Shown here one piece after another: positions 1 to 64,000 of a DNA stretch of 64,000 bases. The notes beneath the pieces are model-generated. The model did not search any database. It saw only the letters and a program-made list of their open reading frames with translations, and had not been told where the DNA came from. Source of the stretch: Actinoplanes octamycinicus (GTDB taxonomy: Bacteria; Actinomycetota; Actinomycetes; Mycobacteriales; Micromonosporaceae); assembly GCF_014205225.1 (NCBI RefSeq), contig NZ_JACHNB010000001.1, positions 9,157,501-9,221,500 of the forward strand, read 5' to 3'. The position numbers and the translations under genes were made by a program. Within the stretch, counting starts at the first letter, position 1; each line of letters opens with the position of its first letter.

Positions 1-838
1 GCTCGGCGGACGGCACCGGGTCGGTCGCGAACAGGTCCACCTGCGCGCCGAGCAACAGCTCGAACTCGCCGCCCGGGTGCGGATAACGCTCCACCAGCAC
101 GTGGTCGCCGGCGGCCCGGCGGTCGAGCAGCGCGGCGATCATCGGGTAGGCCACCGCCCGCTCGAACATCGCCAGGCTCTGGAAGATCGCCTCCTTCCAG
201 GTGCCGGCCACGCCGACGCAGCTCTCCACCATCCACGGGCGGGCCAGCGCCGGATGGTTGACCGCGAAGTTCACCTGGGCGACGACCAGCCCGGGCGCGG
301 GGCGCGGGTGCGGGGTCAGGGTGGCCCGGAACTCGGCGTCGCCGACCCGGAGATCCTCGCCGACCGGGACGCCGTAGGCGGCCATCCAGTGCGCGAACAC
401 CGTGGACGGCGCCGGCACCCCACCGCTGCCGGGGCGCAGCTCGGGCAGCGGCTCGTCCAGGGTGATCGGCCCGAGCGTCATCTCCTCGACCTTGGCCCCG
501 CCCTGCAGGGCCTGACCGACCGCGGCGACCTCGTGGCTGTAGCCGGCGATCCGGGCGGTCTCCGCCTGCCCGGCCAGCTGCGCGACCCGCGCGGCGGCCA
601 CGAAGACCGGGTCGCCGGCCAGCGGGCGGGTGACGCCGCCGTCGACGAAGGTGTCGTCGACGGTGACGCCGCCGAGCATCCGGCGGCCGAAGGCGATCGG
701 CAGGAAGACCATCAGCCGGTCCGCCAGCCACGGCTCCAGACCGCCGCTGAGCAGGCCCTCCCGGATCTCCTCACCGGGCGGAGGCTGCGCGCCCGCACAG
801 AACGCCGTGACCCCGACCAGTACCGCCTCGTCGAACAT
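1..838 (-). CDS. Hypothetical protein, C-terminus beyond left edge
   Basis: A reverse-strand reading frame opens with ATG at 838 and stays open to base 1, giving 279 visible codons without a stop. The protein starts MFDEAVLVGVTAFCAG and holds a hydrophobic stretch LADRLMVFLPIAFGRRM near residues 38-54. No signal peptide is evident. I do not recognise the family; the mix of short hydrophobic blocks and charged loops looks like a soluble globular protein. It is divergent from the PEP-mutase-like gene, with 92 bp between the start codons, so the two may share a promoter region. Codon use (third-position G/C) matches the neighbours, which supports a real gene. The end and function cannot be judged from this window. 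Confidence 0.75.
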   Translation of the reverse strand, partial: MFDEAVLVGVTAFCAGAQPPPGEEIREGLLSGGLEPWLADRLMVFLPIAFGRRMLGGVTVDDTFVDGGVTRPLAGDPVFVAAARVAQLAGQAETARIAGYSHEVAAVGQALQGGAKVEEMTLGPITLDEPLPELRPGSGGVPAPSTVFAHWMAAYGVPVGEDLRVGDAEFRATLTPHPRPAPGLVVAQVNFAVNHPALARPWMVESCVGVAGTWKEAIFQSLAMFERAVAYPMIAALLDRRAAGDHVLVERYPHPGGEFELLLGAQVDLFATDPVPSAE

Positions 839-930
839 CGCGTGAGCGTACCGCCCAGTAGCTCGATGGCAAGAACCGCTGAGCCCCCGGCCGATGCTGG
901 TGAAAGCGGATCGGCGATGCACAATCTCTC

Positions 931-1803
931 ATGACCGCTTCCGCGCTTCGCGCACTTCTCACCCTCGACCGGGTCACCCACGTGCCCGGCGTCTGGGATC
1001 CGGTGACCGCCGCGCTCGCGGTGGCCGCCGGGCACCGCGCCGTGCACCTGTCCGGCGCCGCCGTCTCGGCCACCATGCTGGGCCGCCCCGACCTCGGCTT
1101 CGTGCACGCCACGCAGATCGCCGACCGGGCCACCACGCTGGTCCCGGCGTTGCGGGGCACACCGCTGCTGGCCGACGCGGACATCGGCTACGGCAACCCG
1201 GCGCACGCGGTCTGGACCGGGCTGGCCTACAGCCGGGCCGGGATCTCCGGGCTGCACCTGGAGGACCGGGTGCGCCCGGGACGCGGCGGTCACCCGGCCG
1301 GCAAGGAGGTGATCGAGATCGGACTGGCGGCCGCCAAGGTCAAGGCGCTGGCCGAGCAGGTGCCGGAGATCGCGGTGATCGCCCGGACGGACGCGTACGC
1401 GGTGAAGGGGCTCGGCGAGACCATCGTGCGCTGCGGCGCCTACGCCGAGGCGGGGGCCGACGCGGTGTTCCCGGAGGGCGTCCGGGACCTCGACGACCTC
1501 GCCGCCATCCACGCGGCGCTGCCGGGCGTACCGATGGTGGTCGATCGCAGTGAAGCCACGCCGGACCACCCCGCCTGGACCGACGCGGAGCTGCTCGCCG
1601 TGGGCGTGCGGCTGGTCCTGCACCCGGTCGCCGCCCTGCTCGCCGCGATGCGGGCCGCCTCGGTCACCTACCGCGCGATCGGCGAGAGCGGCGCCGCGGA
1701 CGCCGTCGAGCGGATGCCGTGGGCCGCCTTCACCGCCCTGGTCGGGCAGGACGAGGCGCTCGACCCGGACGCCGGTTACGTCCCCGGGACACTGCAGACG
1801 TGA
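931..1803 (+). CDS. PEP mutase / isocitrate lyase superfamily protein
   Basis: A 290-aa TIM-barrel protein of the phosphoenolpyruvate mutase / methylisocitrate lyase superfamily. The metal-binding region ADADIGYGNP lies at residues 81-90 and the ED pair follows at 111-112, as in PrpB-like enzymes. Lyases of this superfamily carry a catalytic Cys in a K-R-C-G-H loop. Here the aligned loop reads G-R-G-G-H (117-121), so the Cys is replaced by Gly119, while the following GK (124-125) is kept. That argues against ordinary (methyl)isocitrate lyase activity; a hydrolase, a mutase-like enzyme or a non-catalytic role is possible. The start ATG lies 92 bp from a divergent gene. The downstream neighbour is convergent, so this is probably a single-gene transcript. 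Confidence 0.85.
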   Translation: MTASALRALLTLDRVTHVPGVWDPVTAALAVAAGHRAVHLSGAAVSATMLGRPDLGFVHATQIADRATTLVPALRGTPLLADADIGYGNPAHAVWTGLAYSRAGISGLHLEDRVRPGRGGHPAGKEVIEIGLAAAKVKALAEQVPEIAVIARTDAYAVKGLGETIVRCGAYAEAGADAVFPEGVRDLDDLAAIHAALPGVPMVVDRSEATPDHPAWTDAELLAVGVRLVLHPVAALLAAMRAASVTYRAIGESGAADAVERMPWAAFTALVGQDEALDPDAGYVPGTLQT

Positions 1804-1879
1804 GGCCGGTCCGGATCGCCGGCGCCGGCCGGCGGCCGGTTCGCCCGTCCGGCCGGCTGATCCGCGTCCCGGCGCGAGG

Positions 1880-2260
1880 TCAGTCCTCGCAGAGCCACGG
1901 GGTCCAGGTGCACACGTCGAGCGGGTTCTTCACCTTGCTCGGCTTGCCGGGTTTCGGCTCCTCCGGGTCGGGCTTGGGTTCCGGTTTCGGCGCGGGTTTG
2001 TCGTCCCGGCTCACATAGAGCACCCAGAGCTCGTTGCCGGCCGCGTCGTCGCTGGCCCGGCACTTGAACGAGTCCCAGTCGTCGTTGTCCTTGCCGAGCT
2101 TGCCGGCGTCCACGCACTCCTGCTTGCTCCAGAACGACTGCAGCTTGTCGTCCGCGGGCGCCTGGCCGCCGCCCGGGGCGGCGTGCGCCGGGGTGGTCGC
2201 GAGGGACGCGCCGAGAGCCAGCCCGACGGCGGCCGCGATGATAGTCGCACGAGTCTTCAT
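1880..2260 (-). CDS. Small secreted cysteine-containing protein
   Basis: A 126-aa protein with a clear Sec signal peptide: MKTR, then a hydrophobic core AATIIAAAVGLALGAS, and a likely cut after AHA near residue 27. The mature part has four Cys, two in the middle (QECVDAG and FKCRASD) and two at the C-terminus (DVCTW and WLCED), which could form two disulfides. Between them lies a Pro/Lys/Glu-rich linker of about 25 residues (PKPEPKPDPEEPKPGKP), typical of an exposed spacer. No enzymatic motif is seen and I do not recognise a family. It is an exported protein of unknown function, convergent with the PEP-mutase-like gene. Confidence 0.75.
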   Translation of the reverse strand: MKTRATIIAAAVGLALGASLATTPAHAAPGGGQAPADDKLQSFWSKQECVDAGKLGKDNDDWDSFKCRASDDAAGNELWVLYVSRDDKPAPKPEPKPDPEEPKPGKPSKVKNPLDVCTWTPWLCED

Positions 2261-2356
2261 GGTCAGACCTTTCCGGTAGAAATCGCCTTCCGGATGAGCT
2301 GACCACGTCCCTCCGGACGGGTCCGGCAGAAGCGGTCCGGCCTGGCCCTTCGGCCA

Positions 2357-3007
2357 CTATCCCGGGCTCAACGGCCGGGTTTCGGCGAGGCGGCCCCCGA
2401 TCGCGGCGATCTTGTGCTGCCGGGGCGGGCCGGGCAGGTCGTAGACGGTCGTGCGGACGCCCCCGGCACACAGCGTCGCGCGGATCAGCGGCTCCACCTC
2501 GCCCCAGGTGCCGCCGGCCACCCCGCAGCCGATCCGTGGCATGTGCACCGAGGCGCCGAGCGCGCTCGCGTGCGCGGTCAGCGTGGTGAGGCACTCGCGG
2601 ATCGCCGGATAGCGGACCGGTGGGCCGGCCGCCCGGTCATAGCCGGCATCGGTGCGCAGGCCCCGCTTCGTCATGATGCCGTGCTGGCCCACCATGTTCG
2701 CCACCCAGAGGTCCGGGGCGACCGGCACCAGCTGCACCTCCCCCAGCCGGAACGGCGGCTCGGGCCGGACCGCGGGGACGGACTGCCCGGCACCCGGCCG
2801 GAGCGGCGAGTCGCGGGCGGGTGGAGCGTCGGCCCGGGTGGCATGCCAGCGGCGGAACTCGTGCTCCGGCTCCGGCCACCGGCGGGAGACGGCCCGCACG
2901 AAGCCGAGGCCCCAGGCGCCGATGTCGTTGCAGACATGGGCGATGATCCGCGGGCCGTCGCCGCGGGGCGTGGTGGCGTCGCCTTCGGCGAAGCTCAACG
3001 TCCGCAT
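2357..3007 (-). CDS. Macro domain protein (ADP-ribose binding)
   Basis: A 216-aa cytoplasmic protein that is essentially one macro domain. The N-terminal strand IIAHVCNDIGAWGLGFVRAV (about 21-40) is the ADP-ribose-binding start seen in Poa1p/TARG1-type macro domains (hxxN-D-xGxxG). The second signature, MPRIGCGVAGGTWGEVEPLI, is the phosphate-binding loop near residue 160. Known members bind ADP-ribose or hydrolyse ADP-ribose esters and ADP-ribose 1''-phosphate. Between the two halves is an Ala/Pro/Arg-rich insertion (about residues 57-85) not expected in the fold. No toxin partner such as DarT is encoded next to it. The start ATG at 3007 is divergent from the DUF4190 gene. Confidence 0.85.
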   Translation of the reverse strand: MRTLSFAEGDATTPRGDGPRIIAHVCNDIGAWGLGFVRAVSRRWPEPEHEFRRWHATRADAPPARDSPLRPGAGQSVPAVRPEPPFRLGEVQLVPVAPDLWVANMVGQHGIMTKRGLRTDAGYDRAAGPPVRYPAIRECLTTLTAHASALGASVHMPRIGCGVAGGTWGEVEPLIRATLCAGGVRTTVYDLPGPPRQHKIAAIGGRLAETRPLSPG

Positions 3008-3121
3008 GCCCGCGATGCTAGGGAGACCCCCTGACAGAACCCCCGGGGAGGGCCGGCGCCGTTGCCAAGTCGAGATTCGGCAGGGGTAACTGTTGATCTT
3101 GGTTGTTGTTAACGTCCCAGG

Positions 3122-4129
3122 GTGAGCGATCAGCAGTCACCCACGCCGGGCCCGGAGAGCGACCCGACCCGGCAGTCGTACTCGCCCGAGGCGGCCCCGG
3201 CCGACCCGACGCTGCCGGCCTTCCCCGGGTCGCACGAGGCGACGACGGTCAACCCGGCGACCGGCGACCAGCCGGCCACCGCCACCCCGGCGGCCGCGGA
3301 GCCGCCGACCGCGCCCTACCCGCCGGCCGCTTATCAGCCGCCCGCTCCGACGACGCCGTTCCTGGCAGCCGGTTCGACGACGCCTTTCCCGGCGGCGCCC
3401 GGCTCGACGACACCCTTCCCGGCCGCGCCCGGCTCGACGACACCCTTCCCGGCCGCGCCCGGCTCGACAACGCCCTTCCCGGCCGGTCTGCCGGCCGCTT
3501 ACGAGCCTGGCCAGCCGACCTCCGGCCCGCCCGTGCAGCCGCGGCCGGCCTATCCCACACCCGACTACTCCGGGCCGGCCTACCCGGCGCCCAGCCCGAG
3601 CCCGGGATACCCGATGCCCGGTCCGACCCCGGGATACCCCGCACCCGGCCAGGCCGCTCCCGGTCACCCGGCGCCCGGCTATCCCCCGGCCGCGTATTCC
3701 GGCCAGCCCGCCCCGGCCTACCCGCCGCCCGGTTACGACCCGGCCGGTGGCTACCCGCCGCCCGGTTACGCGCCGCCCGGTTACGACCCGGCCGGTCCCT
3801 ACGCCCCGCCGGGCTACGACCCGGCCGGTGGCTATCCGCCGGTCCCCTACGGTCCCCCGCCGGGCCTGCCGTCCCCGTACTACCCGGCCGTTCGCCCGGC
3901 CCCGGTCGGCGAGACCAACCGCTACGCCACGCTGTCCCTGGTGACCGGCATCATCGGGCTCTTCCCGCTCGGCCTGATCTTCGGCTTCATGGCGGTCACC
4001 CAGATCAACCGGACCAACCAGCCCGGCCGGGGCCAGGCGGTCGCCGGCATCCTCACCTCCGGCGCGTGGATGTATGTCTTCTACATCCTGGTCACCTTCT
4101 GGTTCGGCCTGGAGGACACGGCGTTCTGA
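3122..4129 (+). CDS. Proline-rich DUF4190-type membrane protein
   Basis: A 335-aa protein starting with GTG. The first ~255 residues are very rich in Pro, Ala, Tyr and Gly and probably disordered, with repeats of G-Y-x-P-A-G-G-Y-P-P-P type. The C-terminal ~70 residues form a DUF4190-like module with two membrane segments (YATLSLVTGIIGLFPLGLIF and about AWMYVFYILVTFWFGL) separated by the conserved loop with QINRTNQPGRGQAVAGI. Such proteins are common in actinomycetes; their function is unknown, and the Pro-rich arm is thought to be cytosolic. A four-copy decapeptide repeat lies near residues 83-122. It is convergent with the acyl-CoA dehydrogenase gene, with a giant palindrome between them. 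Confidence 0.8.
   Translation: MSDQQSPTPGPESDPTRQSYSPEAAPADPTLPAFPGSHEATTVNPATGDQPATATPAAAEPPTAPYPPAAYQPPAPTTPFLAAGSTTPFPAAPGSTTPFPAAPGSTTPFPAAPGSTTPFPAGLPAAYEPGQPTSGPPVQPRPAYPTPDYSGPAYPAPSPSPGYPMPGPTPGYPAPGQAAPGHPAPGYPPAAYSGQPAPAYPPPGYDPAGGYPPPGYAPPGYDPAGPYAPPGYDPAGGYPPVPYGPPPGLPSPYYPAVRPAPVGETNRYATLSLVTGIIGLFPLGLIFGFMAVTQINRTNQPGRGQAVAGILTSGAWMYVFYILVTFWFGLEDTAF
3370..3489 (+). repeat. Four-copy 30-bp in-frame tandem repeat
   Basis: Four consecutive 30-bp units (3370, 3400, 3430, 3460) encode near-identical decapeptides of the form G-S-T-T-P-F-P-A-A-P inside the Pro-rich region of the DUF4190 protein. The two middle units are almost identical at DNA level, so recent duplication or slippage is likely and the copy number may vary between strains. 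Confidence 0.85.
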
Positions 4130-4169
4130 CCGAGGACGGAGGCGGCCGGCTGCCGGGCCGCTTCTGATC

Positions 4170-4376
4170 ATTTTCGGTACGACTTCCCGCCCCGTGGCGG
4201 TCGGCCCGCGAGGCCCGGCCCGCACCGGACCGCGCCGCGGGTCGTGCGGGCCCGCGGGTGCTTCCGGCGCGCGCCGTACCGGACCCCGAGCGGACCCGCA
4301 CGACCCGCGTGGCGGTCCGGAGTGGCCGCGGCCTCGCGGGCCGGCCGCCACGGGGCTCCGAGTCGTACCGGAAAAT
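4170..4376. repeat. Giant near-palindrome (~100-bp arms) between convergent genes
   Basis: The left half (4170-4270) aligns with the reverse complement of the right half (4271-4376) almost end to end, with about one mismatch in seven and single-base shifts. The outer ends read ATTTTC...GAAAAT and there is almost no loop (centre GGCGCGCGCC at 4266-4275). It fills nearly all the space between the stops of two convergent genes, ending 3 bases from the acyl-CoA dehydrogenase stop. RNA from either side would fold into a very long hairpin, so it can act as a bidirectional terminator. Its size also fits a MITE-like or palindromic repeat. A related degraded sequence lies at 57450-57625, and a short match at about 11377-11400. 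Confidence 0.85.
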
Positions 4377-4379
4377 GAA

Positions 4380-6353
4380 TCAAGCGGTCGTGACGCGCGC
4401 GTCCTCCTCGGCCATCGCCTCCTGGCGGCCCGGCTCCTCGCGGAGGATCGCGGCGTTGAGCCACTCGTCCGGGATGGCGAAGGCGTCGACGAGCGTCGCC
4501 ATGTGCGGGCGCAGCTCGCGCAGCAGGTCGTTGATCACCGCGGTGACCGCCTTGGAGCGAGCCGGGGTGAGCCGGCCGTGCTCCAGGAACCAGCCCTTGT
4601 CCGCCTCGATGGTGACCAGCGCGTAGAGGTCGCAGACCCGGTCCAGCAGGGCCCGCGCCGCAGGGTCGGTGGCCCGCTCGATCCCGGCGACGAACGCCTC
4701 CAGGGTGATCCGGTCGATGTGCGCGGTCGCCGTCTTCAGCACGTGGTCCTGCACGTCGTTGAAGATCTCGAACGGCCGGTCCTTCTTGGTGGCGGCCCCG
4801 TTGCGCAGGCGGCGGATGGCGCCCTCCAGGACGTGCTTCTCCCGGTCCTCGAACATCGTCAGGTGCCAGCCGCGGTCGGTCACCGCGACCTCCTCGTCGC
4901 GGCCCGGCACCGCGCTGACCAGACGCTGGATCAGGCCGCGGGCGGCGGTCCGCTCCAGCACCATCTCGCGCACCTGCTCGGCCACGAAGGTGGCCCGGCC
5001 CCAGCCGTCCAGCGAGCCGAAGGCGTCCCGGTACCCGGTCAGCAGACCCTTCGCCACCAGCTGCAACAGCACCGTGTTGTCGCCCTCGAAGGTGGTGAAG
5101 ACGTCGGTGTCGGCCTTGAGCGCGGGCAGCCGGTTCTCCGACAGGTAGCCGGCGCCGCCGCACGCCTCCCGGCACATCTGGATGGTGTGCGTGGCGTGCC
5201 AGGTCTGCATCGCCTTCAGCCCGGCGGCCCGGGACTCCAGCTCCCGCTGCCGGTGCTCGTCGACCGGGCCGGGGCCGGCCTGCACGTCGGCCAGGGTGCC
5301 GACCAGCTCCTCCTGGGCGAACGCGTAGGCATAGCTGGTGGCCAGCGCGGGCAGGAGTTTGCGCTGGTGGGCCAGGTAGTCGTTGAGCGCCACCTCGCGC
5401 TCCTCGCCGGGCACCCCGAACTGGCGGCGACTGTCGCCGTAGCGGACCGCGATGGTCAGCGCCGCCCGGGTCGCCGCCGACGCCGCGCCGCCGACCGTGA
5501 CCCGGCCGCGGACCAGGGTGCCGAGCATGGTGAAGAAGCGGCGGGTGTCGTTCTCGATCGGGCTGCTGTAGGCGCCGTCCGGGGCGACCTGTCCGTACCG
5601 GTCCAGCAGCATGTCGCGCGGCACGGTGACGTGGTCGAAGCTGATCCGGCCGTTGTCCACGCCGAGCAGGCCGGCCTTGTGCCCGGCGTCGCTCAGCGTC
5701 ACCCCCGGCATCGGGTTGCCGTCGGCGTCCCGGATCGGCACCAGCCAGGCGTGCACGCCCCGGTTCTGCCCCTGGGTGATCAGCTGGGCGAAGACGACCG
5801 CCATCCGGCCGTCCCGGGCGGCGTTGCCGATGTAGTCCTTGCGGGCCGCCTGGTGCGGCGTGTGCAGGTCGAAGGTCTCGGTCACCGGATCGTAGACGCA
5901 GGTGGTGCGCAATTTCTGCACGTCCGAGCCGTGACCGGTCTCGGTCATCGCGAAACAGCCCATGATCTCGGTGTCGATGATCCCGCGCAGGTACGCCTCG
6001 TGGTGCCGCTCGGTGCCCAGCGCCACCACCGCGCCGCCGAACAGCCCCCACTGCACGCCGGCCTTCACCATCAGCGACAGGTCGGCGTAGGCGAGCATCT
6101 CGGCCGCCACCACCGAGCCGCCCGGGTCGTCCGACCCGCCGTAGGCCTTGGGGAACGCCGAGGCCACCCCGACGTCGGTCGGGATCTGCCGGATCAGCGC
6201 GCTGATCCGGTCCCGCGCCTCGTCCCCGGTCTCCCCGTGCACCGCGGCGAACCCGGCCTTGCCGAGCCCGTCCCGCACCGCTTGCCGGATCCCTGCCCAC
6301 CGCCCGTCCAGAACTTCCTGCAGGCGTGCCACGTCGATGGAGTCGCCGATCAT
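4380..6353 (-). CDS. Acyl-CoA dehydrogenase / oxidase family flavoprotein
   Basis: A 657-aa protein of the long acyl-CoA dehydrogenase/oxidase type (usual short dehydrogenases are ~390 aa). The FAD/substrate signature CFAMTETGHGSDVQKLRTT lies near residue 133, and the C-terminal helix domain holds QMCREACGGAGYLSENRLP, followed by FTTFEGDNTVL, where the Glu aligns with the catalytic base of acyl-CoA oxidases. The reaction is alpha,beta-oxidation of acyl-CoA thioesters in beta-oxidation, using FAD. Whether O2 or an electron-transfer flavoprotein is the acceptor cannot be read from sequence. The length with an extended C-terminal domain resembles actinobacterial acyl-CoA oxidases. It starts with ATG at 6353; no partner beta-oxidation genes are adjacent. 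Confidence 0.9.
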   Translation of the reverse strand: MIGDSIDVARLQEVLDGRWAGIRQAVRDGLGKAGFAAVHGETGDEARDRISALIRQIPTDVGVASAFPKAYGGSDDPGGSVVAAEMLAYADLSLMVKAGVQWGLFGGAVVALGTERHHEAYLRGIIDTEIMGCFAMTETGHGSDVQKLRTTCVYDPVTETFDLHTPHQAARKDYIGNAARDGRMAVVFAQLITQGQNRGVHAWLVPIRDADGNPMPGVTLSDAGHKAGLLGVDNGRISFDHVTVPRDMLLDRYGQVAPDGAYSSPIENDTRRFFTMLGTLVRGRVTVGGAASAATRAALTIAVRYGDSRRQFGVPGEEREVALNDYLAHQRKLLPALATSYAYAFAQEELVGTLADVQAGPGPVDEHRQRELESRAAGLKAMQTWHATHTIQMCREACGGAGYLSENRLPALKADTDVFTTFEGDNTVLLQLVAKGLLTGYRDAFGSLDGWGRATFVAEQVREMVLERTAARGLIQRLVSAVPGRDEEVAVTDRGWHLTMFEDREKHVLEGAIRRLRNGAATKKDRPFEIFNDVQDHVLKTATAHIDRITLEAFVAGIERATDPAARALLDRVCDLYALVTIEADKGWFLEHGRLTPARSKAVTAVINDLLRELRPHMATLVDAFAIPDEWLNAAILREEPGRQEAMAEEDARVTTA

Positions 6354-6427
6354 GCAGAAAGCTAAGCACGCGTTCAGGAACTCCGCCCCTCAGCGGGGGC
6401 CGCTTGTGGCAAAGACCGCGCCGGCCG

Positions 6428-6751
6428 TCACTCCTCGCCGGCGCCGAGGTGCCAGGGGACGACCAGCGGGTGCCGCTCCTCGTCGCGGGCGGCGAGGCCC
6501 TCCATCGATCGCAGGTACTGACGGCGGGTGATGTCGCCGTCCAGCAGCTGGCCGCAGAGGACGCCCTCCAGACTCTGCGGGGCGAAGAAGGACTCCGGCA
6601 CGACCAGCGGATCCGCCGCCGCCCGCGCCTCGGCCCGCACGCCGCGCACCGCCAGCACGCAGGCTCCGGCCAGGACCAGGATGAGCAGGAAGAGAACTAG
6701 CATCGGCACCGCCCTGTCGGTTCCCGGACGGGTCACGTTCGCCCGCCTCAT
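6428..6751 (-). CDS. Small single-span membrane protein with SHOCT-like tail
   Basis: A 107-aa protein with one strong membrane helix at about residues 17-37 (MLVLFLLILVLAGACVLAVR). After it comes a short acidic tail containing GQLLDGDITRRQYLRSMEGL, which resembles the SHOCT motif (L-x-G-x-I-T-x-x-E-[FY]-x-x-x-K-x-x-L), a small oligomerisation or membrane-adjacent module. Function unknown. It lies 74 bp upstream of the acyl-CoA dehydrogenase start on the same strand and could be co-transcribed with it. Confidence 0.65.
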   Translation of the reverse strand: MRRANVTRPGTDRAVPMLVLFLLILVLAGACVLAVRGVRAEARAAADPLVVPESFFAPQSLEGVLCGQLLDGDITRRQYLRSMEGLAARDEERHPLVVPWHLGAGEE

Positions 6752-6790
6752 CCAAGCAAACGGATCACCGGGCGTATTGGTTCGACGGTT

Positions 6791-7594
6791 TCAGGTTTTG
6801 GCCCGGGCAGCCGGCCGGCCGCGCCGCATCCGGGCGACCCCGCCGGCCTGCAGGCGGCCGTCGGCGACGCGGGCTAGAACCGTCGCCGGGCGGCCCAGCG
6901 CGTCGCCCATGTCGGCGGCGAGCTCCGCCACGCCCAGTGCGGCGAGCAGGCAGGAGGTGCTGTTCGCGTTGGCGATGTCCTCCGGGACGCCGATCGACGG
7001 CGCGAACATCCGGGCCGCCAGCCGCCCGTCCGGACCGGGCGGGGTGTGCACGTAACAACCCAGCAGGTCCAAGGCGTCGCAGGCCCGGCGCAGCGCCGCG
7101 AGGTCCGGGCGGAGGGCGGCCGGGGCGGCGACCGGGATCAGCAGCCGCCACCGGCCGGTCGACGCGGCCCGCACGCCGGGGGTGGCCGGGTCCAGCCCGA
7201 GCGCGGCGAGCACCGGCGCCACCGGGCCCGGGTCGTCGCGCACGGTCACCGGGGCCTGCTCGAACCAGGCCCGGTCACCCTCGGCCCAGCCGCGGAACGT
7301 CCGGCCGCCGGCCCGCAGCGGGAACTCGCCGTCCCGCCCGAGCCGGTCGGCGAGCCAGATCAGCGCGGCGACCGTCCCGTGGCCGCAGGCGGGCAACTCC
7401 CCCGTCGAGGTGAAGAACCGTACGTCGGCCACGCCGTCACCCACGGTCACGAAGGCTCCGTGCGAGGCGCCGCTGCGGGCCACCGCGAGCGCTCGCTCCG
7501 CGTCCGGCATCGGCGTGTCGTCGCGGACCAGGGTCGGGCTGCCGCCCCGGCCGTCGCGCAGGCATGCGTCCACGATCACCGGTCCAGCTTCCAC
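6791..7594 (-). CDS. PhzF-like protein with altered active site
   Basis: A 267-aa protein of the PhzF / diaminopimelate-epimerase fold. The most conserved PhzF piece, R-F-F-T-S-T-G-E-L-P-A-C-G-H-G-T (residues 59-74), is present. PhzF enzymes use a catalytic Glu in an S-E-x-x-F motif; here the aligned residues are S44-H45-G46-A47-F48, so the Glu is replaced by His. The usual GNP near the N-terminus is GSP (18-20), and the C-terminal E-D-P-A-T-G-S is EDIANANS. The fold is therefore clear but the standard isomerase chemistry is doubtful. It may have a different substrate or a binding role. It is divergent from the cslA-like operon. Confidence 0.8.
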   Translation of the reverse strand: MEAGPVIVDACLRDGRGGSPTLVRDDTPMPDAERALAVARSGASHGAFVTVGDGVADVRFFTSTGELPACGHGTVAALIWLADRLGRDGEFPLRAGGRTFRGWAEGDRAWFEQAPVTVRDDPGPVAPVLAALGLDPATPGVRAASTGRWRLLIPVAAPAALRPDLAALRRACDALDLLGCYVHTPPGPDGRLAARMFAPSIGVPEDIANANSTSCLLAALGVAELAADMGDALGRPATVLARVADGRLQAGGVARMRRGRPAARAKT

Positions 7595-7735
7595 GATCGG
7601 GTAGCGGGGATGTCCAGCCCCACCCTCCGCTGACTACTGTCCAGTTGTGCCCGGAAAATCCGGTTCATCTATGAAAAAGCATGAAATACGGGTGTGCGGA
7701 ACCGGGCCGTCTGTCCACATTGCTCAGGGAGCAGG

Positions 7736-9418
7736 ATGCCCTACGACTACGACAGCTTCAGCCGCCTGGCCGGTCCCCCCGATCCGGCCCCGACGGGCGA
7801 CTACCGGGTCCGCCTGCGGCCGCTGACCCGGAACCGCCCGATCCGCAGCCTCCTGATCACGACCCTCGCGTTCGCCCTGGAGGCCACCTTCTTCGGCTGG
7901 CTGCTCACCTCGGCCGACCTGTCCGGCGGCGGCGTCGCCACCGTGATGGTCGGCGCGATCGCCCTGATCGAGCTGTTCCGCCTGGTCAACGTGGTCACCC
8001 TGTGCCTGGCCACGCTGCGCGCCCGGGATCCGGTGCCGGTCCCGCCGGAGCCCGGCCTGCGGGTCGCCTTCCTCACCACGATCGTCCCCGGCAAGGAGCC
8101 GATCGAGATGGTCGAGCAGACCCTCCGGGCGGCCGTCCGGATCCGCGGCGACCACGACGTCTGGCTGCTCGACGAGGGCGACGACGACGAGGTCAAGAAG
8201 ATGTGCGCGAGCGTCGGCGTCCGGCACTTCAGCCGGAAGGGCGTGGCCCGGTGGAACACCGCGGCCGGCGGGTTCAAGGCGCGGACCAAGCACGGCAACT
8301 ACAACGCCTGGATGGACGCGCACGGCGACGACTACGACGTGTTCGTCTCGGTCGACCCGGATCACGTGCCGCTGCCGTCGTTCGGCGAGCGGCTGCTCGG
8401 CTACTTCCGGGACCCGGACGTGGCGTTCGTGGTCGGCCCGCAGATCTACGGCAACTACGACAACCTGGTCACCCGCTGGGCCGAGTCGCAGCAGTACCTG
8501 TTCCACTCCCTGCTGCAGCGGGCCGGCAACAAGCTGGGCGCGCCGATGCTGGTCGGGACCAACAACGCGGTCCGGATCGCGGCGCTGCGCGGCATCGGCG
8601 GCCTGCAGGACTCGATCACCGAGGACATGGCGACCAGCCTGGCCCTGCACGCCGCCCGGAACCCGGCGACGAACCGCCGCTGGCGCTCGGTCTACACCCC
8701 GGACGTGCTCGCGGTCGGCGAGGGACCGTCCGCCTGGACCGACTACTTCAGTCAGCAGCACCGCTGGTCGCGGGGCACCGACGAGGTCTGCGTCGCCGGG
8801 TTCCTGCCCCGGGTCAGAGGGCTCGGGGTACGCCGGACGCTGCACTACGCGCTGCTCATGGCGTACTACCCGATGACCGCGGTGGCCTGGCTGCTCGGCA
8901 CCGGCACCGCGGTCGCGCACATCGTGCTCGGGGTCCGTGGCGTGCAGGTGCCGCAGCAGGTCTGGTCGATGCTCTACGTGGACGCGGCGATCTTCCAGGT
9001 CGGGCTCTACCTGTGGAACCGGCGGCACAACGTGAGCCCGCACGAGGAGGCCGGGTCGTCCGGGCTGACCGGGATGCTGCTCTCCACGCTCTGCGCACCG
9101 GTCTACGTGGCGTCGTTCCGGCAGACGCTGCTGCGCCGGCGGGCCGGGTTTGTGGTCACGCCCAAGGGCGACTCGGCCAGCCCGGATCGGGTCGGTACCT
9201 TCCGGACCCATCTGAGCTGGGCGGCCTTCTTCGCGGGGCTGCTCGTGGTGGCGGTGGTGACCGGGCGGACGCACGGGCTGATGTGGCTCTGGCCGGCGCT
9301 GAACCTGGCGCTCTGCCTGGCGCCGCCGGCGCTCTGGGCGGCCACCCGGCGACCAGCCGGCAAGCCCGTGACAATCCCGGCCCAACGGACCGACGAAGCG
9401 GTGAGGACGTACGCATGA
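7736..9418 (+). CDS. cslA: Cellulose-synthase-like glycosyltransferase family 2
   Basis: A 560-aa processive beta-glycosyltransferase of the cellulose-synthase-like type. Two membrane helices precede the cytosolic GT-A domain (about 36-92). The catalytic set is visible: a first Asp in WLLDEGDDDE (146), V-D-P-D-H (D207/D209, metal and UDP), T-E-D (295-297, base) and Q-Q-H-R-W (340-344, acceptor binding). Several helices follow from about 370. I chose ATG 7736 over an upstream GTG because AGGGAGC sits just before it. It overlaps the oxidase gene by 4 bases (ATGA). In Streptomyces the pair CslA-GlxA makes a tip-associated glucan that supports apical growth and adhesion. The same pairing here makes that role likely, but the product is not proven. 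Confidence 0.9.
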   Translation: MPYDYDSFSRLAGPPDPAPTGDYRVRLRPLTRNRPIRSLLITTLAFALEATFFGWLLTSADLSGGGVATVMVGAIALIELFRLVNVVTLCLATLRARDPVPVPPEPGLRVAFLTTIVPGKEPIEMVEQTLRAAVRIRGDHDVWLLDEGDDDEVKKMCASVGVRHFSRKGVARWNTAAGGFKARTKHGNYNAWMDAHGDDYDVFVSVDPDHVPLPSFGERLLGYFRDPDVAFVVGPQIYGNYDNLVTRWAESQQYLFHSLLQRAGNKLGAPMLVGTNNAVRIAALRGIGGLQDSITEDMATSLALHAARNPATNRRWRSVYTPDVLAVGEGPSAWTDYFSQQHRWSRGTDEVCVAGFLPRVRGLGVRRTLHYALLMAYYPMTAVAWLLGTGTAVAHIVLGVRGVQVPQQVWSMLYVDAAIFQVGLYLWNRRHNVSPHEEAGSSGLTGMLLSTLCAPVYVASFRQTLLRRRAGFVVTPKGDSASPDRVGTFRTHLSWAAFFAGLLVVAVVTGRTHGLMWLWPALNLALCLAPPALWAATRRPAGKPVTIPAQRTDEAVRTYA

Positions 9419-11358
9419 TCCCCCAGCCATCGCTGACCCGCCGCCTGCTCCGCGGCCTGGTCGCCCTGCCCGCCCTCGCCGCGGTCCTGGCCGCGAACCG
9501 CCCGATCGTGGTCTTCGCGGCGGACCGCTACCACGAGTTCCACATCAGCCGCGCGAGCTACAAGGCGGCCTACGGCCAGTGGTCGACGCTGCCGGTCCCG
9601 GACGGCTTCAAGGTCAACGCGATTCACGCCGCCCTGCTCAGCACCGGCAAGGTGCTGATCATCGCGGGCTCCGGGAACAACCGGAAGAACTTCGAGGCGG
9701 GCTCCTTCCGGACCATCCTCTGGGACCCGGCCGGGGACCGGTTCTCGCTGGTGCCGACGCCGACCGACATGTTCTGCGCCGGGCACACCTTCCTGGCCGA
9801 CGGGAAGCTGCTGGTGGCCGGCGGGACGAAGTCCTACGAGGTGCTGCCGGAGAACATCAGACACGCCGCCGGCGTCATGAAGATCAAGAATGAGTCGCCG
9901 GACGACGGTGCCCGGAACATCGCGAAAAATACGGTCCTGGTCGCGCCGGACGGCCGGCGGTACGCCACCCGGGCGGACGTGACCGTCCCGGCCGCCACGA
10001 AGATGCTGCACGGCGGCCGCACCATGGTGCACGCCGGGGAGGTCGAGGTGTGGGTGGACGCCCTGCAGCCCGGCGACGCCGGCGTCATCAGCCGCCCGGC
10101 GCAATACCGCTTCGCCGGACTCAGTGGCATGGCGGCGCGGAACGTCTACGGCGTCGCCGACAAGATCACCCGCGAGAAGCAGGAGTACGGCGGCGACAAC
10201 ACCTCGTACGAGTTCGACCCCCGGACCGAACGCTATGTCCGCACCGGCGACCTCACCGACCACCGCTGGTACCCCACCCTGGCCCCGCTCGCCGGCGGCA
10301 ACGTCCTCGCCGTCTCCGGCCTCGACCAGTTCGGCCGGATGCTGCCCGGCCGCAACGAGGTCTACCTCGCCCGGGACCGCCGCTGGGCCGCCGCCCCCAG
10401 GCTGACCCGGACCTTCCCCACCTATCCCGCGCTGTTCCTGACCCGCGACGAGCGTCTCTTCTTCTCCGGCTCGAACGCCGGGTACGGCTCGGCCACCGAG
10501 GGCCGCACCCCCGGCCTGTGGAACGTGCGGACCAACGACTTCCGCCCGGTCCCCGGCCTGCGCGACGCCACGATGACCGAGACCAGCGCCTCGGTCCTGC
10601 TCCCGCCGGCCCAGCGGCAGCGGGTGATGATCCTGGGCGGCGGCGCGGTCGGCGACTCGCCGCGATCCACCGCCCGGACCGCGATCGCCGACCTCAGCCG
10701 GCCGGCCCCGGTCTACCTGCCCGGCCCGGACCTGCCGCACCCGACCCGCTATCTGAGCACCGTCGTGCTCCCCGACGACACCGTGCTGACCAGCGGCGGC
10801 TCGGCCGGTTACCGGGGCGGGCCGTACCGGGGCAGGAACCGCAGCGACCTGCTCACCGCACAGATCTACGACCCGTACCGCAATGTCTTCCGGACCGCGG
10901 CCGCACCGACCGTCGGCCGTGACTACCACTCCGAGGCGCTGCTGCTGCCGGACGGCCGGGTGGTCACCCTGGGCAGCGATCCGATCTACGACCGCTCCGG
11001 CAAGAACCCGGGCGTCTTCGAGCAGCGCGTCGAGATCTACAGCCCGCCCTACCTGTTCCGCGGCGCCCGCCCGGCGATCGTCGGCGGACCGGACGAGGTG
11101 GCCCGCGGCCACACCGTCTCCTTCGGCACCTGGGACGCCGACCGGATCCGCACCGCCCGCCTGGTCCGCCCCGGCGCGGTCACCCACGGCACCGACGTCG
11201 ACCAGCGCTCGGTCGCCCTGCCGATCCGCCGCGCCCCGGGCGGCATCATGGTCCAGATCCCCCGCGAGCGCGGCCTGGTGCCCTCCGGCTGGTACATGCT
11301 CTTCGTCACCGACACCCGCGGCATCCCGTCCCCCGCCACCTGGGTGCACGTCTCCTGA
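9415..11358 (+). CDS. glxA: GlxA-type copper radical oxidase (galactose oxidase family)
   Basis: A 647-aa seven-bladed kelch-type oxidase with a C-terminal Ig-like domain. An N-terminal hydrophobic segment (about 11-27) is a signal or membrane anchor. The copper and radical ligands of galactose oxidase can be placed: Cys121 (M-F-C-A-G-H), Tyr286 (R-W-Y-P-T), Tyr504-His505 (R-D-Y-H-S) and His591 (V-T-H-G-T-D). Cys121 and Tyr286 would form the thioether radical cofactor. Family members oxidise primary alcohols to aldehydes with H2O2 release. GlxA in Streptomyces is needed for deposition of the CslA product. Its start overlaps the cslA stop (ATGA), so translation is coupled. Copper supply may matter; a CopC gene lies elsewhere in the window. 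Confidence 0.9.
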   Translation: MIPQPSLTRRLLRGLVALPALAAVLAANRPIVVFAADRYHEFHISRASYKAAYGQWSTLPVPDGFKVNAIHAALLSTGKVLIIAGSGNNRKNFEAGSFRTILWDPAGDRFSLVPTPTDMFCAGHTFLADGKLLVAGGTKSYEVLPENIRHAAGVMKIKNESPDDGARNIAKNTVLVAPDGRRYATRADVTVPAATKMLHGGRTMVHAGEVEVWVDALQPGDAGVISRPAQYRFAGLSGMAARNVYGVADKITREKQEYGGDNTSYEFDPRTERYVRTGDLTDHRWYPTLAPLAGGNVLAVSGLDQFGRMLPGRNEVYLARDRRWAAAPRLTRTFPTYPALFLTRDERLFFSGSNAGYGSATEGRTPGLWNVRTNDFRPVPGLRDATMTETSASVLLPPAQRQRVMILGGGAVGDSPRSTARTAIADLSRPAPVYLPGPDLPHPTRYLSTVVLPDDTVLTSGGSAGYRGGPYRGRNRSDLLTAQIYDPYRNVFRTAAAPTVGRDYHSEALLLPDGRVVTLGSDPIYDRSGKNPGVFEQRVEIYSPPYLFRGARPAIVGGPDEVARGHTVSFGTWDADRIRTARLVRPGAVTHGTDVDQRSVALPIRRAPGGIMVQIPRERGLVPSGWYMLFVTDTRGIPSPATWVHVS

Positions 11359-11411
11359 CTCGCGGCAGGACCCATGTCCGGTACGACGGGGAGCCCCGCT
11401 CACGGTCCCCC

Positions 11412-11464
11412 GGCTGGGCGTCAGGGGTGTCTCGGAGTGCTCGAGACACCCCTGACGCCCAGCC
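11412..11464. repeat. Palindromic repeat family, copy A (perfect 23-bp stem)
   Basis: Arms 11412-11434 and 11442-11464 are perfect reverse complements with a 7-base loop (GAGTGCT). The arm begins GGCTGGGCGTCAGGGG and ends GTGTCTCG. The same arm core recurs at 16884, 16988 and 57626 and in degraded form at 26809. It lies between the convergent glxA and GH6 genes, so it can terminate both transcripts, but the shared sequence is more than a terminator needs. Confidence 0.9.
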
Positions 11465-11707
11465 CCGTCCGCCCGCCGGCCCGCCGCGAACCCCCGGCCA
11501 CGACGACCCGTCCAGCGGGCCGATCTCCAGGGCGGTCGTGAGGGGCAGGGTGGCCCGCAGCGGATGGCTCTGCCGGGCGTGCTGGATGGCCCGGACAGCG
11601 TGGGCCGACGGGCGATCGGCGACACCGGGATCTCGTCGAGGGACCGCGGGACCGCCGGCCGGGCACGGTGCGGAAGCCGGCCACCGAGGCCCACTCCGGG
11701 GACAGCC
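11465..11707. other. Gap with coding-like scraps but no intact gene
   Basis: No intact reading frame is evident in this stretch between copy A and the GH6 stop. On the reverse strand short peptide-like runs appear in successive frames (for example SPEWASVAGFRTVPG, then SLDEIPVSPIA, then LPLTTALEIGPLDG). That pattern is what a frameshifted remnant would give, but I cannot assign a family and it may be chance in GC-rich DNA. Confidence 0.35.
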
Positions 11708-12694
11708 TCAGTTGGTGGCCAGCGCCAGCGCGTACTCCGGCCACCACTGGCCGGCCGGCGGGGCACCGGAGCCGCACTCCCCGTCGGACTCGCCCGGGCG
11801 TTTCACCCACAGGTAGGCGTCGACCCGGTCGTGCCCGGTCTGGGTGGTCGGGGCCGGGCCGAGCGCCCGTCCCGGCGGATTGCACCAGTGCCCGTCCCCG
11901 GAGCCGGCGGTGGCGGCCGGCCCGTTCCCGTTCCGGCTGGTGTCGATCACGAAGTGCGCGCCGCCGAGCCGGTCGGAGATCGCCGTCCCGTAACCGATGT
12001 TGGCGTCGGTGGTCTCGAAGTTCGCCACGTTCAGGCTGAACCCGTCGGCCTCGGCCACCCCGGCCCGGCGCAGCGCGTCCACCACCCGGTCCACGTCCTT
12101 GACCCAGCCCGGGTTCCCGCCGTCCAGGTAGACCCGCACCCCGGGATCCGCCTTGAACGCCCGGATCGCCTCGCCGAGCAGCCCGAACCGCTCGCCGGCC
12201 GCCTGTTCGCCGAGGCAGCCCTGCAGCACGTGGGTGACCGCGTCCGGCTCCAGCACGACCAGCGCCGGCGACCCGTGCACCGCGGCGGCCAGCCGCCCGA
12301 TCCAGTCCCGGTAGGCGGCCGCGTCCGGCGCGCCGCCGCCGGAGTGCCCGCCGCAGTCGCGCTGCGGAACCCAGTAGGCGACCAGCACCGGCGTCCGCCC
12401 GGCCGCGGCGGCCGAGGTGACCAACTCCCGGGCGCGGTCGGCGAAGCCGGGATCGGCGTCCGCGAACCACACCGCGGTGGGCTCGTCGGCGATCCGGCGC
12501 ACCGCCGCCGCGTCCGCCGCCCGGCCGGCCGCGTCCCAGCTGCGCACCTGGGCGGCGGCCGCGCCGGCCGGCTCCACGTAGAACTTCTCGACCGGCGGCG
12601 CGGGCACCGGCTCGGGCCGCGACCCGGCCTCGACCGTGCAGGCCGCCAGGCCCGCGCACGCGACAACGGCCAGGACCGCGGAACGAACTCTCAT
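11708..12694 (-). CDS. GH6 family endoglucanase-like lipoprotein
   Basis: A 328-aa lipoprotein: the signal MRVRSAVLAVVACAGLAAC has the lipobox L-A-A-C with Cys19. The rest matches glycoside hydrolase family 6 (endoglucanase / cellobiohydrolase). Seen are V-A-Y-W-V-P-Q-R-D-C (GH6 usually has Y-x-x-P-x-R-D-C), VLEPDAVTH with the proposed catalytic acid Asp, YLDGGNPGWV, and the DTSRNGNGP region near the C-terminus. GH6 enzymes cut beta-1,4-glucan with inversion. In Streptomyces a GH6 protein (CslZ) belongs to the cslA-glxA locus, so trimming or release of the CslA glucan at the cell surface is the likely job. It is convergent with glxA and lies just downstream of the sigma/anti-sigma genes on the same strand. 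Confidence 0.88.
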   Translation of the reverse strand: MRVRSAVLAVVACAGLAACTVEAGSRPEPVPAPPVEKFYVEPAGAAAAQVRSWDAAGRAADAAAVRRIADEPTAVWFADADPGFADRARELVTSAAAAGRTPVLVAYWVPQRDCGGHSGGGAPDAAAYRDWIGRLAAAVHGSPALVVLEPDAVTHVLQGCLGEQAAGERFGLLGEAIRAFKADPGVRVYLDGGNPGWVKDVDRVVDALRRAGVAEADGFSLNVANFETTDANIGYGTAISDRLGGAHFVIDTSRNGNGPAATAGSGDGHWCNPPGRALGPAPTTQTGHDRVDAYLWVKRPGESDGECGSGAPPAGQWWPEYALALATN

Positions 12695-12708
12695 ATCCCC
12701 TTACCGTC

Positions 12709-13452
12709 TCAGCGCACCGACCGGGCCACCTCGCTCGCCTCCTCGAGGGTGGCAAGTCCTTCCAGCCGATAGGTGACGCTCCCGGTGCTCCAGATCAGCG
12801 ACGGACCGGCGAGGCGGGCGGTCTCGTCCCGGCTCACGCCGTCGCGGTCGACGTACGTGATCGGATGCGGCGCGGCCAGCCACACCGCGACCTCCCCGAC
12901 GCCCTCCACCCACTGTCCGTCCGGCGCCGTCTTCAGGAATACCGGGTCCACTCTCCCGTCGAACTGGTCAAAACGCACCGTACCGCCCCGGAAGATCTGG
13001 GTGACCACCCGCGGTGCGCCGTTTTTGTCCGGATCGGCGAGAAGCACCCGGTCGGGCGACCCCAGCTTCTCCGGCACCACGACCGGGAACAGCGCCTTCG
13101 CCCGGGCGTCGGCCAGCTCGGCGGTCGCCTGGGCCGGCAGCGGGCTGGGCGACGCCGGCAGCGCCCGCTCCGGTTGCTCCGCCGACGGATCGCGCAACTC
13201 GATGCCGGCCACCCGGAGCAGCCCGCCGACCGCGTCCAGCACGGCCGCCCGGGCCGGCGAGATCGCCGCCACCGCGAGGACCAGCGCCGCCACCACCGCG
13301 GACAGATAGAAACGGGCGCGATGCCGGCGCGGCGCGGGGCGGGCCAGGCGCGCCCGGACCGCTTGCCGCTGATCACGGGCCTCCGGTACGGCGTACGCCC
13401 GCCCGAGGTCCCGCAGCTCCCCGATCAGTTCCTCGAAGTCCCGCTCAGGCAC
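12709..13452 (-). CDS. Probable anti-sigma factor (single-span)
   Basis: A 247-aa protein whose ATG start overlaps the end of the ECF sigma gene by 8 bases. Residues 1-45 are cytosolic and charged (EELIGELRDLGRAYAVPE), followed by one membrane helix at about 48-70 (YLSAVVAALVLAVAAISP) and an extracytoplasmic domain of ~175 residues. That layout and the overlap with the sigma gene fit a membrane anti-sigma factor. The classical zinc H-x-x-x-C-x-x-C motif is absent, so it is not a ZAS-type anti-sigma. The outer domain, with YVDRDGVSRDETARL near its end, may sense an envelope signal. The GH6 gene follows after 14 bp and is probably in the same transcript. Confidence 0.7.
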   Translation of the reverse strand: MPERDFEELIGELRDLGRAYAVPEARDQRQAVRARLARPAPRRHRARFYLSAVVAALVLAVAAISPARAAVLDAVGGLLRVAGIELRDPSAEQPERALPASPSPLPAQATAELADARAKALFPVVVPEKLGSPDRVLLADPDKNGAPRVVTQIFRGGTVRFDQFDGRVDPVFLKTAPDGQWVEGVGEVAVWLAAPHPITYVDRDGVSRDETARLAGPSLIWSTGSVTYRLEGLATLEEASEVARSVR

Positions 13453-14002
13453 CGGGCACCTCCTCCACCGGCATCCGGTCGCGCAGCTTGCCGAGCGCCC
13501 GCGCGGTCCGCGACTTGACCGTCCCGCGCGGCAGCCCCAGCGTCACCGCGGTCTCCACCTCGGACAGCTCCAGCAGATAGCGGCAGACCAGCACGTCCCG
13601 GTCCCGGGCGTCGAGGGCGCGCAACTGGTCGAGCAGCAGCCGGCGGCGCTCGCCGGCCACCGCCGTCTCGGCCGGGTCGGGCTCCACCGGGTCCGGTCCG
13701 GCCCGCACCCCGACGCGTTGCAACAACCCGTCCCGCCGGCGCCGGGACCGGACCAGGTTGCGGGTCTCGTTCGCCACGATGGCCAGCAGCCACGCCTTGA
13801 ACCCGGCCTCGCCCCGGTACCGTCCCAGCTGCCGGTACGCCTTCACGAACGCCTCCTGCACCACGTCGTCCGCGTCCGCCCCGGCCCCGAGCAGCACGGC
13901 CGCCCGGTGCGCGGGCGCGGTGCAGTGCCCGACCAGGGTCTCGTACGCGTCCAGGTCCCCCGCGCGCGCCCGTGCCACCACGGCCGCCTCATCCACCACC
14001 AC
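13445..14002 (-). CDS. ECF RNA polymerase sigma factor
   Basis: A 185-aa group IV (ECF) sigma-70 factor. Region 2 is recognisable from about residue 20 to 85, with DADDVVQEAFVKAYRQLGRY (core binding) and KAWLLAIVANETRNLVRSRR (-10 recognition). Region 4 is near the C-terminus, with VCRYLLELSEVETAVTLGL and the helix RGTVKSRTARALGKLRDRM that reads the -35 box. The start is GTG at 14002, only 8 bases from a perfect 40-bp palindrome that contains an ECF-like GGAAC...GTC promoter pattern; the mRNA may be leaderless and the gene self-activated. The next gene downstream is its likely membrane anti-sigma. The target may include the divergent lipoprotein and the GH6 gene. Confidence 0.9.
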   Translation of the reverse strand: MVVDEAAVVARARAGDLDAYETLVGHCTAPAHRAAVLLGAGADADDVVQEAFVKAYRQLGRYRGEAGFKAWLLAIVANETRNLVRSRRRRDGLLQRVGVRAGPDPVEPDPAETAVAGERRRLLLDQLRALDARDRDVLVCRYLLELSEVETAVTLGLPRGTVKSRTARALGKLRDRMPVEEVPGA

Positions 14003-14010
14003 GTCACTAG

Positions 14011-14050
14011 GACACCACCGATCGGGAACCGGTTCCCGATCGGTGGTGTC
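14011..14050. promoter_or_regulatory. Perfect 40-bp palindrome, probable dual ECF promoter
   Basis: Bases 14011-14030 and 14031-14050 are exact reverse complements. Each strand contains GGGAACC followed, ~17 bases later, by GTGTC, which resembles the GGAAC / GTC promoter elements of actinobacterial ECF sigma factors. On the + strand GTC ends at 14050 and the lipoprotein ATG is at 14059. On the - strand GTC ends at 14011 and the sigma GTG is at 14002. Both genes would start 8 bases beyond the -10 box, so transcripts would be leaderless or nearly so. The two promoters overlap fully, so polymerase could serve only one direction at a time. A repressor operator is an alternative reading. Confidence 0.75.
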
Positions 14051-14058
14051 ACCGGTAC

Positions 14059-15258
14059 ATGACGACTCGCCGCTCCTTCCTTCTGCTCGCCGGGACCTCG
14101 ATCGCGCTCGGCGCGGCCGGCTGCCGGGACACCGCCACGCCGCCGGCCGCCGCCACCGCGCCGGACGTGCTGATCGCCGAGACCGGGCAGGGGCTGGTAC
14201 GGCTGACCCCGCAGGGCGTGCAGGCGTACGGGCCCGCGTCGGTGCTCAGCAATGGTGGGACGCGGCTGGCCGTCGTACGGGAGAAGGTGTTGTCGCAGAT
14301 CGTGACCGGGACCGGGGAGACCACCCGGACCGCCGCCCTCCCGGACGGCTGGCTGCCGCGGGCGGTCTCGCCGGACGGGCGGGCCTGCGCGCTGAGCCGG
14401 ACCCCGGCGAGCGTCGTGCCGCGCGGACGCGAGCGGACCCCGCTGCTGGTCGTGGTCGACGGGCGGCAGCGGGAGTTCGACCTGCCCGGGGTGATCGAGC
14501 CGGACGCCTTCAGCAGCGACGCGAGCGCCCTGTTCGTGCTGGACTGGCAGCCGGCCGGGAACCCGGACCACTACCGGGTGCGGGTGCTGGACCTGGCCAC
14601 CGGGCGGATGGAGCCGCTCAACACCCGGGCCAAGACGGCGGTGCCGGCCGGCGCCGAGGAGCAGATGCGCGGCGAGGGACGCCAGGCGGTGCCGGCCGGC
14701 AACCTGCTGCTCACCCTCTACACGCACCAGCCCGGCCACCAGCACACCCGGGACCTGCTGTCCGGGCGGCCGGGCAACGCGCACGCGTTCGTGCACGTGC
14801 TGCACCTGACCGACCGCTGGGCCTACTGCCTGGACCTGCCGCACCCGTTCGGCGAGGGGCCGCCGGCCGCCCACGCGCTCGCCGCGGACGCCGAGGGTCT
14901 CGTCGTGCTGGACAGCACGAGCGGGCAGCTGGCCTACGCGGACCTGGAGACGCTGACCATCCAGCGGACCGGTCCGGCGCGGGTACCGGCGGGGACCGCG
15001 GCGGCCCTCGCGCTGACCGCCGACCGGCGCGTCCTGGCCGGGGCGAAGGACCAGGTCAGCGTGCTGGACCGGGGGTCCGGGACGGTCACCGGCGGCTGGC
15101 ACGTGCCGGATCCGCTGCTCGGGATCGGGCTGAGCCGGGACGGGTCCCGGGTGTACGCCGGGACCACCGGTGCGGTGCACTGGCTGGACGCGAGAACCGG
15201 GGAGGCGCTCGGCCGGGTGCCGGTCGACGGGCTGACCGGACTGCGGCACGTCGGCTGA
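14059..15258 (+). CDS. Tat-type lipoprotein with beta-propeller repeats
   Basis: A 399-aa lipoprotein. The signal MTTRRSFLLLAGTSIALGAAGC has a twin-arginine start (TRRSFLLL) and the lipobox G-A-A-G-C with Cys22. The mature part is built of blade-like repeats with patterns such as DLETLTIQR, LADRR/ADRRVLAGAKDQVSVLD and GLSRDGSRVYAGTTGAVHWLD, suggesting a six- or seven-bladed propeller like YncE/WD40-type surface proteins. No catalytic motif is seen. It is divergent from the ECF sigma gene, with the 40-bp palindrome filling the gap, so it is probably controlled by that sigma factor and could be part of the envelope response. Confidence 0.8.
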   Translation: MTTRRSFLLLAGTSIALGAAGCRDTATPPAAATAPDVLIAETGQGLVRLTPQGVQAYGPASVLSNGGTRLAVVREKVLSQIVTGTGETTRTAALPDGWLPRAVSPDGRACALSRTPASVVPRGRERTPLLVVVDGRQREFDLPGVIEPDAFSSDASALFVLDWQPAGNPDHYRVRVLDLATGRMEPLNTRAKTAVPAGAEEQMRGEGRQAVPAGNLLLTLYTHQPGHQHTRDLLSGRPGNAHAFVHVLHLTDRWAYCLDLPHPFGEGPPAAHALAADAEGLVVLDSTSGQLAYADLETLTIQRTGPARVPAGTAAALALTADRRVLAGAKDQVSVLDRGSGTVTGGWHVPDPLLGIGLSRDGSRVYAGTTGAVHWLDARTGEALGRVPVDGLTGLRHVG

Positions 15259-15297
15259 ATCCTCAACTGGGCGGCGGGGCGGCCGATCGGTTGGTTC

Positions 15298-16869
15298 GTG
15301 CTGCTCCGTTGCTACGCCGTCATCTCCACCGTGCTGGTGGCGACGTACCTGGTGTGGCCTTACGAACTGCGGTCCTGGCCGTTCCTGGCGGTCACGCTCA
15401 CCGCGGTGCTGACCGTGGTCATCGCACTGCGCCGGGCGCCGCGCGGCAGCCGGGCGCCGTGGTGGCTGATGCTCGTCGCGATGGTGCTCTACAACGTCGG
15501 CAACATCATCTGGATCTGGCTGACCGTGGTCGCCGGGCGCCCCACCGGTGACGGCAGCGTCGCCGACGTCCTGTTCACCGCGGCCGGGGCATTTTTGCTG
15601 GCCGGGGCGCTCGTGCTGATCCGGCGGCGGGCTCGCGGTGACATCGGCGGGGTGATCGACTCGGTGATCACCGCGGTGGCCCTCGGCGGCGTGCTGTGGG
15701 ACGCGGTGATCCTGCCGGCCAACGCCGCGCACCACCTGCCGCCCGTGCAGCAGATCGCCGCCTTCGTGGATCTCCTCGCGGTCAGCGGCACGCTGGGCGC
15801 GATGCTCCGGGTCTCCCGGGGATCGGCGGCGCACCGGAACGCACCATGGCGCCTCCGGCTCCTGGTGAGTGGCCGGTCGGCGTCGGTCCGGCTGCTCGCC
15901 GCGGGCATCGCGCTCACCCTGGCCGCCAAGGTGATCTCACCGCTGGTGACCGGCGCCGACGGGATCCGGCCGGACTGGACGAACGTCTTCTACCTGGCCG
16001 CCTACGCCGCGCTCGGCTGCGCGGCGCTGCATCCGTCCGTGGGGATCGTGCTGACCAGCACGCGAGCGCCGGACGACGACCTGTCCCGGGGCCGGCTCAC
16101 CTTCCTCGGGGCGATGCTGGCGATCACCCCGCTGATCGGCGGCGGGCGCGCGATGATCGGCCTGCCGGTCGACGGGGTACTGATCGCGTTGTCGTCAGCG
16201 GCGCTGGTTCCGCTGGTCATGGTCCGGATCGCCCGGCTCGCCGCGCAGCGGCGCGCCGCCGAGCAGGCCCTGCACCACCTGGCCACCCGGGACGCCCTGA
16301 CCGGCCTCCCGAACCGGGCCGCCTGCCTGACCGCCCTGGCCACCGCCCTGCCCACCCCCGCGCCGCTCCCCGTTTCCCCGGCCTCGCCCTCGCCCTCGCC
16401 CTCGCCCTCGCCCTCGCCCGCCGGAGTCTCCTCTGCCGCTCTCGCGGTCGTCTCCTCGACGGCCGGCGGCGATCAGCTCGCGGTGCTGTTCTGCGATCTG
16501 GACGGGTTCAAGCCGGTCAACGACCGCCTCGGGCACGCGGCCGGCGACGAGCTGCTGGTCGCCGTGGCGGCCCGGCTGCGCGGCTGCGTCCGCGAGGGCG
16601 ATCTGGTGAGCCGCTTCGGCGGGGACGAGTTCGTACTGGTCTGTCACGGTCCGGGCGCGGTCGCCGCGGTCAGCGACCGGATCGCCGCGATGACCACCGA
16701 GCCGTTCACCGCCGGCGGTGAACAGGTCCGGATCGGGATCAGCGTCGGCGCCGCCGAGGCCCGCACGCCGGACACCGTCGACGACCTGGTCCGCCGGGCC
16801 GACCTGGCCATGTACGAGGCCAAGAAGTCCAAGCAGGTCGGCAAACTCTCCCTGGTCCTGGCCGCCTGA
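15298..16869 (+). CDS. Membrane diguanylate cyclase (GGDEF)
   Basis: A 523-aa protein with about eight to nine membrane helices in the first ~320 residues and a GGDEF domain at the C-terminus. The active site SRFGGDEFVLV places GGDEF at residues 441-445. R-E-G-D at 432-435 stands five residues before it, the exact spacing of the product-inhibition I-site. LFCDLDGFKPVNDRLGHAAGDELL supplies the Mg2+ and GTP residues. It should make cyclic di-GMP from two GTP. The GGDEF domain is interrupted between TGLPNRAACL and LAVLFCDLDGF by a ~40-residue loop holding (Ser-Pro)x6. The only possible start in frame is GTG 15298, 39 bases after the previous stop. No EAL domain is present. Confidence 0.9.
   Translation: MLLRCYAVISTVLVATYLVWPYELRSWPFLAVTLTAVLTVVIALRRAPRGSRAPWWLMLVAMVLYNVGNIIWIWLTVVAGRPTGDGSVADVLFTAAGAFLLAGALVLIRRRARGDIGGVIDSVITAVALGGVLWDAVILPANAAHHLPPVQQIAAFVDLLAVSGTLGAMLRVSRGSAAHRNAPWRLRLLVSGRSASVRLLAAGIALTLAAKVISPLVTGADGIRPDWTNVFYLAAYAALGCAALHPSVGIVLTSTRAPDDDLSRGRLTFLGAMLAITPLIGGGRAMIGLPVDGVLIALSSAALVPLVMVRIARLAAQRRAAEQALHHLATRDALTGLPNRAACLTALATALPTPAPLPVSPASPSPSPSPSPSPAGVSSAALAVVSSTAGGDQLAVLFCDLDGFKPVNDRLGHAAGDELLVAVAARLRGCVREGDLVSRFGGDEFVLVCHGPGAVAAVSDRIAAMTTEPFTAGGEQVRIGISVGAAEARTPDTVDDLVRRADLAMYEAKKSKQVGKLSLVLAA
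16382..16417 (+). repeat. (CCTCGC)6 microsatellite inside the GGDEF gene
   Basis: Six perfect hexanucleotide copies encode alternating Ser-Pro in a loop of the GGDEF domain. Slippage by one unit keeps frame and adds or removes one Ser-Pro pair, so loop length is likely to vary without destroying the protein. Confidence 0.9.
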
Positions 16870-16883
16870 GACGCGCGGTGGTC

Positions 16884-16936
16884 GGCTGTGCCTGAGGGGT
16901 GTCTCAAGGGTCTTGAGACACCCCTCAGGCACAGCC
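16884..16936. repeat. Palindromic repeat family, copy B (perfect 25-bp stem)
   Basis: Arms 16884-16908 and 16912-16936 are perfect reverse complements with loop GGT. The core GAGGGGTGTCTC matches copies A, C and D; the outer part differs by a few bases, changed on both arms so pairing is kept. It lies 15 bases after the GGDEF stop, between convergent genes, and can act as a terminator. Confidence 0.9.
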
Positions 16937-16987
16937 CGCCCCCGCAAGCCGCGCTGCGGTCCGCACCCCGACGCACGTCGCGGTGCG

Positions 16988-17040
16988 GGCTGGGTCTCAG
17001 GGGTGTCTCAAGGGTCTTGAGACACCCCTGAGACCCAGCC
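16988..17040. repeat. Palindromic repeat family, copy C (perfect 25-bp stem)
   Basis: Arms 16988-17012 and 17016-17040 are perfect reverse complements with loop GGT. It stands 51 bases after copy B, and the spacer itself carries an inverted pair CCGCACC / GGTGCGG. It ends 41 bases before the methyltransferase stop. Together B and C form a double hairpin between two convergent genes. Confidence 0.9.
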
Positions 17041-17080
17041 GACGACCGTGGGGCGCGGCAGGGCCTCGGGCGGAGCGGGC

Positions 17081-17698
17081 TCAGCGCGTACCGGGCAGGG
17101 TCTTGCGGAAGACGTCGCAGACGAACCATTCGTCCTCGTGGTGGATGACCCGGTCGAGGGACGGCAGGGCGGCGAGCCGGGCGTGCACGTTGAAGCCGTC
17201 GTAGTTGCCCGGGTTGTCGCGGTCGCGGAAGTGCACCGAGAGCAGGTCGCCGCCCGGCTCCAGGCGGGCCAGCATGCCGTCGATCATCAGCTGGAGGTCG
17301 TCGGCGGACAGGTAGTAGAGCAGGTCACCGACGACGATCAGGTCGAACGTGCCGTCCGGCAGCTCGGCCGGGAGCAGCGCGCGGGCGACCTCGACGTGCG
17401 GCAGGCCGGCGGTGGCGGCGCGGGCCTGGACCACCGCCTCCTCGACGCAGTCGACCGCGAGCACCTCGCCGCACCGGTCGGCGAGCATCACGCTCAGCAC
17501 GCCCACCGCGCAGCCCGGCTCGTAGCAGCGGCGGTACCGCTCGCGCGGCAGGCTGGCCATCGCGACCGCGTACTTACGCTGGTCGCTCCACTTGGTGGCG
17601 TTGTCCCAGGGGTCGTCCTTGGCCTCGTAGAGACCGATGAAGTGGTCGAGGGAGTAGGACGCCTCCGGCGGCACGGCGTCACCCTGGGTACGTGTCAC
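17081..17698 (-). CDS. SAM-dependent methyltransferase, NodS-like
   Basis: A 205-aa class I methyltransferase. The SAM-binding motif I, CYEPGCAVGVLSVMLADRC (about 59-77), is followed by VLAVDCVEEAV (motif II) and GTFDLIVVGDLLYYLS (motif III/IV). The early part YEAKDDPWDNATKWSDQRKY and this arrangement resemble NodS-like methyltransferases, which N-methylate small molecules. No substrate can be named from the sequence or neighbours. The start is GTG at 17698. It is convergent with the GGDEF gene, and its stop lies just beyond copy C of the palindrome family. The next gene upstream on the same strand ends 20 bases away, so the two could form a transcript. Confidence 0.85.
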   Translation of the reverse strand: MTRTQGDAVPPEASYSLDHFIGLYEAKDDPWDNATKWSDQRKYAVAMASLPRERYRRCYEPGCAVGVLSVMLADRCGEVLAVDCVEEAVVQARAATAGLPHVEVARALLPAELPDGTFDLIVVGDLLYYLSADDLQLMIDGMLARLEPGGDLLSVHFRDRDNPGNYDGFNVHARLAALPSLDRVIHHEDEWFVCDVFRKTLPGTR

Positions 17699-17717
17699 CC
17701 CGCGATTCTGCCTGACC

Positions 17718-18791
17718 TCACCGGGCCTGGACGGTGAGGGATCCCACCCCGTTCCGCGAGTCGAGCCGGATGCCGTCGTCCCCGCGACCGCTTCTGATCA
17801 CGCGACCCCGGGCCACCCCGTTGTCCTTGAAGCCGTACACGGTGACCGAGCCGGCCCCGTCCCGGAACAGCGCCCGGACCGGCACCTGGCCGCCGGTGAC
17901 GATCTGCCAGGCGCCCACGCCACCGTGCTCCACGATCGGGATCGCGTCGCGCTGGCCGGGTAGCACCAGTCTCATGGCGCCGGCGCCGCCGATCAGCTCG
18001 ATCCCGCCGACCTTGCCGCCGGACAGGTCGATGCCGGCCGTCCGCACGCCGCCGCGCATCCGGAACGACCAGCGGACCCGGTCGCTGAGCCGGATCTGCA
18101 GGAGGCCCGAGCCGGTGCTCCGGCCGCTCGGCTCGACCGAGACGGTGACCCGGTCGTCGTCCACCTTCGCGCGCGCCTTGATGGTGCTGTCCTCGCCGAC
18201 GTCGACCTGCACGATGCCGTCGCCGACGTCGCCGACCTCGACCCGCAACTGGGCGACTCCGTCGGCGAGTTCCAGAACGGCGGCCTCCGGGACGGCCGGC
18301 GGGACGGCCGGCGGCGGGGTGGTCCTCGCGGCGCCGTCCGGGGCGGCCGCCGAGGTGGGCGGGGCGGTCCGGCTGGGCGGCGGCGAGGTGCCGATCGACA
18401 CGGGCGGGCGGGACGGTTCGGTGATCGCGGAGGGCACCGGCAGGGGCGGCGCCGGCAGGCTCTCGATCGGGTCGCCGACCGGATTGCGCACGTAGGACAC
18501 CGCGGCGAAGACGCCGCCGCCGACCAGCAGGACCGCGGCGAGCAGGACCAGGACCGGTTTCAGGTCCGGGTGGGTACGGTCGTCCGCCGCGAGCGGGGCG
18601 TCGATACGAGCCGGCGGCCGGGGCGGCGGCGCGGGAGCCGTGCGGGTCGGGTCGGCTCCGGGCAGCTCGTAGTGGTCGGCCGGCGGCCCGATCCGGTGCG
18701 GCGCGTCCGGCCAGTAGTCGGAGATCCGGGGCAGCGGCGGGGGAAGTCTGGACGGGTCGTCGCCGGTCTCCGGCACAGCTGGACTCTCCAC
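17718..18791 (-). CDS. Single-span surface protein, Pro-rich N-terminus
   Basis: A 357-aa protein. I chose GTG 18791 because GAGGAG stands 6 bases before it, although the frame is open further upstream. Residues 1-78 are Pro-rich and presumably cytosolic, a membrane helix lies at 79-100 (PVLVLLAAVLLVGGGVFAAV), and a Pro/Ser/Thr linker follows. The last ~170 residues are rich in Gly and Val with repeated short strands (VRVEVGDVGDGIVQVDVGE-like, split by turns), suggesting a beta-solenoid or beta-sandwich exposed outside. Function unknown. It is divergent from the AbfB-like protein, which has the same overall design, so the two may be expressed together from the ~197-bp gap. Confidence 0.7.
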   Translation of the reverse strand: MESPAVPETGDDPSRLPPPLPRISDYWPDAPHRIGPPADHYELPGADPTRTAPAPPPRPPARIDAPLAADDRTHPDLKPVLVLLAAVLLVGGGVFAAVSYVRNPVGDPIESLPAPPLPVPSAITEPSRPPVSIGTSPPPSRTAPPTSAAAPDGAARTTPPPAVPPAVPEAAVLELADGVAQLRVEVGDVGDGIVQVDVGEDSTIKARAKVDDDRVTVSVEPSGRSTGSGLLQIRLSDRVRWSFRMRGGVRTAGIDLSGGKVGGIELIGGAGAMRLVLPGQRDAIPIVEHGGVGAWQIVTGGQVPVRALFRDGAGSVTVYGFKDNGVARGRVIRSGRGDDGIRLDSRNGVGSLTVQAR

Positions 18792-18988
18792 GCGGTTCTC
18801 CTCGATGCGGTCACCCGGCACCCCATGTAGCCGGATGGTCCCTGGAGGTATACGCAGCGATCCGGGCTTCGGTTCGGTCCGGCGCGAAGATTTGTGCCCG
18901 TCTCGGAAAATTGATTGATCAACCTCTTGATATCCGTCAGCCGCCCCGGAAGGATTCGTTTGTCCAAGTTCAGCAGGAAGCGAATTAG

Positions 18989-19858
18989 ATGTCGGAAGAC
19001 GACCCCCGCCCAGGGTTGCGGGTCGGCCGCTGGGTTCCGCCGTATTCCCCCGATGGACGACCCCGGGAAACACCGATCCGGCCCACCACTCCCCCGTCAT
19101 TCCCACCGCCGGAGATTCCCGGCTTTCCGGCCTGGCCCCGGAGCGCCGGCACCGCCCGGCGGCGCGCCGCACTGACCGCCGTCGCGGTGGGCACGCTGGG
19201 CATGGCCGCGGTCTCCTTCCTGGCTCTCCGGGGTGGCGACCCGACCGCCGAGCCGGAGTTCCTGACCGGCACGGTGCCGCCGGCGCCGCCGCCCGCACAG
19301 ACCGTGATCATCGAGCCGACTGCCAGCTCAAGCCCCGCTTACAGCTTCTCTCCATTTGGGAACGCTCCCACTTCGCGGGTGCGCCACCGATCGAAGCCGA
19401 TCACCACCTCACCCACTCCCCGACGGAGCCCGGCGGTCACGCTGACCGTCGGCTCCACGGTCGCGCTGACCGTCGCCGACCGCCCCGGCTATCGAGTCCG
19501 GCATCGTGACTTCCTCGGCCGCGTCGACCCGATCGGACCGAGTCGCGACGACCCCGGCCGACCCGACTCCAGCTTCACCGCGCGTACCGGAATAGCAAAT
19601 TCCGGATGCGTATCCCTGGAATCTGTAAACTATCCTGGCTATTTCTTGCGACACCAGAACTTCGAAATCAAACTCCAGCAACGGGACCGGTCGGATCTGT
19701 TCGCGCAGGACGCCACTTTCTGCCCGATCGTCATTCGTTCCGGAGCCGCACTCACGTTACGGTCCATCAATTATCCGGACCTGTTCGTGGCCGAGGCGGG
19801 CGATCGCCTGTTCCTCCGCGAGGACGGGGCACTGGCCCTGGTGCCGCGCGCCGTCTGA
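18989..19858 (+). CDS. Membrane-anchored AbfB-like (CBM42) protein
   Basis: A 289-aa protein with a short Pro-rich cytosolic part, a membrane helix at about 61-80 and a Ser/Thr/Pro linker. Its C-terminal domain (about 150-285) has the beta-trefoil signature of AbfB: VNYPGYFLRHQNFEIKLQ, DLFAQDATFCPIV and RSINYPDLFVAE. CBM42/AbfB modules bind arabinofuranose side chains. No catalytic domain is present, so it would be a surface binder rather than an enzyme. AGGAAG lies 9 bases before ATG 18989. DNA coding the AbfB part (about 19590-19780) is visibly less GC-rich than its surroundings, which suggests a later addition to the gene. Convergent with the GH42 operon. Confidence 0.8.
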   Translation: MSEDDPRPGLRVGRWVPPYSPDGRPRETPIRPTTPPSFPPPEIPGFPAWPRSAGTARRRAALTAVAVGTLGMAAVSFLALRGGDPTAEPEFLTGTVPPAPPPAQTVIIEPTASSSPAYSFSPFGNAPTSRVRHRSKPITTSPTPRRSPAVTLTVGSTVALTVADRPGYRVRHRDFLGRVDPIGPSRDDPGRPDSSFTARTGIANSGCVSLESVNYPGYFLRHQNFEIKLQQRDRSDLFAQDATFCPIVIRSGAALTLRSINYPDLFVAEAGDRLFLREDGALALVPRAV

Positions 19859-19863
19859 GCACC

Positions 19864-19912
19864 CGGGTGCGGGGTGCTGCTCCAAGGCCCCCGAAGCAAC
19901 ACCCCGCACCCG
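19864..19912. terminator. Bidirectional hairpin terminator
   Basis: Arms 19864-19881 and 19895-19912 pair over 18 positions with one G-T pair; the loop is 13 bases. It fills the gap between the AbfB stop (19858) and the GH42 stop (19922), which are convergent. The arm (GGGTGCGGGGTG core) is unrelated to the A-D repeat family. Confidence 0.8.
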
Positions 19913-19921
19913 CCCTCGCGT

Positions 19922-21889
19922 CTAGCGGATCAGCACACCCCGGGGTTCGAGGATGCCGTCCGGGCCCAGGTCGACCGGCTCCGCGGTCCGGTTGATCAGG
20001 AACCGGTGCTCACCGCGCCGGGCCAGCTCGACCCGGCCGCGCAGCTCCGGCGGCAGTTCGCTGGTCACCCCCGCGCCGTCCAGCAGCGCCGGCAGCACCG
20101 TGGCCAGGCCGTCCGGGCCCAGCCGGGTGGAGACGTACGCCGCGGATCCGGCGCCCACCGCGCGCCGGGTGATCGCCGCACGTTCCGCCTGCTCACCGGT
20201 CTTGTACCGGGCCAGGATCTCGACCGCCGGATCGGTCACGTCGATCCGGTCGGTCCACAGCGTGCCGGTCGTCCCGTTGTCCAGCTCGGCGGTCTCGCCG
20301 TCGAGCAGCGGGGCGAACTCCTCGATCCGGATGCCGAGCAGGTCACGCAGCGCTCCGGGGTAGCCGCCCAGCCAGATCTGGTCGTTCTCGTCAACGATCC
20401 CGGAGAAGTAGGTGGTGACCAGATGACCGCCATTCCCGACATATCGCTTCAAGTCGCTGGCCAGCTCCTCCGGCACGACATGCAGGATCGGCGCTATCAC
20501 CAGCCGGTGGTCCGTCGTCAACGCCGGCACGACGTCCGCGCGGATGCCCAGGTCGAGCAGCGCGGTGTACCAGTCCAGCGCCTCCTGCTTGTAGCGCAGC
20601 CGGTCGGTGGGGTGCGAGTCGTGCTCGGACACCCACCAGGACTCCCAGTCGAACAGGATCGCCACGTCGGCCGGCGCCCGGCGAGTCCCGGCGACCGCGC
20701 TCAGCGAGGCAAGCCGCCGGCCGAGTGCGGAGACCGTACGGAAGATCGCACTGTCCTCGCCCGCGTGCGGAACCATCGCCGAGTGGTACTTCTCCGCGCC
20801 GGCCTTGGACTGCCGCCACTGGAAGAAGCAGACCGCGTCCGCCCCGTGCGCCACGTGGGTGAGCGCGTCCCGGTGCATCTCCCCCGGCTTCTTCGCCACG
20901 TTGACCGGCTGCCAGTTCACCGCGCTGGTCGAGTGCTCCATCAGGAACCAGGGCCGGCCGCCGGCGAGGTTCCCGGTCAGGTTCGCCGAGAAGGACAGCT
21001 CGTCGCGGGCCTGCGGGCCGGGCAGCACGTAGTGGTCGTTGGCGACGAAGTCCACCTCGGCCGCCCAGTCCGCGTAGTTCATCGGGCTCATCTCCCCCAT
21101 CACCATGAAGTTCGTGGTGACCGGCAGATCCGGGGTGAGCTCGTGGAGCAGGTCCCGCTCGGCGATCAGATGCTCCTTGAGCGCGTCCGAGGAGAACCGC
21201 TTGAAGTCCAGCCGCTGGGTCGGATTGGGGTGGGTGGTGGCCTGGCGGGGCGGGATGATCTGGTCCCAGTCGGAGTAGCGCTGCGACCAGAAGTCGGTAC
21301 CCCAGGCCGCGTTCAAGCCGTCCAGTGTCCGGTAACGATCGCGCAGCCAGGCGCGGAACGCCACCGCCGCGTCGTCCGAGTAGTCGTAGACGTTGTGGCA
21401 GCCCAACTCGTTGTTGACGTGCCAGGCGACCACGGCCGGGTGCTTGCCGTACCGGGTCGCCAGGGCCCGGACCAGGCGCAGCGCGTGCGCCCGGAAGACC
21501 GGCGAGGTGGGCCGCCAGTGCTGGCGGCCGCCCGGCCACACGGTGTTGCCCCGCTTGTCGACCGGCAGGATCTCCGGGTGCCGGGCGATCAGCCACGGCG
21601 GCGGGGAGGCGGTGGCGGTGGCCAGGTCGACCGCGATGCCACCGGCGTGCAGCAGGTCGATGATCTCGTCGAGCCAGGCGAAGTCGTACACCTCGGGCCG
21701 CGGCTGGATCCGGGCCCAGGAGAAGATCGCCAGCGAGACGACGGTGACGCCGGCCGCGCGCATCGCCCGGACGTCGTCGGGCCAGACCTCGCGCGGCCAC
21801 TGCTCGGGGTTGTAGTCGGCGCCGTACTCAAGGCGGGGCGCCCCGGCGCGGCGCAGCCAGCGCCGGGGCGTCGTGTCGTCCGTTGTCAT
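19922..21889 (-). CDS. GH42 beta-galactosidase
   Basis: A 655-aa glycoside hydrolase family 42 enzyme. The start ATG 21889 overlaps the stop of the binding-protein gene (ATGA). EYGADYNPEQWP at 21-32 is the family start. The acid/base is Glu161 in WHVNNELGCHN, and the nucleophile is Glu318 in WFLMEHSTSAVNW. The C-terminal part is the trimerisation and small beta domains usual for GH42. There is no signal peptide, so it acts in the cytosol on imported galactosides, giving galactose. GH42 enzymes in soil bacteria usually take galacto-oligosaccharides from plant galactan or arabinogalactan rather than lactose. Being last in an importer operon under LacI control fits that role. Confidence 0.93.
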   Translation of the reverse strand: MTTDDTTPRRWLRRAGAPRLEYGADYNPEQWPREVWPDDVRAMRAAGVTVVSLAIFSWARIQPRPEVYDFAWLDEIIDLLHAGGIAVDLATATASPPPWLIARHPEILPVDKRGNTVWPGGRQHWRPTSPVFRAHALRLVRALATRYGKHPAVVAWHVNNELGCHNVYDYSDDAAVAFRAWLRDRYRTLDGLNAAWGTDFWSQRYSDWDQIIPPRQATTHPNPTQRLDFKRFSSDALKEHLIAERDLLHELTPDLPVTTNFMVMGEMSPMNYADWAAEVDFVANDHYVLPGPQARDELSFSANLTGNLAGGRPWFLMEHSTSAVNWQPVNVAKKPGEMHRDALTHVAHGADAVCFFQWRQSKAGAEKYHSAMVPHAGEDSAIFRTVSALGRRLASLSAVAGTRRAPADVAILFDWESWWVSEHDSHPTDRLRYKQEALDWYTALLDLGIRADVVPALTTDHRLVIAPILHVVPEELASDLKRYVGNGGHLVTTYFSGIVDENDQIWLGGYPGALRDLLGIRIEEFAPLLDGETAELDNGTTGTLWTDRIDVTDPAVEILARYKTGEQAERAAITRRAVGAGSAAYVSTRLGPDGLATVLPALLDGAGVTSELPPELRGRVELARRGEHRFLINRTAEPVDLGPDGILEPRGVLIR

Positions 21890-23226
21890 CGGATGGTGAA
21901 GCCCTGTTCCTGGCCGTACTTGGTGGAAGACTCCTGCCAGGCCTTCAGCCCGTCCTGCAGGGTGGATCCGCCGGTGTAGGCCTTGCCGACGGAGTCGTTG
22001 TAGACGCTGTTCGCGTAGACCTGGAACGGCAGGTACGACCAACCGGTCGCGACCTGGGCCGCGGCCTCGGCGAGCACCTCGTTGGCCTTCTGGCCGCCGA
22101 GGTAGGGGAACTCCTTGCTCTTGAAGGCGTCCGCGTTGATCTGCTTGGTGGTCGCCGGGAACGCGCCCTCATCGGTGCGGCTCTGCGCGCCGTCGCCGAC
22201 CGTGGCGTACTTCATGAAGCCGTAGGCGAGGGTCTTGTTCTGGCTGGCCTCGGTGACGGCGAGCGAGCTGCCGCCGTTCTCCGAGGTGACCTTCTCGCCG
22301 GAGGCCCACTGCGGCATCGGGGCGACCCGCCACTTGCCGGACGCGGCCTTCACGCCGGACTCCAGGTTCGGCGGCATCCAGGCGCCGATCACCAGGCTGG
22401 CGATGGTGCCGTCACCGAGACCCTTGTACCAGGCGTCGCTCCAGCCGGGGACCGGCGCGAGCAGCTTCTTGTCGATCAGGCCCTGCCAGAGGCCGGTCCA
22501 CTTCTTGGTGCCCGCGTCGTCGAAGTTGATCGAGACGTTCGTGCCGTCCACCCGGTACGGCCGCCCGCCGGCCTGCCAGATCATGCTGGTGGTGAAGCCG
22601 GCGTCGCCGCTGTCGCTGGTGATCCAGGACTTCGGGTTCGCCTTGTGCAGCTTCTCGGCCGCCGCGGCGTACTCCTCCCAGGTGGCCGGGACCTGGATGC
22701 CGTACTTGTCGAAGACCTCCTTGTTGTAGAACAGCGCCATCGGGCCGGAGTCCATCGGCAGGCCGTAGATCTTGTCGCCGGCGTGCACCGAGGTCCACGG
22801 GCCGGGGGTGAACGTGCCGTCCAGCGACTTGGCGCCGAACGTGTTCAGGTCGGCGACCGCCTTGGAGAGCGCGAACTGCGGCAGCGCGAAGTACTCGATC
22901 TGGGCGAGGTCCGGCACCCCGGTGCCCGCCTTGATCGCGTTCTGCAGCGCGGTGTACTGGTCGTTGCCACTGCCGTTCTTGATCAGGTTGACCTTGACCT
23001 TCGGGTACTTGACCTGGAAGTCGGCGACGACCTTGGTCAGCGTGGGCTCCCAGGCCCACACCGTCAGGTTGCCGCCGGCCTGCAGCGCCGCCTCGACATC
23101 GGCATCCGTCACGGTGGTTTTCGCCGGGGCGTCGTCCGTGCTGTCGTCGGACGAGCCGCAGCCGGATGCCAGAAGGGTTATGGACAAGGCGGCGCCGAGA
23201 AGCGCGCGCCGGCGGGTCATTCTCAT
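21886..23226 (-). CDS. ABC transporter sugar-binding lipoprotein
   Basis: A 446-aa family 1 extracellular solute-binding protein. The signal MRMTRRRALLGAALSITLLA ends in the lipobox A-S-G-C with Cys23. The mature protein shows NLTVWAWEPTLTKVVADF and PDLAQIEYFALPQF typical of MalE/UgpB-like binders. I prefer ATG 23226, because AAAGGGAA sits 6 bases before it. An ATG at 23241, overlapping the permease stop, is an alternative and would add five residues (MKGNR). It captures an oligosaccharide, probably a galactoside given the GH42 gene that follows with a 4-base overlap. No ATPase gene is in this operon, so a shared MsiK-like ATPase elsewhere is likely, as in other actinomycetes. Confidence 0.92.
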   Translation of the reverse strand: MRMTRRRALLGAALSITLLASGCGSSDDSTDDAPAKTTVTDADVEAALQAGGNLTVWAWEPTLTKVVADFQVKYPKVKVNLIKNGSGNDQYTALQNAIKAGTGVPDLAQIEYFALPQFALSKAVADLNTFGAKSLDGTFTPGPWTSVHAGDKIYGLPMDSGPMALFYNKEVFDKYGIQVPATWEEYAAAAEKLHKANPKSWITSDSGDAGFTTSMIWQAGGRPYRVDGTNVSINFDDAGTKKWTGLWQGLIDKKLLAPVPGWSDAWYKGLGDGTIASLVIGAWMPPNLESGVKAASGKWRVAPMPQWASGEKVTSENGGSSLAVTEASQNKTLAYGFMKYATVGDGAQSRTDEGAFPATTKQINADAFKSKEFPYLGGQKANEVLAEAAAQVATGWSYLPFQVYANSVYNDSVGKAYTGGSTLQDGLKAWQESSTKYGQEQGFTIR

Positions 23227-23237
23227 GCGGTTCCCTT

Positions 23238-24146
23238 TCATTGTTTGACGCTGCCGACAGCCAGACCGGACTGCCAGTAGCGCTGGAGCAGCAGAAACGC
23301 GGCGATGAGCGGGACGATGGCCAGCAGCGAGCCGGTGATCACCAGGTGGAAGACGACGTCGCCGCCGACCGTCTGGGACTGCTGGTTCCAGGTGTAGATG
23401 CCCATCGTGATCGGGTAGAGGTTCCGGTCCTTCAGCATGATCAGCGGAAGGAAGAGGTTGTTCCAGGTCACCACCACGTTGAAGAGCAGCGCGGTGACCA
23501 GGCCCGGGGAGAGCAGCGGCACGGCGAGCCTGAAGAAGATCCGGAACTCGCCGGCACCGTCCACCCGGGCCGACTCGAGGATCTCGTCCGGCACCGTGTC
23601 GGTGGCGAACACCCACATCAGGTAGAGGCTGAACGGGATCATCAGGGACGGGATGATCACCGCCCAGACCGTGTCGGTGATCCCCATCTTCGCGAACAGC
23701 AGGAAGGTCGGCACGGCCAGCGCGGTGGGCGGCACCGCGACCGCGCCGAGGATCACCGCGAAGACCGCCTTGCGGCCGGGGAACGGGAACTTCGCCAGGC
23801 CGTACCCGGCGAGCGCGCTGAGCAGGGTGGCCCCGCCGGCGCCGAGCACCACGTAGAACACCGTGTTGCCGAGCCACCGCAGGTAGATGCCGCCCTGGTA
23901 GGTGAAGACCTCGCCGATGTTGTGGAACAGCGCGAAGTCCCCGCCGAACCAGAGCCCGAACGTACTGAGCAGCCCCTCCTGGGTCTTGCTGGCGCTGATC
24001 ACCAGCCAGGCCAGCGGCAGCAGCGTGTAGAGCAGCATCACCGTGGTGAGCGCGGTCAGCGTCCAGCTCTTCGGCTTGCGGATGCGGACCGCTGCCGGTC
24101 GCGGTTGCCGGCGCGCCGCCGGGCGGATCGTGGGTGCGGCGACCAT
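23238..24146 (-). CDS. Sugar ABC permease, MalG-like
   Basis: A 302-aa inner-membrane permease with six helices. The conserved cytoplasmic loop ESARVDGAGEFRIFFRLAVPLL is the EAA motif that contacts the ATPase. The N-terminal ~30 residues are basic and cytosolic. Start ATG 24146 shares one base with the stop of the upstream permease. It pairs with that permease to form the transport channel. Confidence 0.92.
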   Translation of the reverse strand: MVAAPTIRPAARRQPRPAAVRIRKPKSWTLTALTTVMLLYTLLPLAWLVISASKTQEGLLSTFGLWFGGDFALFHNIGEVFTYQGGIYLRWLGNTVFYVVLGAGGATLLSALAGYGLAKFPFPGRKAVFAVILGAVAVPPTALAVPTFLLFAKMGITDTVWAVIIPSLMIPFSLYLMWVFATDTVPDEILESARVDGAGEFRIFFRLAVPLLSPGLVTALLFNVVVTWNNLFLPLIMLKDRNLYPITMGIYTWNQQSQTVGGDVVFHLVITGSLLAIVPLIAAFLLLQRYWQSGLAVGSVKQ

Positions 24147-25012
24147 CACCCCGCCTTTCGTACGGCACGCGCCTGCACGACGTAGGCGACGAGCATGGTG
24201 AGCAGGCCCATCACCACGGCGACCGTGGCCGAGTAGTTGAACTGCTGGCCGCCGACGGAGAGCTGCCAGGCGTAGTAGTTCGGGGTGAAGTAGGTGAGGA
24301 TCGCGTTCGGGGCGATGGTCCGCAGCACCACCGGCTCGGTGAAGAGCTGGAAGGTGCCGATGATCGAGAACATCGTGGTGATCAGCAGCGGGCCGCGCAG
24401 GGCGGGCAGCTTGATCGCCCGGATGATCCGGAGCTGGCCGGCGCCGTCGATCGCCGCCGCCTCGTAGAGCGAGGGGTCGACCACGCGCAGCGCGGCGTAC
24501 AGGATGATCATGTTGTAGCCGACGAACTCCCAGGTGGTGATGTTGCCGATGGCGGCCAGCACCAGGTCCGGGGCGAGCGGGTCGGGCAACGTCGTACCGA
24601 ACCAGTCGTTGACGTAGCGGATCAGGCCGAACTGGGTGCCGTACATGAAGCCCCACATCAGCGTGGCCACCACGGCCGGCACCGCGTAGGGCAGGAAGAT
24701 CGCGATGCGGAAGAAGGACGCCCCGTAGAGCCGCCCGCTGTCGATCGCGAGCGCCACCAGCAGCGCCAGGACCAGCATGATCGGGACCTGGACCACCAGG
24801 AACAGGCTGACCCGGCCGACCGCCGACCAGAACTGCGGATCCTCGAAGGCCTTGGTGTAGTTCTCCAGCCCGACGAAGCCGGTGCCGCCGATCAGCTTGG
24901 TGCGGTAGAGGCTGAGATGGATCGAATAGGCGATCGGCGCGAGGAAGACCAGCGCGAACACCGCCAGGAACGGGGCAACGAACTGCCAGCCGATCCAGGA
25001 CCGCCGGGTCAC
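24146..25012 (-). CDS. Sugar ABC permease, MalF-like
   Basis: A 288-aa permease with six membrane helices and the EAA loop EAAAIDGAGQLRIIRAIKLP. The start is GTG 25012 with AAGGAGG 5-6 bases upstream, a strong ribosome-binding site that fits the first gene of an operon. Two LacI-type operators lie 32-79 bases upstream, so this operon (two permeases, binding protein, GH42) is under control of the divergent LacI regulator. Confidence 0.92.
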   Translation of the reverse strand: MTRRSWIGWQFVAPFLAVFALVFLAPIAYSIHLSLYRTKLIGGTGFVGLENYTKAFEDPQFWSAVGRVSLFLVVQVPIMLVLALLVALAIDSGRLYGASFFRIAIFLPYAVPAVVATLMWGFMYGTQFGLIRYVNDWFGTTLPDPLAPDLVLAAIGNITTWEFVGYNMIILYAALRVVDPSLYEAAAIDGAGQLRIIRAIKLPALRGPLLITTMFSIIGTFQLFTEPVVLRTIAPNAILTYFTPNYYAWQLSVGGQQFNYSATVAVVMGLLTMLVAYVVQARAVRKAG

Positions 25013-25043
25013 CGTGCCTCCTTACGTTGATTCGTGATGTCTA

Positions 25044-25057
25044 TGTTTACGTAAACA
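25044..25057. promoter_or_regulatory. LacI-family operator O1
   Basis: TGTTTACGTAAACA is a perfect 14-bp palindrome with a central CpG, the usual form of LacI/GalR operators. It lies 32 bases upstream of the permease start. Confidence 0.9.
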
Positions 25058-25077
25058 TGTTCGACCACGAGAGGAAA

Positions 25078-25091
25078 TGTTTGCGTAAACA
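25078..25091. promoter_or_regulatory. LacI-family operator O2
   Basis: TGTTTGCGTAAACA differs from O1 by one base and has the same central CG. Its centre is 34 bp from that of O1, about three helix turns, so two dimers could bind on the same face of the DNA and control both divergent genes. Confidence 0.9.
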
Positions 25092-25174
25092 TGTGTGCCG
25101 TATAGTGGCACGCGTCACCAGGGCGGTCAAGGAGTAACGACATCGAAGCGCAGCGTCTCCGCGGTGGATCCGAC

Positions 25175-26191
25175 GTGCCCGGCGGGCGCCGCAAACAACG
25201 GGTGTCGATGGCCGACGTGGCCAAACTGGCCGGCGTCTCCTCGCAGACCGTCTCCCGGGTGGCGAACGGGCAGTCCGGCGTCGTCGAGGCCACCCGCGAG
25301 CAGGTGCTGGCCGCCATGCGCGAACTGGGTTACCGGCCGAACAGCGCGGCCCGCTCGCTGCGGTACGGGCGCTTCAACACGCTCGGGGTGATCCTCTTCG
25401 GACTCTCGTCGACCGGCAACAGCCGCACCGTCGAGGCGATCGCCACCCAGGCCGCCGCCGAGGGCTACGCGATCACGCTGATCCCGGTCGGGGTGCCCAC
25501 CCAGGACAACGTGCTGGGCGCCTTCACCAGGATGGGCGAACTCGCCGTCGACGGCGTCATCGTCATCCTCGAGGTGCACCTGCTGGACGTGGCCACCGTC
25601 GCCCTGCCACCCGGCGTGCACGTGGTGGTCGTCGACTCGGATGCGGGAGAGCGTTATCCCGTCGTCGACACCGACCAGGCCGACGGCACCCGGCAAGCCG
25701 TCCGGCACCTGCTCGACCTGGGCCACCCCACCGTCTGGCACATCGCCGGGCCGGCCGAGTCGTACTCCGCGCAACGCCGCGCCCAGGCCTGGCGCCGGGT
25801 GCTGGAGGAGGCCGGCCGCCCGGTCCCGGAGATCGGCCGGGGCGACTGGTCGGCGGAGAGCGGCTACCAGGCGGGCCTGGCCCTGCCGGCCGAGTGCAGC
25901 GCGGTCTTCGTGGCCAACGACCAGATGGCGCTCGGGGTGCTCCGGGCGCTGACCGAGCGCGGACGGCGGGTGCCGGAAGAGGTCAGCGTGGTCGGCTTCG
26001 ACGACATCGCGGACGCGTCGTCGTACCTGCCGCCGCTGACCACGGTGCACCAGGACTTCGCCGAGGTGGGACGGCGGTGCGTGCAGGCGCTGCTGGCCCA
26101 GATCGGCACCGGCTCGGCGGCGCCGGGCACCGACCTGGTGCCGACGCATCTGGTGGTGCGGGGTAGCACCGGGCCCTATCAGCGGGGATAG
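25175..26191 (+). CDS. LacI-family transcriptional regulator
   Basis: A 338-aa repressor. The N-terminal helix-turn-helix SMADVAKLAGVSSQTVSRVANG (about 11-32) and hinge YRPNSAARSLRYGR are standard. The rest is a periplasmic-binding-protein-like sensor domain, with the conserved VSVVGFDDIADASSYLPPLTTV near the C-terminus. The start GTG 25175 begins MPGGRRKQRVSMADV. It is divergent from the galactoside uptake/GH42 operon, with two near-identical palindromic operators between them. The likely inducer is a galactoside or galactose; this is inferred from the neighbours. Confidence 0.93.
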   Translation: MPGGRRKQRVSMADVAKLAGVSSQTVSRVANGQSGVVEATREQVLAAMRELGYRPNSAARSLRYGRFNTLGVILFGLSSTGNSRTVEAIATQAAAEGYAITLIPVGVPTQDNVLGAFTRMGELAVDGVIVILEVHLLDVATVALPPGVHVVVVDSDAGERYPVVDTDQADGTRQAVRHLLDLGHPTVWHIAGPAESYSAQRRAQAWRRVLEEAGRPVPEIGRGDWSAESGYQAGLALPAECSAVFVANDQMALGVLRALTERGRRVPEEVSVVGFDDIADASSYLPPLTTVHQDFAEVGRRCVQALLAQIGTGSAAPGTDLVPTHLVVRGSTGPYQRG

Positions 26192-26429
26192 CGGGCGGAC
26201 GCGGTCTCGGGGTTTTCCACACCGCGTGGCTGTCCACAACCCGCCGGCCGCCCGAGGCCCCAGCCCGGCACACTGGCAGCGGGGGCAACCCCCTGGGGAG
26301 GGCGGGACTGCGTGTGGCGGCTCGATGATCGATGGGCGCGGATGGCCGGCCTGTCTGTTTTCTGACCTCGCGGGTGGCGGGCGGGCGTGCCAGGCTGGCC
26401 GGAGGCGATCAGGAAGCGAGGCGAGCACT

Positions 26430-26813
26430 ATGGACGGCGCGACTCTGCTGGACAAGGCCCGTGCGGCGACGGACGGTGCGATGGTGAGCCGGGTCTTCGG
26501 GGAGCCGGTGGAGCGGGACGGCATCGTCCTGCTGCCGGTCGCCCGGGTGAGTGCGGGTGGTGGTGGCGGGGCCGGCAGCGGCGGCACCACGGAGTCCGAG
26601 GCGGTCAGCGCACCGGCGCAGGGCGAGGGCAGCGGCGGGGGTTACGGGTTGACCGCCAAGCCGGCCGGGGTCTTCATCATCAAGAACGGCGACGTCTGCT
26701 GGAAACCGGCGGTCGACGTCAACAAGATCGTGCTGGGTGGGCAGGCGGTCGCGATCGTCGCGCTGCTGGTGGTGCGTTCGGTGCTCCGCCGCCACATGAA
26801 GCGGCGCCGCTGA
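26430..26813 (+). CDS. GerW/YtfJ-family sporulation protein
   Basis: A 127-aa protein of the GerW (YtfJ) family. It has the expected start (LLDKARAATDGAMVSRVFGEPVERDGIVLLPVARV), the Gly-rich stretch (SAGGGGGAGSGG), and the GGGYGLTAKPAGVFIIKNGDVCWKPAVD core. It ends in a hydrophobic segment, VAIVALLVVRSVLRR. In Bacillus the homologue is needed for germination; in actinomycetes its role is not settled. The ATG is at 26430. The preceding ~240 bases show no gene. Part of its stop region belongs to the degraded palindrome that follows. Confidence 0.88.
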   Translation: MDGATLLDKARAATDGAMVSRVFGEPVERDGIVLLPVARVSAGGGGGAGSGGTTESEAVSAPAQGEGSGGGYGLTAKPAGVFIIKNGDVCWKPAVDVNKIVLGGQAVAIVALLVVRSVLRRHMKRRR

Positions 26814-27010
26814 CCGGCCCGGGCCGTTCCGCGGGGTGTCTCGGCCGGACCGAGACACCGCTGCCGGTCAGCCCAGCATGCGGAACCCCGGCTGGCGTGC
26901 ACGGGTCACTCGACGCGCCTGAGACACCCTCCGGGACCAGCCCGACACCCGCAACCCCGGCCCGCCAGCCCGACTCGCGGAACCGGGCTGGCGCCCAGGG
27001 GGCACTCGGT
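26809..27010. repeat. Degraded copies of the palindromic repeat family (E)
   Basis: A two-step hairpin has outer arms GCTGACCGGC (26809) and GCCGGTCAGC (26863) and inner arms GGTGTCTCGG (26835) and CCGAGACACC (26850). The inner arm is the same GTGTCTCGG core as copies A-D. Two further weaker matches to the GGCTGGGCGTCAGGGG arm follow near 26889 and 26986. The site lies between the convergent GerW and ABC-permease genes; the first arm includes the GerW stop codon. Confidence 0.7.
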
Positions 27011-27040
27011 GGGTCGGGTCATTGCTGCCTGGCGGCTGGG

Positions 27041-27763
27041 TCAGGGCACCGCTGAGGGTTCGTGGTGCGGTTCGGTCGGCTCGGGGTAGCGGGCCACGCG
27101 GAGGCGGTAGGCGAAGATGGCCAGGGTGCCGGCGGTGCAGATCAGCCAGTACAGGGCGAAGTGGCCGAGTCCCTGCCAGAGGTAGCTGAGGCCGGCGTTG
27201 TCGACGGCGTAGGTGCCGATCTGGCGGACCGACCAGAACGGCATCAGTTTGGCGGCCAGGCCGTCCGGGTCGGCGAGCATCTGTACGGCGCACACGCTGA
27301 GCAGGGCCAGGGCACCCTCCAGCTCGCGGGGCAGCAGCGCGCCGACCAGGCTGCCGAACGGGGCCGCGACCAGGGCGGCGAGCAGCATGATCAGGCCGGT
27401 CGCGAACGGGTGCGGCACGGTCTGGTCCAGGCTGACCAGGGCCCAGTAGCCGAGCGCCAGCAGGGTGCCGGCGCCGCTCATCGCCAGGAGCCGGCCACCG
27501 ACCAGACCCAGCACCGAGGCGCCGGAGAGCCGGAGCCGGGGGTCGACGCCACGGGAGGCGTTCACCACGAAGAGGGTGAGCGTGGAGATCGACCAGGCGA
27601 TGCCGAGCGCCAGCATCCGGATCGACTGGCCGGTCAGGTCGCGCCGGACCAGGTAGAACCAGAGCGGCAGGGCGATCACCAGCAGCACCGCGGCCCGTCG
27701 CCGCCCCACCTCCCGGGCCGACAGCCCGGCCACCACCAACGCGGTCCCCGCATGCATGTTCAT
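27041..27763 (-). CDS. ABC-2-like permease
   Basis: A 240-aa membrane protein with about six helices and no other motif. It overlaps by 4 bases the gene for an ABC ATPase upstream on the same strand, so it is its likely membrane partner in a heterodimer-type exporter. The last ~18 residues are a polar Pro/Glu/His tail. Substrate unknown; PadR-controlled ABC exporters of this size often move drugs or peptides. Confidence 0.8.
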   Translation of the reverse strand: MNMHAGTALVVAGLSAREVGRRRAAVLLVIALPLWFYLVRRDLTGQSIRMLALGIAWSISTLTLFVVNASRGVDPRLRLSGASVLGLVGGRLLAMSGAGTLLALGYWALVSLDQTVPHPFATGLIMLLAALVAAPFGSLVGALLPRELEGALALLSVCAVQMLADPDGLAAKLMPFWSVRQIGTYAVDNAGLSYLWQGLGHFALYWLICTAGTLAIFAYRLRVARYPEPTEPHHEPSAVP

Positions 27764-28581
27764 CGTTCCCCCAGGTCCAGGACGTGGTCGACGTTGCCCA
27801 GGTCGTGCAGCAGGTGGGTGACCACCACGACGGCGCGGCCGGCGTCGCGCCAGGCGTGCACCTGGCGCCAGAAGTCCAGGTAGGTGCCCTGGTCGAAACC
27901 CTGGTAGGGCTCGTCGAGCAGGAGCAGGTCGGGGCCGTGCAGCTCGCCGAGCACCAGGTTCAGCTTCTGCCGGGTGCCGCCGGAGAGCTGCTGGGCGCGC
28001 TGCCCCGGATCCGGGCGCCAGGCCAGCTTGGCGGCCAGGTGGGCGCCGGTCGAGCGGGCGCGGCGCGGGACCACGCCGGCCGCCGCGCCGAACAGGGCGA
28101 AGTGCTCGTCGGCGGTCAGCCAGCCGGCGGTGCCGCCGTCCTGCGGGACGTAACCGACCCGGCGGGTGCGGTGCACCGTGCCCGCGTCGGGACGGGTCAG
28201 GCCGGCGCAGATCCGGAGCAGCGTGGACTTGCCGCAGCCGTTGGCGCCGACGATGGCGGCGACCTGCCCACCGCGTACCGTCAGATCGACGTCCTGGAAG
28301 ACGGTCCGGCGGCGATATCGCTTCCCCACCCCGGCCAGCCGCAGCAGGACCGGGCCGGCCGTCGCGAAGCGGGGCGGCTCCGGCCCGACCGGGGCGGACA
28401 GCTCGGCGACCAGGTGGCGGGCATAGAGGTGCGCGGGGCCGAAGAGGCCGGCCGGGTCGGCGGCGTGCTCGGCGGCCTGGGCGGCGGTGTCCTCGGTAAG
28501 GCGGCGGGCGCGCGGTTCCGGCACACCGAGGCGCACCAGCTCGGCCTCGAAACGGGTGGGCCAGCTCTCATACGTACTCAA
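27760..28581 (-). CDS. ABC exporter ATP-binding protein
   Basis: A 273-aa protein. The ATPase domain starts at about residue 76, with Walker A GANGCGKST, the signature QQLSGGTRQKLNL, Walker B LLLLDEPYQGFD and the H-loop VVVVTHLLHD. The first ~70 residues (TRFEAELVRLGVPEPRARRLTEDTAAQAAEHA) are a helical extension resembling the HAAS-type domains found next to PadR regulators. I place the start at TTG 28581 because it overlaps the PadR stop (TTGA) and has GGAGGAG 5 bases before it. It powers the permease encoded by the next gene. Confidence 0.85.
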   Translation of the reverse strand: MSTYESWPTRFEAELVRLGVPEPRARRLTEDTAAQAAEHAADPAGLFGPAHLYARHLVAELSAPVGPEPPRFATAGPVLLRLAGVGKRYRRRTVFQDVDLTVRGGQVAAIVGANGCGKSTLLRICAGLTRPDAGTVHRTRRVGYVPQDGGTAGWLTADEHFALFGAAAGVVPRRARSTGAHLAAKLAWRPDPGQRAQQLSGGTRQKLNLVLGELHGPDLLLLDEPYQGFDQGTYLDFWRQVHAWRDAGRAVVVVTHLLHDLGNVDHVLDLGER

Positions 28582-28967
28582 CGTGTCTCCTCCGGCGGAG
28601 CCGGCAGCGGATCCGGAGCCGCGCCGGCGACCGCGACCGAAGCGGGCTGTGCCGCCGCGAGCAGGATGTCGACGCCGTCCCGGAATCCGGCCCACTGACG
28701 CGCCTGAGCGGCCAGGACGTCGGCGCCGGCCGGGGTGATCTCGTAGTACTTCCGGCGCGGGCCGGACTCGGACGGCGCCCACCGGGGAACCGCGAGTCCC
28801 TGCTCCTCGAGCCGCAGAAGCGCAGGATAGAGGGTGCCGCCGGGCACGTCGGCGACCCCGGCTGCGGCCAGGCGCTGCGCCAGGCCGTAACCGTAGTCGG
28901 CGCGCTCGCGCAGCATGGCGAGCAGGCACAGGTCGAGGAAGCCGTGCAGCCACGGCTTGGGCATCAT
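28578..28967 (-). CDS. PadR-family transcriptional regulator
   Basis: A 129-aa winged-helix regulator. The N-terminal LHGFLDLCLLAMLRERADYGYGLAQRL and GGTLYPALLRLEEQGLAVPRW, followed by RRKYYEITPAG, are diagnostic of PadR. The C-terminal part is short and Pro/Ala-rich. It is first in an operon with an ABC ATPase and permease, which it probably represses in the absence of a ligand. The divergent gap to the sigma-factor gene holds two imperfect dyads, ACTGCTTAGCAGT (about 28980) and CCTACCTAGTAGG (about 28997), as candidate operators. Confidence 0.9.
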   Translation of the reverse strand: MMPKPWLHGFLDLCLLAMLRERADYGYGLAQRLAAAGVADVPGGTLYPALLRLEEQGLAVPRWAPSESGPRRKYYEITPAGADVLAAQARQWAGFRDGVDILLAAAQPASVAVAGAAPDPLPAPPEETR

Positions 28968-29063
28968 GTAGTCAGGCTAACTGCTTAGCAGTCCGCCTAC
29001 CTAGTAGGGTTCCGGAAAAAGATCGGACCGGCAGTGCACAGAAAGCGGGCGGGAGGCGTCGAA

Positions 29064-29588
29064 GTGGATGTGACCTTCGAGCAATTCGCGATGGCCCGAC
29101 TGCCCAGCCTGCTGCGCTACGCGGTCGTCCTCACCGGCGACCGGCACTTGGCGCAGGATGTCGTGCAGGAGGTGCTGGCCCGGGCCCATGTCCGGTGGCG
29201 GCGGATCAGTGAGGCGGACTCTCCGGAGGCGTACGTCCGGCGGATGGTGCTCAACGAGTACCTCTCCTGGCGGCGCTCCTGGTCGGTGCGCAACCTGCAT
29301 CTCGCCGGCGAGCGCCTGGTCGAGATCGACGATGCCCGCGGCGGGGTGCACGACCACGCCGACCGGATCGCCGAGACCGACGCGCTGTGGCACCGCCTGG
29401 CAACACTCGGGCGCAAGCAACGAGCCGTGCTCGTACTCCGCTACTACGAGCAACTCGACGACGAATCCATCGCGGACCTGCTCAACTGCTCCCCGGCGAC
29501 GGTGCGCAGCCAGGCCTCGAAGGCACTGAAAACGCTCCGGCTCGAGTCGGAGCGAGAGATCCTGATCCCCGTCGAGGAGAAGTCGTGA
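29064..29588 (+). CDS. SigE-family RNA polymerase sigma factor
   Basis: A 174-aa sigma-70 factor of the actinobacterial SigE-like ECF group. FEQFAMARLPSLLRYAVVLTGD is the typical start of this group; region 2 includes LAQDVVQEVLARAHVRWRRI, and region 4 includes LVLRYYEQLDDESIADLL with the helix SPATVRSQASKALKTLR. I chose GTG 29064, since GGGAGG lies 7 bases before it; a GTG 30 bases earlier has no such site. The next gene starts at GTG 29585, overlapping the stop. It is divergent from a PadR gene. It probably activates its own operon, which includes an unusual repeat protein and an amidoligase. Confidence 0.9.
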   Translation: MDVTFEQFAMARLPSLLRYAVVLTGDRHLAQDVVQEVLARAHVRWRRISEADSPEAYVRRMVLNEYLSWRRSWSVRNLHLAGERLVEIDDARGGVHDHADRIAETDALWHRLATLGRKQRAVLVLRYYEQLDDESIADLLNCSPATVRSQASKALKTLRLESEREILIPVEEKS

Positions 29589-30421
29589 CCTACCAGGGTG
29601 ACCGGCTCAGGGAAACCTTCGAGAGCCACGAGTCACACATCGCAGACCCGGCCGAGGTGTACGCCCGGGTCGTCGAACTGTCCCGCAAGCACAAGCGGCG
29701 CCGGCTGGGCGCCTCGGTGGCCGGCGGCACCGCGCTGGGCGCCGGCCTGATCGCCGCGGTGGTCAACCTGCCGGCCGTCCTGCCCGGCGGCCCGGGCTCG
29801 TCGGACGGGACCGCGCCGATCGTGGCCGCCGCGCCGGCCAGCCCCTCCGCCGGCCCGTCCGCGAGCGTGTTCACCGAGCCCGACCAGAAGGAGTTCGACG
29901 CCTACTTCGGCGCCGGCTACGACTACGACGACGCGGTCGCGCTGGCCAAGCTGTGGAATCGGTCGACCGACGACATCGGCTCGGTCAAGGCCGAGGCCGG
30001 GCGCCTGCTGCTGGCCGGGCAGACGCTGCCGATCAAGCCCGGTTCCGCGGAGCCGGCCGAGCCGGGCGAGGGCAGCGGAGTCCCGGACACGGTGGTGAAG
30101 TTCTTCAGCGCCGGTTACGACTACGACGACGCGGTCAAGCTGGCCAAGATCTGGAAGCTGAAGACCGCGTGGGACGCGAAGGTCGAGGGCGGTCGGCGGC
30201 TCCTCGCCGGCCAGAGCCTGCCGTCGAGCGTCAAGCCCAACGCGGCGTCCGCCGAGGCGTACATGGAGGAAGTGCGGGCCAACGCGTTCTTCGAGGCCGG
30301 GTACGACGTCGACGACGCGGTGAAGCTGGCCAAACTGTGGAAGCTGAAGACCGCGTGGGACGCGAAGGTCGCGGGCGGCAAGAGGCTGCTGGCCGGACAG
30401 ACGCTGCCGATCAAGCCGTGA
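29585..30421 (+). CDS. Single-span membrane protein with three ~45-aa repeats
   Basis: A 278-aa protein starting with GTG inside the sigma-factor stop (GTGA overlap). Residues 1-46 are cytosolic, with HKRRRLG just before a membrane helix at about 45-66. After a Pro/Ser/Ala linker come three repeats at about 103-152, 169-218 and 232-278. Each reads F-[FY]-x-A-G-Y-D-x-D-D-A-V-x-L-A-K-x-W, then a helix ending K-V/A-x-G-G-R/K-x-L-L-A-G-Q-x-L-P. Repeats 2 and 3 share WKLKTAWDAKV exactly. I do not recognise the repeat. The gene occupies the place where an anti-sigma is usually found, so it may sense an outside signal and hold the sigma factor. It overlaps the amidoligase gene by 4 bases. Confidence 0.8.
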   Translation: MTYQGDRLRETFESHESHIADPAEVYARVVELSRKHKRRRLGASVAGGTALGAGLIAAVVNLPAVLPGGPGSSDGTAPIVAAAPASPSAGPSASVFTEPDQKEFDAYFGAGYDYDDAVALAKLWNRSTDDIGSVKAEAGRLLLAGQTLPIKPGSAEPAEPGEGSGVPDTVVKFFSAGYDYDDAVKLAKIWKLKTAWDAKVEGGRRLLAGQSLPSSVKPNAASAEAYMEEVRANAFFEAGYDVDDAVKLAKLWKLKTAWDAKVAGGKRLLAGQTLPIKP

Positions 30422-31464
30422 CCAGGTTGCGCCGGCGGACCGGCTTCGAGATCGAGTTGATGGCCCCTCCCGGAGCCAGCCGGCGCAGCCTCGCCATGGA
30501 CCTGGCCGGACGCTGCGGGGGCAGCGTCCGGCCGGTGTGGCACTCCGACAGTGAACCGTCCCTGGTCCCCGGGCTGGGGCGGTTCCTGCACCTGACGCAG
30601 GGTTTCGAGGTGCGCCGCCCGGATGGCGCGCTGCTCTGCACCCTGGTCGACGACATCACCCTGCTCGCCGGCCTGGACCCGAAAGCGCCGCCGCTGCCCG
30701 GCTGGTTCCGCGTGCTGACCGACGACGCGCGGCTGCTGCGCCTGCTCTCCCGGCACAGCGACCCGGCCGGCACGATCGACGCCGCGCTCAAGCCGGCCGC
30801 CGAGCTCTGGGGCAGCCGGGTCCAGCGGATCGGCGACGTCTACCGGCTGGACGACGCGGCGAACGTCACGATCGCGCTGGCCGCCCCGCTCGGCGGGGAG
30901 CGGGAACGGCCGTGCGAGATCATCACGCCGCCGCTGACCGGCGACATCGAGGGATCGCTTGACGAACTGCTCACCCCGGCGCGCGAGCTCGGGTTCACCG
31001 TCCCTTACGAGGCCGCGGTGCACCTCCATGTGGACGGTGCGCCCTTCCGGGCGCCGCACGCCCTGGCCAACCTGGTCCGGCTCTTCGCGCACTGGCGCGA
31101 GCCGCTGCGGGAGGTGCTGCGCACCAACCCGGCCTGCCGCAGGTTGGCGCCGCTGCCCGGACCGCTGGTGGACGCGGTGGCCGAGGATCCGACGTACGAC
31201 GATCTGCGCGCCGCCGCGACCGCGGGTGAGCTGACGAAGTACTTCGACGTGAACCTGACCCAGCTGCTCACCGACACCCCGATCCGGGACACCGTGGAGA
31301 TCCGCATCCTCCCCGGCGCCATCGAGGCCGGCCCGATCGTCGACCGGGCGGCTCTGGTCGAGCTGCTGCTGGAGCGCTGCCTGGACCCCCACCCGATCCC
31401 TCCCGGCGGTGACGTGGACATGTTGCTGGAGCTGGCAGCGGAGGCGCTGGCCGGCCGCGACTGA
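30418..31464 (+). CDS. Amidoligase-family protein
   Basis: A 348-aa protein beginning with GTG 30418, overlapping the repeat-protein stop. RRRTGFEIELMAPPGASRRS at the start is the signature of the putative amidoligase family (glutamine-synthetase / gamma-glutamyl-cysteine-ligase-like fold), where the Glu residues bind Mg-ATP. Later pieces fitting this fold are PYEAAVHLHVDGAPFRAP (His and strand of the active centre), LFAHWREPLREVL and TVEIRILPGA (final strand with conserved Arg). Family members are predicted to form amide bonds using ATP, often modifying peptides or proteins. No substrate is known here; the repeat protein encoded just upstream is a candidate partner. There is no signal peptide, so it is cytosolic. 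Confidence 0.82.
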   Translation: MTRLRRRTGFEIELMAPPGASRRSLAMDLAGRCGGSVRPVWHSDSEPSLVPGLGRFLHLTQGFEVRRPDGALLCTLVDDITLLAGLDPKAPPLPGWFRVLTDDARLLRLLSRHSDPAGTIDAALKPAAELWGSRVQRIGDVYRLDDAANVTIALAAPLGGERERPCEIITPPLTGDIEGSLDELLTPARELGFTVPYEAAVHLHVDGAPFRAPHALANLVRLFAHWREPLREVLRTNPACRRLAPLPGPLVDAVAEDPTYDDLRAAATAGELTKYFDVNLTQLLTDTPIRDTVEIRILPGAIEAGPIVDRAALVELLLERCLDPHPIPPGGDVDMLLELAAEALAGRD

Positions 31465-31524
31465 CATCGGTGGGCCGCCGGCGGAGCGCACGTCGGGCAT
31501 GGCGGACGCCGGTGAGTCGCCCTC

Positions 31525-31567
31525 GGTACACCGGGCGGTCGCGGCTGACGCCGGGCGACGGTGTACC
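31525..31567. promoter_or_regulatory. Inverted repeat upstream of proline-rich gene
   Basis: GGTACACCG (31525-31533) and CGGTGTACC (31559-31567) are exact 9-bp inverted arms with 25 bases between. The site lies 132 bases before the ATG of the next gene in a gap with no other signal, so it is a candidate operator or a leader hairpin. Confidence 0.45.
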
Positions 31568-31698
31568 GGATCGGGTGAAAACGGGATTACTGACCGTTCG
31601 GCCCACTGTGGAGGCGCGGGGCGGCGGCTGTGATGGGGAAGGCGGGCCACGGTGACCGGGGTCCGGCGGCCGGCATCGGACCGACCCTGTGGAGTGAC

Positions 31699-32388
31699 AT
31701 GTCGTATCCACCGCAGCAGCCGTCCACCCCACCGCCCTTTCCATCGCAGCAGCCGCCCTCGTCGGCACCCTTTCCACCGCAGCAGCCGCCCTCCGCACCG
31801 CCCTTTCCACCGCGGCAGCCGCTCTCTTCGGCACCCTTTCCACCACGGCAGCAGTCCTCCGCACCGCCCTTTCTGCCGCCACAGGATCCTTATGCCGATT
31901 ATCCGCCGACCCGGGCGCTCACCGATCCGTACAGCCAAGCGGGTCTGATCCCGAGCCATCCGCTGCCGCAACCGGCCGGCCCACCGCGCGGCCCGCTCTG
32001 GCCGTGGCTCGCCGCCGTGGCGGCGCTGTCGCTGCTCTTGCTCGCCGGTGGCGGCTGGCTGCTTTACGACCGCGTGCTGCGCGAGGACTCCGGGGTGGCC
32101 GCCTGCCGCGCCCTGGCCGGGCAGGAGAAGAGCAGCTCCGGCACCGCCGACGACAAGCTCACCAAGGAGGAATACCTGTCGATGCGGCAGGTGTTCGCCG
32201 ACTCCCGTTACGCCGACCTGCGCGAGCACGGCACCAAACTGATGGACGTGCTCTGGCAGGTGTCCCAGCTGGGTGCGGACAACGAGATGGCGCTCACCTA
32301 TCTGCAGCCGCTGACCGAGCACATCAGCGGCCTCCAGTCCGCCTGCGCCGACCACGGCGTGGTGATCGACCTCAAGCTGTCCGACTAG
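31699..32388 (+). CDS. Proline-rich single-span membrane protein
   Basis: A 229-aa protein. I chose ATG 31699, starting MSYPPQQPSTPPP, with GGAG just upstream. Residues 1-95 are a Pro/Gln/Ser repeat region with five blocks of P-F-P-P-[QR]-Q-P-type. A membrane helix (PLWPWLAAVAALSLLLLAGG) follows at about 97-118. The outer ~110 residues form a helical domain with two Cys (VAACRAL and QSACADHG) that could make a disulfide. Function unknown. The layout matches many actinomycete proteins with a disordered inner arm and a small outer domain. It follows the amidoligase gene by 234 bases. Confidence 0.75.
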   Translation: MSYPPQQPSTPPPFPSQQPPSSAPFPPQQPPSAPPFPPRQPLSSAPFPPRQQSSAPPFLPPQDPYADYPPTRALTDPYSQAGLIPSHPLPQPAGPPRGPLWPWLAAVAALSLLLLAGGGWLLYDRVLREDSGVAACRALAGQEKSSSGTADDKLTKEEYLSMRQVFADSRYADLREHGTKLMDVLWQVSQLGADNEMALTYLQPLTEHISGLQSACADHGVVIDLKLSD

Positions 32389-32410
32389 CGAGCACGGACA
32401 GCGGGCTCGC

Positions 32411-33208
32411 TCATCGCGGCGCATGGGAACTCCTGAGGTCATACAGCTCGGTGAGGGCAGCGGCGGTTACCTCGTCCTCCGGGAGAAAGGCCTCCAGATG
32501 CAGCTCGGCGAGGGTGACGTCGGTGGCGGTGCCGAAATGGGTCAGCGTCGTGATCAGGCGCAAATCGCGGTCGCCGAGTCGCAGCCGGAGCGGGACGGCC
32601 AGACCCAGATAGCTCGGCGAGAGCTCGTCCGGCATCGGCGGGGCCAGGTCGACGAGCTCCAGGGAGAGCTGGACGAGCCGGTCGGTCGGGTTGCGCATGC
32701 AATCGGCCTGGACCCGGTCGATCACGTGCCAGGCCCACTCGTCCAGGTTGACGATGCGCGGGGCGAGGCCCTCGGGGTGGAGCAGGAGCCGCGGCACGTT
32801 GACCGGCGGGGTGAGCAGGTGCTCGGCGACTCCCTCCATGATCAGGTCGAAGCCGGCGTTGGCGGAGAGCAGGTCGCCGCTGCGGTCGACGATCACCGCG
32901 GGATAAGGCAGGTGGCCGTGCAGGATGCGCTCCAGGGCGACCCGCACCGGAGCGAGCCGGGACGAGGCCGGATCGCTCTCCGGATAGGCAGGGGCGAAGC
33001 CGGCCGCCAGCAGCAGGTCATTTCGCTCCCGGATCGGCACCTCGAGCGACTCGGCCAGCCTAATGATCATCGAGCGGCCGGGGAGGGAGCGGCCGCTCTC
33101 GATGAAGCTGAGGTAGCGCTGCGTGGTGCCGGCCCGGGCGGCCAGCTCCAGCTGGCTCACCCGGCGCCTGGTCCGCCAGGTCCGCAGCGCGTCATTCACC
33201 GTTTGCAC
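32411..33208 (-). CDS. XRE-family regulator with MmyB-like ligand domain
   Basis: A 265-aa regulator. The N-terminal helix-turn-helix RRRVSQLELAARAGTTQRYLS with FIESGRSLPGRSMI (residues ~12-48) is of XRE type. The larger C-terminal part (from about RVALERILHGHLPYPAVIVD) matches the MmyB-like ligand-binding domain, a PAS-like fold reported to bind fatty acids in one homologue. The start is taken as GTG 33208; a second GTG nine bases on has the better distance from GGAG. It is divergent from an NTF2-like gene with ~85 bp between, and probably controls it. Confidence 0.9.
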   Translation of the reverse strand: MQTVNDALRTWRTRRRVSQLELAARAGTTQRYLSFIESGRSLPGRSMIIRLAESLEVPIRERNDLLLAAGFAPAYPESDPASSRLAPVRVALERILHGHLPYPAVIVDRSGDLLSANAGFDLIMEGVAEHLLTPPVNVPRLLLHPEGLAPRIVNLDEWAWHVIDRVQADCMRNPTDRLVQLSLELVDLAPPMPDELSPSYLGLAVPLRLRLGDRDLRLITTLTHFGTATDVTLAELHLEAFLPEDEVTAAALTELYDLRSSHAPR

Positions 33209-33293
33209 CGCTCCTGTGTACCGGTTCCGGTGCGGCCCGGCGATTCCCTGCCGGGAATTGCCGGGCCTCCGCGAGCGGCGCAAAGTCGTCGCC

Positions 33294-33719
33294 ATGAGCG
33301 ATGCGCAGGAAGCCACGAGCAGACTCGTCGACCGTTATGTGGCGCTGTGGGGTGAGCCCGACCCCGAGCGCCGCCGCGCCGCCGTCCAGGGGCTCTGGAC
33401 CGACGACGCGGTGCACGTGCTGAAGCCGCCGGAGGAGATGCGCGCAGCCTCCGCCGCGCTGGGCTTCGACGATCAGGTTCTGGAGGCTCGCGGGCACGCC
33501 GCGCTGGAGGTCCGGGTGGCGCGCGCTCACCAGGAGTTCGTCGCCCCCGGCGCCTTCGAGTTCCGAGCGCTGGGTGACGCCGACCGGCTGGCCGACGTGG
33601 TGAAGTTCCGCTGGCAGATGGTGCCTCGAGGCGGTGGTGACGCGGCCGGCACCGGGCTGGAGGTGCTGCTCCTGGCTCCGGACGGCCGCATCGTCCGCGA
33701 CTACCAGTTCATCGAGTGA
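33294..33719 (+). CDS. NTF2-like (SnoaL-type) protein
   Basis: A 141-aa single-domain protein of the NTF2/SnoaL fold: an N-terminal helix (VDRYVALWGEPDPERRRAAV) leading to LWTDDAVHV, then beta strands ending VLLLAPDGRIVRDYQFIE. Such proteins can be cyclases, isomerases or binders of hydrophobic ligands; no catalytic pair is certain here. It is divergent from the MmyB-type regulator, a pairing often seen with small oxidoreductases or SnoaL-like proteins, so it is likely the regulated target. Its stop is only 7 bases from the convergent GH43 stop. Confidence 0.82.
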   Translation: MSDAQEATSRLVDRYVALWGEPDPERRRAAVQGLWTDDAVHVLKPPEEMRAASAALGFDDQVLEARGHAALEVRVARAHQEFVAPGAFEFRALGDADRLADVVKFRWQMVPRGGGDAAGTGLEVLLLAPDGRIVRDYQFIE

Positions 33720-33726
33720 TCTGACC

Positions 33727-34710
33727 TCAATAGACGGTCGGCCAGCCCGAGGAACTCCAGGACAGCAGATTGATACCGAGCTTCGCATCGCCCGCGGAGG
33801 TGTAGTAGTGGTAGACGAGCACATCCGCGTCGCTGTCGGTGAAGACCGCCGGGTGGCCGGGGCCGTAGATGCCGTCGTGCGACGCCAGGATCTCGGTGCC
33901 GCCGCCGGCCGTGGTCAGGGTGCCGGCCCGGTCCTTGTAGGGACCGGTGATCGACGTCGACCGGGCCACCATCGTGCGGTATGTGCTGGACGCGCCCTTG
34001 CAGCACAGGTCGAAGGCCATGAAGAGGTAGTAGTACCCGTTGCGGTAGAAGATGTGCGGCGCCTCGACCGACTTGCTGTTCACGAACCGCTCGGCGATGT
34101 TGCGGATGGTGCTGTCGGCCCGCTTGCCGGTCGACGGGTTGAGCTTGACCATCTTGATCCCGGACCAGAAGGAGCCGAAGGTCAGCCACCACTCCCCCGA
34201 CGGCGTGACGGTCAGGTTCGGGTCGATCGCGTTCCAGCCGCTGGTGGCCGTCGACTCGATCACCTTGCCGCGATCGGTCCAGGTGCCGGCCGCGCCGGTG
34301 GTGCTCGTCGCCATGAAGATCGCCGACTTGCTGGAGCCGAAGGCGGACGCGGCGTAATACATGACGTATCTCCCGCCACGGTGCGAGATGTCCGGCGCCC
34401 ACAGCGTGGCGCTGCCGCCGGTGTAGGCGTTGGCCCACGGGGTGCCGTTCGGGAAGGCCTTGCCGGCGTCGGCGAACCGCGTCCGGTCGGTCGAGGTCTT
34501 CAGCGTGATGCCGTCGCCGGTGGCGGCCAGGAGGTAGCCGCCACCGGGCTTCTTCACGATCGTCGGGTCGTGCGCCGCGGTCGAGCCGGTGACCACGCCC
34601 GGGTGGGGATAGGTCGCGGCGTCGGCCGTGGTCAGGCCGTAAACGCTGGCTGCGACCGCGACGACGCCGGTGACACCGGCGAGCAGCAGCTTGCGCACGC
34701 GGGATCTCAT
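33727..34710 (-). CDS. Secreted GH43 arabinan endo-1,5-alpha-L-arabinosidase
   Basis: A 327-aa exported enzyme: signal peptide of about 31 residues (MRSRVRKLLLAGVTGVVAVA..., cut after ADA), then a five-bladed GH43 propeller. The three acidic residues can be placed: Asp in AAHDPTIVKK (base), Asp in AIDPNLTV (pKa modulator) and Glu in KSVEAPHIFY (acid). FGSFWSGIKMVKL and YRNGYYYLFMAFDLCCKG match endo-arabinanases (AbnA type). It cuts alpha-1,5-arabinan outside the cell. ATG 34710 is used; a TTG just before gives no benefit. With GH42 and the second GH43 it points to pectin or arabinogalactan side chains as food. Confidence 0.9.
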   Translation of the reverse strand: MRSRVRKLLLAGVTGVVAVAASVYGLTTADAATYPHPGVVTGSTAAHDPTIVKKPGGGYLLAATGDGITLKTSTDRTRFADAGKAFPNGTPWANAYTGGSATLWAPDISHRGGRYVMYYAASAFGSSKSAIFMATSTTGAAGTWTDRGKVIESTATSGWNAIDPNLTVTPSGEWWLTFGSFWSGIKMVKLNPSTGKRADSTIRNIAERFVNSKSVEAPHIFYRNGYYYLFMAFDLCCKGASSTYRTMVARSTSITGPYKDRAGTLTTAGGGTEILASHDGIYGPGHPAVFTDSDADVLVYHYYTSAGDAKLGINLLSWSSSGWPTVY

Positions 34711-34803
34711 CAAGGGTTCACCTTCCGGGGATGGGGATGGGGTGTGCCCGGAAGGTGTGCCGACGAGCCGGAAAGGTTGCCCGCCGGCCTGGACAAGATC
34801 AGG

Positions 34804-35556
34804 TCAGATCAGGTCGGCCAGCCAGTCCCGGCTCGCGGTCGCGATCCGCGGCGGGACACCCAGCTCGCCGAGCAGCTCGGCGGCCGCGGCCATCTCCTCG
34901 CGGCGGCGCACCGCGTGCTTCGTGGAGCCGTCGACCAGCCGATCGAGGGTGGCTGCGTCCGCCTTGATCAGCTCGGCGGCGATGGTGCCGCGCAGCCACT
35001 CCTCCAGGCCGGCCGCCCGCGCCGCGGTCAGCGCCTCCACCACGGCCGCGGCCATTCCTTTGTAGAAGACGCTGCGCAGCAGCTTGCGGGTGGCAGCGGT
35101 GCCGACCGGGCCGTCCAGCACCACCACGTCAGCGCCCAGGCCACCGAAGACGGTGGCGAGCCGGTGGGCCGCGGGGCCGGACATCGTCATCGGGGTGCGG
35201 AGACCGTTGCCGGGCACCGGGGACATCAGCGCGACGTCGACGACCTCCACGGCGCCGGCCGCTTCCACGCACAGGAGCTCTTTGAGTCCGGGGGCGGCCG
35301 TGGTGAGATCCGCCCAGATGGTCCCGGGGGCGCAGGCCGCCAGCGAGGCACGCAACGCGTCGACGGCGTCGGCCGCGCTGGTCACGCTGAGCACGATGTC
35401 CGCGCCGGCGCAGGCCTCCGCATCGCCGCCGGCGACGATCACGCCGGGCGGTGGCGCCACTCGCGGGTCGAACCCGCGGACCGTGGCCCCGGCCGCCACC
35501 AGGTCGGCGGCGATCAGGCTGCCCGCCTCGCCCAGCCCCAGTACCGCGAAGATCAT
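34804..35556 (-). CDS. NAD(P)-binding dehydrogenase, 6PGDH-like with DUF1932
   Basis: A 250-aa protein with an N-terminal Rossmann fold (FAVLGLGEAGSLIAADLVAAG, G-x-G-x-x-G at residues 7-12) and a C-terminal helical domain of the DUF1932 type (AATRKLLRSVFYKGMAAAVVEAL, in which the Lys is in the place of the catalytic Lys of 3-hydroxyisobutyrate dehydrogenase relatives). It would oxidise a beta-hydroxy acid or reduce a keto acid with NAD(P). It is divergent from the galBCD-like operon, with two identical operator-like sites between, so it is probably co-regulated. Its exact step in the pathway is unknown. Confidence 0.82.
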   Translation of the reverse strand: MIFAVLGLGEAGSLIAADLVAAGATVRGFDPRVAPPPGVIVAGGDAEACAGADIVLSVTSAADAVDALRASLAACAPGTIWADLTTAAPGLKELLCVEAAGAVEVVDVALMSPVPGNGLRTPMTMSGPAAHRLATVFGGLGADVVVLDGPVGTAATRKLLRSVFYKGMAAAVVEALTAARAAGLEEWLRGTIAAELIKADAATLDRLVDGSTKHAVRRREEMAAAAELLGELGVPPRIATASRDWLADLI

Positions 35557-35700
35557 GGCGAGGCCTCCAGATGCTCGGTCGTCACGGGCGACGGGTCGCC
35601 GCTGGACCCGGCGGGCCTGCGGTGTGCGAGCAAGTGGATGCATCGGTCGCCATCGCTCCATCTCCCGGGCCGGAAACGAGTGTTCCCGCATGCCAACAAG

Positions 35701-35712
35701 ATTGTCAACAAT
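35701..35712. promoter_or_regulatory. FadR/GntR-like operator, copy 1
   Basis: ATTGTCAACAAT is an inverted repeat of ATTGT with a 2-base centre. An identical copy lies 68 bases away, and both stand between the divergent dehydrogenase and galB-like genes. The TTGTnnACAA form resembles operators of FadR-type GntR regulators; no such regulator gene is adjacent. Confidence 0.75.
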
Positions 35713-35768
35713 TGTCTCGGCCTGGGGTTTGCCCTAGCTTGAACCGCGTGGCGACCGACCGCGTGCCG

Positions 35769-35780
35769 ATTGTCAACAAT
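35769..35780. promoter_or_regulatory. FadR/GntR-like operator, copy 2
   Basis: Second identical ATTGTCAACAAT, 28 bases before the galB-like ATG and just before its GAAGGAGGG ribosome-binding site, where bound protein would block transcription. Confidence 0.75.
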
Positions 35781-35807
35781 GCGATTCGCAGAAGGAGGGT
35801 AGGCGCA

Positions 35808-36533
35808 ATGACGGCATCCACCCTGGTGCTCACCGCTCATGTCGGTGACTTCGTCTGGCGCGCGGCAGGTGCGATCGCGCTGGCCCATTCGCGCGGCGAG
35901 CGCGTGGTGATCGGCTGCCTGAGCTTCGGCGAGCGGGGCGAGTCCGCCTCGCTGTGGCGCAAGGGATACTCCCTCGATCAGGTCAAGGCGGTCCGCCGGC
36001 AGGAGGCCGAGGAGGCCGCCAAGGCGCTCGGCGCGGAGATCCGGTTCTTCGACGCGAACGACTACCCGCTGGTCGAGACGCCGGAGCTGCTGCAGGGCCT
36101 GATCGACCTGTACCGCGAGGTGCAGCCGTCGGTGGTGCTGACGCACGCGCCGGCCGATCCGTACAACGGCGACCACGCGTTCGCGCACCAGATCGCGCTC
36201 AAGGCCCGGGTGCTCGCCCAGGCGCCCGGCGTGGCGGGACCGGGCGAGGTGATCGGCGCGCCACCGGTGTTCTGCTTCGAGCCACACCAGCCGGAGCAGT
36301 GCGGCTTCCTGCCGAACGTGCTGCTCGACGTCACCGACGTGTGGGAGCGCAAACGCGAGGCGATGCAGGTGCTCGCCGCGCAGAAGCACCTGCACGCCTA
36401 CTACACCGAGCTGGGCGCCCGGCGCGGCCTGCAGGCGGCCCGCAACTCCGGTCCCAACCTCGGCCTGCCCAACGACACCCGGGCCGAGGCCTACATGCGC
36501 ATCTACCCGCAGGTCACCCGGGAGCTGTCGTGA
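35808..36533 (+). CDS. galB: 4-oxalomesaconate hydratase-like PIG-L family protein
   Basis: A 241-aa member of the PIG-L / LmbE metal-dependent family. The first metal motif is L-T-A-H-V-G-D (A-H-x-x-D), and the second is HAPADPYNGDHAFAHQIAL. In Pseudomonas putida the gallate-pathway hydratase GalB belongs to this family and adds water to 4-oxalomesaconate. The two next genes are GalC- and GalD-like, which makes that role likely here; a deacetylase is the alternative on sequence alone. ATG 35808 has GAAGGAGGG upstream. It overlaps the next gene by 4 bases (GTGA). Confidence 0.82.
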   Translation: MTASTLVLTAHVGDFVWRAAGAIALAHSRGERVVIGCLSFGERGESASLWRKGYSLDQVKAVRRQEAEEAAKALGAEIRFFDANDYPLVETPELLQGLIDLYREVQPSVVLTHAPADPYNGDHAFAHQIALKARVLAQAPGVAGPGEVIGAPPVFCFEPHQPEQCGFLPNVLLDVTDVWERKREAMQVLAAQKHLHAYYTELGARRGLQAARNSGPNLGLPNDTRAEAYMRIYPQVTRELS

Positions 36534-37207
36534 GCCGCCACGTCGTCGTCCGGACCTTCGAGCGGATCGATCCCGAGGTGGCGAAAGGACTCGCCGAGCA
36601 GGGCGCGTCCACCGTGCACGAGGCCGACGGGCGGCGCGGCGCCTTCCGGCCCGAGCTGCACCCGCTCCAGCGGGGCGTGCGGATCGCCGGTGCCGCGGTG
36701 ACCGTCTCCTGCCACCCCGGCGACAACCTGATGATCCACGCGGCGGTGGAGACGGTCCGGCCCGGCGACGTCGTGGTCGTCACCACGACCTCGCCGTCCA
36801 CCGACGGCATGCTCGGCGACCTGCTCGCCACGTCGCTGCGGGCGCACGGCGCGGTCGGCGTGGTCATGGACGCCGGCGTGAGGGACGCGGCGGAGCTGCG
36901 CGCGATGGGCTTCCCGGTGTGGACCCGGGCGATCAGCCCGCAGGGGACGGTCAAGGCCAGCCCGGGCTCGGTGAACGTGCCGGTCACCATCTGTGGCCAG
37001 GTGGTCGGGCCGGGCGACGCGGTGATCGCCGACGACGACGGCATCGTGGTCGTCCCCCGCGACCGGGCCGCCGGCGTGCTCGTCGCGGCGCGGCAGCGCA
37101 CCGCGAACGAGGAGTCGAAACGGGCCAGGCTGGCCGCCGGTGAGCTGGGCGTGGACCTGTACCGGCTGCGGCCGCTGCTCGACCGGCTCGGGGTGGAGTA
37201 CCGATGA
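36530..37207 (+). CDS. galC: 4-carboxy-4-hydroxy-2-oxoadipate aldolase, RraA family
   Basis: A 225-aa RraA-like aldolase (LigK/GalC type). Key pieces are GVVMDAGVRDAAELRAMGFPVW, with the Arg and Asp that bind pyruvate and the metal, and VGPGDAVIADDDGIVVVPR. The enzyme cleaves 4-carboxy-4-hydroxy-2-oxoadipate to pyruvate and oxaloacetate, the last step of gallate or protocatechuate 4,5-cleavage, and often also decarboxylates oxaloacetate. GTG 36530 overlaps the previous stop, and the stop overlaps the next ATG, so the operon is tightly coupled. Confidence 0.9.
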   Translation: MSRHVVVRTFERIDPEVAKGLAEQGASTVHEADGRRGAFRPELHPLQRGVRIAGAAVTVSCHPGDNLMIHAAVETVRPGDVVVVTTTSPSTDGMLGDLLATSLRAHGAVGVVMDAGVRDAAELRAMGFPVWTRAISPQGTVKASPGSVNVPVTICGQVVGPGDAVIADDDGIVVVPRDRAAGVLVAARQRTANEESKRARLAAGELGVDLYRLRPLLDRLGVEYR

Positions 37208-38442
37208 GCGCCCCGGTCCCGGTTCTGATGATGCGCGGCGGGACGTCCAAGGGGGCGTACTTCCGTGCCGAGGACCTGCCGGCCGACCCGGCCGAGCGTG
37301 ACCGGCTACTGCTGGCGATCATGGGCTCACCGGATCCGCGGCAGATCGACGGGATCGGCGGCGGCCACCCGCTGACCAGCAAGGTCGCCGTGATCAGCCG
37401 TTCCGGGCACCCGGCGGCCGACGTCGACTACCTGTTCCTGCAGGTCCAGGTGGACAAGCCGGTGGTCAGCGCGGAACAGCCGTGCGGCAACATCCTGGCC
37501 GGTGTCGGGCCGTTCGCGATCGAGCGCGGCCTGGTCGGCGTCCAGGGCCGGCAGACCCCGGTCCGGGTCCGCATGGTGAACACCGGAGCGCTGGCCGTCG
37601 TCACCGTGCCCACGCCGGACGGCCGCGTCGAGTACGCCGGGGACACCGCCCTCAGCGGCGTCCCCGGCACCGCCGCCCGGATCGAGGTGGAGTTCCGGGA
37701 CACCGCCGGCTCGGTCGCCCCGGGCCTGCTGCCCACCGGCCGGGTCCGCGACGACCTGGACGGCGTCCCGGCCACGCTGATCGACAACGGCATGCCGGTC
37801 GTCCTGCTCAACGCCGACGACCTGGGTGTCTCCGGCTACGAGACGCCGGCCCAGCTGGAGGCGCACGCCGCCCTGTGCCGCCGGGTGGAGGGGCTGCGGC
37901 TGATCGCCGGCAAGCTGATGGGCCTGGGCGACGTCTCGGCCACCACGGTGCCGAAGATGTGCCTGATCGCGCCGGCAGCGCACGGCGGCACGCTGAGCAC
38001 CCGGATGTTCATCCCGCACCGGGTGCACGCCTCGATCGGCGTGCTCGCGGCGGTCAGCGTCGGGACCGCCGCCGCCGTCCCGGGCAGCATCGCCTTCCTG
38101 CCGGAGCGGCCGGAGACCATCCGGCTGGAACACCCGACCGGCTTCTCCGACGTGGTCGTCGACGTCGCAGCGGCCGGCGACGAGATCACGGTCGGCCGGT
38201 CGGCCATCGTGAGCACCGCCCGCCTGCTCCTGGAGGGGCAGGTCCACCCCCCGCGAGGAAAGCCATGGCTGAACGCACCCGCGACATCGCCCACGTCTCC
38301 GCCGTCGAGCTCTTCACCCCGGTGCTGGACGACACCGTGCGGTTCTTCACCGACCAGATGGCGATGGAGGCGGTCGACCGTCGCGGCCACAGCGTCTACC
38401 TGCACACCTGGGACGACTACGAGCGGTTCTCGCTCAAGGTGA
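37204..38442 (+). CDS. galD: 4-oxalomesaconate tautomerase-like PrpF family protein
   Basis: A 412-aa reading frame of the PrpF/GalD family (two diaminopimelate-epimerase-like halves). MMRGGTSKGAYFRAEDLP is the typical start, AEQPCGNILAGVGPFAIE holds the first catalytic Cys, and LMGLGDVSATTVPKMCLIAP the later core. GalD interconverts oxalomesaconate tautomers. The normal protein should end near residue 354, at EGQVHPP. Here no stop occurs, and the frame runs on 178 bases into the dioxygenase gene, giving a Ser/Thr/Arg-rich tail that looks non-native. Loss of one C in the six-C run at 38247-38252 would give the ending HPREESHG at 38273, a normal 9-base overlap with the next start. Confidence 0.82.
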   Translation: MSAPVPVLMMRGGTSKGAYFRAEDLPADPAERDRLLLAIMGSPDPRQIDGIGGGHPLTSKVAVISRSGHPAADVDYLFLQVQVDKPVVSAEQPCGNILAGVGPFAIERGLVGVQGRQTPVRVRMVNTGALAVVTVPTPDGRVEYAGDTALSGVPGTAARIEVEFRDTAGSVAPGLLPTGRVRDDLDGVPATLIDNGMPVVLLNADDLGVSGYETPAQLEAHAALCRRVEGLRLIAGKLMGLGDVSATTVPKMCLIAPAAHGGTLSTRMFIPHRVHASIGVLAAVSVGTAAAVPGSIAFLPERPETIRLEHPTGFSDVVVDVAAAGDEITVGRSAIVSTARLLLEGQVHPPRGKPWLNAPATSPTSPPSSSSPRCWTTPCGSSPTRWRWRRSTVAATASTCTPGTTTSGSRSR

Positions 38443-39230
38443 CCGCCGCGCCGGCCTCCGGCATCGGGCGCAGCTGGCTGCGCGCCCGGAGCCCGGAGGC
38501 GCTGGAGCGCCGGGTCGCCGCGATCGAGAAAGCCGGCTTCGGCGAGGGGTGGAACACCGACGAGCCCGGCTACGGCCCGGTCTTCCACTTCACCGATCCG
38601 GACGGGCACCGGTTCGGGCTCTACTGGGAGACCCACCGCTACGTCGCCTCGGACGAGACCCGGCCCTCGTTGAAGAACCAGGCCGCGAGGTTCCCGGGCC
38701 GCGGCTCGAACGTGCGCCGCCTGGACCACATCAACTTCCTGGCCCGGGACGTGCCGGAGAACGAGACGTTCGTCAACGAGGCGCTCACCGGCCGGCCCAG
38801 CGAGCAGATCGTGCTGGACGACGGCACCAAGGCCGCGGTCTGGTACACGTTCAGCGACAAGTCGTACGACGTGGTCTACACCCGGGACTGGACCGGCTCG
38901 ACCGGGCGGCTGCACCACATCGCGTTCGCCACCGACACCCGCGAGGACATCCTGCGGGCCGCGGACGTGTTCCTGGAGGCCGGCGTGCACATCGAGACCG
39001 GCCCGCACAAGCACGCCATCCAGCAGACCTTCTTCCTGTACGTCTACGAGCCGGGCGGCAACCGGATCGAGCTGTGCAACGCCGGCGCCCGGCTGCTGCT
39101 CGCCCCGGACCACGAGGTGGTCACCTGGACCGAGGCGGAGCGCGCCAAGGGCCAGGCCTGGGGCCTCAAGACCATCGAGACGTTCCACACCCACGGGACG
39201 CCTCCGGTGGCCGAGTCGGAGTGGGCCTGA
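38265..39230 (+). CDS. Type I extradiol (catechol 2,3-) dioxygenase, VOC fold
   Basis: A 321-aa two-module VOC protein. The catalytic C-terminal module carries the three Fe ligands: His in RRLDHINFLA, His in GRLHHIAFAT and Glu in GGNRIELCNAG; Tyr in FFLYVYEPGG is also the expected active-site residue. It would open a catechol-type ring next to the diol with O2. It is the only ring-cleavage gene in this galBCD-like cluster. The usual gallate or protocatechuate 4,5-dioxygenase is an unrelated type II enzyme, so the substrate here is uncertain. GAGGAAA precedes ATG 38265. The 3' end is duplicated as a 41-bp tandem repeat. Confidence 0.88.
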   Translation: MAERTRDIAHVSAVELFTPVLDDTVRFFTDQMAMEAVDRRGHSVYLHTWDDYERFSLKVTAAPASGIGRSWLRARSPEALERRVAAIEKAGFGEGWNTDEPGYGPVFHFTDPDGHRFGLYWETHRYVASDETRPSLKNQAARFPGRGSNVRRLDHINFLARDVPENETFVNEALTGRPSEQIVLDDGTKAAVWYTFSDKSYDVVYTRDWTGSTGRLHHIAFATDTREDILRAADVFLEAGVHIETGPHKHAIQQTFFLYVYEPGGNRIELCNAGARLLLAPDHEVVTWTEAERAKGQAWGLKTIETFHTHGTPPVAESEWA

Positions 39231-39278
39231 CCCACGGCATGCCTCCGGTGGCCGAGTCGGAGTGGGCCTGACCCACGG
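39190..39278 (+). repeat. 41-bp tandem duplication at the dioxygenase 3' end
   Basis: The segment 39190-39230, which codes the last ~13 residues and stop of the dioxygenase, is repeated almost exactly at 39231-39271, and the first nine bases (CCCACGGGA) appear again at 39272-39280. The two full copies differ only near GGGACG / GGCATG. The duplicate lies after the stop and is not translated. Confidence 0.92.
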
Positions 39279-39360
39279 GACGATCACGGCCGGCGATCCG
39301 GGCGGATGCGACCGGGCAGGCGGCAGGACAGCCCGGTCGACCTGCTCAACCTGAACCTGG

Positions 39361-40167
39361 TCACACCCGGGAGCTGAGCCGCTCGGCGGACCGGTCCAGC
39401 ATGGTGCCGACCACGCTGGCCAGCATCCGCCGGCTGACCAGGCGACCGGCGCCGGTCATCACCTTGTTGAGCGCGCCGGTGACCACGCTGGGCGGTGGGT
39501 TGCGCCGGTCCAGGGCGCGCAGCGCGGCGTCGACGACCTGGTCGGCTCGCATCCGGCGGGTGCCGCCGTCGGCGCCCTGACCGGCGACCTCGAAGAACTC
39601 GGTCTCGGTGGCGCCCGGGGAGACGGCGAGCACGCGCAGGCCGGTGCCGCGGGACTCGTACCAGAGCGCCTCGCTGAAGCTGAGCACGAACGCCTTGGTC
39701 GCGCCGTAGACGGCCATCCGCGGATTCGGCTGGTAGGCGGCGACGCTGGCCAGGTTGATCAGGAAGCCGTGGCCGGCGCGCAGCTCGTCGATGAATGCCC
39801 GGGTGATGCCGACCAGGCTGGTCACGTTGAGGGTGATCTCGTCGGTGACCCGGCCCGGATCCTCCTCGTGGAACGGCCGGTTGGTGCCGAACCCGGCGTT
39901 GTTGATCATGCTGGTGACCGGCGTGCCGGCGAGGGCCGCGTGGAGGCGCTCGCCGGCGTCCGGGACGGCCAGGTCCATCGCGATCGTGGTGACCGTGCCG
40001 CCGGCGGCCGTCAGCTCCGCCTGAAGCTCGGCGAGACGGTCGGCGCGGCGGGCGACCAGCACCAGGCCGGCCCCACGGGCGGCGAGCTTGCGGGCGAACT
40101 CGGCGCCCAGCCCGGCGCTGGCGCCGGTGATCAGGACGGTCTGTGCTCGGTAATCGACTGCGCTCAT
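39361..40167 (-). CDS. Short-chain dehydrogenase/reductase
   Basis: A 268-aa classical SDR. TVLITGASAGLGAEFARKLA gives the cofactor motif T-G-x-x-x-G-x-G; INNAGFG is the N-N-A-G motif. The catalytic Ser is in LINLASVAAY, and Tyr/Lys are in VYGATKAF (Y-x-x-x-K). Arg at the end of the first strand (LVARRADRL) suggests NADP(H). Substrate unknown; the family also covers DltE/YqjQ-like oxidoreductases. I use ATG 40167 (MSAVDYRAQTV); an ATG 9 bases upstream is possible. It is divergent from a TetR gene with a perfect dyad between them, so it is the likely target of that repressor. Confidence 0.9.
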   Translation of the reverse strand: MSAVDYRAQTVLITGASAGLGAEFARKLAARGAGLVLVARRADRLAELQAELTAAGGTVTTIAMDLAVPDAGERLHAALAGTPVTSMINNAGFGTNRPFHEEDPGRVTDEITLNVTSLVGITRAFIDELRAGHGFLINLASVAAYQPNPRMAVYGATKAFVLSFSEALWYESRGTGLRVLAVSPGATETEFFEVAGQGADGGTRRMRADQVVDAALRALDRRNPPPSVVTGALNKVMTGAGRLVSRRMLASVVGTMLDRSAERLSSRV

Positions 40168-40186
40168 GGTGTGCATGCTATGCCTA

Positions 40187-40205
40187 CTTGGCACTTGGTG
40201 CCAAG
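40187..40205. promoter_or_regulatory. TetR-type operator between SDR and TetR genes
   Basis: CTTGGCAC and GTGCCAAG are exact 8-bp inverted arms around TTG. The dyad lies 20 bases from the SDR start and 26 from the TetR start, so a bound TetR dimer could repress both. Confidence 0.88.
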
Positions 40206-40231
40206 CAGTCATCGCCTGTTAAAGTGGCGGC

Positions 40232-40816
40232 ATGCCCGAGCAGACCCTCTGGAACCGGACCCGCCAGGCGGTCTACGACGAGATCGCCCGGACCGCGATG
40301 GAGCTGTTCCTGACGCGTGGGTTCGAGGCGACCACGATCGACGACATCGCCAAGGCGGCCGGCATCTCCCGGCGCTCCTTCTTCCGCTATTTCGGGACCA
40401 AGGAGGACATCGTGCTCGGCGATCTGGCCGCGCAGGGCGAGCTGGCGGCCCGGGCCCTCGCCGAGCGGCCGCAGAGCGAGGACCCGTGGACCGCGCTGCG
40501 GAGCGCGTTCCACGCGATCAAGGACGTCACCTACGACGCGGACACCATGCTCAAGGTGTCCAAGATGATGTACGAGACGCCGTCACTGCGCGCCCGGCAC
40601 ATCGAGAAACATCTCCGGTGGCAGGAGTCCCTGGTCCCGGAGCTGCGGCGGCGGCTGCGGGCCGATCCGGACGACCCGCTGGACGTCCGGGCGGAGGCGC
40701 TCGTCGCCTGTGCCATCACCTGCCTGGACGTGGCCGGCGAGGCGTGGACGCGGGCGAACGGCGCGGTCCCCCTCGAAGACCTGTTCGACTCGGCGGCCGC
40801 CGCCCTCCGCCCCTGA
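40232..40816 (+). CDS. TetR-family transcriptional regulator
   Basis: A 194-aa TetR protein. The helix-turn-helix AMELFLTRGFEATTIDDIAKAAGISRRSFFRYFGTKEDIVL (about 21-61) is complete; the C-terminal ligand domain has the loop QSEDPWTALRSAF and resembles the MftR-like C-terminal type. It is divergent from an SDR gene across a perfect operator, so it probably represses that gene and itself. Confidence 0.92.
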   Translation: MPEQTLWNRTRQAVYDEIARTAMELFLTRGFEATTIDDIAKAAGISRRSFFRYFGTKEDIVLGDLAAQGELAARALAERPQSEDPWTALRSAFHAIKDVTYDADTMLKVSKMMYETPSLRARHIEKHLRWQESLVPELRRRLRADPDDPLDVRAEALVACAITCLDVAGEAWTRANGAVPLEDLFDSAAAALRP

Positions 40817-40928
40817 CCCGGCCCACGCCGCGCACCGGCGTGCCGGGCGGAGCCGGTCGACGCGGCGGAACCGGAGCCGGCCGTCCCGATGCTGGCCGGA
40901 AGCGCCGCCGGCCGGTGACGGCGCGCGG

Positions 40929-41069
40929 CTACTCCTCGTCCTTGTCGTCACGGCGGTCACGGACTTTCCGGACCACCGTGACGGCGGCGCCGGCCAGGGT
41001 GAGCAGGGCGATGCCGAACTGCACCCAGGCGGTGGCGTCGGAAAGCCAGGCAGAGGCGGCGGGAACCAT
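40929..41069 (-). CDS. Very small membrane protein
   Basis: A 46-aa reading frame: MVPAASAWLSDATAW, then the membrane helix VQFGIALLTLAGAAVTVV, then a charged tail RKVRDRRDDKDEE. AGGAG lies 10 bases before ATG 41069. The single helix with a strongly charged end is typical of small membrane proteins, but short size limits certainty. It is divergent from the STAND ATPase gene across a dyad (41088-41125) and may be linked to it. Confidence 0.5.
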   Translation of the reverse strand: MVPAASAWLSDATAWVQFGIALLTLAGAAVTVVRKVRDRRDDKDEE

Positions 41070-41087
41070 GACGCGAACGCTCCTCGG

Positions 41088-41125
41088 GTATCGATCGAAC
41101 TGACTCACCTCAGCGTGATCGATAC
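41088..41125. promoter_or_regulatory. Inverted repeat in divergent gap
   Basis: GTATCGATC (41088-41096) and GATCGATAC (41117-41125) are exact inverted arms 20 bases apart, placed between the small membrane protein and the STAND gene. A candidate operator for both. Confidence 0.5.
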
Positions 41126-41201
41126 GGAGCCGGTCGTCGCCGGAACAAAACAGAACGGAACGGTGGAGCGCTCCGGGCATCACCGGAGTTCAATTCCCCT
41201 T

Positions 41202-43469
41202 ATGACGGAACGCCGGAATCCACCGCGAGACACCGCGCAGCAAGCGTACGCCCGGGAACTGCGCGCCCTCGTCATCGACAGTGGAGATTCCACCTACCGG
41301 GGGATCCAGCGAAAGATCAAGGAGTTCGACTACCCGGCCTCGGTGAGCACCGTCTACGAGAAACTGAACGGCAACCGTGAGCTGGACCTGCCGTTCGTCG
41401 AGGCGGTCGTCCGGGCTCATCACGCCCTCGCGAAACGGCCCGGGCAGCCTGATCTGGGCCGGTGGCGACGTCGGCACCGACGGGCACAGCAGGAGCAGGC
41501 CCTGGAGGTGGAGCCGTCGGCGTGGCTCGGGCCGGCGCCCGACCTCGCGCCCGCCTTCCAGGAGCGCCCGGCGAGCGCGGTCCTGGACACCCTGGTCGCC
41601 GACCACGGCCAGGTGGTGCTGACCGGGCCGAGCGGCACCGGCAAGACCCAGCTGGCCCGGTCGGCGATGGCCCGGGCGTGGCGGAAAGGGCTGGTGAACC
41701 TCGCCGTCTGGGTGCCCGGGCACACGCACGAGGCGATCGTCGACGGATTCGTGGACGCCTCCCGGGCTCTCGGCCTGCCGGACGGCCATGACCGCGAGGC
41801 CACCGCCCGCCGGTTCCGGAACTGGCTGGCCGGCCGGCATGGCTACCGCTGGGTGCTGGCCATCGACGACCTGCAGGACCCCGTACACCTGGCGGACCTG
41901 TGGCCGCCCGCCGACGCCGGGTCCACCATCGTCACCACCCAGCGCCGGGACTCCTCGCTCGGAGCGGGCCAGCGGAAGGTCGTCGAGATCGGGGCGTTCG
42001 AGCCGGACGAGGCGCTGACGTTCCTGAGTGACCAGCTCGGCGACGAGCCGGGACAGCTGGCGGGCGCCGGGGAACTCGCCGCCGCGCTGGAGAACCATCC
42101 CTACTCGCTGGCCCGGGCCGTCACCTTCATCGCCGACTACCGGACCGATTGCTCGGGCTATCTCCGGCAGTTCCGTTCCCGGTCGCTGACCGAGCTCGGC
42201 GCCTACAGCGGCGGCGCGTTCACCACCGCGCGCCTGCTCATCGAGCCGGCCGACCGGCTGGCACCGGCCCGGGTGGCGGCGCCGCTGCTGCGCCTGGCCG
42301 CCGTGCTCGACCCGCACGGCATCCCGGTGCCGCTCTTCGCGACCGCACCGATCGTGCGTCTCGTCGAGGCGGACCGGGGCGCGCCCACCACCGCGGCGGA
42401 CACCCTGGACGGGCTGTCCTGCCTGCGGCGGGTGAGCCTCGCCGAGTTCGTCGACGGCGGGCAGCGACTCCGGGTCCACGCGCTGACCCAGCGCGCGGTC
42501 CGCGAGGCATCCGCCGAGCGCCTCGGCGACCTGGTGCGCTGCGCCGCGGACGCGCTGGTGGAGTGGTACCGGGCGTGCCCGGCCGAGACCGCGGCGCTGC
42601 GCGGCAACGTCACCGCCCTGCTCCGGGTCGCGGCGGTAGCGCTGTGCGGCCCGGACCGCCTGCACTCCGCCGTCTTCGAGGCCGGCAACAGCCTCACCGA
42701 CGACGGTCTCTACCGGACCGCCCGCGCCTACTGGGAGTTCTTGCTTCCGCTCGCCGTCGAACACCTCGGCGCGGAGCATCAGGACACGCTCACGATCCGC
42801 CACAACCTCGCCTGGACGCACGGGCGGCTCGGTGACGCCTCCGGGGCCCGGAAGGAGTTGAGCGCCCTGCTACCCGTCCGGGTCCGGGTTCTCGGCGCCG
42901 ACCACCCGAACGTGCTCGCCACCCGGGAGGGCATCGCGATCTGGGCCGCGCGCGACGGCGACCATGAGACGGCCGCGGCGCAGCTCACCGTGCTGGTCGC
43001 CGACTACCTCCGGACGCTCGGGCCGCATGCCCGGGACACCCTGAACACCCGGGTCGAGCTGGCCGACCAGCGCGGTGAGGCGGAGTCCGCCCAGGTCGCG
43101 GCAGACCTGCTCGGCCCACTGCTGGACGAGCTGCGCACGGCGCTCCCGGCGGCGGCCCCGGAGATCCGGCACGCGCACCGGCTGCTGGTGCTCTGGCTGG
43201 CCCGGGCCGACCGGGTCATCGAAGCGCTGGACCGGATGAACAACCTGGTCACCGAGTGCCAGGAGCAACTGGGACGGGACCACCTGGACACACTGTGGAA
43301 CCGCTACCTCGCCGCTGAGCTGCTCCGCGGCGCGGGCCGGACGGAGCGGGCCGACGCCGAGGTCACGGCGCTGACGGCGGACGTGCAGCGGCTGCTCCAG
43401 GACGGGCACACCGAGCTGACGGAGATCAGCGACATGCTCGACGCGTGGTGGGTGAGTGGCGTGGGTTGA
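41202..43469 (+). CDS. STAND ATPase: HTH-like N-terminus, NB-ARC, TPR
   Basis: A 755-aa signal-transduction ATPase. Residues 15-80 (ELRALVIDSGDSTYRGIQRKIKEF and STVYEKLNGNRELDLP) form the degenerate helix-turn-helix often found at the N-terminus of actinobacterial STAND proteins. The ATPase has Walker A GPSGTGKT (142-149), Walker B WVLAIDDLQD (about 217-226) and the sensor STIVTTQRRDSS. A winged helix follows, and tetratricopeptide repeats fill the last ~250 residues (for example HLGAEHQDTLTIRHNLAWTHGRLGDA). Such proteins sense a ligand, oligomerise and act as regulators or defence switches. No separate effector domain is fused. Start ATG 41202; the gene stands alone. Confidence 0.88.
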   Translation: MTERRNPPRDTAQQAYARELRALVIDSGDSTYRGIQRKIKEFDYPASVSTVYEKLNGNRELDLPFVEAVVRAHHALAKRPGQPDLGRWRRRHRRAQQEQALEVEPSAWLGPAPDLAPAFQERPASAVLDTLVADHGQVVLTGPSGTGKTQLARSAMARAWRKGLVNLAVWVPGHTHEAIVDGFVDASRALGLPDGHDREATARRFRNWLAGRHGYRWVLAIDDLQDPVHLADLWPPADAGSTIVTTQRRDSSLGAGQRKVVEIGAFEPDEALTFLSDQLGDEPGQLAGAGELAAALENHPYSLARAVTFIADYRTDCSGYLRQFRSRSLTELGAYSGGAFTTARLLIEPADRLAPARVAAPLLRLAAVLDPHGIPVPLFATAPIVRLVEADRGAPTTAADTLDGLSCLRRVSLAEFVDGGQRLRVHALTQRAVREASAERLGDLVRCAADALVEWYRACPAETAALRGNVTALLRVAAVALCGPDRLHSAVFEAGNSLTDDGLYRTARAYWEFLLPLAVEHLGAEHQDTLTIRHNLAWTHGRLGDASGARKELSALLPVRVRVLGADHPNVLATREGIAIWAARDGDHETAAAQLTVLVADYLRTLGPHARDTLNTRVELADQRGEAESAQVAADLLGPLLDELRTALPAAAPEIRHAHRLLVLWLARADRVIEALDRMNNLVTECQEQLGRDHLDTLWNRYLAAELLRGAGRTERADAEVTALTADVQRLLQDGHTELTEISDMLDAWWVSGVG

Positions 43470-43501
43470 GGTGGCGGGTGCGGTGTGCGCAAGGTGGAGG
43501 C

Positions 43502-44371
43502 ATGCGGACTTCGGTGCGGGTCGCGGCGTACGTCGTGGGGGTGATCGTGCTCGTCGGGGTTGCCCTCGGGGCCAACCGGCTCCTCGGGGCGGACCGGGAG
43601 CGGGCGGCGGCGCGGGAGAGCAGCGCGGCCGCCGGCGGGCATGCCGGGCACGACGCGGCCGGCGACCCGCTGCCCGGCGGCCTGCAGATCGTCCAGGGTG
43701 GCTATGCGCTGAGCCCGGTCACCACGACGCTCACCCCGGGACGGCGGCAGACCCTCGCGTTCCGGATCGTCGGGCCGGACGACAAGCCGGTCACCCAGTT
43801 CACCGGCGACCTGCACCTCATCGTGGTGCGTCGCGACCTCACCGGCTATCAGCACCCGATGCCCGTGATGGCCGCCGACGGCACCTGGTCCGCCACCTTC
43901 GTGCCGGGCGCGCCGGGGCAGTACCGGATGGTCGCCGACTTCACCCCGCGGGCCCGCAGCGACAACGTCGTGCTCGGCGCCGACCTGCCCGCGCCGGGCG
44001 ACTACCAGCCCCGGGAGCTGCCGGCCGCCGCCTGGGAGACGACCGTGGACGGCTACACGGTGACCCGGGCCGGCGATCCCCGGGCCGGCGCCGAGTCGTG
44101 GATGACCGTCTCGGTCAGCAAGGCCGGGCAGCCGGTCATCCTGGAGCCCTACCTCGGCGCCTACGGCCACCTGGTCGCGCTGCGCCGGGGCGACCTCGCC
44201 TACGTGCACCTGCACCCGCAGGAGGGCGCCGTCGCCGGGCCGGACGTCACGTTCGACGCGCGGGTCCCGTCCGCCGGGGTCTACCGGCTCTTCCTCGGGT
44301 TCAAGCACGACGGGACGGTGCACCTCGCCGAGTTCACCGCGACCACCTCGTCCGCGCACGGGCACAACTAG
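43502..44371 (+). CDS. Membrane-anchored outer protein with His-rich segment
   Basis: A 289-aa protein with an N-terminal anchor or signal (VAAYVVGVIVLVGVALGANRL) followed by AAAGGHAGHDAAGD, a small His cluster that could bind metal. The outer part has two similar beta-rich halves: DLHLIVVRRDLTGYQHPMPV and later YGHLVALRRGDLAYVHLHPQ, both with spaced His, then FLGFKHDGTVHLAEFT. Proteins of this kind occur near copper-handling genes in actinomycetes, so a role in metal binding or sensing is a guess. ATG 43502 is preceded by AAGGTGGAGG. The next gene is an MFS exporter after 60 bases. Confidence 0.72.
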   Translation: MRTSVRVAAYVVGVIVLVGVALGANRLLGADRERAAARESSAAAGGHAGHDAAGDPLPGGLQIVQGGYALSPVTTTLTPGRRQTLAFRIVGPDDKPVTQFTGDLHLIVVRRDLTGYQHPMPVMAADGTWSATFVPGAPGQYRMVADFTPRARSDNVVLGADLPAPGDYQPRELPAAAWETTVDGYTVTRAGDPRAGAESWMTVSVSKAGQPVILEPYLGAYGHLVALRRGDLAYVHLHPQEGAVAGPDVTFDARVPSAGVYRLFLGFKHDGTVHLAEFTATTSSAHGHN

Positions 44372-44431
44372 CCGCTGCGATCACCTCGTCGGGATGATGC
44401 CCGCCGGCCCGGCCGGACCGATGCTCAGGGG

Positions 44432-46018
44432 ATGACAGCGGGCGGGAACGCGGAATTCGGCAGCCGGGAGCGGCGGCTGGGGATCCTCCTGGCCATGGCG
44501 ATGTTCGTGCTGGTGGTGGACACCTCGCTGATGAACGTCTCGATCGCCGCGGTGGTCCGCGACCTGGACACCACCACCAGCGGCGTGCAGAGCGCGATCG
44601 CCCTGGAGGCGCTGGTCTCGGCCGCCTTCATCCTGATCGGCGGCAAGGTCGGCGACCTGATCGGCCGCAAGCGCGCCTACGTCCTCGGTCTGCTCGGGTA
44701 CGCCGTCGGCGCGCTGGCGATGACGGTGGCGCAGAACCTGACCGCGATCATCGTCTTCTGGGCGATCATCGGCGGGATCGGCGCATCGCTGCTGCTGCCG
44801 GCGATGCAGTCGCTGATCCACGGGAACTTCCAGGGTCCGGCGCAGCGCAAGGTCTACGCCCTGGTCGGGGCGGCCGCCGCGATCGCCGCCGCGGTTGGGC
44901 CGCTGCTCGGCGGGTTCATCACCACGTACCTGTCCTGGCGGGTCGGGTTCGGGTTGGAAGTCGTGATCATCGCGGGGGTGCTGTCCGGGATCGGGCTGGT
45001 GCGCAACGTGCCGTACACCGGGCCGCGCAGCGTCGACCTGGTCGGTTCAGCGCTGTCCGTGGTCGGCATGGGCGGCATCGTGCTCAGCATCCTGGTCTGG
45101 CAGGAGGGCGGCGAGGCGGTGCTCGCGCTGATGGTGCTCGGCGTCGCCGGGCTGGCCGGCCTGGCCTTCTGGCTGGTGCGCCGGGCCCGGGCCGGCAAGC
45201 CGCACCTGCTGGATCCGGCGCTGTTCAGGTCGGCGATGTTCAAGGTGGGCATCTCCCAGCAGCTGCTGCAGCAGATCGCCCTGGGCGGCCTGATGATCTC
45301 GCTGCCGATCTACCTGCAGATGGTGCTGGAGTACAGCGCCATGGCGGCCGGCCTGTCGCTCGCCCCACTGTCGCTGAGCATGTTCGCGGTGGCCCTGTTC
45401 GCCGGGCAGAAGGCCGGCCGGCGGCGCCCGGCGAACATCGTCAGCCTCGGCTTCCTGCTGCTCACCGTCGGGGTGCTGATCCTGATCCCGATCGTGCCGC
45501 GGGCCGACTCCGGGTGGACGCTGCTGGTCCCGCTCGCCATCGCCGGCGCCGGCCTCGGCCTGCTGGTGTCGCAGCTCAACGACTACACGCTCGCGCCGAT
45601 CTCGGAGGAACGGGTGAGCGAGGCCGCCGCGGTGAACTCGGCCGGCGGCTCGTTCGGGTTGTCCTTCGGGCTGGCCTTCGCCGGCGCGGTCATGCTGGCC
45701 ACGCTCGCCGCCTCGTTCACCGCGGAGGCCGACGCCAGCACCGTCCTTTCCCCCGCCGAGCAGACCCGGGTGGCCCAGGTGCTGGACGAGAACGCCCAGG
45801 TGATGACCAACACCCACCTCGCCGAGCTGCTGGTCGGGCAGCCACCCGAGGTGCAGGCCGAGATCCTCCGGATCAACACCACGGCCCGGCCGGTATCGCT
45901 GCAGATCGCCCTGCTCATCCCGCTGCTCGCCGCGGTGCTGGGGCTGGTGAACTCGATCCGGATGCGGCGCCTGCCCGACCCCGCGCCGTCCACCTCGGAC
46001 GGCAGCGTCCTCGGTTGA
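44432..46018 (+). CDS. MFS exporter, DHA2 (14-helix) family
   Basis: A 528-aa integral membrane transporter. The motif A loop GGKVGDLIGRKRAYVLGLLG follows helix 2; VLVVDTSLMNVSIAAV in helix 1 is the D1 motif of drug:H+ antiporters, and AIAAAVGPLLGGFI is motif C of exporters. About 14 helices can be drawn, as in EmrB/QacA. It probably exports a drug-like or toxic compound. It is convergent with the EF-Tu gene, with 25 bases between stops and no visible hairpin. Confidence 0.9.
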   Translation: MTAGGNAEFGSRERRLGILLAMAMFVLVVDTSLMNVSIAAVVRDLDTTTSGVQSAIALEALVSAAFILIGGKVGDLIGRKRAYVLGLLGYAVGALAMTVAQNLTAIIVFWAIIGGIGASLLLPAMQSLIHGNFQGPAQRKVYALVGAAAAIAAAVGPLLGGFITTYLSWRVGFGLEVVIIAGVLSGIGLVRNVPYTGPRSVDLVGSALSVVGMGGIVLSILVWQEGGEAVLALMVLGVAGLAGLAFWLVRRARAGKPHLLDPALFRSAMFKVGISQQLLQQIALGGLMISLPIYLQMVLEYSAMAAGLSLAPLSLSMFAVALFAGQKAGRRRPANIVSLGFLLLTVGVLILIPIVPRADSGWTLLVPLAIAGAGLGLLVSQLNDYTLAPISEERVSEAAAVNSAGGSFGLSFGLAFAGAVMLATLAASFTAEADASTVLSPAEQTRVAQVLDENAQVMTNTHLAELLVGQPPEVQAEILRINTTARPVSLQIALLIPLLAAVLGLVNSIRMRRLPDPAPSTSDGSVLG

Positions 46019-46043
46019 CGGCGGCGGGGCCGGTTCGGTCAGC

Positions 46044-47234
46044 TCAGTCCAGCACCTCGGTGACGGTGCCGGCGGCGACCGTGCGGTTGCCCTCCCGGAC
46101 CGCGAAGCCCAGACCCGGCTCCAGAGCCACCGGCTTGCCCAGGTGCACGGTCACCACGTCCAGGGTGTCGCCGGGCATCACCAGGTCCCGGCCGCCCAGG
46201 TCCATCCCGCCGGACACGTCGGTGGTGTGGAAGTAGAACTGCGGCCGGTAGTCCGCGGCGAACGGCGTGTGCCGGCCACCCTCGGCCGCGGTCAGCGCGT
46301 ACATCCGGGCCCGGAACACCCGGTGCGGCCGCACCGACCCGGGCGCCGCCAGCACCTGGCCGCGCTGGACCTGCTCCCGCTTCACGCCGCGGAGCAGCAC
46401 CGCGGCGTTGTCACCGGCCTGCGCCGGGTCCAGCAGCTTGCCGAACATCTCCAGCCCGGTGGCGACGCTGGACACCGTCGGTCCGAGCCCGACCAGCTCG
46501 ACCGGCTCGCCGGCGCGCAGCTCGCCGCGCTCCACCTTCCCGGTCACCACGGTGCCCCGGCCGCTGATCGTCAGCACGTTCTCGATCGGCATCAGGAACG
46601 GCACGTCCAGCTCGCGCGGCGGCACCGGCACGTAGTCGTCGACCGCGTCGAGCAGCTCGACGATCGAGCCTGCCCAGCGCGGGTCGCCCTGCAGCGCCCG
46701 GAGCGCGCTGACCCGCACCACCGGCACCCGGTCGCCCGGGAAGCCGTACTCCGACAGCAGCTCCCGGACCTCCAGCTCGACCAGGTCGAGCAGCTCCGGG
46801 TCGTCGACCATGTCGCTCTTGTTCAGCGCGACGACCAGGTACGGCACCCCGACCCGCTGGGCGAGCAGCACGTGCTCGCGGGTCTGCGGCATCGACCCGT
46901 CCTGCGCCGACACCACCAGGATCGCCCCGTCCACCTGCGCCGCCCCGGTGATCATGTTCTTCACGTAGTCGGCGTGCCCGGGCATGTCGACGTGCGCGTA
47001 GTGGCGGGACTCGGTCTCGTACTCGACGTGCGCGATGGTGATGGTGATGCCGCGGGCCGCCTCCTCCGGCGCCCGGTCGATCCCCTCGAACGCGACATAC
47101 CGGTTGGAGGCCGGGTCGCGGTCGGCGAGAACCTTGGTGATCGCGGCGGTCAGGGTCGTCTTGCCGTGGTCGACGTGACCCATCGTGCCGATGTTGACGT
47201 GCGGCTTCGTACGAAGGAACTGGCTCTTGGCCAT
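46044..47234 (-). CDS. tuf: Solitary divergent elongation factor Tu
   Basis: A 396-aa EF-Tu with all GTPase motifs: GHVDHGKTT (G1), [12 protein letters not shown] (G2), [11 protein letters not shown] (G3), NKSDMVDD (G4) and the SALRAL (G5) element. It is not next to rpsL-rpsG-fusA or any ribosomal gene, so it is an extra copy, like Tuf3 of Streptomyces. Many residues differ from housekeeping EF-Tu: GTMGHVD for [28 protein letters not shown] for the usual MEDVFTI/TGR form, and GLGFAVREG where most have GLRFAIREG. The last change removes an Arg at the domain 1/3 interface, where kirromycin-type drugs bind. A stress-specific or drug-tolerant EF-Tu is plausible but not shown. Confidence 0.93.
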
Positions 47235-47323
47235 GATCTGATCAATCCTCACTGGATGCGAGGCATGGGGTGGAACGCGCGCCGATGCCAGTGGCGCGCG
47301 CCAGAACCGCGCACGACGAACCC

Positions 47324-47359
47324 ACCCTTCCCCGGGTTCTGCCACTGCTGGGGAAGGGT
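47324..47359 (-). promoter_or_regulatory. Hairpin in the EF-Tu leader
   Basis: ACCCTTCCCC (47324-47333) and GGGGAAGGGT (47350-47359) are exact 10-bp inverted arms with a 16-base loop, 90 bases upstream of the EF-Tu ATG on the reverse strand. It may be an attenuator-like leader structure. The remaining ~190 bases of this gap show no other signal except the terminator at 47478. Confidence 0.5.
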
Positions 47360-47477
47360 CAGATTCGGGTATCCAGGAACGCGCGCACGGGAGCGCCCAC
47401 CGGGGTGGGGAGCTGACGACCGTACGCGACCATGGGGGAAACCTAGCCCGAAGCGGACCGTGACACGACCGAATAAC

Positions 47478-47509
47478 GACGAGGGCGGCGCTTTCGCGCC
47501 GCCCTCGTC
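47478..47509 (-). terminator. Terminator after the lipoprotein gene
   Basis: A perfect 14-bp stem (47478-47491 / 47496-47509) with loop TTTC begins 14 bases past the stop of the lipoprotein gene at 47524. It separates that gene from the EF-Tu gene on the same strand. Confidence 0.88.
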
Positions 47510-47523
47510 CGGGAAAGGGGAAC

Positions 47524-48306
47524 TCAGCCGCCCATGGCCTGCAGGGCCGACTTCGGCATCTCGACGGTCTGCTTCGCCGGCGGCTTGGTGACGGTGACCG
47601 GGGTGCCCATGTCCGAGTACGTCGCGACGGTCTCGCCGGCGCCGATCTCGCTCAGGTCGACCGCCATCTTGGTCAGGTAACCGTCGGCGTTGACCTCGGC
47701 GGTGAACGGCATCTGCGTGTTCTTGCCGTCCAGCAGCTTGAGCAGCTGCGGGGTGGCGGACGGCGACTTCGCGATGTCCAGGGTGCCCTCGAACTTGCCC
47801 TGGCCGGCCTGCTTCACCTCGGTGGCCGACTCCAGCATCTTGGCCGAGTTGCGCGGGTCGTTCTTCTCCAGGCTGAGCGCGCTGTCGGCGGGCATCTTGC
47901 TGGCGTCGATGTGCATCCACTTGCCGTTCGCGAAGTTCTTCGCGGCGGCGCCACCGTAGCGGAAGTACAGCTCGGTGCCGACCTGGCGCATGCTGACGTC
48001 GCCCAGGCTGCCCATGTCGAGCTTGAGGTCGACCAGCTTCTTCGACGCGTCGAACGAGCCGTCGCCGACGATGCCGCCGAACGACGTCATGTGAATCTTG
48101 GCACTGGAGCTGGTCAGCTTGGTCACGCCGGCGAGCAGCGCGGCCTTGGCGTCAGCCGAGTCCGCGGCCGGGGCGGTGGTGGCGGCCGCCGCGGCGCCGG
48201 TCGTCCCGCCGCCGGTGGCCGGGGCCGGCTTCTTGTCCCCACAGGCGCCCATCCCGGCGAGGGCCACCAGGGCCACACCCGTGACGGCCAGACGTCGCAT
48301 CTTCAT
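47524..48306 (-). CDS. LppX/LprG-like lipoprotein
   Basis: A 260-aa lipoprotein with signal [22 protein letters not shown] and lipobox G-M-G-A-C (Cys22), then an Ala/Thr/Pro linker. The mature domain alternates long beta strands ([43 protein letters not shown]) as in LppX/LprAFG-type half-barrels, which carry hydrophobic lipids in mycobacteria. Family assignment is from pattern, not from a unique motif. The gene has its own terminator and appears monocistronic. Confidence 0.78.
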
Positions 48307-48540
48307 CGTTCGGTGTCTCCCCGTCGCTAGGCTCGGCCGCCCACCCTAGACGAGTCCGTCAATGCGGTCATCGCCGGGACGGGCGACAACCCACCCCGAT
48401 CGTCGTCCATGTCCGCCTGCCCGACCCGCCTCCAGGGGCCCACCAACACCGGACCCCGCTTTCGGTACGCCCGCAGCACCCGCCCCGCACCTCCCGCGCA
48501 AGGCCCAGCCCGGTCCAGGTCCGCAGCGCGCCACCGCCCC
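48307..48540. other. Gap upstream of the lipoprotein gene
   Basis: No reading frame with convincing codon pattern is seen here. The right part starts with TTTCGGTACG (48459), the same outer sequence as the giant palindrome at 4170, and runs GC-rich into the hairpin at 48541. The promoter of the lipoprotein gene should lie near 48320-48360, but no box is clear. Confidence 0.4.
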
Positions 48541-48597
48541 CCGGCTGGCTCCCACGGGTCCCTCCGACGAGCTGAGGGACCCGTGGGAGCCAGCCGG
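48541..48597. terminator. Perfect 24-bp hairpin after the peptide ABC operon
   Basis: Arms 48541-48564 and 48574-48597 are exact reverse complements with a 9-base loop. It lies 74 bases past the ATPase stop and should end the operon transcript. The outer ends (CCGGCTGG / CCAGCCGG) are the same as in the A-D palindrome family, while the inner arm differs. Confidence 0.85.
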
Positions 48598-48670
48598 AAC
48601 CGGCACCGGCACGCCTCTCGCACCCGGCTGGTTCTCCGGGGCCGATCGGGCGCGGTGCGGCGCCGCGGGA

Positions 48671-50221
48671 CTACGAGCGCAGCGTCCGCAAGCGGCGGGC
48701 CTCCGCCGGGTCGACGGCCAGCACCGCGGCGAGCAGCTCCTTGGTGTAGGCGTGCCGCGGCTGCTCGTAGACCTCGGCGGTCGGCCCGATCTCGACCACC
48801 GTGCCGTCCTTGAGCACCGCGACCCGGTCGGCGATCTGGCGCAGCACGGCCAGGTCGTGCGAGACGAAGACCAGCGACAGCCCCAGCTCCTCGCGCAGCT
48901 CCTCGAGCAGGGCGAGCACCTGCGCCTGGGTGGTGACGTCCAGCGACGACACCGGTTCGTCGCAGACGATCAGGCGCGGTGCCGGGGCGATCGCCCGGGC
49001 GATGCCGACCCGCTGGCGCATGCCGCCGGAGAGCTGGTGCGGGTACCGGTCGTACTCGCTCGCCGACAGCCCGACCCGGTCCAGCAGGCCCTCGACGCGG
49101 GCGCGCGGATCGCGGACCCCGGCAAGCCGTAACGGGTCGGCGATGCTCTCGCCGACCGTGCGGCGCGGGTTGAGCGACGACAGCGGGTCCTGGAAGACCA
49201 TCTGCACCGACCGCCCCTGCCGCCGCCGGATGTCCGTCCCGTCGAAGGTGATCCGCCCGGAGCTGGGCGCGGTCAGCCCGACCATCATCCGGGCCAGGGT
49301 GGTCTTGCCGGTGCCGGACTCCCCGACGATGCCGAGCGTCTCGCCGGCGTGCACGTCCAGGCTCACCCCGTCGACCGCGCGGATCGGCGGCGGCTTGCGG
49401 AAGGCGCCACGCCGCGGCTGCGGGAAGTGCTTGCGGACGTCCTGAACGCGCAACAACGGCTCGCCGGGGGTGAAGAGCCGCGACGTGGGCCTGGGCACCG
49501 CGTCCAGCAGCGCTCGCGTGTACGGGGCCTCCGGAGCGGACAGCACCGCGGCGGTGCGGCCCTGCTCGACCGCCTTCCCGTGCCGCATCACCACCACCTG
49601 CTCGGTCGAGCCGGCCACCACCCCGAGGTCGTGGCTGATCAGCAGCAGCGCCGCGCCGGTGGTGGCCCGCACCTCGTCGAGCAGGTCGAGGATCTGCGCC
49701 TGCACGGTCACGTCGAGCGCGGTGGTCGGCTCGTCGGCGACGATCAGCCGGGGCCGGCAGGCGATCGCCATCGCGATCAGCGCCCGCTGCCGCATCCCGC
49801 CGGAGAACTGGTGCGGGTACGCCGCCGCCCGCCGGGCCGGGTCGGCGATGTGCACCTGCCCGAGCACCTCGACCGCCCGGTCCCTTGCGGCCTTCCGGGA
49901 CGCCCCGGTGTGCAGCCGGTACACCTCGGCGATCTGGTCGCCGACGGTGTGGAACGGGCTGAGCGCGGTGAGCGGGTCCTGGAACACCATGGTGATCTGC
50001 GAACCGCGGACCGTGGCGGGATCCACCCCGTCGAAATCGATCGTGCCGGACACCGTGCCGCCGCTCAGTCCGAGCAGCGCCAGGGCGGCCGTGCTCTTTC
50101 CGGAGCCGGACTCGCCGACGATGCCCAGCGAGCCGCCGGCCGCCAAGGCGAACGACAGCCCGTCGACCGCCCGCTTGTCGCCGAAGGAGATCCGCAGATC
50201 CTCCACTGTCAACAGTGTCAT
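48671..50221 (-). CDS. Oligopeptide ABC transporter, fused double ATPase
   Basis: A 516-aa protein with two complete ABC ATPase domains, equivalent to DppD and DppF joined. Domain 1 has Walker A GESGSGKST (36-44), signature QFSGGMRQRALI and Walker B RLIVADEPTTALDVT. Domain 2 (from about residue 258) has GESGTGKTT, QLSGGMRQRVGI and RLIVCDEPVSSLDVT. It drives uptake by the two permeases encoded upstream. ATG 50221 overlaps the stop of a 30-codon frame that links it to the permease gene. It is the last gene of the operon. Confidence 0.93.
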   Translation of the reverse strand: MTLLTVEDLRISFGDKRAVDGLSFALAAGGSLGIVGESGSGKSTAALALLGLSGGTVSGTIDFDGVDPATVRGSQITMVFQDPLTALSPFHTVGDQIAEVYRLHTGASRKAARDRAVEVLGQVHIADPARRAAAYPHQFSGGMRQRALIAMAIACRPRLIVADEPTTALDVTVQAQILDLLDEVRATTGAALLLISHDLGVVAGSTEQVVVMRHGKAVEQGRTAAVLSAPEAPYTRALLDAVPRPTSRLFTPGEPLLRVQDVRKHFPQPRRGAFRKPPPIRAVDGVSLDVHAGETLGIVGESGTGKTTLARMMVGLTAPSSGRITFDGTDIRRRQGRSVQMVFQDPLSSLNPRRTVGESIADPLRLAGVRDPRARVEGLLDRVGLSASEYDRYPHQLSGGMRQRVGIARAIAPAPRLIVCDEPVSSLDVTTQAQVLALLEELREELGLSLVFVSHDLAVLRQIADRVAVLKDGTVVEIGPTAEVYEQPRHAYTKELLAAVLAVDPAEARRLRTLRS

Positions 50222-50310
50222 CCCTGAGCCTCCGTCGCGATGCCGTTGCGGCCCTCGCCTGCGAGGTCGTTGTCCGGTTCCACCGGCTGCCGTTCGGTGC
50301 CGCCGGTCAT
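50218..50310 (-). CDS. 30-codon linking reading frame in the peptide ABC operon
   Basis: A 30-aa frame (starting MTGGTERQPVEPDNDLAGEG) whose ATG overlaps the DppB-like stop as ATGA and whose TGA overlaps the ATPase start as ATGA. It exactly bridges the only gap in an otherwise overlapping operon. The peptide is polar with no motif. It may be a true micro-protein, or only a device that lets ribosomes run on to the ATPase gene by termination-reinitiation. Short length makes it uncertain. Confidence 0.45.
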   Translation of the reverse strand: MTGGTERQPVEPDNDLAGEGRNGIATEAQG

Positions 50311-51296
50311 CGCAGCTGCACCCGGGGGTCGACGGCGGCGTAGAGCAGGTCGGCCGCCGCGTTGGCGACCACGATGATCAGGCCGGTGAGCAGGGTGACC
50401 CCGACGACCACCGGCAGGTCGATCTGGTTGACCGCGCCGACCAGCAGCTGACCGATGCCGGGCAGGCCGAACATGGTCTCGGTGAGCACCGCGCTGGTCA
50501 CGATCGCGGCGACGTCCACCGCGGTCAGCGTGACCAGCGGCAGCAGTGCCCCGCGCAGGGCCCGGCGCCAGAGGATCCGGCGTTCCGGGATCCCGTACGC
50601 CCGGGCGGTGCGGATGTGGTCCTCGGCCAGGCTCTCCTGCAGCCCGGCCCGGGTCAGCCGGGCGTACGCCGCGGACTGGATCACCGCGAGCGCGATCCAC
50701 GGCAGCAGCAGGTTCTGCGCCCAGAGCAGCGGATCGGTGGTGAACGGGACGTAGCTGGGGAACGGCAGCCACTGCAGGTGCACGCAGAAGAGCAGGAGCA
50801 GCAGCAGCCCGACCAGGAAGACCGGGACCGCGTAGCCGGCCAGCACCAGGCCGTTGACGATCCGGTCGAGCCAGCGGAACCGGCGGGCGCCGGAGAGCAG
50901 GCCGGCGCCGATGCCGACCGCCAGCGACAGGATCTCGGCGCCCAGGGCCAGCGAGAAGGAGACCGGGAGCCGGTCCATCAGCAGCGCGGTGACCGGCTGC
51001 GAGGTCTCGAAGGAGTAGCCGAGGCAGGGGGCCGGGCAGTGCCGGACGTCCGGGCCGAGCGAGTAGTCCCGGCCGGCGACGATGCCCTGCAGGTAGTGCC
51101 AGTACTGGGTGGCGACCGGGTCGGCCAGGCCCATCGCCTCGCGCACGTCGGCGAGGCGTTCCGGGGTGCAGCCCTTGCCGCAGGCCAGCACGGCCGGGTC
51201 GGACGGCGCCAGGTAGAACAGCGCGTAGATCAGGGCGGAGAGGGTGAGCAGGACGAGCACGCCGCCGGCGATCCGCCGCCCGAGGTAGCCGATCAT
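50307..51296 (-). CDS. Oligopeptide ABC permease, DppB-like
   Basis: A 329-aa permease: first helix MIGYLGRRIAGGVLVLLTLSALIYALF, then an outer loop of ~90 residues with four Cys (LACGKGCTPE and RHCPAPCLGY), then five helices and the EAA-like loop HIRTARAYGIPERRILWRRALRGALLPLVT. The four-Cys loop is longer than in most DppB proteins and may hold two disulfides. ATG 51296 overlaps the stop of the DppC-like gene. Confidence 0.92.
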   Translation of the reverse strand: MIGYLGRRIAGGVLVLLTLSALIYALFYLAPSDPAVLACGKGCTPERLADVREAMGLADPVATQYWHYLQGIVAGRDYSLGPDVRHCPAPCLGYSFETSQPVTALLMDRLPVSFSLALGAEILSLAVGIGAGLLSGARRFRWLDRIVNGLVLAGYAVPVFLVGLLLLLLFCVHLQWLPFPSYVPFTTDPLLWAQNLLLPWIALAVIQSAAYARLTRAGLQESLAEDHIRTARAYGIPERRILWRRALRGALLPLVTLTAVDVAAIVTSAVLTETMFGLPGIGQLLVGAVNQIDLPVVVGVTLLTGLIIVVANAAADLLYAAVDPRVQLR

Positions 51297-52177
51297 CGCA
51301 GCACCTCGCGCTGCCGCGGGTCGAGCACCCGGCGCAGGCCGTTGGCGACCAGCACGAAGGAGAGCAGGGTGAGGAACAGGAGGAGCCCCGGGAGGAAGAC
51401 GTACATCGGGTCGGCCCGGAACCAGGTGGTCGCGCTGGACAGCATCTGGCCCCAGGACGGGGTGGGCGGGCGCACGCCGACGCCGAGGAAGGAGAGCCCG
51501 GCCTCGACCACCATGTTGGTGGGCAGCAGCAGGGCGGCGTAGGTGAGGATCGGGGCGGTCAGGCCGGGCAGGATCTCCCGCCGGGCGACCCGCCACCAGG
51601 GCGCGCCGGCCACCTGGGCGGCCGCCACGTAGTCGCGGGTGCGCAGGGTGAGGGTCTCGCCGCGGCTGATCCGGGCGGTGCCGCCCCAGCCGAGCACCGC
51701 GATCACCACGGCCAGCAGCAGCGGCCGGGGCCAGTCCTGCGGCACGATGGCGAGCAGCGCGATCGCCATCACCAGCACCGGCACCGACAGCACCAGGTCG
51801 ATCAGCCGGCTCAGCCCGGCGTCCGCCCAGCGGCCGCCGAGCCCGGCCGCCACCCCGACGGTCACGCCGAGCAGCACCTCGAGGAAGGTGGCGGCGACCG
51901 CGACGCCGACCGACACCTGCGCGCCGTGCACCAGCCGGGCGAACAGGTCCCGGCCGGTCCCGGGCTCGACGCCGAGCCAGTGCTCGCCGCTGATCCCGCC
52001 GAACGACCCGATCGGCACGCCGCCGCGCGCCGAGTCGAGCAGCGTGTCGTGGTACGTCGTGTAGTCCTGCCCGGCGAGCCCGGCCAGGAGCGGCGCGGTG
52101 ACCGCGACCAGCACCATGCCGGCCGCGATCACCGCCCCCACGACGAAGCCGCGGTCCCTGCGGAGCTCACGGATCAC
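51293..52177 (-). CDS. Oligopeptide ABC permease, DppC-like
   Basis: A 294-aa permease with the N-terminal helix (FVVGAVIAAGMVLVAVTAPLLAGL), the DppC-type outer loop EHWLGVEPGTGRDLFARLVHG and the ATPase-contact loop RDYVAAAQVAGAPWWRVARREILP. GTG 52177 overlaps the stop of the binding-protein gene. It pairs with the DppB-like subunit. Confidence 0.92.
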   Translation of the reverse strand: MIRELRRDRGFVVGAVIAAGMVLVAVTAPLLAGLAGQDYTTYHDTLLDSARGGVPIGSFGGISGEHWLGVEPGTGRDLFARLVHGAQVSVGVAVAATFLEVLLGVTVGVAAGLGGRWADAGLSRLIDLVLSVPVLVMAIALLAIVPQDWPRPLLLAVVIAVLGWGGTARISRGETLTLRTRDYVAAAQVAGAPWWRVARREILPGLTAPILTYAALLLPTNMVVEAGLSFLGVGVRPPTPSWGQMLSSATTWFRADPMYVFLPGLLLFLTLLSFVLVANGLRRVLDPRQREVLR

Positions 52178-53871
52178 TTGACCGAGATCCGGGCGATGTC
52201 GAGCTGCCCGCGCCAGCCGTCGGCGTACGCGTTCTTGACGTTCTTGCCGTAGAGGTAGACGTCCTTCTCGTAGGTCAGCGGGATGACCAGCGCCAGCTTG
52301 CCGATCTTGGCGTCCAGGGCGCCCCAGCGCGCGGCCGCCGCGGCCGGGTCGGTGAGCGCGTTGATCGCGTCGATCTCGGCGTTCACCGCGGGGTCGTTGT
52401 ACTGCGCCAGGTTGAAGTTGCCGCCCGCGGTGATGATCTGCCGGCCGTCGAAGATCGGGATCAGGAACGGGCCGCCGGACGGCCAGTCCGCGCCCCAGGT
52501 GGTGAGCACCAGGCCGGGCTGGGTGGCCGGCTTGCCGATCACGTCCCGGTAGGTCGCGGCGTCGATCGCGTTCAGCTTGACCGTGACGCCGGCCTGCTTG
52601 AACGCCTCCTGCACGGCGGCCGCCACCTTCGGGCCGATGCCCTCGCTGTCGTCGTTCTCGTGGGTGACCTCGACGGTCAGATCGGTCAGGCCGGCCTCGG
52701 CGAGGACCTGCTTGGCCTTGGCCGGGTCACCGCTCGCGCCGGCCGGGAAGTAGTCGTAGGGCTGCTGACCGAGCGCCTTCTGCGGGGGCAGGAAGGTGGT
52801 CGAGGCGCCCTGCACCGCGGAACCGCCGAGCGCGTTGACCACGGAGGTGCGGTTGATCGCGTACGACAGCGCCTCCCGCACCTTGGGGTTGTCGAACGGC
52901 GCCTTCTTGGTGTTGAACGCCAGGTAGAGCGTCGACGGGAACTCGCCGCGGGTGACCCGCTTGTCCAGCTCGGAGCCGGTGCCCAGCTGGGCGAGCTGCT
53001 CCGGGCCGACGACCGCGTCGGTGGTGACCGCGTTGGCGTCCTGGCCGGCGCCGGTGACCAGGCGCTGGTTGATCACCGCGGCGTCCAGCCCGGAGGTCAC
53101 CTCGATCCGGTCCGGGCAGGCGTACCGAAGCTCGTCGATCTTGGTCGACCAGTGCTTGTTGCGCACCAGGACCAGCGACTTCTTCGGCTCGTAGGACTCC
53201 ACCTGGTAGGGGCCGGAGGAGATCGGGTGCTTCTCGTAGTCGACGCCGGAGTCCTTGGCCTTGGGGACCGGCGCGAACTGGGTGGCGGTGGCCAGGAACG
53301 GGAAGTCGCCCTCCGGCTTGCGCAGCTTGAAGATGATCGTCTTGTCGTCCGGCGTCTCGATCGACTTGATGCCGTCCGGCTGCTTGTACGGCCCCTGGTA
53401 GTCGGCCGCCCCGTCCAGCCAGTCGCGCAGGTAGGGCGCGCCGCCGGGCAGCTCGGGGGCGAACGAGCGCTCGATGCCGTACTTCACGTCCTTCGCGGTG
53501 ATCGGCGTGCCGTCCTCGAAGAAGATGTCGTCGCGCAGGTGGTAGGTCCAGATCTTGGCGCCGTCGGACGGGGTGCCCAGGTCGGTCGCCAGGTCCGGGG
53601 CGGCCTTGGCGCCGGCCTCGCCGGGCTGCCGGTTGCGGGTGGTCAGCGTGCGGAAGAGCAGCGACGGCAGGTTGCCGCCGCCGGAGGTGTAGAGCCGGGC
53701 GGGGTCGAGGTGGTTGATGCCACCCTGGTTGAGCACCGTCAGCGTGCCACCCTGGCAGGTCGCCGGGTCGAAGGCCGCGGTGGAGGTGGTGGTGGATCCG
53801 TCACCACCACCTCCCTGGCAGCCGGCGAGGAGCACGGTCACGGACAGGACGGCAGGAACCAACTTACGCAT
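52174..53871 (-). CDS. Oligopeptide-binding lipoprotein, family 5
   Basis: A 565-aa ABC solute-binding lipoprotein (SBP_bac_5). The signal MRKLVPAVLSVTVLLAGC has lipobox L-A-G-C (Cys18), followed by a Gly/Ser/Thr linker. Family pieces are GGTLTVLNQGGINHLDPARLYTSGG, TPITAKDVKYGIERSFAPEL and NPKVREALSYAINRTSVVNAL. It binds peptides or similar compounds at the cell surface and is the first gene of the operon (binding protein, two permeases, linking frame, double ATPase). Confidence 0.93.
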   Translation of the reverse strand: MRKLVPAVLSVTVLLAGCQGGGGDGSTTTSTAAFDPATCQGGTLTVLNQGGINHLDPARLYTSGGGNLPSLLFRTLTTRNRQPGEAGAKAAPDLATDLGTPSDGAKIWTYHLRDDIFFEDGTPITAKDVKYGIERSFAPELPGGAPYLRDWLDGAADYQGPYKQPDGIKSIETPDDKTIIFKLRKPEGDFPFLATATQFAPVPKAKDSGVDYEKHPISSGPYQVESYEPKKSLVLVRNKHWSTKIDELRYACPDRIEVTSGLDAAVINQRLVTGAGQDANAVTTDAVVGPEQLAQLGTGSELDKRVTRGEFPSTLYLAFNTKKAPFDNPKVREALSYAINRTSVVNALGGSAVQGASTTFLPPQKALGQQPYDYFPAGASGDPAKAKQVLAEAGLTDLTVEVTHENDDSEGIGPKVAAAVQEAFKQAGVTVKLNAIDAATYRDVIGKPATQPGLVLTTWGADWPSGGPFLIPIFDGRQIITAGGNFNLAQYNDPAVNAEIDAINALTDPAAAAARWGALDAKIGKLALVIPLTYEKDVYLYGKNVKNAYADGWRGQLDIARISVK

Positions 53872-53899
53872 GCCCGGTAACCTACCTCACCGATAGGCT

Positions 53900-56113
53900 T
53901 TAAGCACTATCGGTCCGGACATGGTCGAACGACGCGGTCGCCCCGGTCGCGTTCATCGACACCAGCCCGATCCGGTACGGCCCGGTGTGCGGTTGCGTCC
54001 ACACCCCGGCCCAGGTCCAGGTCACTCCGTCGACACTGGACGCCGCGCGTACCTCGTCCTCGTTGTTCACCTGGTCGAAGTGGTAGCGCAGCCGCAGCCA
54101 GGTGGTCCCGGCCGCCGGCCCGCCGAACATCGGCGCGTTGGCCACCGCGGTCCCCCGCTGCCCCTCCTTGCCGAACTCCACCTGGTGGGTCACCTCGCTG
54201 GTCCCGGCCAGCGGCAGCACCGAGTGCGCGAGCTTGAAGTACTTGTCGTCGTTCTGGTAGAGCAGCAGCCCGGCCTGCTGGTTGCCGCGCGTCCCGTCGA
54301 AGGTCAGCTTGGTCTCCACCGTGAAGTCCCCGGCCGGGGCGTCGCGGAGCAGCACCGACGCGGTGTTGGTCCCGGTGTACAGCTCGGTCGCCTGGGTCGG
54401 CCAGACCAGCGCGTCCCCGGTCAGCGTGGTGTCGTTCCGGCCGCGCAGCCAGCTCCACGCCGGGTCGCTCCCGGTGAACTCGTCGGAGTAGGCCGGCAGT
54501 TGCGCGCCCGGCTGCGGGTCGGCGAGCCGCTGGGTGACCGGGCGGTAGAGCGGGGTCGCGCCGAGGTTGTCCGCGCCGGCGCCGGCCGCGGTTGCCGCCG
54601 CGCCGATCCGGCCGGAGGTCGGGACCGCGCTGGGCAGGGTCAGCGCGACGGTGGCGACCGCGTCCCGCAGCCGGTCCGCGGAGACTTCCACGGTCAGCTT
54701 CCGGCCGCGCCGCTCGGCGGCCACGGTGTGCCAGGTGCCGTAGGAGAAGCCGGCCGGCAGGGCCGCGGTCGTGTCAGTGCGCTTCCCCTGGACGGTCACC
54801 GCCACGTCCAGCCGCCGCGTCGCCTGGTCCAGCCACGCGACCACGTGGTTTCGCGGGTCGGTGTAGGAGATGACCAGCCCGGCCCCGGAGCGGACGTCAC
54901 CCTCCACCCGTACGTCGCCGGAAGCGGCCTTGGTGCTCAGCGAGAAGGACGCCTTCGGCGCGGACAGATACTCGCCGGAGTCCGGATCGGTGGCGACCGG
55001 CCAGGTCTTGTCCCAGCCGGTGCCCCGGTGCACGGTTGGCGTGCTGACCGGCGCGGGTTGCGCCGTGTCGGACGCCCCGGCGCCGGCCCGGACCACCGGC
55101 CAGCCGCCGATCCAGTCCAGGCGGTCGATCATCAGCGGCCGCCGGGTGAGGTTCAGGGTGGCCCCGTTCGCGCCGGTGACCGGCGGGAAGTCCGGGTCGC
55201 CGGCCGGGATCGCGTGGTAGACCAGCCAGTCCTGCCCGGCCAGGTCGGTGGCGAGCGCGTTGTGCCCGGGCCCGATCCAGCGGTTCCCGCTGGCCGCCAG
55301 CACGATGCCGTCCTTGCTGGTCAGCGCCATCAGGTCGAGGCCGCTCGGGGTGACGAACGGTCCGCGCGGGCTGGTCGACCGGCCCACCTTGACGGTGTAG
55401 CCGCTGAACGCCCCGTCGCAGCAGCCGGCGTCGGAGAAGAACAGGTAGTACCAGCCGTCGCGGCGCACCACGAACGACCCCTCGGCCCGCCGGCCCCGGC
55501 CCACCTGGGTGACCGCGCCGACCCGGCCCAGGCCGTCCGCGGTCAGCTGCTGCACGCAGAGCGTGTCGTAGCTGCCCCAGTACAGGTAGTGGGTCCCGTC
55601 GGTGTCGGTGAACAGCGCCTGGTCGATGGTGCCGGTCGGGCAGCCGCTGTCGGACGGCCGGACCAGCAGCCCGCGGTCGGTCCACGGCCCCACCGGGGTC
55701 GCGCCGGTGAGCAGCGCGATGCCGCCGTTGGAGAGCGCATAGGTCAGGTGGTAGCGGCCATCCAGGTAGCGGATGTCCGGCGCCCAGGCCCGCGTGCTCG
55801 CCGCCCAGTAGGCGGGTGTGACGGTGATCGCGTCCGCCGCATACGTCCAGTGGACGAGATCGGGCGACGACAGGATCGGCAGGATGTGCTCGCCGGTCTC
55901 GCCCCGGCTGTGGAAGATCGGGTTGGTGGTGCCGTAGGCGTACCAGGTCCCGTCCTTGCCGCGGATCACCGCCGGATCCGGGAAGGTGTCCACGGTCCCG
56001 GCGCTGACCGGGTTGGTGTAGGTGGCGGGGGCGGCGGCGGCCCGCGCTCGGGCAGGCGTCGTCAGCCCGGCCAGCAGCGTCACCGCGACCGCCAGGCAAG
56101 CGCGTAATTTCAT
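53900..56113 (-). CDS. Secreted GH43 enzyme with LamG-like and DUF1349-type modules
   Basis: A 737-aa exported enzyme: signal peptide of ~27 residues, a GH43 propeller (about 30-330), a concanavalin-like sandwich (about 345-520) and a C-terminal beta-sandwich (about 540-735) of the DUF1349/GH43_C2 type (QQAGLLLYQNDDKYFKLAHS). Catalytic residues fit Asp in DTFPDPAVIRG, Asp in GTIDQALFTD and Glu in RRAEGSFVVRR. Such multimodular GH43 proteins act on arabinan or arabinoxylan side chains. Start ATG 56113. It stands between the peptide ABC operon and a small NTF2-like gene, all reverse strand. Confidence 0.88.
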   Translation of the reverse strand: MKLRACLAVAVTLLAGLTTPARARAAAAPATYTNPVSAGTVDTFPDPAVIRGKDGTWYAYGTTNPIFHSRGETGEHILPILSSPDLVHWTYAADAITVTPAYWAASTRAWAPDIRYLDGRYHLTYALSNGGIALLTGATPVGPWTDRGLLVRPSDSGCPTGTIDQALFTDTDGTHYLYWGSYDTLCVQQLTADGLGRVGAVTQVGRGRRAEGSFVVRRDGWYYLFFSDAGCCDGAFSGYTVKVGRSTSPRGPFVTPSGLDLMALTSKDGIVLAASGNRWIGPGHNALATDLAGQDWLVYHAIPAGDPDFPPVTGANGATLNLTRRPLMIDRLDWIGGWPVVRAGAGASDTAQPAPVSTPTVHRGTGWDKTWPVATDPDSGEYLSAPKASFSLSTKAASGDVRVEGDVRSGAGLVISYTDPRNHVVAWLDQATRRLDVAVTVQGKRTDTTAALPAGFSYGTWHTVAAERRGRKLTVEVSADRLRDAVATVALTLPSAVPTSGRIGAAATAAGAGADNLGATPLYRPVTQRLADPQPGAQLPAYSDEFTGSDPAWSWLRGRNDTTLTGDALVWPTQATELYTGTNTASVLLRDAPAGDFTVETKLTFDGTRGNQQAGLLLYQNDDKYFKLAHSVLPLAGTSEVTHQVEFGKEGQRGTAVANAPMFGGPAAGTTWLRLRYHFDQVNNEDEVRAASSVDGVTWTWAGVWTQPHTGPYRIGLVSMNATGATASFDHVRTDSA

Positions 56114-56171
56114 ACCGGGAAGCTAGGACTGGGGCAATTTTTCCAGCAACAACCCGGCATATTCACATCCG

Positions 56172-56516
56172 TTACACCTGATCCGGGGCGGTCATCGGCT
56201 GCGAGACGTCCCAGTGCTCGACGATCAGGTCGTCCGCGAAGCGCCACACGTCGACCACCGCCTCGCCGAGACCGCCCTCCGGCGGGATCAGCTGGTAGTG
56301 GGCCACCACGAAGATGTCGTCGGCGATCACCCGCTTGAGGTCGATCGTGGAGTTGACCAGCGGGCCGCTCTTGGTGAACTCGATCCACGCGTCCTTGTCC
56401 CGCGGGCTCGACGGGTCGTGGTTGACGAAGTCCGCGCCGATCACCTCGTTCAGCACGTCGAGGTCACCGGCGGCGAACCGGCCGAACGCGTCCAGGAAGA
56501 TGTCCTTGATGCTCAT
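56172..56516 (-). CDS. SnoaL-like ester cyclase family protein
   Basis: A 114-aa NTF2-fold protein: helix IKDIFLDAFGRFAAGDLDVLNEVI, then FVNHDPSSPRDKDAW with the His-Asp region of SnoaL-type cyclases, then IFVVAHYQLIPPE and VDVWRFADDLIVEHWDVSQ. The VDxxRxxDGxIxEHWD-like ending is the hallmark of the predicted ester cyclase / SnoaL group. Substrate unknown. Confidence 0.85.
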   Translation of the reverse strand: MSIKDIFLDAFGRFAAGDLDVLNEVIGADFVNHDPSSPRDKDAWIEFTKSGPLVNSTIDLKRVIADDIFVVAHYQLIPPEGGLGEAVVDVWRFADDLIVEHWDVSQPMTAPDQV

Positions 56517-56791
56517 GCCGGAACCATGGCATCGCCGCGGCCGGCCCGTCGATTACCCCAGCGGTAACCACCGCCCATAGCACCGGGCCCGGACCGCGCG
56601 CGGCAGAATCGGACATTTCTGCCCGGAAAGCCGGTCCGGTGATGCGCTGATCGGACAAATGGCGGGTACCCGTGAGCGGGTCGAGTGCCGATATCACGGA
56701 ATCCGGACCTGCCGAAACGTACGTTTCCTCTCGGCGCCCGGCCATTTTCCGGGCGCCTTTCCCATTCACTTTCCGCTGTCGGAGGACATCG

Positions 56792-57406
56792 ATGCTGAGC
56801 ACGATCACCGCGGGCGCCCTGCTGCTCTCCACACTGGGCGGGACGCCCGCCCCGCCACCGCTGGACAAGATGGTCATCGACGTGGTCGCGACGAACGGCT
56901 CCGGCTGTCCGGACAAGACCGCCAAGGTGCAGGTGTCGCCGGACAACACCGCGTTCACCGTGACGTACAGCGACTTCGTCGCCCAGGTCGGCCCGGACGC
57001 CGGGCCCACCGACTTCCGGAAGAACTGCCAGATGGCCCTCAACGTGCACGTGCCGCAGGGATACACCTACGCGGTGGCCGGCGCCGACTACCGCGGCTTC
57101 GGTCATCTGGAGGCCGGCGCGACCGGCTCGGAGACCGCGTTCTACTACTTCCAGGGCGAGTCGCACACCACCCGGATCCGGCACGACTTCAAGGGCTGGA
57201 TGGACACCGACTGGCAGCACACCGACCGCGTCGAGGTCGGCTCGCTCTCCTTCCTCCCCTGCGGCGAGCAGCGCTACCTGAACGTCAACACCGAGCTGCG
57301 GGTGAACGCCGGCACCTCGTCCCGCAAGACCACCAGCTTCCTCACCATGGACTCCACCGACGCCAGCCTGCAGACCGTCTACCACGTCTCCTGGCTCAAG
57401 TGCTGA
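56792..57406 (+). CDS. Secreted DUF4360 protein
   Basis: A 204-aa protein; ATG 56792 has GGAGG 6 bases before it, although the frame is open upstream. The short signal (MLSTITAGALLLSTLGG) ends near PAP. The mature domain shows the DUF4360 pattern: VATNGSGCPDKTAKVQVSPDNTAFTVTYSDF, then RKNCQMALNVHVPQGYTYAV and late LSFLPCGEQRYLNVNTELRV with four Cys overall. Function is unknown; these are small exported beta-rich proteins found in actinomycetes and fungi. Confidence 0.88.
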   Translation: MLSTITAGALLLSTLGGTPAPPPLDKMVIDVVATNGSGCPDKTAKVQVSPDNTAFTVTYSDFVAQVGPDAGPTDFRKNCQMALNVHVPQGYTYAVAGADYRGFGHLEAGATGSETAFYYFQGESHTTRIRHDFKGWMDTDWQHTDRVEVGSLSFLPCGEQRYLNVNTELRVNAGTSSRKTTSFLTMDSTDASLQTVYHVSWLKC

Positions 57407-57449
57407 CCCCCGCACCGAGCAACCCATAACCTTCACGATCAAAACCGGG

Positions 57450-57625
57450 ATCTCGTACGACTTGTCGTTCCCGGCCTGGACAGCACGCAAGGCCGCACCA
57501 CCCCGGACCGCCACGCGTGTCATGCGGATCCGCCGCTGCCCACGGTCGCCGCGGAGGTCCCGCCGCCCGGCCCGCGGCGCGAGGTCCGCCGTGCCACCGG
57601 ACCGCGACGCGCCTCGCGGCCGCTC
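57450..57625. repeat. Degenerate relative of the giant palindrome
   Basis: This gap shares with the element at 4170-4376 the pieces GTACGACTT, then CCGGACCGCCACGCG, a GTC-TGCGG-TCCGC series (57503-57533), and CCGCGGCGCG with nearby GTCCG. Order and spacing are similar, but pairing of its own two halves is largely lost. It runs directly into palindrome copy D. No gene is seen between 57407 and 57771. Confidence 0.55.
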
Positions 57626-57678
57626 GGCTGGGCGTCAGGGGTGTCTCGGGGTACCCGAGACACCCCTGACTACCAGCC
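57626..57678. repeat. Palindromic repeat family, copy D (25-bp stem, two mismatches)
   Basis: Arms 57626-57650 and 57654-57678 pair except at two adjacent bases; loop GTA. The left arm starts with the same GGCTGGGCGTCAGGGG and GTGTCTCGG as copy A, about 46 kb away. Unlike the other copies, it lies between two genes on the same strand. Confidence 0.9.
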
Positions 57679-57729
57679 GGACCACCGCAAGACGCGCCAC
57701 GGGCCGGGCCGACCGCTAACAGACGGCGA

Positions 57730-57756
57730 CCAGTACTTGACATTCACTAGTACTGG
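57730..57756. promoter_or_regulatory. PadR-type operator
   Basis: CCAGTACT (57730-57737) and AGTACTGG (57749-57756) are exact inverted arms with 11 bases between, 15 bases before the GTG start of the PadR gene. The spacing suits autorepression by a PadR dimer. Confidence 0.85.
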
Positions 57757-57771
57757 GTCAAGCATAGAAGT

Positions 57772-58134
57772 GTGACCGAGAGCCATGACCCGCAACTCCT
57801 CAAGGGCGTGCTGTCGCTCCTGCTGCTGCACCTGCTCGCCGAGCGGGAGTCGTATGGCTACGAGGTGGTGCAGCGCCTGCAGGCGGCCGGGTTCACGGAC
57901 GTGCTGGAGGGCAGCGTCTATCCGGCGCTGAACCGGTTGCAGCGCGACGGCCTGCTCGGCACCCGGCTGGTGCCGTCGCCGAACGGGCCGGCCCGCAAGT
58001 ACTACCGGCTGTCCGAGCCGGGCCGGCGGGCGCTCGCCGAGTCCACCGCCGCCTGGGCCCGGCACGTCGCCGGCGTCGAGGCGGTGCTTTCCCGGCCGCT
58101 CAGCGAGGCCGCCGGCCACGAGGGAGGACACTGA
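57772..58134 (+). CDS. PadR-family transcriptional regulator
   Basis: A 120-aa winged-helix regulator. LLKGVLSLLLLHLLAERESYGYEVVQRLQAAGF, EGSVYPALNRLQRDGLLGTRLVPS and RKYYRLSEPGRRAL are standard PadR-s1 elements. The start is GTG 57772, just after a clean inverted repeat. The next gene, two bases after its stop, encodes a membrane protein with a HAAS-like N-terminus, a frequent partner of this regulator type. Confidence 0.92.
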   Translation: MTESHDPQLLKGVLSLLLLHLLAERESYGYEVVQRLQAAGFTDVLEGSVYPALNRLQRDGLLGTRLVPSPNGPARKYYRLSEPGRRALAESTAAWARHVAGVEAVLSRPLSEAAGHEGGH

Positions 58135-58136
58135 CC

Positions 58137-58685
58137 GTGACGATCGGATGGTTCGACCGGCTGCGCATCGAGCGCCTGGTCTGGATGCTCGACCAGCAGC
58201 TCTACGACCTGCCCCGCGCCCAGCGGATCGCCACCCGGCGGGAGGTCCGGGCCAACCTCGTCGAGGCGAGCGCGGACGTCGGCACGACGGAGGCGTTGCG
58301 CCGGATCGGTGGCAGCCGCGGGCTCGCCGAGCAGTATCTGCGGGCCGAGTTCGGCGACCGTCCCCGGCACTCGTGGATCGGCGCGGTGTTCGCCGCCGGG
58401 CTCCTTCCGCTGCTGCTGAACTTCGTGCTCAGCGAGGCGGCACGGGCCTTCCAGGACGGGGTCGTCGCCGCGCACGGCGCCGGCACGTTCACCTGGTCCG
58501 GGGTGGCCGGGCTGCAGACCGCGCTGACCGTCACGGTCACCGGCGACGGCCTGGTGAGCCGCTCCGGCGGCGGGTGGACCCCGCTCGCCTACGTGCTGTG
58601 GGCCCTGGCGGTGATCGCTTTCGGGCGTCTCTGGCGACTGCGGTTCCGTTCTTCTCATGTCGCCGCGACCTCGACCGACAAGTGA
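58137..58685 (+). CDS. HAAS-like domain membrane protein, PadR partner
   Basis: A 182-aa protein. Residues 1-75 are a helical cytosolic domain (LVWMLDQQLYDLPRAQRIATRREVRANLVEAS, then EALRRIGGSRGLAEQYL) like the HAAS/DUF1700 modules coded next to PadR genes. Two or three membrane helices follow (IGAVFAAGLLPLLLNFVL and LAYVLWALAVIAFGRLW). It may anchor or modulate the regulator. GTG 58137 starts 2 bases after the PadR stop. Confidence 0.78.
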   Translation: MTIGWFDRLRIERLVWMLDQQLYDLPRAQRIATRREVRANLVEASADVGTTEALRRIGGSRGLAEQYLRAEFGDRPRHSWIGAVFAAGLLPLLLNFVLSEAARAFQDGVVAAHGAGTFTWSGVAGLQTALTVTVTGDGLVSRSGGGWTPLAYVLWALAVIAFGRLWRLRFRSSHVAATSTDK

Positions 58686-58717
58686 CCCCGAGCGATTCTC
58701 CGGGCCGTGGCGGCGGT

Positions 58718-58820
58718 CCGGAGAGCAGCTGACCAGCGTCCCCACGACGGACCCCGGCGGCCCGGAGAGCAGCCTGACCAGCGTCCCCACGACGGACCCC
58801 GGCGGCCCGGCGAACAGCAA
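58718..58820 (+). repeat. 44-45-bp tandem repeat, 2.3 copies
   Basis: Units start at 58718, 58762 and 58807 (the third partial), each beginning CCGGAGAGCAGC or CCGGCGAACAGC and running through CCAGCGTCCCCACGACGG. It lies between the HAAS-like gene and the GH26-like gene and is not translated in either. Confidence 0.85.
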
Positions 58821-58923
58821 CCGGCGAGCACCTTTCCGGGCACCGCCGTGACAACTCCGTCCCTGGAATCTCTTACCCATGCCCGGCGGGCAACACCGCT
58901 GGACAACTCGGGGGAGATTCCAC

Positions 58924-59985
58924 GTGATGCGCTCGACGCTGCGCAAGACCGTTCTGACGCTGACCGCTCTCGCTGCCGGCCTCGGCATCGCGACGGCCGC
59001 GCCGGCTTCGGCCCAGGCCGCGCCGACCACCGCCGGTGCCACCGGCAAGACCTGCGTGACCGGCGCCAAGCTGGTCCCGTCCTGCGGCGTGCTGTGGGGC
59101 GCCGCGGCCGGCGGCTTCACCGGCAAGCCGCGCGACGCGGAGCACAAGGCCTGGGAGAAGCTCTCCGGCCGGACCGCGACGATCTTCCACACGTACCACA
59201 AGGGTGACGAGAAGTTCCCGACCGACGCCGAGATCGCGATGGCCCGGGACAAGGCGCACCCCCGGGTGCTGCTCCTGAACTGGCGCGTCGAGTACGGCTC
59301 GACCTGGGCGAACGTCGCCGCCGGCAAGATGGACAAGCGGATCGACGCGTTCGCCGACCGGCTGAAGAGCAAGTTCACCGACAAGTTCTTCCTGGTGCTC
59401 AACCACGAGCCGGAGGACGACGTCCGCACCGACGCGAAGCTGGGCATGACCGCGAAGGACTTCGCCGCGTCGTACCGGCACGTGATCCAGCGGCTGCGCA
59501 GCAAGGGCGTGACCAACGCGGTCAGCGTGATCGCCTACATGGGCAACGAGAAGTGGATGGGTCAGTCCTGGTGGAAGGACCTGTACCCGGGCAACGACGT
59601 GGTCGACTGGATCGGCCTGGACTCCTACGTCAGCGCCGAGAAGAACTACTACCACGCGGGGGTCTTCAAGGACCTGCTGGACCGTAAGGCCAAGGGCGGC
59701 GTCGGCTTCTACGACTGGGCGGTCAAGAACCACCCGGCCAAGCCGATCATGGTCGCCGAGTGGGGCGCCTACCACCGGGTCGGCACGGTCGTCGACAAGG
59801 CCGCGCAGTTCACCAGCGTCCTGCCGGAGCTGGCCAAGCGCCCGGCGATCAAGGCGATCGTCTACTTCGACACCAAGAAGGACCTGTTCGGCGACCGCGA
59901 CATCAGCATCGACAGCACGCCGGCCAGCCTCGCGGCGTTCCGCAAGCTGGCCGCGAACCCGCTGTTCAACGTCACGGTCCGCTGA
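58924..59985 (+). CDS. Secreted GH26-like glycoside hydrolase
   Basis: A 353-aa exported protein. GGAG lies 7 bases before GTG 58924; ATG 58927 is the alternative. The signal peptide of ~33 residues ends near ASAQAA. The barrel resembles GH26: LNHEPEDD gives the acid/base Glu in N-H-E-P, WIGLDSYVS is the next strand, and IMVAEWGAYH gives the nucleophile Glu. GH26 enzymes are mostly beta-mannanases, some xylanases or lichenases; specificity cannot be judged. Two Cys near the mature start (KTCVTGAKLVPSCGV) probably form a disulfide. Confidence 0.82.
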   Translation: MMRSTLRKTVLTLTALAAGLGIATAAPASAQAAPTTAGATGKTCVTGAKLVPSCGVLWGAAAGGFTGKPRDAEHKAWEKLSGRTATIFHTYHKGDEKFPTDAEIAMARDKAHPRVLLLNWRVEYGSTWANVAAGKMDKRIDAFADRLKSKFTDKFFLVLNHEPEDDVRTDAKLGMTAKDFAASYRHVIQRLRSKGVTNAVSVIAYMGNEKWMGQSWWKDLYPGNDVVDWIGLDSYVSAEKNYYHAGVFKDLLDRKAKGGVGFYDWAVKNHPAKPIMVAEWGAYHRVGTVVDKAAQFTSVLPELAKRPAIKAIVYFDTKKDLFGDRDISIDSTPASLAAFRKLAANPLFNVTVR

Positions 59986-59990
59986 TCCAC

Positions 59991-60021
59991 CGAGCCGCCC
60001 GGCATGCTGCCGGGCGGCTCG
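59991..60021. terminator. Bidirectional terminator hairpin
   Basis: A perfect 14-bp stem (59991-60004 / 60008-60021) with loop TGC, 5 bases past the GH26-like stop and 8 bases before the end of the convergent gene. Confidence 0.88.
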
Positions 60022-60029
60022 TTCGCTTC

Positions 60030-60542
60030 CTAGCTCGACGCGGACGGCGCCGGGGTCGCGGCGGACGGCGCGGTTCCGGGCACGCCGCCCCGATCTCCGG
60101 TACGCCCATCGCCTCGCCGTCCGTCGCGTCCGAAGCCGCCCCGCTCGGTGCCGAACCGGTTCCCGGCCGGCCCGACCTGGTCGTGGTGCCCGCCGCCGCG
60201 GTGATGCCCGGCCACCGCCGCGCCGATCGCGGTCACGCCCGCGCCCAGCACGCAGCCGAGCAGCAGCGCCGCGACGGTGGCCAGCAGCGGGACGCGCCGG
60301 CCGCGCCACGAACCGGCCGGGCGGGCGGGGCCGCCCGGCGGGCCGACCGGGACGTAGGCCAGGCCGGGCGGGGGCGGCGGCAGGTGGCTGCTCGCGCCGG
60401 CGGCCGAGACGTAGGCCCAGCCGGGCGGGGGCGGCGGCACGGCCGGGGTCTCACCGGCGACCGCCGAGACGTGCTCGGTCGCGGGTGCTTCGGCCGGGGT
60501 GGCCGCGGTGGGTGCTTCCGAGGGTGGTGGGGTGTCGCTCAT
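60030..60542 (-). CDS. Proline-rich single-span membrane protein
   Basis: A 170-aa protein starting at ATG 60542 with GGAG 6 bases upstream. The first ~80 residues are Pro/Ala-rich with two P-P-P-P-P-G-[WL]-A-Y-V repeats. A membrane helix (VPLLATVAALLLGCVLGAGVTAI) follows at about 85-107, then a His/Gly/Arg-rich outer tail (GHHRGGGHHDQ, RGGFGRDGRRGDGRTGDRGG). The His pairs could bind metal; CopC is encoded next, divergently. Function unknown. Confidence 0.72.
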   Translation of the reverse strand: MSDTPPPSEAPTAATPAEAPATEHVSAVAGETPAVPPPPPGWAYVSAAGASSHLPPPPPGLAYVPVGPPGGPARPAGSWRGRRVPLLATVAALLLGCVLGAGVTAIGAAVAGHHRGGGHHDQVGPAGNRFGTERGGFGRDGRRGDGRTGDRGGVPGTAPSAATPAPSASS

Positions 60543-60744
60543 CAGGGACTCCGTAGTTCCGCGCATTCGGGGGGCCTGACCAGAGTGCCCGCGAACGGCT
60601 AAGAGGCGCAGCTCACGGCGGGTAAGAAACGGCTAAGAGCGCTCCGGCCGTACCGCCAACCGGTTTTGATCTTGAAGTCGCTGGAACCGGACGGCACCGT
60701 GGGCCGACTAACCGGCAACCCGGAGAGAGAGATCTACTGACGCC

Positions 60745-61314
60745 ATGACGAAACGCCTCCTGCTCGCCCTCGCCGCCGTGCTGACCCTGCTGCTCCCGGC
60801 CGCGCCGGCGTGGGCGCACAACTCGCTGGTCGAGGCGACGCCGGCCAAGAACGCGACCCTGAAGAAAGCGCCGGCGGCGGTGAAGCTGCGGTTCCTGGAC
60901 ACCCTGGCGGACTCCACCAAGCTGGCGGTGACCGCGGCGGACGGGTCGACGCCGGCGCAGTCGCCGGCCACGGTGAGCGGCAAGACGATCTCGCTGACCT
61001 TCACCGAGCCGCTGCCGAACGGCGTCTACACGGTCGCTTACCAGGTGGCCGCCGGCGACGGGCACGTGACCGAGAGCAGCTACAAGTTCACCGTGGCCGC
61101 GCCGGTCGCGGCGACCTCGGCGCCGGCCGGCGCCCCGGCCGGCGTCCCATCCAGCGCCGCTCCGGCCGCCACCTCGCCCTCGGCGGCCCCGGCGGCCGAG
61201 CCGGTCGCCGACGACAGCGACGGACCGTGGCTGGGCCTGGCCGCCGGGCTCGGCATCCTGGTCCTGGCCGGCGCCGCGGGTTTCGTCTTCCTCCGGCGGC
61301 GCTCGGCTCGCTAG
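60745..61314 (+). CDS. copC: CopC-domain copper-binding protein
   Basis: A 189-aa exported protein. The signal peptide ends in PAWA, so the mature protein begins with His25 (HNSLVEATPAKNA). This N-terminal His plus D-G-H in AAGDGHVTESS is the Cu(II) site of CopC proteins. An Ala/Pro/Ser linker leads to a C-terminal membrane helix (WLGLAAGLGILVLAGAAGFVFL) with RRR after it. It probably handles periplasmic-side copper. CopD is not fused or adjacent. Other copper users in the window are the GlxA-type oxidase and, perhaps, the His-bearing protein at 43502. Confidence 0.92.
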   Translation: MTKRLLLALAAVLTLLLPAAPAWAHNSLVEATPAKNATLKKAPAAVKLRFLDTLADSTKLAVTAADGSTPAQSPATVSGKTISLTFTEPLPNGVYTVAYQVAAGDGHVTESSYKFTVAAPVAATSAPAGAPAGVPSSAAPAATSPSAAPAAEPVADDSDGPWLGLAAGLGILVLAGAAGFVFLRRRSAR

Positions 61315-61447
61315 GTCTTTCTTCCGGCGGCCCACTGAGGCAATTGGTCCGAACCTGTTACCGAAGTGCCCGCCGGACGGGCACTTCCCGTTCACGCTGA
61401 TTGATTTCGATGCGTTGCAGGCGAACTCCCCCGCACTGGAGGAACGA

Positions 61448-61677
61448 ATGCAACGAACCATCGGACGGCTCGGTCTGGCCGCCGCCCTGCTCGCCGGGAT
61501 GGCGGTCAGCGGCCCGGCCACCGCCGCCGCCCCGGTCAAGAAACTGCTGGTCGTCGGCATGGACGGGCTCAACTGGGACAACGTGGTCGCGGCCGCCGCG
61601 CCGAACCTGGACGCGCTCGCCGCGCAGGGTCTGCTCGCAACTGGTACTGGGTGATCGACGACCTGACGGTCGGCTGA
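61448..61677 (+). pseudogene. Remnant of a secreted alkaline-phosphatase-superfamily gene
   Basis: ATG 61448 with GGAGG upstream starts a signal peptide (TIGRLGLAAALLAGMAVSG) and then VKKLLVVGMDGLNWDNVVA, the metal-binding start of type I phosphodiesterase / phosphatase proteins, and APNLDALAAQGLLA. The family then needs several hundred more residues, but the frame stops at 61654. In another frame the next bases read NWYWVIDDLTVG and a stop at 61677, which looks like the C-terminal tail of a secreted protein. The middle has evidently been deleted, with a join near 61638. No functional enzyme can result. Confidence 0.75.
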
Positions 61678-61701
61678 CCCGGTCCGCCTATCATCGGGCC
61701 G

Positions 61702-62439
61702 GTGACGGTCGAAGCGGTTCGTGGGGGCGTCCCCGAGCACGGTCGGGTCCCCAAGTACTACGTGGTCAAGAGTCAGCTGCTCAACCTGCTGGCCGAGCTC
61801 GGCGAGGGGGCGCTGCTCCCCGCCGAGCGGGACCTGGCGGCGGCGTACGGGGTGGCCCGCTCCACGCTCCGCCAGGCGATCAGCGAGCTGACCATGGAGG
61901 GCCGGCTGCGCGCCCACCGGGGCCGCGGCACCTTCGTGGCCGCGCCGAAACTGGTCCAGCCGCTGGCCCTGCGCAGTTACACCGAGGCGCTGCGCGAGAT
62001 GGGTCGCCGCCCGAGCCGCCGGGTCGTCACGGTGGAGACCGTCCCGGCCGGCCCGCTCGGCGCCGACCTGGGCATCGCCGCCACCGACCAGGTGCTGCAC
62101 CTGGAGCGGGTGCTGCTGGCCGACGACGAGCCGCTCGGCCTGGAGAGCACCTACCTCCCGGTGGCCCGTTTCCCCGGCGTGATGGACGGCTACGACGGCA
62201 CCGGCTCGCTCTACCAGCACATGATCGACCGGTACGCCCTGACCTACGCCGCCGCCGTGGAACGCATCGAGACGGTCCTGGCCAGCCCCCGTGAGGCCAT
62301 GCTGCTGGACACCAACCCGGCCCAGCCGATGCTCCTCATGCAGCGGACCTCCTCGGACGCCGACGGCCACCCGATCGAGCGGGTCCGCTCCCTGTACCGA
62401 GGCGACCGCATCGGCTTCGAGACCCACCTGCACCCCTAG
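61702..62439 (+). CDS. GntR-family regulator with UTRA domain (HutC type)
   Basis: A 245-aa regulator. The winged helix has LPAERDLAAAYGVARSTLRQAISELTMEGRLRAHRGRGTFVA (about 40-80), and the UTRA domain follows (about 90-240; LERVLLADDEPLGLESTYLP and SDADGHPIERVRSLYRGDR). DasR and NagR belong to this type, so a sugar phosphate is a possible ligand. The start GTG 61702 lies just after the phosphatase remnant; its original regulated partner may be that lost gene. The stop overlaps the convergent SRPBCC gene by 4 bases. Confidence 0.92.
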   Translation: MTVEAVRGGVPEHGRVPKYYVVKSQLLNLLAELGEGALLPAERDLAAAYGVARSTLRQAISELTMEGRLRAHRGRGTFVAAPKLVQPLALRSYTEALREMGRRPSRRVVTVETVPAGPLGADLGIAATDQVLHLERVLLADDEPLGLESTYLPVARFPGVMDGYDGTGSLYQHMIDRYALTYAAAVERIETVLASPREAMLLDTNPAQPMLLMQRTSSDADGHPIERVRSLYRGDRIGFETHLHP

Positions 62440-62933
62440 CGCCCGCCCGCCGCGTCGCGGACGTCCGTTCCCCGCTCGGCGAACGCCTTGAAGTCCTGCA
62501 TGTGCAGCAGCGACTGCCGCCGGAAGGCACCGGGCATCACCCGCGCCATCAGCCGCATCGGCAGGCTGCCGAACCGGTACTCGTTCTCGCTCTCCCAGAG
62601 CGTCGCGCCCGGGCCGGCCTCGGTCAGCCGCTCACGCGCGGCGTTCCACATGCCCTTGGTGACGATCTCCCGCTCGTAGTACACGACGCTGTCGCTCGGG
62701 ATGCCGTGCAGGTCGGCCGGTTCCAGGCGAGTGATGGTCTCGGTGGCCTCGATCCGCTGTCGTCCCATCTGGAGCACGACGCGCGACGTGGTACCGACCT
62801 GTCCGTGCTTGCCGTCCAGCGGCTCGTGCAGCACCAGGCCGCGCAGCCACATCGGCAGGTGTGCCGGGTCGGCAAGCAGCCGCACCACCCTCTCCCGGGG
62901 CACGGCGATCTCGATCGAGACGGTGTACTTCAT
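62436..62933 (-). CDS. SRPBCC (START-like) family protein
   Basis: A 165-aa protein with the SRPBCC pattern: MKYTVSIEIAVPRERVVRLLADPAHLPMWLRGL at the start, then strand pairs (GTTSRVVLQMGRQRIEATETI) and a C-terminal long helix (RRQSLLHMQDFKAFAE). Such proteins bind hydrophobic ligands or act as cyclases or simple lipid binders. ATG 62933 is the natural start. No operon partner. Confidence 0.88.
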   Translation of the reverse strand: MKYTVSIEIAVPRERVVRLLADPAHLPMWLRGLVLHEPLDGKHGQVGTTSRVVLQMGRQRIEATETITRLEPADLHGIPSDSVVYYEREIVTKGMWNAARERLTEAGPGATLWESENEYRFGSLPMRLMARVMPGAFRRQSLLHMQDFKAFAERGTDVRDAAGGR

Positions 62934-63038
62934 GCGGAGCACTCCAGAGTCCGTAGTGGAGGTCAGGCACTCACCAACAGTCTCGGCCTCTCCGCCCGTC
63001 TTCGGTATCCGGTCCGGTGGACCACCAGCCCTTCCGCA

Positions 63039-63082
63039 CCGAAGGTTAAAGGTTCGAACCTTTCGGGTTCGTTCACCTTCGG
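63039..63082. promoter_or_regulatory. Nested inverted repeats
   Basis: AAAGGTTCGAACCTTT (63048-63063) is a perfect 16-bp palindrome, set inside outer arms CCGAAGGT (63039-63046) and ACCTTCGG (63075-63082). It lies ~105 bases upstream of the SRPBCC gene (reverse strand) in a gap of mostly non-coding DNA and could be an operator. The bases 62934-63038 hold no other feature I can name. Confidence 0.55.
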
Positions 63083-63097
63083 GACACCGGCTGGGCA

Positions 63098-63420
63098 TGT
63101 CCGGGCAAGCGCTGTTCCCCAAGCTCATCGGCGAGTGAGGGAGAAGCCTCGACGAGCTGCGGCGCGGGCAACCGCAGCCGCCGGTCGCCGCCGAGCACGC
63201 CATGCAGCTGCTGATGGTGCAGCGCCTGGACGGCGGGCTGACCGTCGGCGACACCCACGCGTACGCCGAGCCGTTCCCGGTCACCGTGTTCACCCTGACC
63301 GACCGCGGCCAGACCTTCGACGCGGCCGCCGCCACCCTGGTCCTGCTCGCCGCCACCCTGGTGGTGCTGCTGGTCCTGGGCCGGCTGACCCGCGTTCCCA
63401 CCCCTCGATCTCCTAGTTGA
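63098..63420 (+). pseudogene. Decayed ABC-permease-like fragment
   Basis: A single frame reads MSGQALFPKLIGE, a stop at 63136, then DELRRGQPQPPVAAEHAMQLL and, at the end, TDRGQTFDAAAATLVLLAATL followed by VVLLVLGRLTR and a stop at 63420. The last part looks like the final membrane helix and basic tail of an ABC permease. No complete start or body exists here, so this is a gene scrap rather than a working gene; the family call is tentative. Confidence 0.45.
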
Positions 63421-63451
63421 CCCATAGGCTTTGGGGGTTCATGCTGGCCGC

Positions 63452-64000
63452 ATGAGCACCGATCCGAGTCCCCTCGATCTCACCGCCGACGTGGTCGTGG
63501 CCGGCGGCGGGCCGGCCGGCGCCTGGGCCGCGCTGGCCGCCGCCCAGACCGGCGCCGACGTGCTGCTGCTGGACAAGGGCTACTGCGGCACCAGCGGGCC
63601 GACCGCCTCCGGCGGCACCGGCGTCTGGTACGTCCGCCCCGACCCGGACGACCGCGAGCAGGCGATGGCCAGCCGGGAGGCGCTCGGCGGCCACCTCGCC
63701 GACCGGCGCTGGGCCGCCCGGGTGCTGGACCAGACCTACGAGAACATGCACCGGCTGGGCACCGAGGCGCGGTACCCGTTCCCGGTGGTGGACGGCGAGC
63801 CGTACCGGCGCGGCGTGCAGGGCCCGGAGTACATGCGGCGGATGCGCTCCTGGATCCGCCGGGCCGGGGTGCGGATCCTCGACCACAGCCCGGTGCTGGA
63901 GCTGCTCATCGACCCGGCCGGGACGGTCGCCGGGGTGCGCGGGCACCGCCGCCAGCACGACCTGGACTACCGGGTACGGGCCGGCGCCGTGGTGCTCGCC
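63452..64000 (+). CDS. FAD-dependent oxidoreductase, cut by right edge
   Basis: 183 codons are visible without a stop. ADVVVAGGGPAGAWAALAAAQTG (residues ~12-34) is the G-x-G-x-x-G FAD-binding fold, followed by VLLLDKGYCGTSGPTASGGTG, which resembles the fumarate-reductase / succinate-dehydrogenase / AprA-like flavoprotein group. The sequence then covers the start of the capping domain and returns to the FAD domain (RILDHSPVLELLIDPAGTVAGVRG). In such clusters a small ferredoxin and transporters often follow; the permease-like scrap just upstream may be a trace of that. Confidence 0.85.
   Translation, partial: MSTDPSPLDLTADVVVAGGGPAGAWAALAAAQTGADVLLLDKGYCGTSGPTASGGTGVWYVRPDPDDREQAMASREALGGHLADRRWAARVLDQTYENMHRLGTEARYPFPVVDGEPYRRGVQGPEYMRRMRSWIRRAGVRILDHSPVLELLIDPAGTVAGVRGHRRQHDLDYRVRAGAVVLA

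Follow-up and report, generated by a model that had tools for sequence, protein, structure and literature searches.

A 40-bp perfect palindrome in Actinoplanes octamycinicus, probably formed by two crossed promoters for one ECF sigma factor

The window analyzed here is a 64,000-nt stretch of the Actinoplanes octamycinicus genome, and our subject is the short interval between two divergent genes within it. The leftward gene (13445..14002, reverse strand) encodes a 185-amino acid protein in which Pfam Sigma70_r2 and Sigma70_r4 both score above cut-off. It consists of sigma2 and sigma4 domains only, joined by a short linker, and its best solved relatives in a structure search are ECF sigma factors; the NCBIfam model TIGR02983 scores 103.1, below its cut-off of 141.55. 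We propose this protein as the reader of both promoters described below. Overlapping the end of the sigma gene on the same strand is a second gene (12709..13452), whose product is without a Pfam match at E ≤ 1. Its AlphaFold model (mean pLDDT 77.6) contains two N-terminal helices, a long helix at residues 44-63 and an outer domain, and gives no PDB fold match at E ≤ 0.001. We take the 44-63 helix to be a membrane helix, a topology suggested by the model. Because all 82 loci searched (42 in the genus and 40 sampled from the family) have a homologue of this product after the sigma gene, it is likely an anti-sigma factor, probably membrane bound. The rightward gene (14059..15258, forward strand) encodes a Tat-type lipoprotein, with an RR motif and a lipobox recognized by eye. 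Its structure model is all beta (mean pLDDT 87.1, pTM 0.84), and propeller proteins, for example NirF, AztD and a YVTN protein, rank high among its Foldseek matches (E of 1e-9 or lower, TM-score 0.40-0.53 by query), pointing to a beta-propeller fold.

Between the two start codons lies a perfect palindrome of 40 bp (14011..14050). A repeat search of the window returns two arms of 20 nt each (14011..14030 and 14031..14050) that are 100% complementary with zero loop, and a scan of the whole window ranks it as the longest perfect zero-loop palindrome present, the runner-up measuring 22 bp. Under a model of independent bases with the composition of the window, which is also the extent of the scan, a palindrome of 40 bp is expected ~2e-6 times per window and 3e-4 times per 10.28-Mb genome, and a chance origin was rejected. 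Each strand reads GGGAACC-N14-GGTGTC. On the forward strand, the -35 element GGGAACC occupies 14024..14030 and the -10 element GGTGTC 14045..14050, ending 8 nt before the lipoprotein ATG at 14059. On the reverse strand, the -35 GGGAACC occupies 14031..14037 and the -10 GGTGTC 14011..14016, again 8 nt before the sigma GTG at 14002. The rightward -35 is positioned to the left of the leftward -35, and the promoters are therefore crossed. Each -35 falls within the first half of the opposite promoter's spacer, leaving only seven free bases per arm (14017..14023 on the left and 14038..14044 on the right) that lie outside the -35 and -10 elements and yet are symmetric with one another. The two -10 elements are separated by 28 bp and the predicted starts by ~53-57 bp. 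A -10 placed 8 nt ahead of the start codon is compatible with the leaderless transcripts predicted here, and excerpts of a study of Actinoplanes sp. SE50/110 give leaderless transcripts as 14.03% of CDS (PMC7682106). Starts at or near the start codons would leave the palindrome untranscribed, which argues against a terminator or transcribed hairpin, and we rejected that explanation. The original prediction, made from the DNA letters alone, had described an exact palindrome without mismatch, GGGAACC and GTGTC on both strands, and a sigma GTG and a lipoprotein ATG each 8 bases past GTC, and in all of this it was accurate; the ECF consensus that it quoted was GGAAC-N16/17-GTC, whereas the gap between GGAAC and GTC in the palindrome is N18.

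An orthologue of the sigma gene is found in 42 of the 67 genus genomes at 64-100% identity, and the next matches reach at most 46%. In a search that permitted spacings of 12-16, every one of the 42 is preceded by the promoter with a spacing of 14 and a -10 of GGTGTC; 37 have GGGAACC as their -35 and 5 have CGGAACC. Outside the genus, a sigma homologue is present in 116 genomes among those searched, and the loci of 48 were read, mostly from the top of the list rather than at random, with L174, the same locus as L101, counted once. The sigma promoter occurs at all 40 of the family loci read first, mostly as TGGAACC-N14-GGTGTC, and at five of eight further, more distant family loci (45 of 48 in total); at L177, L181 and L182, the remaining three, the exact forward motif was not found. 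A GTG stands 8 nt past the sigma -10 at 16 of 17 loci of the window genome's clade, and by eye the sigma gene of other relatives seemingly has a leader or a different start.

Homologues of the lipoprotein occur in 40 of the 67 genus genomes, all of them among the 42 that carry the sigma gene; this count leaves out a weak partial match in G063 (34% over 77 amino acids). Every homologue has the motif upstream, matching the -35 at five or more of seven positions (GGGAACC in 26, CGGAACC in 12, GGGAACT and CGGAACG in 1 each). Spacing is 14 in 36 loci and 15 in 4 (L009, L010, L011 and L026), and the -10 lies 8 nt before the ATG in 37, 9 nt in 2 (L021 and L022) and 30 nt in 1 (L043). Two genomes have the sigma gene and no lipoprotein. 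In G044 the reverse promoter faces a different protein that looks secreted by eye, and in G061 no reverse promoter was found within the 1000 nt scanned; a lipoprotein of a second family (family 2, described below) lies with the motif ~1.1 kb from the G061 sigma locus. In the family sample of 40 loci, the reverse promoter is present at all 18 with an adjacent lipoprotein and at none of the 22 without one. Where the two genes are further apart (G003, G056 and G066), both keep the motif, and in G028 the lipoprotein gene is on another contig with its own motif 8 nt before the ATG while the sigma gene keeps its copy.

The arrangement of the two promoters relative to each other is variable. At 37 genus loci, the distance between the -35 starts is -7 in 12 (crossed), +6 to +8 in 18 (back to back), +12 to +14 in 4, and 28, 46 and 51 in one each; these loci include L047, at which the reverse promoter faces another protein, and exclude L018, L020, L029, L030 and L042. 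The -35 to -10 spacing stays at 14 or 15 in the genus while the distance between promoters changes, a statement based on the separate search permitting 12-16, since the spacing is fixed in the pattern used for the 37 loci. In a FastTree tree of the three proteins, the 12 crossed Actinoplanes loci belong to a single clade with support of 1.000. The palindrome is perfect over 40 bp in four of them (the window genome, L008, L013 and L022), and the other eight are imperfect yet keep both promoters. Five loci with split or separated promoters (L015, L016, L018, L019 and L020) group inside the crossed clade; the enclosing L013-L022 clade has support of 0.98, and its inner order is poorly supported. 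Because they are nested in this way, the five are probably derived from crossed loci, the alternative reading of these sequences being repeated gain of crossing. At L015, each half retains a ghost of the opposing -35. When one genome from each of 84,980 species was scanned for the pattern, a sample that may omit near relatives of the window, the crossed palindrome turned up in seven records, all Actinoplanes. A second crossed arrangement, of 35 bp and in other registers, is present in all four sigma-homologue genomes of genus g17 (L101/L174, L175, L176 and L179), and crossed pairs may have arisen twice in the family, as the 40-bp form in Actinoplanes and the 35-bp form in g17.

Tying the motif to a start codon allows its wider distribution to be followed. 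The pattern GGAACC-N14-GGTGTC-N8-RTG has 72 matches in 38 of the 42 sigma-bearing genus genomes (this strict form was not found in G004, G009, G021 and G044) and none in the 25 sigma-less genus genomes; a reversed control pattern has no match in any of the 67. Twenty-five matches are away from the sigma locus, of which 21 were read and 4 left unread. Seventeen of the 21 start a lipoprotein at the predicted codon, the lipobox being judged by eye; 14 of these proteins belong to family 2 and 3 to another family. The match L144, in G061, the genome without the usual lipoprotein, precedes a gene for a membrane protein whose propeller matches are weak and fall below cut-off, and 3 of the 21, including the single one in the window's own genome, give no sensible ORF. 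Searching the genus with an alignment (A1) of 12 of the 14 family-2 lipoproteins returned 24 members, of which 18 have the promoter 8-9 nt from the start, one with a spacing of 15. Five more distant members are without the promoter, among them the window genome's own and one in the sigma-less G037, and the member L168 in G056 is encoded immediately after the first lipoprotein. In the window's own genome, GGGAACC-N13-15-GGTGTC has three matches, two of which are the palindrome, and the sole extra match starts no ORF of 60 amino acids or more. A wide regulon in this genome was not found by exact motif, and the genome's own family-2 lipoprotein is promoterless; by the same measure, its lipoprotein set is only the one at the palindrome. 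Taken as sequence patterns, these data point to a limited group of lipoproteins as probable targets of the sigma factor.

We read the palindrome as two promoters for the same ECF sigma factor, the leftward one driving the sigma/anti-sigma operon by autoregulation and the rightward one the beta-propeller lipoprotein, and put the probability of this reading at roughly 85% from sequence comparison. The original prediction of two ECF promoters, probably read by the neighboring sigma factor and serving near-leaderless genes, gains support from the relatives. The motif precedes both genes across the genus, one copy standing at all 42 sigma orthologues and the other at all 40 lipoprotein homologues; it also precedes the sigma gene at most of the family loci read, keeps a constant spacing and follows the lipoprotein when that gene has moved. 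Weighing against our reading are the full GGGAACC at only 26 of the 40 lipoprotein promoters and a spacing of 15 at four, the three distant family loci without the exact motif, the four sigma-bearing genomes without the strict start-linked form, the promoterless family-2 lipoprotein and ORF-less extra match of the window's own genome, and the leader or different start that the sigma gene seemingly has in other relatives. Perfect two-fold symmetry and a site between divergent genes would equally suit an operator bound by a dimeric repressor or activator in place of two promoters, an explanation that we reject as highly improbable, because the palindrome exists in a minority of relatives, lone half-elements precede moved or unrelated lipoproteins, and half-sites that slide from -7 through +6 to +8 and on to +51 over 37 genus loci, with the -35 to -10 spacing constant, lack the fixed separation of a dimer's target. 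It is also improbable that both sites are ECF promoters belonging to some ECF sigma factor other than the neighbor. In general, the motifs of ECF factors overlap, and with at least 49 other sigma-like matches in the window's own genome (50 of 140 candidates were scored) a paralogue of the same specificity is conceivable; the start-linked motif, however, is absent from 25 of 25 sigma-less genomes, each of which has 22-50 other matches to the sigma query, and this absence favors the neighbor as reader. The symmetry fared differently from the promoters. It had been proposed as a functional element in its own right, but in most relatives both promoters are retained back to back or at a distance from each other, and no palindrome is formed. 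The promoters are therefore two separable modules, and exact symmetry is, on this comparison, dispensable for them. Loss of symmetry in close relatives had been named beforehand as evidence against the proposal, and what is seen agrees with it in part, four of the 12 crossed Actinoplanes loci being perfect and eight imperfect.

If exact symmetry is dispensable, its recurrence calls for an explanation of another kind. The free spacers of the four perfect palindromes all differ (ACCGATC, ACCGGCC, GCTCGGC and GCCCGGC). Nine of the 12 crossed loci were compared, L009, L010 and L011 being omitted because one base is inserted in their left spacer. Their spacers agree at 48 of 63 pairs, and the mean after shuffling is 38 (p = 0.013, uncorrected for relatedness). 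At the 25 non-crossed loci, 79 of 175 pairs agree versus 75 when shuffled, and these loci include L015 (7/7) and L016 (6/7), probably split descendants of crossed loci. We also simulated two arms evolving independently along the tree, with base preferences taken from 86 promoters (all non-crossed except L101); perfect loci were counted over all 12 crossed ones, and rates (mu) of 2-3 bracket the observed divergence. The probability of four or more perfect loci among 12 is rate dependent, ranging from 2e-5 to 2e-3 with an independent root and from 6e-5 to 0.05 with a perfect root; at mu 2-3 the ranges are 2e-5 to 1.2e-4 and 6e-5 to 1.4e-3, respectively. Four different perfect spacers appear in at most 1.3e-4 of the runs. 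The number of matching pairs at the nine loci is less telling, with P ≤ 0.002 for an independent root and 0.002-0.018 for a perfect root at mu 2-3, and 0.28 for a perfect root at mu 1. The arms of crossed loci thus seem to evolve in concert, and their exact symmetry is hard to explain by independent drift.

Two causes of such concerted change were weighed. The one that we consider somewhat better than an even bet is mutational: the symmetric spacers would be a by-product of hairpin-mediated template switching, in which one arm is rewritten from the other (quasi-palindrome correction). We prefer a mutational cause because non-crossed loci show no excess of symmetry; the excess is confined to the crossed class, where the arms abut, and there both the spacer matches and the simulations go beyond independent drift. 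Placed on the tree by eye, two neighboring changes in the right arm of L008 agree with its partner arm; two in the left arm of the window genome do likewise, with less certainty and in the reverse direction. At L009, the right arm has the T of the left arm. Homogenization of arms is moreover an already described process, as excerpts of earlier reports indicate (PMC8604942, PMC8794818 and PMC7202029). With few genomes, however, the polarity of the left-arm changes can be read either way; local symmetry may be favored for another reason, GATC and GGCC being palindromes in their own right; and a perfect ancestor combined with the slow rate of mu 1 would make the number of matching pairs ordinary. 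The other cause, which we hold unlikely but worth keeping in view, is selection on exact symmetry, spacers included: competing promoters would need matched strength or melting, and changes in the arms would be fixed in pairs. The four perfect palindromes with their four different spacers, the spacer matches at crossed loci and the rarity of four perfect loci in simulations of independent arms suit selection as well as they suit template switching. Back-to-back loci, though, would have the same need for matched strength, and spacers of the non-crossed class match no better than shuffled pairs; eight of the 12 crossed loci, furthermore, do with imperfect arms and two retained promoters. A bolder reading, which we hold less likely than not, is that crossing turned the two promoters into one co-evolving unit: since their arms make up a near-perfect palindrome, replication would copy changes from arm to arm, and the promoters of regulator and target would be matched by mutation and not by selection on each.

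In the working model of the locus, the membrane anti-sigma protein would release the sigma factor and both genes would be induced. The sigma holoenzyme would bind the element in either orientation, giving the mRNA of either the sigma/anti-sigma operon or the lipoprotein; each is predicted to be near-leaderless, starting at or a few bases from its start codon. One RNA polymerase would occupy the 40 bp largely or entirely, and loading could then proceed in a single direction at a time. This mutual exclusion, which the original prediction offered alongside equal transcription, is suggested by geometry only. It may bite only under full induction: in excerpts of a study of five bidirectional promoters of Escherichia coli, there was no competition at basal activity, and the divergent RNA was repressed only under strong activation of one direction (PMC12825309). 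Together with the further lipoproteins that have the same promoter in other species, the lipoprotein at the palindrome would make up a small envelope regulon.

Several elements of this model are already known. The excerpts of PMC8103513 compared here cover ECF operons that regulate themselves and ECF sigma factors with divergent targets, and report positive autoregulation as common, with ~55% established as autoregulated by a prediction tool. The present operon resembles the general case in pairing an ECF sigma gene with a downstream gene for a probable membrane protein, and in having its own promoter with an AAC-type -35, but here a divergent target's promoter is interleaved with it, and the -10 is GGTGTC as against the CGT of the original ECFs (PMC8103513). 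The EcfG/NepR-PhyR locus of Alphaproteobacteria likewise pairs a sigma operon with a divergent gene, their promoters belonging to the same ECF-dependent response; the partner proteins differ, and a crossed palindromic pair is not described there in the text compared (PMC8103513). Bidirectional promoters by -10 symmetry (Warman, Grainger and others) are similar in that symmetry permits two orientations of polymerase, one excluding the other, and in E. coli the divergent starts flank or fall within a shared -10, mostly 18 bp apart, according to excerpts of PMC12825309. The palindrome has neither the shared -10 nor the starts about 10, 18 or 23 bp apart that define this class; it crosses at the -35, its predicted starts are far more widely separated, and its sigma is an ECF factor. 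As for the arms, they resemble described cases of quasi-palindrome correction and template-switch homogenization, in which the arms of inverted repeats grow alike through changes templated by the other arm (PMC8604942 and PMC8794818, in excerpt), but differ from them in that here the arms are two presumed working promoters and the process is proposed from comparison only. A palindromic or crossed pair of ECF promoters was not found among the titles and abstract beginnings listed from the open-access literature, which is weak evidence of absence given that most subscription journals lie outside it.

For Actinoplanes and its relatives, the analysis defines a probable lipoprotein regulon of an ECF system for which the open-access literature yielded no earlier description. 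It also provides a natural series, from crossed to back to back, to split, to moved onto another contig, in which the internal spacing of each promoter is kept and the distance between the two changes. With it, interference between divergent ECF promoters can be tested directly, and so can the templating of mutations by a partner arm within working regulatory DNA.

In other Actinoplanes genomes, the sigma motif GGAACC-N14-GGTGTC is found 8 nt ahead of the start codon in a small family of uncharacterised lipoproteins (matches L130-L135, L137-L139, L141-L143, L146 and L148, all away from the sigma locus). These proteins are approximately 140-185 aa in length, CGSPVRTDALPEWAR, and a Pfam scan of the single member examined (L133) returned nothing above the cut-off. 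The same promoter motif precedes a third kind of lipoprotein, of 166-195 aa (L136, L140 and L145).

For the lipoprotein encoded beside the sigma gene in the window, the homologue at locus L043 of genome G007 has its ATG 30 nt from the promoter and a GGAGG site falls within the gap, an apparent switch from a leaderless to a leadered gene. In genome G002, the match to the lipoprotein homologue (C15:96199-97399) consists of two overlapping pieces, as if the gene were divided between two reading frames by a frameshift or a sequencing error. On the sigma side, inspection by eye of sampled loci from genus g23 indicated CTG as the apparent first codon of the sigma frame, upstream of the sigma match and just past a GGAGG-type ribosome site; this apparent start recurs in many g23 species (L089, L095, L107 and others of L088-L124).

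Within the window, the presumed anti-sigma gene is followed by a co-directional glycosyl hydrolase family 6 gene (11708-12694, minus strand). After the 40-bp element, the longest perfect palindromes are one of 22 bp at 6189-6210 and one of 20 bp at 16704-16723, the latter within the GGDEF gene.
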